Shown: piece by piece, positions 1 to 37,080 of the stretch
Numbering within the stretch: the first letter of the stretch is position 1
Layout of the letters: every line of letters starts with the position of its first letter
NCBI GenBank assembly: GCA_943332105.1
Contig: CALQOD010000019.1
Coordinates: 1-37,080 of the forward strand
DNA: 37,080 nt
DNA from: Chitinophaga pinensis
GTDB lineage: Bacteria; Bacteroidota; Bacteroidia; AKYH767-A; OLB10
Direction of reading: 5' to 3'
Translations under genes and position numbers: made by a program
The notes under the pieces: model-generated
The model's input: the letters and a program-made list of their open reading frames with translations, nothing else
Database searches by the model: none
What the model was told of the DNA's origin: nothing

Positions 1-1645
1 ACTTACCATCTCGAATTACTAAATCATCCCCCATAATAACTCCCACATAATCTACTTCTAATCCCTGGCAGGTATGAATGCATCCAATCTGATTGACCGA
101 TTCCGGACGGATAATCCATAATGAACCATCTTCAGTTAAATTCCATTGCATTCCAAAATTATATTGAGGCATTACAATGTCCATTGCCTTTTTATCTTTT
201 TTAGAATTCCAAGGCCAACAATATCCTGCAACGATGCGAGCACGATTTCGGATTTTATTGTACTCTTCAATTTTACTTCGAAGAATATTAGGATCATCCA
301 CTAATTCAAAATGATAATTCAAATCATTCGCATCAACATTAGCAGTTGCTCGTATTTCTAATAAATTATCTAACCAAGCAAGGTATCCATCGCTTCCATT
401 ACATCTAAACTGACTTTCAAGCTCCATGTAATGAACTTCTGCATTGGCTTTTCTTGCCCACATTTCTATTTCTCCTCTTGTGCCAATATCTTTCATGGTT
501 ACACGCTGGTCTTCATCAATAAAAAATACACTGCATTTAGCAGCATTGATAATTTCCATAACCTGATTCATGCCGAGATTAGCATACATTCCACTTTTTT
601 CATTCAAGCGATGTGCTTCATCGACTATTAACGCATCAAATTCTCCATTAGCCGCATTAATATAAGTTCCAGAACCTTTAAATAAATTATCTACCCAAGA
701 TTTACTGCGATAGCCTTTTAACTTACTTGCATAAACCGAACGAGGAGCGCTATTCTTACTTACATACTGTACCAGTTTTCTTTCTGCGGTTAGCCTTGCC
801 GTTAGTTGTATAGCAACCACCGATTTTCCTGTACCTGGTCCACCACGGACAATCACTACTTTTTTATTTGATTTACTTGATTGTGTTATTAGCTGCTTCG
901 CTTTCTCATATACAATTTTCTGATCATCCACCATCACAAATTCTTCGTGACCATCAATCATTTTTGCAATACTATCTGCAATCGTTTTTGAGGGACGAAT
1001 TTGTCCGTTTTCGATACGATACATGATGTTTGTTGGATCACCATATTTTACAAATCGCTTTATAAATTCTGATAGACGAACTACATCTTGCTTAATAAAT
1101 AAAGGAGCTTTGTCTGTGTATTCTTTATAAAATGTAGAAGCTAAGTCACCAGCAGTTTCGCAATTGTGCAAGAACGCACAGGGCTGTAGAATAATTTCTT
1201 TTTGATAAACTTCTTCGTTAAATCCTTCTAATAAAGAAGCGTAACTCCATGCCTGATAACTAGGGTGACTTACTTCACGAACAGCACCGCCAACAAATGC
1301 TTTTACGACACCATCAAGTCCTGTAGCCATAGCCGATTCCCATTGCTTTAATTCAATAATTACTGCGCAATCTTGTTTATTATCATTTTGTCCGGTGATG
1401 ATAAAATCGATACGTTTACTCGTATTTGGAACCTGACATTCGATACTTATTTGTGCGTTAGATGGTATAGCAGAATCATCTAGTACATTTCGCATATATT
1501 GTAATGAGTTACGCCATGAAGCAACTTCTCGTTCACTCGTTTTGTGTTTAAATTGCTGCTGGAAATTTTGATGTATGATGTAATCGATTCTACTTTCACG
1601 GACATGCGACATGAAAGTCTCTTTCGTTTCCTGATAGACAATCAT
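1..1645 (-). CDS. DUF2075 helicase with N-terminal PD-(D/E)XK-like region (C-terminus off the left edge)
   Basis: The reading frame starts with ATG at 1645 and stays open to base 1, so 548 codons are visible and the C-terminus is missing. The first ~130 residues carry a nuclease-like signature: RIDFII near residue 80 followed by AVIIELKQWE near residues 95-104, which fits the D...ExK core of PD-(D/E)XK folds. A P-loop follows at about residues 267-275 (GGPGTGKS), then a Walker B/DEAH-like motif (ALIVDEAHR) near residue 340 and a QFRCNGSDGYLAWL stretch typical of the DUF2075 (COG3410) P-loop NTPase/helicase family, related to the Schlafen-type helicase module. Its ATG overlaps the stop of the MazG-like gene (ATGA), so the two are probably co-translated. 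The family has no settled function; a nucleic-acid-directed defence or repair role is inference. The domain call is firm. Confidence 0.85.
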   Translation of the reverse strand, partial: MIVYQETKETFMSHVRESRIDYIIHQNFQQQFKHKTSEREVASWRNSLQYMRNVLDDSAIPSNAQISIECQVPNTSKRIDFIITGQNDNKQDCAVIIELKQWESAMATGLDGVVKAFVGGAVREVSHPSYQAWSYASLLEGFNEEVYQKEIILQPCAFLHNCETAGDLASTFYKEYTDKAPLFIKQDVVRLSEFIKRFVKYGDPTNIMYRIENGQIRPSKTIADSIAKMIDGHEEFVMVDDQKIVYEKAKQLITQSSKSNKKVVIVRGGPGTGKSVVAIQLTARLTAERKLVQYVSKNSAPRSVYASKLKGYRSKSWVDNLFKGSGTYINAANGEFDALIVDEAHRLNEKSGMYANLGMNQVMEIINAAKCSVFFIDEDQRVTMKDIGTRGEIEMWARKANAEVHYMELESQFRCNGSDGYLAWLDNLLEIRATANVDANDLNYHFELVDDPNILRSKIEEYNKIRNRARIVAGYCWPWNSKKDKKAMDIVMPQYNFGMQWNLTEDGSLWIIRPESVNQIGCIHTCQGLEVDYVGVIMGDDLVIRDGK

Positions 1646-1971
1646 AACTCATTATACTTTGTAGCAGTTCCCTTTGCTTTTTCTACAGGATACTTTTCGG
1701 CATTCTTCGCTACTTTATCTTTGATAATTTGCGATAAATCTAATTTATAATGATGCGCTATTAAAAGTGAGTAGGCTAATACATCTGCTAACTCTTCTTT
1801 CACTTTCTCCACATTTGCATCCTCTGCTTTTTTCCATAGAAAAGTTTCTAAGAGTTCATTGGCTTCAATAGATAAAGCAACTGCTAAATCCTTCGGATTA
1901 TGAAATTGCTCCCAATCGCGCTCATCACGAAACTGTACTAATAAATCCTCCAGTTTTTTAAGTTCCGACAT
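1642..1971 (-). CDS. MazG-like nucleotide pyrophosphohydrolase
   Basis: This 109-residue all-alpha protein belongs to the MazG/RS21-C6-like NTP pyrophosphohydrolases, which hydrolyse (d)NTPs to (d)NMP and pyrophosphate. The metal-binding pattern is visible as E36-x-x-E39 (IEANELLE) and, after a helix, E60-x-x-D63 (EELADVL), the EExxE...ExxD arrangement of the family. The single-domain length fits the short RS21-C6/iMazG branch rather than the two-domain housekeeping MazG. The gene is first in a two-gene transcript and its TGA overlaps the ATG of the DUF2075 gene by four bases. It could be a house-cleaning enzyme, but tight coupling to a nuclease-helicase-like protein suggests nucleotide depletion or signalling in a shared system. 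That role is inference; the enzyme class is secure. Confidence 0.88.
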   Translation of the reverse strand: MSELKKLEDLLVQFRDERDWEQFHNPKDLAVALSIEANELLETFLWKKAEDANVEKVKEELADVLAYSLLIAHHYKLDLSQIIKDKVAKNAEKYPVEKAKGTATKYNEL

Positions 1972-2095
1972 TATATCCCTTTAAAATTATTTAAGAGATG
2001 TAAAATAAGTAAAAAATAGAATAAGTTGTTTGCCCATGCATGGATTTTTCAGACAATTGGGGTCAAGATTATTAAACAAAATACTATATTCGAAA

Positions 2096-2578
2096 ATGAA
2101 TAAATTTTTTTATATACTTTTTTGTTCCCTTCTGTTATCATTTCACAGCTGCGATTTTTCATGTGAAAATTGTGGTGGTGACGGTTATTTAGAATGTGAA
2201 AATTGTGAAAGTGATGGAAAAATAGAATGTAAAGAGTGTGAAGGGGAAGGAAAAAAGGAATGTGACGATTGTTATGGAGAAGGGAAAAAAGAATGTGATG
2301 ACTGTTATGGTGATGGTGAATTATCTTGCTCAAATTGTAATGGAACAGGAAGAATTGATGACTATTCTGATAGAGATGAATTATGCTACGAATGTAATGG
2401 AAGTGGTAGTATATCTTGTAGAGATTGTTATAGCTCGGGTGAAGTTAAATGTGATCTTTGCTATGGTATAGGAATGATAAAGTGCGATGAATGTTATGGA
2501 AGTGGGGAAATAGAATGTGAAGATTGTGAAGGGGAAGGAAAAATTGAATGCAAAGAATGTGATGGGGCTAGTGAATAA
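2096..2578 (+). CDS. Exported cysteine-rich protein of twelve CxxC (DnaJ zinc-finger-like) repeats
   Basis: The start is taken at the ATG at 2096; the frame is open further upstream (TTG 2030, ATG 2036), but only the 2096 start puts a hydrophobic signal first (MNKFFYILFCSLLLSFHSC). Cys19 may be a lipidation site, although Phe at -3 is a weak lipobox. The rest is twelve CxxC pairs with a period of about eleven residues, most followed by acidic or glycine-rich linkers of the form CxxCxGxG, as in the DnaJ central zinc-binding domain. One short linker (RIDDYSDRDE) interrupts the array after the sixth pair. There is no J domain and no DnaJ C-terminal domain. Function is unknown; metal binding or thiol chemistry in the envelope is the reasonable guess. 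It is divergent from the MazG/DUF2075 pair. Confidence 0.75.
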   Translation: MNKFFYILFCSLLLSFHSCDFSCENCGGDGYLECENCESDGKIECKECEGEGKKECDDCYGEGKKECDDCYGDGELSCSNCNGTGRIDDYSDRDELCYECNGSGSISCRDCYSSGEVKCDLCYGIGMIKCDECYGSGEIECEDCEGEGKIECKECDGASE

Positions 2579-2667
2579 TTACATGCTTTATCAATCATTG
2601 GTTATTTAGCCCATCATTATAATTAAGAAGGAATATTTTACTATTAATTTAAATCAACTTCTGTCAA

Positions 2668-2767
2668 AATAAGCCGATTTTTACCCGATTTTCTGCTTAT
2701 TGAATACACTTTTGTATAAATAAGCTTGTTCTGATGTGCTTATTTTGACATTTTGTTACCAATAAGC
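2668..2767. promoter_or_regulatory. Array of five AATAAGC sites in alternating orientation
   Basis: AATAAGC occurs at 2668-2674, 2719-2725 and 2761-2767 and its reverse complement at 2695-2701 and 2738-2744, strictly alternating in direction at 19-27 bp intervals. The first and fourth copies extend to a perfect 13-bp inverted repeat (TGTCAAAATAAGC, 2662-2674 against 2738-2750). This looks like a multi-site operator or a set of nested hairpins; no regulator is known. Confidence 0.5.
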
Positions 2768-2818
2768 AAAATTATCAGTGGTTTTAATTTAAAACCAAAT
2801 GACAACTCAAACAACAAA

Positions 2819-2846
2819 TTGCTTAATAAAGATAATATTATATTTG
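2819..2846 (+). promoter_or_regulatory. Probable Bacteroidota-type promoter for fic
   Basis: TTG at 2819-2821 is followed after 17 bp by TATATTTG at 2839-2846, matching the Bacteroidota -33/-7 pattern (TTG, then TAnnTTTG). A second TATATTTG lies at 2879-2886, 21 bp before the ATG, but has no TTG at a suitable distance. Confidence 0.55.
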
Positions 2847-2890
2847 CACATAAGCCATAAAGTGCAAATATAAAAAACTATATTTGCACT
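2838..2890. promoter_or_regulatory. Three 12-bp inverted elements overlapping the fic promoter
   Basis: TTATATTTGCAC (2838-2849) pairs perfectly with GTGCAAATATAA (2862-2873) across 12 bp. AGTGCAAATATA (2861-2872) also pairs perfectly with TATATTTGCACT (2879-2890) across 6 bp. The middle arm can therefore pair with either neighbour. The elements cover both -7 sequences, so an operator or a switching leader hairpin is plausible. Confidence 0.55.
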
Positions 2891-2907
2891 TCGCAACTTT
2901 ATAGAAT

Positions 2908-4038
2908 ATGGATTTGAACCGTTTTAATGCAGGAAAGAAAGCTCAGCGATATCAATACAAAAGCTTTGAGCCGTGCGAAATAAATATTGCATGGAAAATA
3001 GATAATGTAGAGTTAGTTATGTTATTAAGTCAAGCTAGCATTAAACTAGGCGAATTAAATGCATTTTCTCAATTAATTCCTGACATTGATTTTTTTATAA
3101 AAATGCATATTTTTAAAGAAGGGACAAAAAGCAGTAAAATTGAAGGAACCCGTACCAATTTTGACGAAGCTCTTCAAAAAGTGGATTATATCCAACCAGA
3201 AAAAAAAGATGATTGGCAAGAAGTTCAAAACTATGTTTTAGCTATGAACAAAGCCATAAAGAGTTTAGATAAGCTTCCTTTAAGTAATCGTTTATTAAAG
3301 CAAACTCATAAATCGTTAATGCAAGGGGTGAGAGGTAAATTTAAACTACCTGGTGAATTTAGACAAAGTCAAAATTGGATAGGAGGTAGTAGTTTAGTAG
3401 ACGCTACATTCATCCCACCCCATCAAGATAACGTTGAGTGTTTGATGGCAGACCTTGAAAAGTTCTTGCATAATCAAAACTTGCTTGTACCACATTTAAT
3501 CAAAATTGGTATTGCCCACTACCAGTTTGAAACGATACATCCATTTTTAGATGGTAATGGGAGAATTGGTCGATTACTTATAACCTTGTACTTAGTTAGT
3601 AATGGTCTATTGTCAAAGCCAACACTTTATTTGTCTGATTATTTCGAAAAAAACAAACTGCTTTACTATGACAACCTTACTAGAGTAAGAACCCATAATG
3701 ATATGATACAATGGCTCAAATTCTTTTTGGAAGGCGTTAGAACCACATCAGAAAGTTCAATACAAACATTTAAAGAAATTATTAAGCTAAGAAGTCAAGT
3801 AGAATACAAAATAATTTCATTAGGTAAAAAACAAGCCTTAGCAAAATCGTTTCTGCAAGTCTTATATAGCAAACCAATCATCGATGCAGCAGAAACAGCA
3901 GAAGCTTTGGAAATTAATATTACTACCGCTTTGCGCTTGATTGATGATTTTATTAAATTGAAAATTTTAAAGGAAGTAACAGGATATAAACGTAATCGTA
4001 TTTTTATTTTTGATGATTATATGAAGCTTTTCCGTTAA
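2908..4038 (+). CDS. Fic-family protein (AMP-transferase) with C-terminal winged-helix-like region
   Basis: This 376-residue protein has the Fic_N-type N-terminus and a Fic core. The catalytic motif HPFLDGNGRIGR is complete at residues 211-222. A class II inhibitory motif, S75-x-x-x-E79-G80 (SSKIEG), lies N-terminal to it; in this family the glutamate blocks the ATP gamma-phosphate position and keeps the enzyme off until released. The last ~90 residues look like a helix-turn-helix (pattern AETAEALEINITTALRLIDD), as in many stand-alone Fic proteins, and could bind DNA. Known family members AMPylate hydroxyl side chains of target proteins such as topoisomerases; the target here is unknown. No separate antitoxin gene is next to it, which fits intramolecular inhibition. 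The ordered inverted sites upstream suggest autoregulation, which is inference. Confidence 0.9.
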   Translation: MDLNRFNAGKKAQRYQYKSFEPCEINIAWKIDNVELVMLLSQASIKLGELNAFSQLIPDIDFFIKMHIFKEGTKSSKIEGTRTNFDEALQKVDYIQPEKKDDWQEVQNYVLAMNKAIKSLDKLPLSNRLLKQTHKSLMQGVRGKFKLPGEFRQSQNWIGGSSLVDATFIPPHQDNVECLMADLEKFLHNQNLLVPHLIKIGIAHYQFETIHPFLDGNGRIGRLLITLYLVSNGLLSKPTLYLSDYFEKNKLLYYDNLTRVRTHNDMIQWLKFFLEGVRTTSESSIQTFKEIIKLRSQVEYKIISLGKKQALAKSFLQVLYSKPIIDAAETAEALEINITTALRLIDDFIKLKILKEVTGYKRNRIFIFDDYMKLFR

Positions 4039-4221
4039 AAATATTTTATAATATTATCCTTAATCTTAAAATTTATTGCATCGTCGATAGTTATTGTGAA
4101 TAAACTATTTCTTGTTTCTAATCAGTGATAAGAAATTAAATCAGTGGCGTTTGATTTTAAGATACCCTAATTACAAAATCTACAAAATCACACAAATCAA
4201 AAAAATCACAGTCCTGACAAT

Positions 4222-6147
4222 TTACACCCCTACCTTACTCTTCTCCATCAACCCTCTTACCGTTTGCTTGATGGCGTTGGTATCGAAGTGGCATTCGTCG
4301 TACAATTCTTTTTGTTCGCCGTGCTCTATAAAGCGATCTGGGATACCTAAGCGCACTAACTGTGACGAATAGCCGTGGTCGAGCATAAACTCCGCTACCG
4401 CGCTTCCAAAGCCTCCCTGTAAGCAACCATCTTCTACGGTAATCACTTTCTTGTATTCGTTAAAGACTTCGTGTAACAAAGCTTCATCTAACGGCTTCAC
4501 AAAGCGTAAATCGTAATGCGCAGGATATAATCCCTCTTGCGCTAACTGATCACACGCATCTACTGCAAAATTACCTGGATGACCAATAGTCAATATCGCA
4601 ACGCCCTCGCCACCTCTTAACTTTCGGCCCTTTCCAACAGGAATAGCCTCAAATGGCTTGCGCCAATCAACCATAACACCGTTACCTCTCGGATAACGTA
4701 TGCTAAACGGACCCATGTTCGGATGCTGAGCCGTGTACATCAAGTTACGTAACTCCTGCTCATTCATAGGAGCCGATACAATCATATTTGGTATGCAACG
4801 GAAAAAAGCATAATCGAAATTTCCATGGTGAGTAGGTCCATCAGCACCTGCTAATCCTCCACGATCTAAACAGAAAACAACATTTAGTTTTTGTAAGGCT
4901 ACATCGTGCACCACCTGATCGTAAGCGCGCTGCATAAACGATGAATAGATATTGCAATACGGAATCATGCCTTGCGTAGCCATACCAGCAGAGAACGTTA
5001 CTGCATGCTGCTCTGCAATACCTACATCAAATGCACGATCTGGAATCGCTTTCATCATGATGTTTAACGAACATCCCGAAGGCATTGCCGGTGTAACACC
5101 AACAATTTTATTATTCATCTCGGCTAACTCCACAATGGTATGTCCGAATACATCTTGGTATCGTGGTGGCTTCGGACCGTTATCAACCGGTTTAAAAATC
5201 TCTCCTGTAATTTTATCAAACAACCCTGGTGCATGCCATTTGGTCTGATCTTTCTCTGCTAATTCATAGCCCTTACCCTTCACCGTTACACAGTGTAAAA
5301 TTTTCGGACCAGGAATTTTCTTTAAATCATTTAACACTTTTGCAAGATGGTCCACATCATGTCCATCAATAGGACCAAAATAGCGGAACTTCAACGATTC
5401 AAACAGATTGCTCTGCTTTAACAAAGCGCTCTTAATGGCATTCTCTACCTTTTGCGCTACTGCCTGAGCGTTAGGACCAAACTTACTGATGGCGCCTAAC
5501 ATCTTCCATACTTCGTCTTTTACTTTATTGTAAGTTTCAGACGTAGTGATATCGGTTAAATATTCTTTTAAAGCACCTACGTTAGGGTCGATGCTCATGC
5601 AATTATCATTCAGTACTACCAACACATTCGAATCTTCAATACCTGCATGGTTCAATGCTTCGAAAGCCATTCCTGCTGTCATAGCTCCATCACCTATAAC
5701 GGCTACGTGTTGACGTTTTTTGTCGCCTTTCAATCGCGAAGCAACCGACATACCTAATGCAGCAGAAATTGATGTTGATGAGTGACCTACACCAAACGTA
5801 TCGTATTCACTTTCTGAACGCTTAGGAAAACCACTGATACCTTCATAAATTCGGTTGGTATGAAATACATTTCTGCGGCCCGTTAAAATTTTATGTCCGT
5901 AAGCCTGGTGTCCCACATCCCAGATTAACTGATCATCGGGCGTGTTCATCACATAATGCAAAGCAACTGTTAACTCCACTACTCCTAAGCTCGCTCCAAA
6001 GTGACCACCATTCACAGATACTACATCGATGATGTATTCGCGAAGCTCTTTACAAACCTGCTCTAACTGCGATTTTTTTAACTTACGTAAATCGTGAGGG
6101 GTCTGAATAGTAGACAAAAGGGGTCCGGCTTGAATTTCTTTAGGCAT
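4222..6147 (-). CDS. dxs: 1-deoxy-D-xylulose-5-phosphate synthase
   Basis: This thiamine-diphosphate enzyme condenses pyruvate with glyceraldehyde 3-phosphate to give DXP, the first step of the MEP isoprenoid pathway. The 641-residue protein has the family layout: N-terminal TPP-binding part with GGHFGASLGVVELTVAL, DVGHQAYGHKILTGR and the GDGAMTAGMA...NDN cofactor motif, then the transketolase-like pyrimidine-binding part (GIAEQHAVTFSAGMA) and a C-terminal transketolase domain ending near KSKVGV. The start is set at ATG 6147 (MPKEIQ); the frame extends seven codons to a TTG at 6168, a less likely start. It is divergent from asnS. No clear terminator was seen in the 183 bp between it and fic. 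Confidence 0.97.
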   Translation of the reverse strand: MPKEIQAGPLLSTIQTPHDLRKLKKSQLEQVCKELREYIIDVVSVNGGHFGASLGVVELTVALHYVMNTPDDQLIWDVGHQAYGHKILTGRRNVFHTNRIYEGISGFPKRSESEYDTFGVGHSSTSISAALGMSVASRLKGDKKRQHVAVIGDGAMTAGMAFEALNHAGIEDSNVLVVLNDNCMSIDPNVGALKEYLTDITTSETYNKVKDEVWKMLGAISKFGPNAQAVAQKVENAIKSALLKQSNLFESLKFRYFGPIDGHDVDHLAKVLNDLKKIPGPKILHCVTVKGKGYELAEKDQTKWHAPGLFDKITGEIFKPVDNGPKPPRYQDVFGHTIVELAEMNNKIVGVTPAMPSGCSLNIMMKAIPDRAFDVGIAEQHAVTFSAGMATQGMIPYCNIYSSFMQRAYDQVVHDVALQKLNVVFCLDRGGLAGADGPTHHGNFDYAFFRCIPNMIVSAPMNEQELRNLMYTAQHPNMGPFSIRYPRGNGVMVDWRKPFEAIPVGKGRKLRGGEGVAILTIGHPGNFAVDACDQLAQEGLYPAHYDLRFVKPLDEALLHEVFNEYKKVITVEDGCLQGGFGSAVAEFMLDHGYSSQLVRLGIPDRFIEHGEQKELYDECHFDTNAIKQTVRGLMEKSKVGV

Positions 6148-6335
6148 AGCAGATAGGTGAGGGTACAAAACAGATGAATGAACGGACAGGTCCTGCGTTT
6201 TGTATTCGTCGACGTAAAATTAACAAATTTTTAGTCAGATTGTTTTTTGAAGCCCCCTAAAAGCCCTGAAAGGTTGAATTTGTGAGGGAAAAGCAGTTTC
6301 TTTGCACCACGGTTTAATTGACTGTTATTTGCATT

Positions 6336-7721
6336 ATGGAACATACACTGGTAAAGGAATTATTAAATGCAGCATCGATAGGCAAGCACGCTATAGCTAA
6401 AGGCTGGGTACGCACTAAGAGAGGAAATAAGAATGTAGCTTTCGTGGCGCTGAATGATGGCAGCACGATTCATAATTTACAGTTGGTTATCGACCCAAAT
6501 CAGATGGGCGAAGAGTTATTGAAGCGTATCAGCACAGGAGCTTGTATTCGTGCCGCTGGAAATATTGTGGCTTCGCAAGGTTCCGGACAAGCAACTGAGA
6601 TGCAGGTGACGGAATTATCGATTTACGGAGAGGCAGATGCGGAGACGTATCCTTTACAGAAGAAAGGTCATACCTTAGAGTTCCTTCGCGAGATTGCGCA
6701 TTTACGTCCGAGGACAAATACGTTCGGAGCGGTATTGCGTATCCGTCATAATATGGCTTACGCGATAAACAAATATTTTAACGATCGCGGATTTTTCTAT
6801 TTGCATACTCCTATCATCACAGGTTCGGATGCTGAAGGTGCAGGTGAGATGTTTCGTGTGTCGGTCCTAAATGCAGAGAATCCTCCTCGTAACGAAGAAG
6901 GAAAGATTGATTATACACAGGATTTCTTCGGAAAGGAAACGAACCTAACGGTATCTGGTCAGCTAGAAGGTGAGTTAGGTGCGATGGCACTTGGAAAAAT
7001 TTACACATTTGGTCCTACCTTCCGTGCAGAGAATTCGAACACGCCTCGTCACTTAGCAGAGTTCTGGATGATAGAACCAGAGATGGCTTTTTATGATATT
7101 CATGATAACATGGATTTAGCAGAAGACATGTTGAAGTATTTAATTCAATATGCACTTGATAACTGCAAGGATGATGTGGAGTTTTTGAATAATATGTACG
7201 ATAAAGAATTATTGGCTCGCTTACAATCGGTGGTAGAAAAACCATTCAAGCGTATGAGTTATACAGAAGCGATTGATGTATTGATTCCACATAACAACCA
7301 GTTTGAATTTAAAACAGAATGGGGAACCGATTTACAAAAAGAGCATGAGAACTTTTTAGTATCGCACTTTGGTGGGCCCGTAATTTTAACGGATTATCCT
7401 AAGCATATCAAAGCGTTTTACATGAAGCAAAACGACGATGGTAAAACGGTAAGAGCGATGGATGTTTTATTCCCATGGATTGGAGAAATCATTGGTGGTT
7501 CGCAGCGCGAAGAAGATTATACGAAGTTAACAACACGCATGGCGGAGATGAATATTCCTGAGCACGAATTATGGTGGTATTTAGATACACGTAAGTTCGG
7601 TGCTTGTCCACATGCCGGCTTCGGATTAGGTTTCGAGCGATTAGTTTTATTCGTAACAGGCATGAGCAATATCCGAGATGTGATTCCTTTCCCGAGGACA
7701 CCGAAGAATGCGGAATTTTAA
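6336..7721 (+). CDS. asnS: Asparaginyl-tRNA synthetase
   Basis: This class II synthetase charges tRNA-Asn with asparagine. The 461-residue protein has an N-terminal OB-fold anticodon-binding domain ([19 protein letters not shown]) and a catalytic domain with motif 2 around [26 protein letters not shown] (split here as [13 protein letters not shown] then [10 protein letters not shown]) and motif 3 ([12 protein letters not shown]). The sequence [16 protein letters not shown] and the length distinguish it from AspRS. The start is the ATG at 6336; an upstream in-frame TTG at 6318 adds six unlikely residues. A hairpin follows the stop. Confidence 0.96.
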
Positions 7722-7726
7722 TTTGC

Positions 7727-7763
7727 AATGAAGCAGAGTCCCGAAAACGGGACACGCTTCATT
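7727..7763 (+). terminator. Nested hairpin after asnS
   Basis: AATGAAGC (7727-7734) pairs with GCTTCATT (7756-7763) and encloses GTCCCG-AAAA-CGGGAC (7738-7753). Both stems are perfect. There is no T-tract, so termination or mRNA-end protection is likely but not proven. Confidence 0.5.
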
Positions 7764-7799
7764 ACAAGATAATTTGAAAATGATTTAATTATTGGTGGC

Positions 7800-7878
7800 C
7801 GGTCGCTGAGGCTCTCGAAGCGTGCGGCCAGATATGTTAAGCGAACTGCAATCGGCGCTTAGAGAGCCTCAGCGACCG
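7800..7878. repeat. REPIN-like palindromic element, copy 1
   Basis: A 17-bp perfect inverted repeat (arms 7800-7816 and 7862-7878; core GGTCGCTGAGGCTCTC) bounds a 77-bp unit (7801-7877). The same terminal sequence and the same 77-bp length recur at 17484-17560. GC content is well above the flanks. It resembles REP/REPIN elements spread in trans by RAYT transposases; no such transposase is in this window. Confidence 0.75.
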
Positions 7879-7938
7879 AAACATTTGTTTTTAATTACCA
7901 TTTTGCATTAACCCCCATAAATATATTATCTTAGCAAT

Positions 7939-8274
7939 ATGAATTTAAGAGAATCGATAAATGATAATCCTCAAGCTTTTGTTGCTTTGTGCAAAGACTA
8001 TGAGGTAAAATCATTGTATGCTTTTGGTTCTTCTATTACTAATGAATTCAAAGAAAACGAAAGTGATATTGATTTATTAATTGAGCTTGATACTGCTGAT
8101 CCCTTACAAAGAGGAGAAAACCTTTTAAATATCTGGGAGAAATTTGAATTGTTTTTTCATAGAAAAGTCGATTTGTTGACTTCCTCCTCTATTAAAAATC
8201 CGATACTCAAGAAAAGTATTGATTCAACTAAGGTTTTGATTTATGACGGAAAAGAGCTTAAAGTATCTTTCTGA
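7939..8274 (+). CDS. mntA: MntA-type minimal nucleotidyltransferase antitoxin
   Basis: The 111-residue protein has the minimal nucleotidyltransferase signature: G30-S31 then D43-x-D45 (FGSS...ESDIDLLIEL), and a later acidic position in KVDLL. In characterised MntA-HepT systems this enzyme AMPylates a tyrosine in the HEPN toxin's Rx4HxY motif and so neutralises it. The downstream frame overlaps its end by 32 bp and encodes exactly such a HEPN protein, though frameshifted. A palindromic repeat lies just upstream. The family call is firm; activity in this organism is inferred. Confidence 0.88.
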   Translation: MNLRESINDNPQAFVALCKDYEVKSLYAFGSSITNEFKENESDIDLLIELDTADPLQRGENLLNIWEKFELFFHRKVDLLTSSSIKNPILKKSIDSTKVLIYDGKELKVSF

Positions 8275-8582
8275 TATACTATTGGCTATTGAATTAATCG
8301 AAGGAGTTTACATCTTCTATTAATGATTTCACTATTTACTCTTCTGATAGAAAAACACAGAGTGCCGTTGAGCGACAACTAGCAATTATCGGCGAGGCTT
8401 TGAATAAATTTTACCAAAATGAGAGTAGCATTAAAATTGAAAATGACAAACAAATAATTGCTTTTCGTAATCGATTAGTTCATGCATATGATAGCATTGA
8501 CAATTCAATTGTTTGGGCTATTATAAAGAAACACATTCCTCAACTTAAGGAAGAGGTTAAAAAAATAATTCAAGAAGGCTGA
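8243..8582 (+). pseudogene. hepT: hepT-like HEPN toxin, interrupted by a single frameshift
   Basis: From ATG 8243 the frame reads MTEKSLKYLSDILLAIELIEG and then meets TAA at 8321-8323. Skipping one base (G at 8306) restores the family sequence FTSSINDFTIYSSDRKTQ, AVERQLAIIGEA and the rest to TGA at 8582, giving a 112-residue HepT/DUF86-like protein. The catalytic Rx4HxY motif is intact in the second half (RNRLVHAY). The lesion is therefore one extra base, or two lost. It could be a real inactivation, an assembly error, or much less likely a recoding site; no slippery heptamer is obvious. The remaining 3' frame has no good start before a TTG near 8400. Family call is strong; the pseudogene status depends on the base call. 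Confidence 0.8.
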
Positions 8583-8609
8583 TTTGAAAATGAATTTTTC
8601 GATATAAAC

Positions 8610-8658
8610 AGGTGTGGGTCTGTAGTTTGCTTGCACTAATATAGATAAACCCGCACCT
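8610..8658 (-). terminator. Stem-loop between hepT and the beta-propeller gene
   Basis: AGGTGTGGGT (8610-8619) pairs with ACCCGCACCT (8649-8658) with one G-T wobble. It lies between two convergent genes and could serve both. No strong T-tract is present. Confidence 0.4.
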
Positions 8659-8690
8659 ATACAAATCTGCTCTTATTTTTTCGATTGAAT

Positions 8691-11600
8691 TTACGGAGCC
8701 GTAACATCAAAACTCTTATTCGCTGTATTGAATAAGACCGGATTTTTACTCCATGTTTCGAGGGAGTTACGGTGCTTAATAACCAAATAATACGATTGAT
8801 TTAATATCGCAAGCGGGAAGGTAAATGAAACTTGTCCGTTGGTGCTCACCACTTTTTTATCGGTGTAAACTAAGTTGTATGGCGAGGTTGGTTGTGCGAG
8901 CGATAGTGTAATTGTATCTGCTAATGTCGGATAAGCAGCGGCGTCAATAGCTGGTGCCATCATGTTCGTACCTGCATCGTAAAACCCTTCGATAAATAAT
9001 TTCATATTCAATGTTACAAAAGGATATTTCCCTTCTATTTTAATATTATCGATGTAAAGGTTATTTCCATAGCGACCAATATTGATAAAGCTACTTTGTA
9101 TGGATTGATTCGAATAGGAAGTTAAATTGATAGAATCGGTGCGCCATTGTGCAGCCGTTGGCGTAAACGCAGAACCGTTAGTCCCTGCAACTGTGGACAA
9201 GCCTGTCCCTGATTTGTAATAAAGATTATTAAAAGATACTCCGCAATCATTAGATATTCCTACCGCTAATGAATCTGCGTAGGTGGCAGAGGTGCTGTAT
9301 TGCTGATAGGCGGCATCAAACTTCAACCAGTACTCAGCAAATCCCGATAAATTTACTTTTGGCGACTGCATCTGATCACGTAATCCTCCTGAGCTTAACG
9401 AGTAATTTTGGTAAGTCATACAAGCTGTGCTCGTACCAAAGCCACTTGCAGTCGTGGAGCGCGTCCACACTTTGCCATCCGTACCTGCATCCACATTGGT
9501 CCACGCATCAGGAGGAAAGGTGGCTAGTTCAACTCCTTCTGCTAACGGCAACGTATTACCTCCAACAGCAATATAATTTGTTTTAGTAAGTGTTTTAGTA
9601 GAAGTACCTGCTGTTACTGTTAATGTAACATTAAAATTGCCAGATGAATTATATGTCACAACAGGATTTTTTAGTGCTGACGTAGAGGGAGTACCGCCCG
9701 GAAATGACCAGGACCAAGAAGTAGGGTTTCCAGTGGAAGCATCTGTAAATTGTACCGACTGACCAGCGCATGGTGTATTGATAGAAGCACTAAAGTTCGC
9801 CGATAAACTTCTCAAAGAACTGATTGGAACTTCCCACATTCCTCGACCATAGGTAGAGACACGCATTAATGCATTGCTTGTTCCATCATCGTATATGGAT
9901 AAGTCGTAAATATTTGTTCGGATAGGTAGCGCCGTGGCATAGCTTGTCCATGTTGTAGCAGAACCCACTTTGTAATAAACAACATTTCCTCCTGCAACAA
10001 TCATCAATTCATTAGCAGGATTAAAATCATCGGTGATGATATCAATATAATTTACTGCTGGAAGATTGTATGTAACATTCGTCCATGTTGCGCCATAATC
10101 GGCAGAGCGATAGACTTTACTACCTAATGCGGCGTAAACAATGGCAGGATTATTTTTTCTGGAAACTACTTTGGCGGACACAGAAGATGCTACCGGAAGT
10201 GCATACTGCGTAAATGTTGGTGACGCTGAATAAGCATTCTTTGTCACATATATGGCCTGATCACTCGTTACAACATAAATGGTGTTGCTATCACTCTGCG
10301 ACATATGTACACCCATAATAGACTTATTAATGGTTCCGATTTGCGTCCAGGTAGGAGATGTAGCTGTCAAGTTGGAGGTGATGTATAAATTACTATCGCC
10401 TACTGCTGCTAAATTTGAGTTGCTGCGATAGAATGAAATGTCTTTAAAACTTGCGCGAGGCAAACCAAACCCAGCTTCACTTCCTGTTACATTACGACGT
10501 TTCGCACTATTGAAATAATACACCCTTTGACTATTCGCAGTAAAATCGAAAGCACATTTTGTTGTCCAGTCGCCACCGCGATTTGTAAACCAACCCGTGC
10601 CTGTATTCGCATAATAGAGCTCGCCATTATCTTGTGTGCCGATGCTTATCATATCACGACGAGTAGGCGAACAACTTCCATGATAAATTTCGTAGCCATT
10701 GATACCATCACTCTTCGGCGACCAATTGTTTCCGCCATCAGTACTTAGCCAAACACCTCCATCATTAATATTATACAATTGAGAGGTGTTATAAGGATTC
10801 ACAACTATCTGATGCATGTCGGTGTGAACTTTCGCATACCAGTTAGTTAACTGCGTCCATGTTACACCTCCATCTATCGATTTCCAAACAGCATGTGCTA
10901 CCATGTAAATAATATTAGCATTGGTTCTGTCGACACCAATTCCAAAGTTATAATCACCCTGACCTACATCAGTAGATAAATTAGAATAGTACGTTAAATA
11001 AGGAGAAGCTGCGGTTTTAATTGCTGAGAAATTTGTTCCTCCATCCGTTGATTTATAAAGCATTCCTGCATTACCTACCATTCCGAAGTAAACAACATTG
11101 GTATCAGCAGGCGTTACTGCTATACGACAACCATCTCCATTCGTAACTCCGGCAGGCAAAACAATTCCTGCATTTATTTGCGTCCATGTTTCACCAAAAT
11201 CAGTAGAGCGAAAAAAAGCAGAATCGGTTGTTGCTGCATATAGCGTTCGAGATGTAGGTGTCTTTTGTTTTAAATCATCGAACGTTCGAGCTGTAGATTT
11301 AAGCGTCCATGTGCTACCCGCATTCGTTGTCTTATAAATTCCGGTGTTGGTAGCAGCAACGATAACCTGATTGTTCGTTGGATCCATTACCATTTCAACG
11401 ACAATTTTTCCGGTGAGCGTAGTTTGCGTAAACGTATTTCCTGCGTTGGTCGATTTCCAAACGCCGGAACCAGTAGAATAATAATTATGATCACCACCTC
11501 CGAGATAAATAATTGAATCATTGGTATGATCAATACAAACCGAGGCCATACGAGTTCCTGATGGCATGATGTCGCAACCAGGTGCTAACGTCCACGAAGT

Positions 11601-11828
11601 ACCGCCATTGGTGCTAATGAACAATCCTCCTCTTGCACTCACCGCATAAAACTTATTGGCATTGGTGGGATGAAACTTCATCTGGCTCACACGGCTAATA
11701 CCATGAATTTGTCCGCTGACATTCGTAGGAAAATAATTCGGTGCAACGGGTGTCCATGTTGTAGTTTGTGCTGCAACATTTAATGAGCAATAAATAAATA
11801 CAATTAATAATCGAATATACTTTTTCAT
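8691..11828 (-). CDS. Secreted BNR/sortilin-like beta-propeller protein with PKD domain and FD(V/F)TAP-type C-terminal domain
   Basis: This 1045-residue protein begins with a signal peptide (MKKYIRLLIVFIYCSLNVAAQ). Residues ~25-680 contain many BNR-type turns (STNGGTSWT, TTNAGSTWT, STDFGETWT, SIDGGVTWT, STDGGNNWS), as in sortilin/VPS10-like and sialidase-like propellers. A PKD domain follows at ~690-770 (PTSWSWSFPGG, then FNVTLTV), then a jelly-roll region at ~775-940 (AYQQY...WRTDSINL). Residues 940-1045 form a domain homologous to the end of the giant protein at 31516, with the shared KHRNS(L/I)ETWS signature. The usual T9SS type A tail is absent. No catalytic residues for a sialidase were recognised. 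Its ATG overlaps the stop of the 152-residue gene. Surface adhesion or binding is a guess. Confidence 0.85.
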   Translation of the reverse strand: MKKYIRLLIVFIYCSLNVAAQTTTWTPVAPNYFPTNVSGQIHGISRVSQMKFHPTNANKFYAVSARGGLFISTNGGTSWTLAPGCDIMPSGTRMASVCIDHTNDSIIYLGGGDHNYYSTGSGVWKSTNAGNTFTQTTLTGKIVVEMVMDPTNNQVIVAATNTGIYKTTNAGSTWTLKSTARTFDDLKQKTPTSRTLYAATTDSAFFRSTDFGETWTQINAGIVLPAGVTNGDGCRIAVTPADTNVVYFGMVGNAGMLYKSTDGGTNFSAIKTAASPYLTYYSNLSTDVGQGDYNFGIGVDRTNANIIYMVAHAVWKSIDGGVTWTQLTNWYAKVHTDMHQIVVNPYNTSQLYNINDGGVWLSTDGGNNWSPKSDGINGYEIYHGSCSPTRRDMISIGTQDNGELYYANTGTGWFTNRGGDWTTKCAFDFTANSQRVYYFNSAKRRNVTGSEAGFGLPRASFKDISFYRSNSNLAAVGDSNLYITSNLTATSPTWTQIGTINKSIMGVHMSQSDSNTIYVVTSDQAIYVTKNAYSASPTFTQYALPVASSVSAKVVSRKNNPAIVYAALGSKVYRSADYGATWTNVTYNLPAVNYIDIITDDFNPANELMIVAGGNVVYYKVGSATTWTSYATALPIRTNIYDLSIYDDGTSNALMRVSTYGRGMWEVPISSLRSLSANFSASINTPCAGQSVQFTDASTGNPTSWSWSFPGGTPSTSALKNPVVTYNSSGNFNVTLTVTAGTSTKTLTKTNYIAVGGNTLPLAEGVELATFPPDAWTNVDAGTDGKVWTRSTTASGFGTSTACMTYQNYSLSSGGLRDQMQSPKVNLSGFAEYWLKFDAAYQQYSTSATYADSLAVGISNDCGVSFNNLYYKSGTGLSTVAGTNGSAFTPTAAQWRTDSINLTSYSNQSIQSSFINIGRYGNNLYIDNIKIEGKYPFVTLNMKLFIEGFYDAGTNMMAPAIDAAAYPTLADTITLSLAQPTSPYNLVYTDKKVVSTNGQVSFTFPLAILNQSYYLVIKHRNSLETWSKNPVLFNTANKSFDVTAP

Positions 11829-12283
11829 TTCTGCCCTCCTGTTCTTTCCTTTAGCTGTTGATTATAAAGTTGCATACGTTCTTCTTCGGATAGTATTCTT
11901 CCATCGGCCTGCACATACGGAAACACACTTCGCTTCCAATCTTTGAAGCGCTTGAATTGATACTTCATTCGCATGTACTCGTTCAACTGCGCTTGCGTCC
12001 ATGTAGCACGAGACTGTTGCATACTATCGGCTTGCTCGCGTGTAAGCTTTCCTTCCGTAATTAACTCTGATTCCTCTTCGGGCTCTACGCGTTTTTCCCA
12101 ATAAGCTTCAAACGCATCTAAGGCTTTGAAATAATTGGTATTCGGATCATCCATCATTTTTATCCAATGTGGATAGCTAGAAAGCTGTTCTTCTGTGAGC
12201 TCCTTTTCTTTCTGACAAAATCCGAAGTAAGGCAAACTAATAAACAGAAAAATCAAAAATAGTTGATTGGCAAATTTAAACAT
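11825..12283 (-). CDS. Small exported protein of unknown function, coupled to the beta-propeller gene
   Basis: The 152-residue product starts with a signal peptide (MFKFANQLFLIFLFISLPYFGFCQ). The mature part is highly charged and helical, rich in Glu, Lys, Gln and Trp (EAYWEKRVEPEEESE, LTREQADSMQQSRATW). I do not recognise the family. Its TGA overlaps the ATG of the 1045-residue gene by four bases (ATGA), so the two are almost certainly made together. It may be a partner or processing factor of that protein, which is inference. It is divergent from rpoN. Confidence 0.75.
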   Translation of the reverse strand: MFKFANQLFLIFLFISLPYFGFCQKEKELTEEQLSSYPHWIKMMDDPNTNYFKALDAFEAYWEKRVEPEEESELITEGKLTREQADSMQQSRATWTQAQLNEYMRMKYQFKRFKDWKRSVFPYVQADGRILSEEERMQLYNQQLKERTGGQK

Positions 12284-12327
12284 CAGGGCAATTTACAAAT
12301 TTTGATTGAATCATTAAAAATAAAGAT

Positions 12328-12347
12328 GGTTTTAATTCATTAAAACC
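12328..12347. promoter_or_regulatory. 8-bp perfect inverted repeat upstream of rpoN
   Basis: GGTTTTAA (12328-12335) and TTAAAACC (12340-12347) are separated by TTCA. The site lies about 25 bp upstream of the rpoN -7 element, in the spacer to a divergent gene, so it may be an operator; a small terminator hairpin is the alternative. Confidence 0.4.
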
Positions 12348-12371
12348 CTTTTATTCGCTTCCCTATTCGAC

Positions 12372-12379
12372 TATATTTG
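12372..12379 (+). promoter_or_regulatory. -7 element of rpoN promoter
   Basis: TATATTTG matches the Bacteroidota TAnnTTTG element exactly and ends 11 bp before the rpoN ATG. No TTG -33 element is evident at the usual distance. Confidence 0.5.
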
Positions 12380-12390
12380 TATTCTCTTCT

Positions 12391-13881
12391 ATGCAAAAAT
12401 TAGGACTCCATCAGAAACTTCTACAGAAGTTATCGCCTCAGCAAATTCAGTTGATGAAATTGTTGCAGGTGCCTGCTGCATCCATGGAGCAACGCATTAA
12501 AGAAGAATTAGAAATTAATCCTGCCTTAGAAGAAGGAGACGACGAAGAACTCGAATTAGATAATTCCGAAGAGGAGGAAACATCCGAAGATGAACAAGAA
12601 GAAAAAGATGATTTTGAAGATGAGAAAGAAGAAGATTTAATTGATAAGGATGATGATATCGATATTGCAGATTATATAGATGATGATGATATTCCTTATT
12701 ACAAAACGAACGCAAACAATACTTCTCCTGACGATGAAAAGAGAGAAACTCCCATTACAGTAAGTGTTTCTTTTCAGGATATTTTACTTTCATCATTAGG
12801 ATTATTACCACTCGATAATCATCATTATATTATTGCTCAACATCTGATTGGTAGTTTAGATGACGATGGTTATTTACGTCGTGATTTGAATTCGATTGTT
12901 GATGATTTATCGTTCTCGCAAAATATTCAAACAACACTTGAAGAGTTAGAGGAAACGTTAAAAGTAATTCAGACTTTAGATCCTGCTGGTATTGCCGCGC
13001 GCGACTTACGCGAGTGTTTATTGCTTCAGTTAGATCGTAAGAAAAAAGAACATCATCCGCATGAAATTGCATATTGCATTATTCACGATTATTTTGATGA
13101 GTTCAGCAAGAAGCATTACGAGAAGATTCAGAAAAATTTAGAGCTCACCGACGAGCAATTCAAAGAAGCTATTCATGATATCGTAGCATTAAATCCTCGT
13201 CCGGGTGGTGGTTCTGCAGAGGAGACGCGCAGCTCACAACAAATTATTCCTGATTTTATTTTGATGGTGAACAATGGCGAAATGGAGCTTACATTAAATG
13301 CACGCAACGAACCAGACCTTCGTGTGAGTCGCACGTTTCAGGAGATGTTGCAAGCCTATGCACGCGATAAAAAAAGTGTGAATAAAGAAGCAATCACATT
13401 TATTAAATCGAAGATTGATTCGGCACGTTGGTTTATTGATGCTATTCGTCAGCGACAAATCACTTTATACACTACCATGCAAGCTATCATGGTGCATCAG
13501 AAAGATTATTTTTTGAATGGTGATGAACGTCAGTTGAAGCCCATGATTTTAAAGGATATTGCAGAGATGGTGCAGATGGATATTTCAACTGTATCGAGGG
13601 TAGCGAATAGTAAGTATGTAGAAACGCCGTATGGTACTTTTTTGCTGAAATATTTTTTCTCTGAAGGATTGCAAACTGATTCAGGCGAAGAAGCATCGAG
13701 TCGTGAGATAAAGAAAATTTTAGAAGATGCTATTGGCGGCGAAGATAAACGCAAGCCTTTACCAGACGAAAAATTAGCTGAGTTACTCAATGGCAAGGGC
13801 TATAATATTGCTCGACGTACCGTAGCTAAATATCGTGAACAACTGAATATTCCGGTAGCACGACTTCGTAAAGAAGTGTAA
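12391..13881 (+). CDS. rpoN: RNA polymerase sigma-54 factor
   Basis: Sigma-54 directs RNA polymerase to -24/-12 promoters that need an ATP-driven activator. The 496-residue protein has all regions: the Gln/Leu-rich region I (QKLSPQQIQLMKLLQVP, then MEQRIKEELEINPALEEG), a long acidic region II at residues ~46-105, the core-binding domain (LDPAGIAARDLRECLLLQLD), a helix-turn-helix part (DIAEMVQMDISTVSRVANSK) and the RpoN box ARRTVAKYRE at 474-483, which reads the -24 element. No bacterial enhancer-binding protein is nearby. The acidic region is extended, as is common in Bacteroidota. It stands alone with its own promoter. Confidence 0.97.
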   Translation: MQKLGLHQKLLQKLSPQQIQLMKLLQVPAASMEQRIKEELEINPALEEGDDEELELDNSEEEETSEDEQEEKDDFEDEKEEDLIDKDDDIDIADYIDDDDIPYYKTNANNTSPDDEKRETPITVSVSFQDILLSSLGLLPLDNHHYIIAQHLIGSLDDDGYLRRDLNSIVDDLSFSQNIQTTLEELEETLKVIQTLDPAGIAARDLRECLLLQLDRKKKEHHPHEIAYCIIHDYFDEFSKKHYEKIQKNLELTDEQFKEAIHDIVALNPRPGGGSAEETRSSQQIIPDFILMVNNGEMELTLNARNEPDLRVSRTFQEMLQAYARDKKSVNKEAITFIKSKIDSARWFIDAIRQRQITLYTTMQAIMVHQKDYFLNGDERQLKPMILKDIAEMVQMDISTVSRVANSKYVETPYGTFLLKYFFSEGLQTDSGEEASSREIKKILEDAIGGEDKRKPLPDEKLAELLNGKGYNIARRTVAKYREQLNIPVARLRKEV

Positions 13882-13936
13882 CAGAAAGTTTACGGTTATT
13901 CCTTAATTATCATTCTAAAAAATTGGGTAAATGGTT

Positions 13937-13944
13937 TACCTTTG
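13937..13944 (+). promoter_or_regulatory. -7 element of lysS promoter
   Basis: TACCTTTG matches TAnnTTTG and lies 27 bp before the lysS ATG. A TTG at 13923-13925 is only 11 bp upstream, shorter than the usual spacing. Confidence 0.45.
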
Positions 13945-13971
13945 CAAACTACTTTGTGAAGGAAAAGAAAT

Positions 13972-15690
13972 ATGTCGCAACATTTATCAGAACAAGAGAT
14001 TTTTCGTCGTAAGAGTCTCGAAGAATTATTAAGCATGGGTATTAATCCTTACCCTGCTGCATTATATCCTGTGAATTGTTATTCAGAAAAAATTCATGCA
14101 GGCTTTGATGCTAACCCGGATGCATTTAAAGAAGTGGTAGTTGCTGGCCGTATTATGTCGCGCCGCATTATGGGTAATGCTTCATTTGCTGAATTGCAAG
14201 ATGCACAAGGAAGAATTCAACTTTACTTTAAGCGTGATGAAATTTGTCCGGGTGAAGACAAGACGTTATACAATACAGTTTTCAAAAAATTAATTGATAC
14301 AGGTGATATCATCGGTGCAAAAGGATATGCTTTCCGCACGCAGATGGGAGAACTTTCTATCCACGTTGCTGAATTTACGATTCTTTCTAAGTCGTTGCAT
14401 CCATTGCCAACAGTGAAAGAAAAAGACGGCGAAGTATTCGATGCATTCAGTGATCCTGAACAACGTTATCGTCAGCGTTATGTTGATTTAATTGTGAACC
14501 CTCACGTACGCGAAACATTTGTGAAGCGTTCGAAGCTAGTAAATAGCATGCGCTCCTATTTGAATGAGAAAGGATATTTAGAAGTAGAAACTCCTATTCT
14601 TCAACCGTTATATGGTGGTGCTGCTGCGCGTCCGTTTAAAACACATCACAACACACTCGACATGACGCTTTACTTACGTATTGCGAATGAGCTTTACTTG
14701 AAGCGTTTGATCGTTGGTGGTTACGATGGCGTATTTGAATTTGCAAAAGATTTCCGCAACGAAGGAATGTCGCGTTTTCATAATCCAGAGTTTACGCAAA
14801 TGGAATTGTATGTTGCGTACAAAGATTATAACTGGATGATGGAAACAGTGGAAGCAATGGTAGAGAAAATTGCCTTAGACTTACATGGTAAAACAGAAGT
14901 ACAAGTAGGTGAGAACATGATCAACTTCGCTCGTCCTTGGAAACGTTTTACAATGTATGAAGCGATTCAACATTTTACAGGAGTAGATATTTCTGAGATG
15001 AATGAAGCAGAGATGCGTGAAGCAGCGAAGAAGTTAGGTGTTGAAGTAGATGCTTCTTTAGGTCGTGGAAAAATTATCGATGAACTATTTGGTGAGTTTT
15101 GCGAGCCGAAATTAATACAGCCAACATTCATTACTGATTATCCAATAGAGATGAGTCCGCTGGCGAAGAAGCACCGTAGCAAAGAAGGTTTAGTAGAACG
15201 CTTTGAAGCGATTTGTAACGGTAAAGAAATTTGCAATGCTTACTCTGAGTTAAATGATCCTATTGATCAACGTAAACGTTTTGAAGAGCAATTAGAGCTT
15301 GGTAAGCGTGGCGATGAAGAAGCAATGATGTTGGATGAAGATTTCCTTCGTGCAATTGAATTCGGTATGCCTCCTACCTCAGGATTAGGAATTGGTATTG
15401 ATCGTTTATCGATGATTATGACGAATTCTCCTTCTATTCAAGATGTATTGTTCTTCCCTCAGATGCGTCCTGAATTAACAGGTGCAGGTGTTGTGAAAGA
15501 AGAGGCAGTGTTAGATGGTGTTCCTTCTCCTTGGGACGAAGTGTTGATGAAAATGGGTATAACAACGAGCCAGCAATTAAAAACAATGAATCCTAATAAG
15601 TTGTTTAACGATTTAGGCGGAATGCGAAAGAAATTAAAAATTGAATCATCTCTTCCTTCTTTAGACGATGTGAAGAGTTGGATGTCGTAA
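13972..15690 (+). CDS. lysS: Lysyl-tRNA synthetase, class II
   Basis: This enzyme attaches lysine to tRNA-Lys. The 572-residue protein has an N-terminal OB-fold ([20 protein letters not shown]), the class II catalytic core with motif 2 ([20 protein letters not shown]) and motif 3 ([18 protein letters not shown]). After motif 3 it carries an extra ~75-residue tail ([16 protein letters not shown] to [10 protein letters not shown]) absent from the ~505-residue E. coli enzyme; a tail of this kind is seen in other Bacteroidota LysS as far as I know. An intrinsic terminator follows directly. Confidence 0.97.
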
Positions 15691-15696
15691 TAAGAA

Positions 15697-15720
15697 AGGC
15701 CGGGCAATTCCGGTCTTTTT
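15697..15720 (+). terminator. Rho-independent terminator of lysS
   Basis: AGGCCGG (15697-15703) pairs with CCGGTCT (15710-15716) with one G-T pair and a 6-nt loop, followed by a T-tract to 15720. It excludes the TTG at 15719 as start of the next gene. Confidence 0.85.
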
Positions 15721-15736
15721 GTTTAAACTGAATTTT

Positions 15737-17416
15737 ATGAGAAAAAGAATTTTATTACTGATTGCTGTTGCTACGTTAACACTTACTAACGGCTATGCAC
15801 AGCTGAACGATGCGAAAGTTATTCCGAATTTGAAAAAGCATATTTCTACACTTGCTTCTGATGAATATGGCGGACGAGAGCCAGGTACTAAAGGTGAAGT
15901 GTTAGCTTATACTTACATCAGCAAGCAATTCAAAGAAATTGGCTTGAAAGAAAAAGGTACGAACGGCTACTTGCAGGAATTTAAATTTGTAAAGTCGGTG
16001 AGCATGGATGCTTTGTGTGCTATGACAATAAACAATCAAGCAGCGAAAGCGAATGATGATTTCATTTTACTTCCTTATTCGAACGATACTAGCATCAGTG
16101 GTGTAACCAAGTATATGAACTACGGAATTATTTCTACCAAGAATAATTTCAATGATTATTCAGAGTTACAAACAACCGACCGCTTACCGTTTATATTGGT
16201 AATGGAATACGGCACTCCTGATCATGCTGGTCCACATAGTAAGTACAGCGATGATGCAGATATCCGTACGCGAGTTAACAATGCAATTAAATTCGGAGCA
16301 ATGGGAGTCATCTTCATTAACAGTAGCAAAGATGAGCAAGATCCTGAAATTGATTTTAGTAAACGCATTACCGTGAGTAGCATTCCTGTTGCATTTGTGA
16401 AAGGCACATTAGCAACACAATTAAAAAATGGTAGTTGTAATGTAAGTATGACGACTAAACTTTATAAAGAGGAAGTCAGCGGACATAATATTATTGGGTT
16501 CATTGATAATAAAGCAGAAAACACGGTTGTGATTGGTGCGCATTACGATCACTTGGGTATGGGCGGACATGAATCTCTTTACAGAGGAGAACCAGCAGTG
16601 CATAATGGCGCAGATGATAATGCCAGCGGTACAGCAGCATTGATTGAATTAGCGCGTTACTTAAAAGCAAATGGTCCGAAAGGAAATAATTATTTAATCA
16701 TGGCTTATTCGGGAGAGGAGAAAGGATTGTTAGGCTCTGGTTATTTTGTGAAGAATCCTACACTCGCTTTAAACAAGATGAACTATATGTTAAACATGGA
16801 TATGGTTGGTCGTTTGAAAAAGGAAGAACCGACTGTTTTGATAAATGGAGTTGGGACTTCTGATGCTTGGAAGATTACGATGAACTACATTAAAGTAGAT
16901 AGTTTAAAAACAAAGACTACTGAATCAGGTGTTGGTCCTTCGGATCATACTTCGTTTTATTTGAAAGATATTCCTGTATTGCATTTTTTCAGTGGTACAC
17001 ACAGCGATTATCATAAGCCAAGCGATGATGAAAATTTAATCAACTACCCTGGAGAAGTTGCAATCATGAATTACATTGTTCAATTAGTGCAACGATTAGA
17101 TGATAAAGGAAAGTTAAATTTCATCAAGACAAAAGAAGATACTAATGAAGATGCTCCTCGCTTTAAAGTAACCTTAGGTGTTGTTCCTGATTATGGGTTT
17201 GATGGAGCAGGTATGCGCATTGATGGAGTAAGTGAAAACAAACCCGCAGCAAAAGCAGGATTAAAAGCAGGTGATATTGTCATTCAAATAGGAGAAGAAA
17301 AAGTAGTTGATATGATGAGTTACATGAAAGCGCTTGGTAAATTTTCAAAAGGAGATACCGTGCACGTAAAGATTGTGAGGGATAAAGTAGAGAGTTTAGT
17401 GAGTATTACTTTTTAA
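15737..17416 (+). CDS. Exported M28-family metallopeptidase with PA and PDZ domains
   Basis: The start is ATG 15737, giving a signal peptide (MRKRILLLIAVATLTLTNGYAQ) and a 559-residue protein. The M28 zinc-peptidase core shows the metal ligands in order: H269 in GAHYDHLG, D293 in GADDNASG, E327/E328 in YSGEEKG, Asp in NMDMVG and His in SDYHKPSDD. A PA-type insert lies between the N-terminus and these motifs (residues ~120-240), and a PDZ domain ends the protein (AAKAGLKAGDIVIQIGEEKV). Family members are aminopeptidases that remove N-terminal residues from peptides in the periplasm or at the surface. There is no T9SS tail, so the periplasm is likely. Substrate preference cannot be read from sequence. 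Confidence 0.92.
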   Translation: MRKRILLLIAVATLTLTNGYAQLNDAKVIPNLKKHISTLASDEYGGREPGTKGEVLAYTYISKQFKEIGLKEKGTNGYLQEFKFVKSVSMDALCAMTINNQAAKANDDFILLPYSNDTSISGVTKYMNYGIISTKNNFNDYSELQTTDRLPFILVMEYGTPDHAGPHSKYSDDADIRTRVNNAIKFGAMGVIFINSSKDEQDPEIDFSKRITVSSIPVAFVKGTLATQLKNGSCNVSMTTKLYKEEVSGHNIIGFIDNKAENTVVIGAHYDHLGMGGHESLYRGEPAVHNGADDNASGTAALIELARYLKANGPKGNNYLIMAYSGEEKGLLGSGYFVKNPTLALNKMNYMLNMDMVGRLKKEEPTVLINGVGTSDAWKITMNYIKVDSLKTKTTESGVGPSDHTSFYLKDIPVLHFFSGTHSDYHKPSDDENLINYPGEVAIMNYIVQLVQRLDDKGKLNFIKTKEDTNEDAPRFKVTLGVVPDYGFDGAGMRIDGVSENKPAAKAGLKAGDIVIQIGEEKVVDMMSYMKALGKFSKGDTVHVKIVRDKVESLVSITF

Positions 17417-17483
17417 GAGTTTTATTTGGATTAGAGCATTTGTTACTTAAGGCTCTCTGCGCTATTACTAGCGAGGTAAAGGC

Positions 17484-17583
17484 GGTCCCTGAGGCTCTCG
17501 AAGGGCCGGGTTTCGTACTTCAAGGTGCTTAGTAACCACGCTTCGAGAGCCTCAGCGACCACGCTTCGAGAGCCTCAGCGACC
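17484..17583. repeat. REPIN-like element, copy 2, with a tandemly duplicated right arm
   Basis: GGTCCCTGAGGCTCTCGAAG (17484-17503) pairs with its near complement at 17541-17560, bounding 77 bp, exactly the length of copy 1. The 23-bp right end (17538-17560) is then repeated perfectly at 17561-17583. In the reverse orientation copy 1 shares the last 24 bases with this copy. It sits between two co-directional genes. Confidence 0.75.
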
Positions 17584-17597
17584 CTATATTTTAAGCA

Positions 17598-18125
17598 ATG
17601 ACCAACGAAGAAGTAGAAAAAATAATCAACGAAGTATTCCCAGGATTAACATTATACTATCGTGATGCAAATTTATCGAAAGAAGTAATTTCGAATTATC
17701 AACCGAAGCAAATTATCTTAGAACCAGCGTTTATCGATTGCTCGCATATGGGCGGATATCCAACAGGAAATATGCGTTACCTGATAGCAAGTAATAAAGC
17801 TGCTGACTTAAGTCGTGTACAACCCGAAGTAGCTAAATACGGAATGATGGTGATTAATGCTGGTTCGTTTTTTAAAGTATTAGACATTTTTGAAATTGAC
17901 GGCTATACGCAGGTGTTACTATTGCATATCCCATCGCAGGCGGTCGACTTTTTTAAAATCACGAACTCCAACTTAGAGCAAACCGTGATTGATAAATGTC
18001 GCGCGCTATTTGAAACGCGAATGACAGACGAAGTAATTCCTGAACTCAACGAAGAAGAATGGAAACAACGAATCGATTTTCCAGTGGGGATGAGTAAGGA
18101 AGGGAAGTTGTATTTTCAGGAGTAA
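17598..18125 (+). CDS. Conserved-looking cytosolic protein of unknown function
   Basis: The 175-residue protein has no signal peptide or membrane segment. Its sequence is well-ordered (MTNEEVEKIINEVFPGLTLYY at the start, a central hydrophobic alternation typical of an alpha/beta fold, then an acidic C-terminus with EVIPELNEEEWKQRIDF). I do not recognise a family or catalytic motif. It is preceded by the REPIN-like repeat and ends two bases from a convergent lipoprotein gene, so it is probably transcribed alone. Confidence 0.7.
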   Translation: MTNEEVEKIINEVFPGLTLYYRDANLSKEVISNYQPKQIILEPAFIDCSHMGGYPTGNMRYLIASNKAADLSRVQPEVAKYGMMVINAGSFFKVLDIFEIDGYTQVLLLHIPSQAVDFFKITNSNLEQTVIDKCRALFETRMTDEVIPELNEEEWKQRIDFPVGMSKEGKLYFQE

Positions 18126-18127
18126 TA

Positions 18128-18748
18128 TTATTTCTTTCTGAAAGTTAATTTGTCAAAACTCCATGCATTTTTACAACGTGTTTTTATTGCACTCGAAGTA
18201 ATTACTATTTTCTTTTTATTACTAAAATCAATTGTTAATTCAACTTCAGCATTTTCTTTTGGATTTCTTTCTTTTATATCTACCTCTTCTTCTGGCATTC
18301 CACAATCTTGCTTGTCAGTATAATTACAATATGTTTTCGTAATAAATACTTTATAGACATTATCAGCAACTTCTATTGCTTTAATAAAATCTGCTTCGGC
18401 ATTGGTTTCTGGCCCAGAACATCCGTAAGGCTCGTTTCCATTGTATAGTTGTTTGACAACGATTCCCTTTTTTGATTTTTTAATTTCTAAGTTACATATC
18501 GATCCTCCACCCATTGTATTATCTGCATAATCAACTGCAAATAGTTCATTGCTTGTATATGTTCCTAAAATAACTTTTAATTCATTATCATCTAAAAATA
18601 TTTCTTCTACCTTCTTTTCTACAATCGGTTTATTGACCGATGTTTTTTTATTTTCAGGAACTAATACAGGTTTATCAGCTTGTTTACAGCCAATAAAAAT
18701 TGATGATAAAATAAAACAGCGAGTGACTACATTAAAAATAGATTTCAT
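18128..18748 (-). CDS. Putative lipoprotein of unknown function
   Basis: The 206-residue product has a short N-terminal hydrophobic signal ending in SIFIGC, a plausible lipobox with Cys21 as the lipidated residue. The mature protein is lysine-rich at first, then contains several Cys (GGGSICNLEIKK, YGCSGPE, TYCNYTDKQDCGMPEEE, TRCKNAWS), which may form disulfides. Predicted beta-rich character follows from alternating hydrophobics. No family was recognised. It is convergent with the 175-residue gene and shares no operon with a neighbour. Confidence 0.7.
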   Translation of the reverse strand: MKSIFNVVTRCFILSSIFIGCKQADKPVLVPENKKTSVNKPIVEKKVEEIFLDDNELKVILGTYTSNELFAVDYADNTMGGGSICNLEIKKSKKGIVVKQLYNGNEPYGCSGPETNAEADFIKAIEVADNVYKVFITKTYCNYTDKQDCGMPEEEVDIKERNPKENAEVELTIDFSNKKKIVITSSAIKTRCKNAWSFDKLTFRKK

Positions 18749-18822
18749 AATTGTTAATTTTATTTATTAATCAAAGTAAAAAACAAAAAGTAACCGTAAA
18801 CATAAATTCAATTTAAAAATAA

Positions 18823-20349
18823 TTATTTTAAATAACTAATCGCGAAACGTGTTGCTTGTTCTTTAGTATCAGCTGTAGCAAATAATTTATCGCCTTGCAG
18901 TTTTACAAATTTGTTATTAAACGCTTTCAGTATAATCGTATTAGCATCCAATTGAATAATCGTAAATGCTTCCCAGTCAGAAGGAGATTCGCGGTTTGCC
19001 ATAATCTGTTTGCTGCCATCAATCTCAGCAGATAAAAATTGATTGGTATAAGCCATCAAGTTCACTGTATTTTTAGGGCGCCAGATCAAGTTAAATGTTT
19101 CCCATCCTTCTGCATTATTCTTTGTTGCAACCAACTCTTTTGATTGCTCTGCACAGACAAACTTACCATTATCAGCTTTCAAGGTTATATACTTTTCTAC
19201 AGGTAAATTAATATCTCCTTCAAATTGATTGGTGAGCAATCTATGTACTTCGGTCTCTAGAATTATATTCACCGATAAATCAGGCTTTTCTTTCACTAAT
19301 AAATCTTCGCGCATACGGTATTTCCATTCATCATGAATAAAAACGCATTCGTGAAACGACTCTTCAAAATATTTCATCATTAGCATTGTGAAAGAATCAC
19401 GAATGAAAAAACACTTTCGTTTTGGTTGTCTATCATTGATACGCACCAGTTGAAAATCCCATTCTGCAATTTGTGCTGGTCGTTTGTAATTACGCAACGG
19501 ACCATCATACGCGCCACTATCGCCTTTGCGTTTTAAGGCTAGAAATTTCTCAGGGAACTTATCCTCAACATTCAGAATTTTTGCTTGTGATCCTAAGCGT
19601 GATTCGTACTCACGTGTGAAGTCGTTGATGTTGGCAATGTATAAATCAGCATAATCTTTCTTGATAGAATTAGCAATAGCTTCATAACCATAATACGCAC
19701 CTAAGTCGTTCCAGTGATCATCTGTTCGTTGATACAACACTACTCCATCCTTTTTATGCGCAAGAATATTCGAACGTACATCAATAATGTTTATGTAAGG
19801 AGGATTATTCAAAGACATTAATTGATCGTAGCGTGTTTTAGGAGAAACTTTTACTACCTGATAAGGAAGATTCTCTGGATAAACATTCATCTTATTAGGA
19901 ACGATTGCTACGTAGTATTTCATTCCACGCATAGCAGCCCATTTCGTGCGCTTCTCTAAGTCGTTCTTTATAGTTTGTAATTCTTCGGAAGTAAACAAAT
20001 TTGCGCCTTTGTAATTGGCGGTCGATTTTGTCTCGTAAAACCAATTGTTATTTCCAATGATGACTTCAGATGGAACAGCAGACGTACGAAGGTTAAAGAA
20101 TTCAAAGCGATCTAAAAAACGAATCAGTGAATTTCTGAATCCGAAATTATCTGCGTAATACGCATCATATTCTTTAAAGAATTTTTCGAGTTCACTCTTT
20201 TGATAAACTGGTCGTGCTGCTTTCTCACGATTTTCATTCGCAGGAAATTCAGCAACTAATTCAAGATTACTATTGATAAACGGCAATAGAATCATGACGG
20301 AAAAAATCATGATGACCAACATTTTTATAAATGTCTTTTTCGCCTCCAT
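18823..20349 (-). CDS. AlgX/AlgJ-like SGNH acetyltransferase with C-terminal fascin-like trefoil
   Basis: The start is taken at ATG 20349, overlapping the MBOAT stop by one base (TGATG); a TTG three bases earlier is also possible. The 508-residue protein has one N-terminal membrane segment (IKMLVIMIFSVMILLPFI). Residues ~60-370 match the AlgX/AlgJ (DHHW) fold: TDDHWNDLGAYYGY supplies the Asp-His pair and RDSFTMLMM the catalytic Ser. Family members transfer acetyl groups onto extracytoplasmic polysaccharides, receiving acetyl from a partner MBOAT. The last ~125 residues form repeated blocks (ITLKADNGKFVCAEQ, LMAYTNQFLSAEI, LKAFNNKFVKLQGD) that fit a fascin-like beta-trefoil, possibly a glycan-binding module. 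That fusion is uncommon to my knowledge. Polysaccharide identity is unknown. Confidence 0.85.
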   Translation of the reverse strand: MEAKKTFIKMLVIMIFSVMILLPFINSNLELVAEFPANENREKAARPVYQKSELEKFFKEYDAYYADNFGFRNSLIRFLDRFEFFNLRTSAVPSEVIIGNNNWFYETKSTANYKGANLFTSEELQTIKNDLEKRTKWAAMRGMKYYVAIVPNKMNVYPENLPYQVVKVSPKTRYDQLMSLNNPPYINIIDVRSNILAHKKDGVVLYQRTDDHWNDLGAYYGYEAIANSIKKDYADLYIANINDFTREYESRLGSQAKILNVEDKFPEKFLALKRKGDSGAYDGPLRNYKRPAQIAEWDFQLVRINDRQPKRKCFFIRDSFTMLMMKYFEESFHECVFIHDEWKYRMREDLLVKEKPDLSVNIILETEVHRLLTNQFEGDINLPVEKYITLKADNGKFVCAEQSKELVATKNNAEGWETFNLIWRPKNTVNLMAYTNQFLSAEIDGSKQIMANRESPSDWEAFTIIQLDANTIILKAFNNKFVKLQGDKLFATADTKEQATRFAISYLK

Positions 20350-21770
20350 CAAAATCTGAAATAAATAAAAGGATTATACGTGTTGGCTGCTAAATAGGCT
20401 AATGCAAAAAAGAAGACAACGATAGCAAACGTAAACTTCACCAATAAGAAACGATATTCTAAAACTGGCGCTATGCTAAACTTCGCCATGTATCGGTCAC
20501 TAACGGCTCTGAATATCCTAAAAGAATAAAGGATGGCGAACACAAGCAGTATTATCACTTTCGGATTTATAAATTCAATGGCAAATACACTTGTTGTTAC
20601 TCCGCTTGAAATTCCGAACATTCGTTCAACAAATATCCAGGCTTCTGAAATTTTATCCGCTCTGAAAAACACCCAACCAATCATTACTACTAAAAGTGTA
20701 TAGGCAACTCGTAATGGTGATGGAAGCTTGCTAATAATTTTATCAAGGCCAACTCTTTCCAGCAATAAAAACAATCCGTGGTACATTCCCCAAACAATGA
20801 ATGTCCAGCTGGCGCCATGCCAGAAGCCCGTGCAAAAAAAGACAATTAATAAATTGCGCAACGTTTTTAATTCAGATCCTTTGCTCCCTCCTAACGGAAT
20901 GTATAGAAAATCTCTAAACCATGTAGAGAGTGAAATATGCCAGCGTCGCCAGAATTCTTTTATGGACTTAGATGAATAGGGATAATTAAAATTCTCTGGG
21001 AAATCGAATCCGAAAATTTTTGCTAAGCCAAGTGCCATATCCGAGTATCCAGAGAAATCAAAATAAATCTGAATGGTGTAACTGATAATTCCCAACCATG
21101 CTGCACTCGTAGAAAGTGATGCAGCGGGATTATTAAAAATTCCATCAGCAATAAACGCAAACGTATTCGCAACAATTACTTTTTTCGCTAATCCAAAAAT
21201 AAAACGTTGTATTCCGAACGCAGCTTTATCCATGCTCATTGTACGATTAGCAAACTGCGTTGCCACATCGTAATAACGCACAATTGGTCCTGCAATTAAT
21301 TGCGGAAAGAAGGAAATGTATAAAGCTAAATCGAGAAAGTTCTTTTGTACTTGCACTTTTTTACGATACACATCAATCACATACGAGAGCGCATGAAAAG
21401 TAAAAAACGAAATTCCAATTGGTAATCCAACCGGCGTATATTCAATTTGCGTTGACTTAAGCAGATTAATATTATCAAGAAAGAAATTAAAATACTTGTA
21501 ATAGCCGAGCAATCCAAGATTGACAATTACAGCAATGGTAAGAATGAGCTTATCATTCGTATCACGATTTTTATCAATCAGTAATCCGAAGATGTAATTG
21601 ATAATGATTGAAAAAATAAAAATGGGTGTTTGAGATAAACTTCCCCAAGCGTAAAAAATAAGACTGGCAATTAATAAAATGCTATTGTGAAATTGTTTTT
21701 TCCCAATGCCTATTAAGAATAGAACGATGGGTAAAAAAGCAAATATGAAAATTGGGGAACTAAATAGCAT
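20349..21770 (-). CDS. MBOAT-family O-acyltransferase (AlgI-like)
   Basis: This 473-residue polytopic membrane protein carries the MBOAT core: NYPYSSKSIKEFWRRWHISLS, WFRDFLYIPLGGSKG and the catalytic-histidine segment CTGFWHGASWTFIVWGMYHG. The relatives AlgI, DltB and PatA move acyl groups, usually acetyl, across the inner membrane for attachment to exopolysaccharide, peptidoglycan or teichoic acid. The following gene, overlapping by one base, is an AlgX/AlgJ-like transferase, so the pair forms a two-component O-acetylation system. No polysaccharide polymerase is in the window, so the acceptor cannot be named. Confidence 0.93.
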   Translation of the reverse strand: MLFSSPIFIFAFLPIVLFLIGIGKKQFHNSILLIASLIFYAWGSLSQTPIFIFSIIINYIFGLLIDKNRDTNDKLILTIAVIVNLGLLGYYKYFNFFLDNINLLKSTQIEYTPVGLPIGISFFTFHALSYVIDVYRKKVQVQKNFLDLALYISFFPQLIAGPIVRYYDVATQFANRTMSMDKAAFGIQRFIFGLAKKVIVANTFAFIADGIFNNPAASLSTSAAWLGIISYTIQIYFDFSGYSDMALGLAKIFGFDFPENFNYPYSSKSIKEFWRRWHISLSTWFRDFLYIPLGGSKGSELKTLRNLLIVFFCTGFWHGASWTFIVWGMYHGLFLLLERVGLDKIISKLPSPLRVAYTLLVVMIGWVFFRADKISEAWIFVERMFGISSGVTTSVFAIEFINPKVIILLVFAILYSFRIFRAVSDRYMAKFSIAPVLEYRFLLVKFTFAIVVFFFALAYLAANTYNPFIYFRF

Positions 21771-21816
21771 TAATGAATCTGCAAAGTTGAAGTAGTAAAA
21801 ATAGAAAATAAAACAT

Positions 21817-21849
21817 AAAAAAAGTCCCGAGCTAATTACACTCAGGACT
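21817..21849 (-). terminator. Rho-independent terminator of nrdA
   Basis: On the minus strand AGTCCTGAG (21849-21841) pairs with CTCGGGACT (21831-21823) with one G-U pair and a 9-nt loop, followed by a run of seven T (complement of 21823-21817). It separates nrdA from the MBOAT gene. Confidence 0.85.
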
Positions 21850-21877
21850 GGGTTGGTTTATGGTTAGATTGTATTTT

Positions 21878-24346
21878 TTATCCGCTGCAGCTAATGCAAT
21901 CAGGATTGTCTAATGAGCAAGTCTTTGGCTCAACAAAGTCAGTTGTGAAATCAGCAGCAGCAGGTGTTGCTGTTGTTAAGACTGATATTGATGATGGCGT
22001 TTCAGGAACTGTGGTTGTTGCAGTTACTACCATTGCTTCTGTATTTACCGATACTACTTCAGCAACAACTGGCGCTGCTTCGTATTGTTTATCGACAGTG
22101 AACTTAATTGCTGATGCGGCAGGTTTTGTTCTTAAATAGTACATACCTGTTTTCAAGCCGCGCTCCCATCCGTAGAAATGCATTGATGTAAGCTTAGCGA
22201 AGTTTGGTTCAGCAATAAATAAATTCAACGACTGACTTTGGCAGATATAAGCACCACGGTCAGCAGCCATATCGATAATCGTACGTTGTTTGATTTCCCA
22301 AACTGTTTTATAAAGTTCTTTGATTTCTTGAGGAATTTCAGGAATATTTTGAACAGAACCATTTGCAGAAATGATTTTGTTCTTCATTGAATTATCCCAT
22401 AATCCTAATCGCACTAAGTCCATTAATAAATGTTTGTTCACCACGATGAACTCACCACTTAATACACGACGGTTATAGATATTCGTTGTATAAGGTTCGA
22501 AGCATTCGTTATTACCTAAGATTTGAGAAGTAGATGCTGTTGGCATTGGAGCAAGCAATAATGAATTACGTACACCATACTTCTTTACTTCTTCACGAAG
22601 TACATCCCACTCCCAACGATCTGTTGGCGTTACATTCCACATATCAAATTGGAATATACCTTGAGAGATTGGCGAACCTTCGTATGTTGAGTATGCACCC
22701 TCTACTTTCGCTAAATCTTTTGAAGCTGTCATTGCTGCATAGTAAATCGTTTCAAAAATTTCACGATTCAACGTTCTTGCTTCTTCGCTTTCGAAAGGAT
22801 AACGCATCAAGATAAAGGCATCTGCTAATCCTTGCACACCTATACCGATAGGACGGTGACGCATATTACTATTACGAGCTTCAACAACTGGGTAATAGTT
22901 TTCATCGATGATACGATTTAAATTCTTCGTAGCAGTATAAGTAATTTCAAATAATTTTTGGTGATCAAACTTTCCGTTGATAACAAAGCGCGGAAGTGCA
23001 ATAGAAGCCAAGTTACAAACTGCTACTTCGTCAGGTGCTGTATATTCAACAATCTCCGTACATAGGTTAGAACTCTTGATAGTACCTAAATTTTTCTGAT
23101 TGCTCTTTTCGTTACAAGCATCCTTGTATAACATATAAGGAGTACCTGTTTCAATTTGTGATTCTAGGATAGCTGTCCAAAGTTCACGCGCAGGAATTGT
23201 TTTTCTTGCACGGCCTTCTGATTCATAACGCGTATATAAAGCTTCGAACTCTGCTCCATAGCACTCATCTAGTCCTGGTGCTTCATTCGGACAGAATAAA
23301 CTCCATTGACCTTCTGCTTTTACACGCTTCATGAATAAATCGCAAATCCAAAGTGCGTAAAATAAATCACGCGCACGTATTTCTTCTTTCCCATGGTTTT
23401 TCTTTAACTCAAGGAATTCAAAAATATCTGCATGCCAAGGCTCTAAGTAAACTGCGAAAGAACCTTTACGCTTTCCACCACCTTGATCTACGTAACGTGC
23501 AGTATCATTGAACACGCGTAACATTGGAACGATTCCGTTACTTGTTCCGTTTGTACCACGGATATAAGAACCCGTAGCACGGATATTATGTAAGCTTAGT
23601 CCGATACCACCAGCAGATTGAGAAATTTGAGCTGTTTGCTTTAATGTATTATAGATTCCATCGATACTATCGTTTTGCATCTGTAATAAGAAGCAAGAAC
23701 TTAACTGAGGCTTAGGAGTACCTGAATTGAATAAAGTAGGCGTTGCATGTGTAAACCAACGCTCGCTCATTAAGTTATAAGTATGAATAGCTGATTCTAC
23801 ATCCGTCTTATGAATACCTACAGACACACGCATTAACATATGTTGCGGGCGCTCCACAACTTTTCCGTTGATTCTTAATAGGTAAGATTTTTCTAACGTC
23901 TTGAAACCGAAATAATCATATCCAAAATCACGGTCGTAAATGATGCTAGAATCTAGAAGATCGGAGTTGTTTTCAATGATCTCCATTACATCTTCCGCAA
24001 TTAAAGAAGCATTCTTTCCTGTTTTAGGATCGATGAACGTATAAAGGTCACGCATTGTTTCCGTGAACCCTTTTTTAGTATTCTTATGCAAGTTGGATAC
24101 CGCGATGCGTGATGCAAGTTGCGCAAAATCAGGATGACGCGTAGTTAAAGAGGCCGCCATTTCTGCAGCAAGGTTGTCAAGCTCAGTTGTAGTTACGCCA
24201 TTAAATACCCCTTCAATTACCTTTTGTGCAACAATTTGTGCACTAACATGGTCTGGTGAAAGACCATAGCAAAGCTTTTGAATACGGGCAGTAATTTTGT
24301 CAAACTTTACTGTTTCCTCCTTACCATCTCTTTTAATTACGAACAT
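21878..24346 (-). CDS. nrdA: Class I ribonucleoside-diphosphate reductase, alpha subunit
   Basis: The enzyme reduces NDPs to dNDPs for DNA synthesis. The 822-residue protein has an N-terminal ATP-cone ([20 protein letters not shown]) for allosteric control, then the RNR barrel: [15 protein letters not shown] carries the first redox Cys, SNLCTEI the thiyl-radical Cys and Glu, and [15 protein letters not shown] the loop near the substrate. The tail ends CISCSG, the CxxC pair that passes electrons from thioredoxin or glutaredoxin. A low-complexity Val/Thr/Ala linker of ~55 residues precedes that tail. The small subunit nrdB is not adjacent: downstream is a terminator and then the MBOAT gene, and upstream is a long leader. 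It must lie elsewhere, or the second subunit is of another type. Confidence 0.96.
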
Positions 24347-24409
24347 ACACTTAAAGCGTTTTTAGATTGTGGTTATTGCTGTTTAACTAAACTCTTTTGT
24401 TTTTTCCAG

Positions 24410-24531
24410 ACTTAAAAGAGGCGACGACTCCGCTGACAACTATTTATTGCCTTATTTAAGTGTTCCAGAAACTGATTTGAGTTTGAAAACCAGCGCTTTC
24501 CCGTTTCCGGGTCCGACTGCTGTAGCCGGTT
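24410..24531 (-). ncRNA. Candidate structured leader RNA of nrdA
   Basis: Read on the minus strand, AACCGGC (24531-24525) can pair with GCTGGTT (24494-24488), enclosing a perfect CCCG-GAAA-CGGG tetraloop hairpin (24511-24500). Further down, ACTTAAATAAGGC (24461-24449) pairs with GCCTCTTTTAAGT (24422-24410) except for two central mismatches. GC is clearly higher than in the flanks. It resembles no riboswitch class that I can name; the boxes of cobalamin riboswitches are not met. Confidence 0.45.
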
Positions 24532-24570
24532 ACAAATCAAGTTAAAGATATGTTCATTCCCAAGCCCTAT

Positions 24571-24579
24571 TTATCCACA
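24571..24579 (+). promoter_or_regulatory. Consensus DnaA box
   Basis: TTATCCACA is the exact DnaA-box consensus and lies about 225 bp upstream of the nrdA start. In E. coli DnaA controls nrdAB through such boxes. A single 9-mer can arise by chance. Confidence 0.35.
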
Positions 24580-24662
24580 ATTGAATGCTTTTTTCAACAA
24601 AATAGCGGTTGCAAAATTTTTTCGAGAAAAAACTTTTTTACTTGAAAAATTATCTTATTTAG

Positions 24663-24703
24663 AAAAAAAAGGGGGCTTTTCTGTTGACCAAGTTGCCCCT
24701 TTT
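24663..24703 (-). terminator. Rho-independent terminator of the aldo/keto reductase gene
   Basis: On the minus strand AAAAGGGGC (24703-24695) pairs with GCCCCCTTTT (24676-24667), one unpaired base, followed by a T-rich tail. A run of C and T makes it a standard intrinsic terminator. Confidence 0.75.
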
Positions 24704-24792
24704 AATTCGTATAGACTAGGCGTTAGGAAGGCAATTAAATTGTTTTTATATCAATAAAAAATTTCTGATTTATAAAACAGTTCTTATCGACA

Positions 24793-25776
24793 TTAAAAAT
24801 CTTCTAATACAGGTTTGTTGTTTAGTACAAGATCGACACTATCCATTACATCTGAAGTTAATATAGGTAAAGCATCAATGGCTTTTAAATTTTCTTCTAG
24901 CTGCGGAACTTTACTTGCACCTAAAATTACGGTACTTACATTTGGATTTTTCAAACACCAGGCAATGGCAAAAACAGGAAGTGATACATTAAGGTCATCT
25001 GCAATTTTCTTAATAGCTTTCACTTTATTGATACGCTCTTCCGTAAGATTTCTTTCTTTCAACCATTCTAGTCCTTCAATAGAAAGTCTTGTGTCGGTAG
25101 GATTATCAAACAAATATTTTCCTGATAAAACTCCACTTGCTAATGGCGACCAAATCGTAGTAGCTAATCCTTGATGCTTGAACAAATGCAAATAATCATC
25201 TTCCATTTTTTTACGCTCCAGCATATTATATTGCGGCTGTTCCATAACTGGAGGCATTAAATGATGGTGCGCTGCTTCTAAATGAGCTTGCAAAATTTCT
25301 TGTGCGCTCCATTCAGAAGTTCCCCAATATAAAATTTTGCCTTGCTGAATCAAATGATTCATCGCTTGAACGGTTTCTAAAATGGGAGTATTTTTATCAG
25401 GACGGTGACAATAATATAAATCGATATAATCAACTTGTAATCTTTTTAGTGCTGCATCACAACCTTCAATAATATGCTTACGACTTAATCCGCGTTGGTT
25501 TGGCTTATTCTCTTCAAATCCGAAGAACACCTTACTCGAAACCATATACGAGCTGCGCGTCCATTTTACCTTGTTAAGGATGTTTCCCATTACCTCTTCA
25601 CTTTTTCCGCGTGCGTAGATTTCTGCATTATCAAAAAAGTTAATGCCAGCATCATAGGCTTTAATCATCAATTCTTCGGCAGTTGTATCTGCTATTTGCT
25701 TTCCAAAAGTTAACCACGTTCCAAATGAAAGTGCACTAACTTGTAGACCTGTATTCCCAAATTTTCTGTATTCCAT
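24793..25776 (-). CDS. Aldo/keto reductase (Kv-beta/YghZ-like)
   Basis: This 327-residue NADPH-dependent oxidoreductase has a complete AKR tetrad: D49, Y54 (FFDNAEIYARGKSEE), K82 (SSKVFFG) and H124 (YYCHRPD). The N-terminal YRKFGNTGLQVSALSFGTW and the later SPLASGVLSGKY and VILGASKVPQLEENL (NADP-binding) are typical of the branch including K-channel beta subunits and E. coli YghZ, which reduce aldehydes such as methylglyoxal. The physiological substrate is not readable. The gene stands alone with its own terminator. Confidence 0.93.
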   Translation of the reverse strand: MEYRKFGNTGLQVSALSFGTWLTFGKQIADTTAEELMIKAYDAGINFFDNAEIYARGKSEEVMGNILNKVKWTRSSYMVSSKVFFGFEENKPNQRGLSRKHIIEGCDAALKRLQVDYIDLYYCHRPDKNTPILETVQAMNHLIQQGKILYWGTSEWSAQEILQAHLEAAHHHLMPPVMEQPQYNMLERKKMEDDYLHLFKHQGLATTIWSPLASGVLSGKYLFDNPTDTRLSIEGLEWLKERNLTEERINKVKAIKKIADDLNVSLPVFAIAWCLKNPNVSTVILGASKVPQLEENLKAIDALPILTSDVMDSVDLVLNNKPVLEDF

Positions 25777-26001
25777 ATTCCTTTATTTGCGCCTAAACTA
25801 CAATTAACAATTGATTCCCCCTTATGAAATGTCATTGTTTAAATAGAAAAGGAGTCTAATCGACCATTTTTCATTGTATTCTGTCTCTATTTGTCGTAAT
25901 TTGCTATATCCTTTATGAAAGGGGCAATAATCTAATAAATGATACCTTTGAAAACAAAACAATTTATAATAAAATTAAGACACTCCCTCTTTCTCAATAT
26001 T

Positions 26002-29000
26002 ATGTTTAAATTCTTTACTCTATTAGCAGCCATTTTAATTAGTGGACAAATTAGTGGACAAATCATTGCACAAACTTTAACAGGAAACGAAGCAAAGAGC
26101 ATAAACAAAAATCTAGCGGAAGTCCGTTACGACCAACGCAGCTCAGCGCCTTTGTACATTAGTTTTATACCGGGCTCTTCTATTTCTCCTTCCGAAGAAA
26201 TGAATGGCTTATCAGCAATTTTGGGAATGTCAAAAGCAGACTCATGGCAACTGATAAGAAATGATAAAGATGATTTAGGGTTTACGCATAGCCGTTATCA
26301 GCAATATTATCAAAACATAAAAGTTATTACTGGAGAGTATATTTTGCATGTGAAAGGTTCACAAATTAATTCAGCAAATGGGATTTTTTATAGCCAACTT
26401 AGCATTTCAACAACTGCAAGTATCACTGCCCAACAAGCATTAGATCAGGCAAAGAAAGATATTGGAGCCTCAAAATATTTATGGGAATGTTCGGTAGCGG
26501 AACAAATTGCGTTGACAGGAAAAGTATATACTCCTATTGGAGAACTTGTAATACTCCCTTCATTAACCGGCGACAAAAAACAAAAGCCCATTTTATGCTG
26601 GAAGTTTGATGTATACGCAACGACACCGCATGAAAGATACAATGTATATGTAGATGCTAACACGGGTAAAATTGTTTTCAAAGAAAATAGAATTTGTACC
26701 ATTACAACTAACGGTACTGCAGTAACTAAATATAGCGGAGTTCAAACTATTGGGGTAGACAGTTTATCTCCAACCAGCTATCGCCTACGCGAATATTCAC
26801 GTGGATCGGGTGTTGAAACCTATAATATGCAGAAAGGAACTACCTATGCTTCGGCTGTAGACTTTTCTGATAATGACAATTACTGGAATACAACAACTAA
26901 TCAGGATGATGCAGCATTAGATGCTCACTTCGGTGCAGAAAAAACATTTGATTATTATTTTAATATCCACAACCGTAATAGTTACGACAACCTCGGAAGT
27001 ATATTACAATCGTATGTTCACTATAGCTCTTCTTACAACAATGCATTTTGGAACGGTACCGTTATGACGTATGGTGATGGCAATGGAACTACCTTTTCAC
27101 CTTTAACTGTACTCGATATTGCAGCGCATGAATTATCGCATGGCGTAACTGAATATACTTCTAACTTAGTTTACTCATACGAGTCCGGCGCACTTAATGA
27201 ATCTTTCTCAGATATTTTTGGTGTTTCTGTTGATTTTTATACGAATCCTTCCACTGCTAATTGGATTATAGGGGATCAATGTTATACTCCTGCAACTGCT
27301 GGAGACGGAATTCGTTTTATGAATAATCCAAATTTAGAAGGTGACCCTGATACCTACTTAGGTTTGAATTGGTATACTGGAACATCCGATTACGGTGGTG
27401 TACATTACAATAGCGGAGTACAAAATTTTTGGTATTATTTATTGAGTACAGGTGGCAGTGGAACCAACGACAAAGGATTTGTTTATAATGTTAGTGGAAT
27501 CGGAATTAATAATGCCAGATTAGTTGCCTATAGAAATAACAGTTATTACTTAACAAGTGGCTCGCAGTACGCCGATGCTGCATATTATGCTGTAAAATCT
27601 GCGAATGATATTTTTGGAAATTGTTCTAATTATTCTTTACAAGTTAAAAACGCATGGGATGCCGTAGGTGTTTATACAAACAATTTAAATTCATTAGCCG
27701 TTACAAGTTTTACAGGTGCAAGTTGTCTAGGTGCGCCATTACAACTTAATGCATCTGGAGGAACAGTATTCAGCTGGACGGGGCCTAACGGATTCATATC
27801 TACTTCGCAAAATCCAGTTATTTCTGCTGCGAGTAATAATAATAATGGTAGCTATACATGTATTATTACAGATGCGAATGGGTGTTCTGGTAGTTCAATC
27901 GTAAAAATTAAATTAAATACGTCTCCATCGATTATTGTTTCAGGAGGAGGCATCATATGTAGTGGGTCAAGTGTTCAATTAAATGCTAACGGTAGTGTAT
28001 ATGGGCAGGGACAAAATACAGGTAGTAATTCTAACTCGTTAGCAATTCCTGATTATCCAGCAGCTGGAGTTTCATCGCCAATTATTGTTGCGGGTAGTAC
28101 CTTAGCCAGCTCCATCGTATCTGTTACAATAGACTCGTTAATTCATACCTACGATGGGGATTTGAAAATTGAATTAATTTCTCCTTCGGGATCATCTATC
28201 ATACTTACCAATTCAGTTGGTGCTGCAGGCAATAATTTCATAAAAACAAAATTTGTTCCTGTTGGCACATCAATTAATAATGGTACTGCACCATTCACAG
28301 GTTCGTATGCTCCTTCACAATCATTCTCTTCACTTACTGGCGCTGCTAATGGAACATGGTCATTAAAGATTACTGATTTGGGATCAGTTGATGTTGGTAC
28401 ATTATACAAATGGTCAATTGAGTTACCAGCAAATAGCATAACATCATATAACTGGACACCTAGTACAGGACTAGATAATGCTACTATTACAAATCCAACA
28501 GCAAGTCCAACACAAGCTACTACTTATACTGCAACATCTACTGACCTTAACGGATGTACTGCTTCAGGAACTACAGCAGTTGATATTGGAACACTTTCAC
28601 TATCTGAAACACATACGAATGTATTGTGTAAGGGGGGCGCAACGGGAAAGGCAACAGTTAATGTAATAGGAAATATTTCTGGGGCTATTTCATATTTGTG
28701 GGATAATGGCGCTACTATTAATTCTATTAATAATCTATCGGCAGGACAATACAGCTGTATCGCTACTAACAGTAATGGATGTACTTCAACACAGACATTA
28801 ATAATTTCTGAGCCCGCTACTTCATTAAGTGGTCCAATAACCTATACAAATGAAACTTGCCAGAATGCTAATGGAAGTTGTACAATTAATGTTACGGGAG
28901 GCGTTGCTCCTTATAATATTGTTTGGAATAATGGCGCTATTGGAGCAACTGCAAGTAATTTAGCTGCTGGAACATATCAAGCAACAGTTACCGATACGAA

Positions 29001-30078
29001 TGGTTGCTTATTAATTAATACGATCACTTTAACGAATACAGGGATTTCATCAATTGGTACTATTGGAACTATAACAGGGACTAAAAATGGTGTTTGTCCT
29101 GGCACAACAAAATTATATTCAATTGCTGCAGTATCAAATGCAACCAACTATGTTTGGACTGCACCTTCAAATTCTACAATTATTAGTGGTCAAGGAACTA
29201 ACTCAATTAAAATTCAATATGGTGCGGGCTTCGCGAGTGGCAATTTATCTGTTTATGCAAGTAATGCCTGTAAATCAACAAGTACAATTATAACAGCAAT
29301 TAAAAGTATTCCAGCGACACCCGGAACTATTAAAGGTTCAATTACAAATTTATGTGGAGCACCTTCGACTTACAGCATAACAGCTGTTTCAGGTGCAACT
29401 TCGTATACATGGAGCGTTCCTTCCATTGCTTCTATTGTAAGTGGGCAGGGCTCCAATACAATTCAAGTATTATGGCCTTCATCGAATTTATCTAGTCAAT
29501 CCATTTGTGTTAGTGCTAATAACGCTTGCGGAAGTAGTCTGGCAAAATGCTTAACTGGCATTACTACATTGCCATTAAAGCCAGTAAAAGTAACAGGGCC
29601 TCTTTCAGTTTGTGCGAACCAAACAAATCTAACGTATAGCGTTACCGCAGAACCGGGAGTAACCTATACTTGGGGAGTTCCGGCGGGAGGAAGTATACTA
29701 TCAGGACAAGGCACGTCAACTGTAACAGTAAAATGGGGATCAGCAAGTGGCAGTTTAAAAGTAACCGCTTCGAACCAATGCGGAACGCAAACAATAAAAT
29801 ATCAAGCTATAAGTGTAACATGTCGTACAGGTGAAAATGATTTCAATGAAATCACCCTATCGCCAAACCCAAATGATGGTAATGCTATAATAAACCTAGG
29901 GAGCGAAAAATCATTTATTATTACAGTTAACGATATGCTTGGAAGACTTATCACTAAAAATTCTTCAGAGGGGCAATACTATGAGTTAAAATTAAATGAT
30001 CAACCTAAGGGAATTTATATCATTTCTATTTTACCAACTAATGGTGAAAAGAAAATATTTAGAATGGTTGTTCAATAG
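26002..30078 (+). CDS. Secreted M4 (thermolysin-like) metalloprotease with P domain, SprB and Ig-like repeats and a T9SS type A tail
   Basis: The start is set at ATG 26002, which puts the signal peptide first (MFKFFTLLAAILISGQ); ATG 25939 in the same frame adds 21 residues. An FTP/PepSY-type propeptide follows (to residue ~225), then the peptidase with zinc site H376-E-L-S-H380 and E400 (GALNESFSD), the thermolysin spacing. C-terminal to it come an Ig-like segment, a proprotein-convertase P domain (IHTYDGDLKIELISPSG), two SprB-like repeats (ITDANGC-type ends, LWDNGATINSINNLSAGQY), three PKD-like repeats of ~85 residues (each with TYxWxxP...SGQGxxxxxVxW), and a type A T9SS tail (LSPNPNDGNAIINL ... 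GIYIISI). It should be exported by T9SS and act on extracellular protein. The signal region contains a 9-bp-unit duplication (SGQISGQ). Confidence 0.93.
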   Translation: MFKFFTLLAAILISGQISGQIIAQTLTGNEAKSINKNLAEVRYDQRSSAPLYISFIPGSSISPSEEMNGLSAILGMSKADSWQLIRNDKDDLGFTHSRYQQYYQNIKVITGEYILHVKGSQINSANGIFYSQLSISTTASITAQQALDQAKKDIGASKYLWECSVAEQIALTGKVYTPIGELVILPSLTGDKKQKPILCWKFDVYATTPHERYNVYVDANTGKIVFKENRICTITTNGTAVTKYSGVQTIGVDSLSPTSYRLREYSRGSGVETYNMQKGTTYASAVDFSDNDNYWNTTTNQDDAALDAHFGAEKTFDYYFNIHNRNSYDNLGSILQSYVHYSSSYNNAFWNGTVMTYGDGNGTTFSPLTVLDIAAHELSHGVTEYTSNLVYSYESGALNESFSDIFGVSVDFYTNPSTANWIIGDQCYTPATAGDGIRFMNNPNLEGDPDTYLGLNWYTGTSDYGGVHYNSGVQNFWYYLLSTGGSGTNDKGFVYNVSGIGINNARLVAYRNNSYYLTSGSQYADAAYYAVKSANDIFGNCSNYSLQVKNAWDAVGVYTNNLNSLAVTSFTGASCLGAPLQLNASGGTVFSWTGPNGFISTSQNPVISAASNNNNGSYTCIITDANGCSGSSIVKIKLNTSPSIIVSGGGIICSGSSVQLNANGSVYGQGQNTGSNSNSLAIPDYPAAGVSSPIIVAGSTLASSIVSVTIDSLIHTYDGDLKIELISPSGSSIILTNSVGAAGNNFIKTKFVPVGTSINNGTAPFTGSYAPSQSFSSLTGAANGTWSLKITDLGSVDVGTLYKWSIELPANSITSYNWTPSTGLDNATITNPTASPTQATTYTATSTDLNGCTASGTTAVDIGTLSLSETHTNVLCKGGATGKATVNVIGNISGAISYLWDNGATINSINNLSAGQYSCIATNSNGCTSTQTLIISEPATSLSGPITYTNETCQNANGSCTINVTGGVAPYNIVWNNGAIGATASNLAAGTYQATVTDTNGCLLINTITLTNTGISSIGTIGTITGTKNGVCPGTTKLYSIAAVSNATNYVWTAPSNSTIISGQGTNSIKIQYGAGFASGNLSVYASNACKSTSTIITAIKSIPATPGTIKGSITNLCGAPSTYSITAVSGATSYTWSVPSIASIVSGQGSNTIQVLWPSSNLSSQSICVSANNACGSSLAKCLTGITTLPLKPVKVTGPLSVCANQTNLTYSVTAEPGVTYTWGVPAGGSILSGQGTSTVTVKWGSASGSLKVTASNQCGTQTIKYQAISVTCRTGENDFNEITLSPNPNDGNAIINLGSEKSFIITVNDMLGRLITKNSSEGQYYELKLNDQPKGIYIISILPTNGEKKIFRMVVQ

Positions 30079-30246
30079 CTATTGATTGTTTTCGTGTAAT
30101 TGCATATAGGGAAACAAATAATTTACTTGAAGCAATGAAAGAATTATCGGCAATAGCCATAATAGCAAAAAAGCTTTAGTTGATTTGGTAAACCAAGGTC
30201 ATAATAGAAATTAGAGGATAATTATTTTATTTCACATTATGTTCAA

Positions 30247-31398
30247 CTACCCAATTGCTTGCTTTAAATCCTCGATTAAATCCTCTATATGTTCAATTCC
30301 TACGCTCAAACGAATCAAGCCATCTGTCACTCCGGCTTTTTCTCTTTCCACTTTAGGTATTGAGGCATGCGTCATAGTTGCTGGATGATTTAACAATGAT
30401 TCAACACCACCTAACGACTCTGCCAACGAGAACACACGTACTTTAGAAGCCATTGCAAAAGTATCTTCAATCGTAGCATCTTTTAACGTGAACGATATCA
30501 TACCACCAAAGCGCTTCATCTGACTTTTTGCGATATCATGATTAGGATGATCAGGAAATCCTGGCCAATACACTTTATCCACTTTTGGATGATTACGTAA
30601 ATAGTGTGCGATAACTTCACCATTATCACAATGGCGATCCATGCGAACATGTAATGTTTTAATTCCACGTAGTACTAAAAAGCTATCCATCGGTCCTGGT
30701 GTTGCCCCACATGAATTATGAATAAATGCTAATCGATCGTATAACGCTTTATCATTTGTACAGATAGCCCCCATTACCACATCACTATGTCCACCTAAAT
30801 ATTTTGTAACAGAATGCATCACAATAGTTGCACCCATTTCTAACGGATTTTGCAAATAGGGAGAAGCAAACGTATTATCTACTACTAAAATTAAATTGTT
30901 CTCATTTGCGATAGCCGAACACTTACGAATATCAATTATTTGCATAGTAGGATTCGTTGGAGTTTCCACCCAAATCATTTTTGTATTGGCATTGATGTAA
31001 TTTTTTATCGCATCCGCATCATGCATATTTACAAAATGGAATTTGATACCGAACGGTTCAAATATCTTAGTAAACATACGATAGCTTCCACCATACAAAT
31101 CATTTGTAGCAATGACTTCATCACCTGGTAATAACAACTTAATAATTGCATCTGATGCTCCTTGTCCGCTGCTAAAACACAATCCATAACTTGCATTCTC
31201 GAGTGCAGCAATACAATTCTCCAATGCAGAACGTGTTGGATTCTTTCCTCTTGCGTAAGCGTATCCTTTATGTACACCTGGCGACTCCTGCACATAGGTA
31301 GAAGTCTGATAGATTGGCGTCATGATAGCACCTGTTGTTGGATCAGGTTCTTGTCCAGCATGTATTGCTTTAGTAGCGAAATGAGAATCTAATTTCAT
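30247..31398 (-). CDS. metB: Cystathionine gamma-synthase-type PLP enzyme
   Basis: This 383-residue enzyme belongs to the Cys/Met metabolism PLP family. The Schiff-base lysine is K199 in HSVTKYLGGHSD, with Y48/R50 (YAYARGKNPTR) binding phosphate from the neighbouring subunit and D174 at the pyridine nitrogen. Sequence alone does not separate cystathionine gamma-synthase (MetB) from gamma-lyase, so the symbol is tentative. The start is set at ATG 31398, giving the usual MxxxxHFATKAIHAGQ opening; the longer frame to ATG 31503 would run through a -7 promoter element and the terminator of the next gene. Confidence 0.88.
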   Translation of the reverse strand: MKLDSHFATKAIHAGQEPDPTTGAIMTPIYQTSTYVQESPGVHKGYAYARGKNPTRSALENCIAALENASYGLCFSSGQGASDAIIKLLLPGDEVIATNDLYGGSYRMFTKIFEPFGIKFHFVNMHDADAIKNYINANTKMIWVETPTNPTMQIIDIRKCSAIANENNLILVVDNTFASPYLQNPLEMGATIVMHSVTKYLGGHSDVVMGAICTNDKALYDRLAFIHNSCGATPGPMDSFLVLRGIKTLHVRMDRHCDNGEVIAHYLRNHPKVDKVYWPGFPDHPNHDIAKSQMKRFGGMISFTLKDATIEDTFAMASKVRVFSLAESLGGVESLLNHPATMTHASIPKVEREKAGVTDGLIRLSVGIEHIEDLIEDLKQAIG

Positions 31399-31415
31399 AG
31401 TTTGTATTTGTGTGA

Positions 31416-31423
31416 CAAATGTA
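31416..31423 (-). promoter_or_regulatory. -7 element of metB promoter
   Basis: On the minus strand TACATTTG matches TAnnTTTG and lies 17 bp before the ATG at 31398. It supports the shorter protein. Confidence 0.5.
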
Positions 31424-31462
31424 ACTAAACCTTTTTTATTTAAAGGAGCATTGTGATTAAAG

Positions 31463-31499
31463 AAAGAGGGGGCAATCTTTATTTGATTGCCCCCTCTTT
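31463..31499 (-). terminator. Rho-independent terminator of the giant secreted-protein gene
   Basis: A perfect 15-bp inverted repeat (31463-31477 and 31485-31499, core GAGGGGGCAATC) with a 7-nt loop lies 17 bp after the stop at 31516. On the minus strand it is followed by CTTTAAT. The same hairpin would stop read-through from the other strand. Confidence 0.85.
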
Positions 31500-31515
31500 T
31501 CATAAAATTTTTATA

Positions 31516-34500
31516 TTATGGTGCCGTAAAATCGAATGTTGTCGTTGCACCAATTAGCACTGGGTTGGCACTCCAGGTTTCAATTGAATTACGATGTTTT
31601 ACAACGATGTAATAAGAAGAACCGATTAATGCTCCAGGAAACTGAACTTGAACATTTCCATCAGTTTTTAAAACACCATTTGTTGATGCTGTGATCGCAA
31701 AAGGACTAGAAGAATTATGAAGTTCGATAGTGATATTATCTACATCATTAGGATTAGTACTTAATCCGTTATTATATAATACAGGTGCCATTACCCCACC
31801 CGCTAAAGTATATCCTTGCAAATATACCTTTATATTAAGAGTTGCGTTGGTTAAAACGGTAAAGCTTCCTGATGATGTTCCATTGCATGAACCTTTAACA
31901 ACTGTAATTACTCCTGTTGTTGCACCTGCTGGTACTGACGCGGTAATTTGTCCATCGTTATTTACAGTAAATGATGTTGCTGCTGTACCATTAAATTGAA
32001 CTGTTGTTGCACCTGTAAATCCAGAACCAGAAATAACTACAGTAGTGCCTACTGTTCCTGATGTTGGACTTACTCCACTAACACTTACATTAACTACCGT
32101 TAATTGTAATTGATAATCCTGACAATTAGCATTGTAATTATAAGTACCAGTCTGCGTATATACAGACCCGTTAGCCGACCATGTATATGCCCCACAAGAA
32201 GTCGTTGTTGTAACAATTGTTGCAGCTGGCGAACCCGTAACATCCCAAGCACATGTTGTATTATTAAACGTTGCAGTTTGATAACATGCTAGTGTTGGCA
32301 TTATTGGTTGTGTTCCTGTTACTACCCATGAACATGAGGTTGTATTAAACGTTGCTGTTTCATAGCACGCTAATCCTGTTGGAGCAACAGGTTGCGTTCC
32401 TGTTACGACCCATGAGCATGAGGTTGTATTGAAGCTAGCAGTTTCATAGCATGCTAATGTTGGCATTCCAGGTTGAGTCCCTGTTACTACCCATGAACAT
32501 GAGGTTGTATTGAAGCTAGCAGTTTGGTAGCATGCTAAGCTAGGTTGTGAAGGTTGAGAACCTGTTACATCCCAAGCACATGATGTTGTATTGAAGCTAG
32601 CAGTTTGATAGCATGCTAATGTTGGAAGCGTAGGTTGTGTTCCTGTTACTACCCAAGAGCATGAGGTTGTATTAAACGTTGCTGTTTCGTAACATGCTAA
32701 TGTTGGTAATGCAGGTTGAGCTGGTTGAGTAATTGTATAAGATGCATTTTGCGTACATCCAGCAGCGTTAGTAACTGTCACGGTATAATTTCCAGCAGGC
32801 GCATTTGCTAAATCCTGTGTTGTTGCTCCATTGCTCCATAAATAGGAAGTACTGTTTACCACGCTTATTGTTGAAGTGCTATTAGTAAATGAGCTTGCAT
32901 CTGTTGCCCATGTACGAGGAGTTGAATACAAACCTGTTTGATAATTATAGGTTCCTGTTGCATAGAATGATTTTCCTTGCGTCGGATTTGATGGAATGAA
33001 ATAACTAGTCGATTGTAAATAACCTCCGTTATATTTATCATTAACTGGTAAAACATATCCAGCAGTACCAGAACTTACAATTGCATTTCCTAACGCAGTT
33101 CCGTAGAAGATTGCATCAACAGGAACCGTTGTATTTGTGATAGATGAAGCAGCCACATTAAATACTCCAACTGCATCAGCACTTGTAGTTCCGTTTCCTA
33201 AAACACCACTATTTGCTAAACTTCCAAATGCATCACCTGCTGCGGTACCAGTTCCTATTACACGAAGTTTCGTTCCAGTTGGACCCATTAATGTACCACC
33301 CACATAAACCACATCTCCTTTTTGAACAGAACCTGAATTAATATTAAATCCGTATGTTATTCCTGCACCAGCTTTCCAACCATTTGTTGTAGCTGTTCCA
33401 TTATTTACAAATACAACCGAGAATGGAGTAACAGTGAAATCGATAGTTCGAGTCGCAATTAACTCTACCCACTCATTACTATTATCTGTTCCAGTTGGAT
33501 CTGCCATAAATTCAGAAATTAATAATCCCGGATCTGTTGCTGAATTGCTTGCAACATCTGCTGATGAAGAAATATCAATTGATCCAGTTAATCCATAACA
33601 AGCAGCATTAGTTATTGAATTTGCAGCTAATGTAATTGCATCTGGTTGTGTAATAGTTGCAGAATTAGAAGTTGTACATCCATTCGCATCTGTGATAGTT
33701 ACATTGTATGTACCAGCAACAATACCTGATAAATCTTCTGTAACTGAAGCATTAGACCATAAATAAGTATAAGAAGGTGTTCCTCCAGATACTGATAAAT
33801 TAACAGCTCCATTTGAACTTCCATTACATGTAGCATTAGTAACTGAAACGCTTGATGACAATACTGTTGAAGGTTCAGTAATAGTAATTGTTAATGAATC
33901 TTTACAACCTTTATTTTCTGTTACTACTACTTTATACGTTCCAGCTGTAAGGTTTGAAATATCTTCTGTTGTTGCTCCATTCGACCATGCAAAAGTATAA
34001 GGTGCTTGTCCGCCAGAAACAGTTAGATTAATTGAACCAGTGGTTCCATTTTTACATAATACATTTGTTTTTACTGATGTTAGCGTAGGAGGTGTACAAG
34101 AACAATCGTTCAACACTAAATTAGTAGTTGCCATTTCAGTACATCCATTAGAATAGGTAACAATAACTGTATACGTTTGCGCACCAGCTTCTGAAATTGC
34201 AAATGCAGAAGTTGAAACAGTTGGGCTTTGCAAGCTTGAAGTAAATCCGTGAGGACCAGTCCATGACCACGCAGTTCCATTATTAACACTAACAGATGCA
34301 TCTGTACCAATACATGTTGCCCCACCGTTAGTTGCAATCGGATTGTTTGATGCAGGTTGAGAAATTGTAACACTGGTGCTTAATGAACATCCATTACCAT
34401 CCGTAGCAGTAACAGTATATGTACCCGCTGCTAACGATAATTGTGTATCTGTACTACTTCCCGCCAACCATAAATAGTTTACAGTAGCATTTGAACTTGT

Positions 34501-37080
34501 TGCTAACGCTGTTGCATATCCGTCAGATGATCCATAACAATTTGTATTTGTTCCATTAGTAGAAATAGAATTCATTGTTGTTAAATTGGCATCAGCGTTC
34601 GTTAATGTTACCAATCCACGGCGCGCAAGATTTGTAGTATTAGCACCAGAGGCCCAAATACCATCTGCATCCGTAATTGAATTAATAATATTGTTTTGTA
34701 AATCTCTGGTTTCAATACGTTGAACACCATTTGTGCTCAATGCAGCAACTGGAATAACTGCTGCAAAAGTTCCAGGAGTAGAAATATTTCTATAGATAGA
34801 ATCTACTAATACTGGGAACTCACTATTTGTAATTTGAACCGCTGTTGAACTAACCGCTTGATAAGCATACAAAGGATTTCCAGTTCCAGCAGTATTGTCA
34901 TATACTAAAACTAATTTACCACCCATACATGCATTCAGGTTTCCTGTCACAAATGCTCCATCATCAGCAGTATTAGCAGATAAAGCAGTTGTTGCAATAT
35001 CTAACGAAGTAATTGTATTTGTAGAAATAAAATTAGGACTTGTAATTGCGCCAAAAGCAGCATTACTATATGCAATTCTTAAGTTGTGTATCTGACCAGC
35101 ACCAAAGCGAGATGAGTTTCCACTTGGTTGCATATAGATCCAAACAGGTCCACTACTACCACTTGCATTTGTTGTAAATGCATTGCTAATGTTTAATCCG
35201 AAGCTTGAGCCATTCCAAACACCACCAGCACCCATGCTTGTAGAAAGGTCTGTTGTTGCTGCTAAACCTGCGGCTAAATTATAAATCGTATTTGGTAATA
35301 AATTATCCAATTGAATACAGAACGCAACCGGTGTTCTTGCATTATTTACTGCAGAACCTGTTTTCGATCCCATATATTTCGGAATTACTAATTCCGTCAT
35401 TGTTGGAGTTGGTGTGATAATTAAATTAGAGCTAAAAGCAGCTGGTAAACTTCCTGCTGATGCTTGTAAAACATAGGTTCCTGCAGTTGAAAATTGAATA
35501 CCGCTAAATGTAGCAACCCCATTTACGAAGTTTGCGGTAAGGGTACCCGTTATACTTCCCGAAGGACCAGAAGAAACAGAAATTGTTGCAGCTCCGTTAT
35601 AATATACATCAACAGTATAATCAGCTCTGTAAGCAGTTACATCAAAATTCGGAATAACTGTATTAACTGGAACTCCTGGAGTAAGATTAGAAACTGCAAG
35701 TGATGTTGCAACACCGTAAACATCAAAGTAATTTGAATAAGCGGTTCCTAATAAATCACCAGCAGTAGCATCAGCTTGTAATTGTGCACCGTAATCAGGT
35801 ACATCATATAAAACACCTGTAATTGTAACTTGATTTGATCCGACTGCAATAGTTCCAGATGTTGTACCTCCTAATGTTCCAATACCAGAGAATAGTGTTA
35901 AATCGATTGTTGTTCCCGTTAATACGTTTTGTGGACTATTATTATTATCCTGCGCTTGAATTGTGATGGAGAAAGGAGTGTTTTCTAAAATTGGGTTACC
36001 GCCATTTAATGATGTAACAACAATTTTTGTTGGAAACTGAGGCGCTGCTGATGTTTGCGAATTTGGATTTTGTGATGCAGTAACTGTACTGTATTTTGTT
36101 GCTGCACCAGAACCATTATATCCAAAAACTCTATAATAATAAGTCGTAGAAGCCGATAAACCGCTTACATTAACAGTAGAACCACTTCCGTTATAAATTA
36201 CTTGTTCTCCTGATCCAACGTAAGTAGCGTTTGCTGTATACGAATTTCCATCAACAGGATTTGTAAAACTATTACTTGTATTAATTACAACAATTCTTGA
36301 TGTTGCATCACCATTAGTCCAGTTAACATCCATTGATGTAGTTAATATATTAGCGAAGTTAATTACGCTATCCTGCGCTAAAGGAGTTGAAGGTCCTTCA
36401 GCAACAAATGTTAAACTATCAATTGCTAATCCATCATCTATTCCTGTTTCATCAACATCATTCCAACGGATAGTTAATGCCTGACCTGGCAACCAATTAT
36501 TATCTAAATTAAATGTAGCTGTAATAACGGCACGGTTAGCCGCTGCATTACCATCTATTGCTACACCAGTACCTGACACAGGCGTTGGTGTTGAAAAATC
36601 TAATGATGGCACAACTGTAAATCCTGTTCCTTTAATTGAATTTTCTCCTACTTTATAGGAGAATAACATTTTATTAAAGCTTCCGCTTCCACCACGTCGC
36701 CAGTTTTCTCCAACATACGTAATAGTAACTTTATTCAAAGGGCCAGTTGAATTATTAACCAATACTGCTCCTATAGAACCTAAGTAAGAACTACTTGCTA
36801 AGCATCCAATTGCACGATCTGTTGCACTTGCGCTACCATAGTTATAGTTGGAGCCTCCATTACCAGCACCTGCATCAGTACTTAATTTAACATCTGCACC
36901 CGTGATAGCTGCAATTTGCCAACCTATTGTGCCTGATGCATTAATTGGAGATGATGTTAAGTGATAAGGACCTTGGCCAAATCCACTTGTTGGAAATATT
37001 CCTGATGATGGTAATGTGTTAAAGTCCTGGAAATAATTTCCACTTGTATATGAAATATAAGAAGGAGAAACAGCAGATGC
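31516..37080 (-). CDS. Giant modular secreted protein (SprB repeats, lamin-tail domain, IPT/TIG); N-terminus off the right edge
   Basis: The frame is open to base 37080, so at least 1854 residues are encoded and the true start is outside the window; an internal TTG at 36762 is not the start. From the visible N-terminus: a jelly-roll-like region (FQDFNTLPSSG, ENWRRGGSGSFNKMLFSYKVG), an fn3-like domain, two Ig-like domains, a SprB-type repeat region with NLTAGTYKVVVTENKGC-type ends, a lamin-tail (LTD) domain starting at LISEFMADPTG, six tandem 27-28-residue CYxTAxFN repeats, an IPT/TIG domain (VSPTSGTVGTTVVISGSGF) and a C-terminal domain shared with the protein at 8691. It lacks a classical T9SS tail. 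Cell-surface adhesion or gliding is a guess. A strong terminator follows. Confidence 0.88.
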   Translation of the reverse strand, partial: ASAVSPSYISYTSGNYFQDFNTLPSSGIFPTSGFGQGPYHLTSSPINASGTIGWQIAAITGADVKLSTDAGAGNGGSNYNYGSASATDRAIGCLASSSYLGSIGAVLVNNSTGPLNKVTITYVGENWRRGGSGSFNKMLFSYKVGENSIKGTGFTVVPSLDFSTPTPVSGTGVAIDGNAAANRAVITATFNLDNNWLPGQALTIRWNDVDETGIDDGLAIDSLTFVAEGPSTPLAQDSVINFANILTTSMDVNWTNGDATSRIVVINTSNSFTNPVDGNSYTANATYVGSGEQVIYNGSGSTVNVSGLSASTTYYYRVFGYNGSGAATKYSTVTASQNPNSQTSAAPQFPTKIVVTSLNGGNPILENTPFSITIQAQDNNNSPQNVLTGTTIDLTLFSGIGTLGGTTSGTIAVGSNQVTITGVLYDVPDYGAQLQADATAGDLLGTAYSNYFDVYGVATSLAVSNLTPGVPVNTVIPNFDVTAYRADYTVDVYYNGAATISVSSGPSGSITGTLTANFVNGVATFSGIQFSTAGTYVLQASAGSLPAAFSSNLIITPTPTMTELVIPKYMGSKTGSAVNNARTPVAFCIQLDNLLPNTIYNLAAGLAATTDLSTSMGAGGVWNGSSFGLNISNAFTTNASGSSGPVWIYMQPSGNSSRFGAGQIHNLRIAYSNAAFGAITSPNFISTNTITSLDIATTALSANTADDGAFVTGNLNACMGGKLVLVYDNTAGTGNPLYAYQAVSSTAVQITNSEFPVLVDSIYRNISTPGTFAAVIPVAALSTNGVQRIETRDLQNNIINSITDADGIWASGANTTNLARRGLVTLTNADANLTTMNSISTNGTNTNCYGSSDGYATALATSSNATVNYLWLAGSSTDTQLSLAAGTYTVTATDGNGCSLSTSVTISQPASNNPIATNGGATCIGTDASVSVNNGTAWSWTGPHGFTSSLQSPTVSTSAFAISEAGAQTYTVIVTYSNGCTEMATTNLVLNDCSCTPPTLTSVKTNVLCKNGTTGSINLTVSGGQAPYTFAWSNGATTEDISNLTAGTYKVVVTENKGCKDSLTITITEPSTVLSSSVSVTNATCNGSSNGAVNLSVSGGTPSYTYLWSNASVTEDLSGIVAGTYNVTITDANGCTTSNSATITQPDAITLAANSITNAACYGLTGSIDISSSADVASNSATDPGLLISEFMADPTGTDNSNEWVELIATRTIDFTVTPFSVVFVNNGTATTNGWKAGAGITYGFNINSGSVQKGDVVYVGGTLMGPTGTKLRVIGTGTAAGDAFGSLANSGVLGNGTTSADAVGVFNVAASSITNTTVPVDAIFYGTALGNAIVSSGTAGYVLPVNDKYNGGYLQSTSYFIPSNPTQGKSFYATGTYNYQTGLYSTPRTWATDASSFTNSTSTISVVNSTSYLWSNGATTQDLANAPAGNYTVTVTNAAGCTQNASYTITQPAQPALPTLACYETATFNTTSCSWVVTGTQPTLPTLACYQTASFNTTSCAWDVTGSQPSQPSLACYQTASFNTTSCSWVVTGTQPGMPTLACYETASFNTTSCSWVVTGTQPVAPTGLACYETATFNTTSCSWVVTGTQPIMPTLACYQTATFNNTTCAWDVTGSPAATIVTTTTSCGAYTWSANGSVYTQTGTYNYNANCQDYQLQLTVVNVSVSGVSPTSGTVGTTVVISGSGFTGATTVQFNGTAATSFTVNNDGQITASVPAGATTGVITVVKGSCNGTSSGSFTVLTNATLNIKVYLQGYTLAGGVMAPVLYNNGLSTNPNDVDNITIELHNSSSPFAITASTNGVLKTDGNVQVQFPGALIGSSYYIVVKHRNSIETWSANPVLIGATTTFDFTAP
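32237..32725 (-). repeat. Six tandem repeats (81-84 bp) inside the giant secreted-protein gene
   Basis: Unit starts at 32237, 32318, 32402, 32483, 32564 and 32645 are spaced 81, 84, 81, 81 and 81 bp. Each encodes one 27-28-residue unit with two Cys and one Trp (TLACYETATFNTTSCSWVV). The third-from-C-terminal spacing of 84 bp reflects one extra Gly (PTGLACYE). Confidence 0.9.

Follow-up and report, generated by a model that had tools for sequence, protein, structure and literature searches.

C-terminal domains of type A (type A CTDs; TIGR04183 / PF18962) route proteins through the T9SS (PMC10202324), and tails of type B (TIGR04131) and type C (NF033708) likewise occupy C-termini in T9SS Bacteroidota. 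In cellulosomal proteins, X-modules stabilize the adjoining dockerin and its attachment to cohesin (PMC4266597, PMC8063739), and they contact and strengthen the cohesin-dockerin complex (PMC4266597). X-dockerin (XDoc) modules of this kind are represented in type II cohesin complexes by C. thermocellum CipA (2b59/5g5d) and by ScaA (4wi0/4u3s). For Cloacimonadota, the available part of one account (PMC8542988) infers secreted enzymes that end in dockerins, together with a CTD-bearing cohesin scaffoldin.

Here we describe a domain of ~107 residues that ends two proteins encoded on a contig of Chitinophaga pinensis (contig C19, 37,080 nucleotides, which was analyzed whole and is called the window; Table 1). 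No Pfam or NCBIfam model matches the domain. Its closest known counterpart is cellulosomal XDoc: in the relatives, a predicted β-sandwich is immediately followed by a dockerin of two repeats that forms the extreme C-terminus, with the two halves placed alike, and in one deep-branching relative that was checked a cohesin lies in the same protein. Unlike XDoc, the X half in Bacteroidota has no detectable sequence similarity to its cellulosomal counterpart, its carriers are propeller, nuclease, and SprB-repeat proteins of T9SS Bacteroidota, and the proteins in the window do without the dockerin half in a genome with no detected cohesin. The domain resembles the type A CTD in its extreme C-terminal position on orthologous bodies within the same genomes and in being a predicted β-sandwich of similar size, but it has no sequence match to the type A models, has other motifs, and can precede a dockerin; its dependence on the T9SS is presumptive. 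Type B and type C tails share the C-terminal position, but their models do not match either. As in the Cloacimonadota system, some signal-peptide proteins of the relatives end in dockerins and the lineage also has T9SS-type CTDs, but an X-like domain is not mentioned in the available part of that account (PMC8542988), and the window proteins have no dockerin. No account of the domain's motif, or of a T9SS link for X-dockerin modules, was found in the literature searched.

Table 1. Positions in the window of the X-like domains, the proteins that carry them, and the type A tail of a neighboring protease.
Feature	Position	Strand	Remarks
Protein 1, 1045 aa	8691..11828	-	signal peptide, VPS10/BNR-type propeller, PKD, lectin-like region, X-like domain
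X-like C-terminal domain, protein 1, residues 939-1045	8694..9014	-	ends ...SFDVTAP, without dockerin
PKD domain, protein 1, residues 687-755	9564..9770	-	PF18911 E=2.3e-11
Protein 2, at least 1854 aa	31516..37080	-	SprB repeats, 22-residue repeats, IPT/TIG-like region, X-like domain
X-like C-terminal domain, protein 2, residues 1747-1854	31519..31842	-	ends ...TFDFTAP, without dockerin
T9SS type A tail, neighboring M4 metalloprotease (gene 25939-30078)	29860..30075	+	TIGR04183; PF18962 E=1.1e-6

The C-terminal ~107 residues of protein 1 and protein 2 are homologous, with 47 of 110 positions identical in a BLASTP alignment of the two ends (43%, 89.7 bits, E=1e-29), well above what chance would give, and in both genes a TAA stop directly follows ...TAP. 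The N-terminus of protein 1, MKKYIRLLIVFIYCSLNVAAQ, reads by eye as a Sec signal peptide. The contig ends within the 5′ part of the protein 2 gene, so the protein's N-terminus lies outside the window and its stated length is a minimum. Residues 1461-1618 of protein 2 (window 32227-32700, minus strand) contain six near-identical 22-residue repeats, LACY(E/Q)TA(S/T)FN(T/N)T(S/T)C(A/S)W(D/V)VTG(S/T)(Q/P), spaced by 27-28 residues, with two cysteines each and no Pfam match; an inverted repeat, GAGGGGGCAATC...GATTGCCCCCTC, was seen by eye 3′ of the gene.

In the genome to which the window belongs (2.77 Mb, 147 contigs), the domain occurs in five copies, every one at a C-terminus. The three beyond the window lie on contigs C131, where the protein ends with the domain, C84, where the copy has 18 extra residues, and C35, where it is diverged. 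In none of the five domain-bearing frames was there a match to TIGR04183 (type A) or TIGR04131 (type B), and searches of the two window proteins with TIGR04183 / PF18962 and with the type C model NF033708 gave no match. The genome as a whole has ~123 type A matches above the cut-off, together with 23 of type B, and SprA is present. These results, with the alignment above and the tail of the M4 protease (Table 1), bear out what the first-pass annotation had recorded: a C-terminal domain shared by two secreted proteins that stop exactly at TAP and have no type A tail, beside a protease that has one. The idea that the domain was a coincidence of two proteins was rejected on the strength of the further copies in this genome and in relatives. 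A dockerin search of the genome gave no match anywhere, a cohesin search (PF00963) gave 0 matches, and no dockerin remnant is evident in the sequence 3′ of either stop in the window.

Scanning public genomes yielded 413 confirmed relatives, and 80 of these were retrieved. Where protein ends could be read, the X-like domain either closes the protein or precedes an ~82-residue tail containing two repeats, GDxNQDGxxDxxDY...DLNGDGxVDxxDY, and mostly ending ...P before the stop. This tail matches Dockerin_1 (PF00404, E 3e-6 to 6e-4), and a profile built from it matches type I dockerins of solved PDB structures. The dockerin-like module stands behind the domain in 56 of 82 domain-bearing ends (3 of the other 26 are contig-cut) and, among the matches listed, in 66 of 150. 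In a phylum-wide sample the X-like domain was found in 29 of 395 genomes, and nearly all copies fetched from outside the window's own genome had a dockerin-like tail, with degenerate repeats in some. When the search was started from the dockerin, 66 of the 82 dockerins had an X-like domain immediately upstream among the matches listed. The remaining 16 of 82 had no partner among the 150 X matches listed, but one of them (G040:C357) does have its X domain, so true orphan dockerins should be few. A dockerin search of 18 relatives without the X-like domain returned one weak match in total. A plasmid search, covering one wide relative, gave no match.

The idea that the domain is always terminal was rejected. 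The first-pass annotation had asked whether the domain is always C-terminal in T9SS genomes; this holds for the five copies of the window's genome, whereas in relatives the dockerin usually follows, and in one protein (L056) the X-like domain is N-terminal, directly behind the signal peptide, the only clear case of this kind seen. Other domains behind the X-like domain, which the annotation had counted against its reading, therefore do occur in part, as the dockerin-like module and in L056. In L056 (2841-3683), fn3-like and Fib_succ_major regions come after the domain. A further locus, L047, has 490 residues behind the dockerin, which may come from a fusion or from a stop that was missed; this locus was left aside. 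In several relatives neighboring genes occur in runs, each gene with an X-like domain (G334:C1:3591185-3599162, G276:C1:919869-923152, L086, and L087); in the L086 and L087 runs the domains have dockerin tails.

Structure prediction gave a confident AlphaFold model for the X-like domain alone (pLDDT 95) and for the domain together with the dockerin (pLDDT 97.5, pTM 0.92), the latter full module being taken from a relative and not from the window proteins. With the full module, ranks 1-10 in Foldseek were all X-dockerin modules (E 8.8e-7 to 3.6e-5, ~190 columns), and the eight best VIA matches were X-dockerins from type II complexes of cellulosomes (143-149 aligned residues, Z 10.8-12.7), the next match being an unrelated one at Z 5.9. 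The domain alone was less discriminating: XDoc chains appeared weakly in Foldseek at ranks 2, 3, 5, and 8 (E 5e-3 to 1.5e-2), and VIA found a common transthyretin-like sandwich (Z at most 7.7) with no family singled out. A sequence search of solved structures with the domain alone returned only weak matches, to phage baseplate gp10 (E 0.03), which were taken as chance. No X-module was found when the domain profile (A4) was compared with the PDB at E up to 1, and the link to XDoc is based on predicted structure and on architecture rather than on sequence. Because the predicted domain and dockerin superpose over their full length on XDoc modules, the ~107-residue domain is very probably the X-like half of an X-dockerin-like dyad of Bacteroidota, a half that is predicted to be a transthyretin/Ig-type β-sandwich.

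The relation of the X-like domain to the type A CTD is seen on orthologous proteins. A search with the body of protein 1 (residues 1-933) covered 41 relatives, and a tree of 38 bodies was constructed. Protein 1 falls in a clade of 12 members (100/99 support), of which 7 end in X, 4 in X-dockerin, and 1, the 58% identical protein of genome G007, in a type A CTD. All 26 of the 26 rows outside this clade end in type A CTDs, among them a paralogue from the window's own genome (L188; G000:C1:43400-47400), which contains the whole protein 1 body at 44% identity over 929 residues and has a type A match at C1:43646-43876 and no X-like domain at its end. The type A tails of five rows, including G007, the paralogue, and two unlabelled rows, were confirmed with TIGR04183; the other type A labels were assigned by a YPNP-type motif. 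The X-dockerin label requires at least 3 changes on the tree. In a second family, that of the C131 nuclease, the X end occurs in ten genomes and the X-dockerin end in two. No end that was inspected (by eye, and by model in the window's genome) combined X with a type A tail. The body tree and the ends of the nuclease family show X, X-dockerin, and the type A CTD as alternatives at a single position of the same protein. The exchange of C-terminal modules is not in itself proof of equal function. Nonetheless, a type A CTD at the same place on the propeller orthologues favors an alternative sorting or anchoring signal over an inert cap; that suggestion of the first-pass annotation is now the leading functional idea, although the X-dockerin identity of the domain had been missed.

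The distribution of the dockerin half differs sharply between families. Among the matches listed, a dockerin follows 56 of 56 X domains in the seven sister genomes of family f3, compared with 10 of 94 in the window's family (f1) plus genome G036. The window proteins stop at the exact X/dockerin boundary, where relatives run from YDFTTAA into SKAYGNN. Since X-dockerin is found phylum-wide and the X-only form is seen largely in one family, loss is the more economical direction of change, and the dockerin half would mostly have been lost in the window's family, exactly at the domain boundary. The X-only domain is under purifying selection: R85, N86, E89, W91, and S92 of the HRNxxETWS motif are 100% invariant in X-only copies (25 rows), and their pairwise dN/dS values are 0.03-0.25 where computable. 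The retention of the core motif and these dN/dS values indicate that the X-like domain has a use without the dockerin. X-only copies reach up to 13 per genome (G005). Two positions of alignment A4, 32 and 93 (numbered on the domain at window 31519-31845), differ by form, X-only copies having mostly P at position 32 and K after ETWS, and X-dockerin copies mostly a variable residue and A. This difference, which is uncorrected for relatedness, could possibly mark a surface once covered by the dockerin.

Every one of the 29 genomes in the phylum sample that carry the domain has SprA, against 303 of 395 overall (hypergeometric P=3.3e-4), and occurrence of the domain in genomes without the T9SS, raised earlier as a point against the sorting idea, was not found in that sample. 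The test is weak, since the SprA-negative genomes listed are mostly of one family and phylogeny is uncorrected. Over both samples, SprA was found in 47 of 48 domain-bearing genomes; the exception (G022) is 80% complete. Of the 20 deep-branching genomes in the phylum sample that carry the domain, 16 have cohesin matches. In the window's order, such matches are equally weak with and without X, and for that reason no cohesin partner is proposed there. In a protein of one deep-branching member of the Bacteroidota (L135; G118:C14), a cohesin, an X-like domain, and a dockerin-like tail lie in one open frame; G054:C12 likewise appears to combine them, judging by a shared frame length, and proteins of the L135 type are candidate adaptor or self-assembling surface proteins.

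The best explanation of these data, to which we assign a probability of about 55%, is that the X-like domain belongs to an exchangeable C-terminal attachment or export module, widespread among T9SS-bearing Bacteroidota, with the X half acting alone in the window's proteins. A Sec signal would carry the protein across the inner membrane, and the C-terminal X-like domain would then do the job of a type A CTD, both routing the protein and holding it at the outer surface; a dockerin, in proteins that have one, would additionally dock them to a cohesin-type partner. Within this scheme, X-ended proteins presumably depend on the T9SS, and the dockerin-bearing forms presumably bind cohesin. The sufficiency of X alone for surface export or retention is proposed tentatively, at somewhat less than even odds.

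A different interpretation is that the X-like domain is a vestige or structural cap with no role in export or anchoring, the proteins being periplasmic or exported by a signal elsewhere in the protein. The stop at the X/dockerin boundary and the lack of detected dockerin and cohesin in the window's genome fit such a leftover, as does the fact that cellulosomal X-modules are mainly stabilizers of the adjoining dockerin (PMC4266597). A vestige sits poorly, however, with the invariant core motif and low dN/dS of X-only copies and with their number in single genomes, and within the body clade proteins end only in X, X-dockerin, or type A CTD, with none ending in nothing; we consider this interpretation unlikely. 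Less likely again is an interaction module that binds a surface partner, cohesin-like or other, while export proceeds by a separate route. The contacts made by X-modules in cohesin-dockerin complexes (PMC4266597) offer a precedent, HRNxxETWS is conserved in X-only and X-dockerin forms alike, and cohesins accompany the domain in most of the deep-branching genomes, but the window's own genome is without a cohesin match, X-bearing members of its order show no cohesin excess, and no partner gene was identified. The domain could also be imagined as an unrecognised, diverged T9SS tail of type A, B, or C, being a C-terminal β-sandwich of ~100 residues in T9SS genomes whose structural matches include the CTD of the T9SS protein mirolase (8qb1_C, VIA Z 6.8 with the domain alone). 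That match is tied with unrelated sandwiches, a dockerin stands behind the domain in most relatives, and TIGR04183, TIGR04131, and NF033708 all fail to match; this last reading is highly improbable and was rejected for want of a model match.

The attachment or export module proposed here bears on the question of how Sec-exported proteins of Bacteroidota arrive at the surface when they end in no tail of type A, B, or C. With an X-like domain in the place of a type A CTD on orthologues, that question becomes directly testable in one protein family. The findings also extend the X-dockerin architecture, of which clostridial cellulosomes provide the best-known examples, to bacteria with a T9SS and to proteins of no evident cellulosomal character. 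With a profile of the domain, a family missed by Pfam and NCBIfam could be annotated; in part of it, the X half has been kept under selection without its dockerin.
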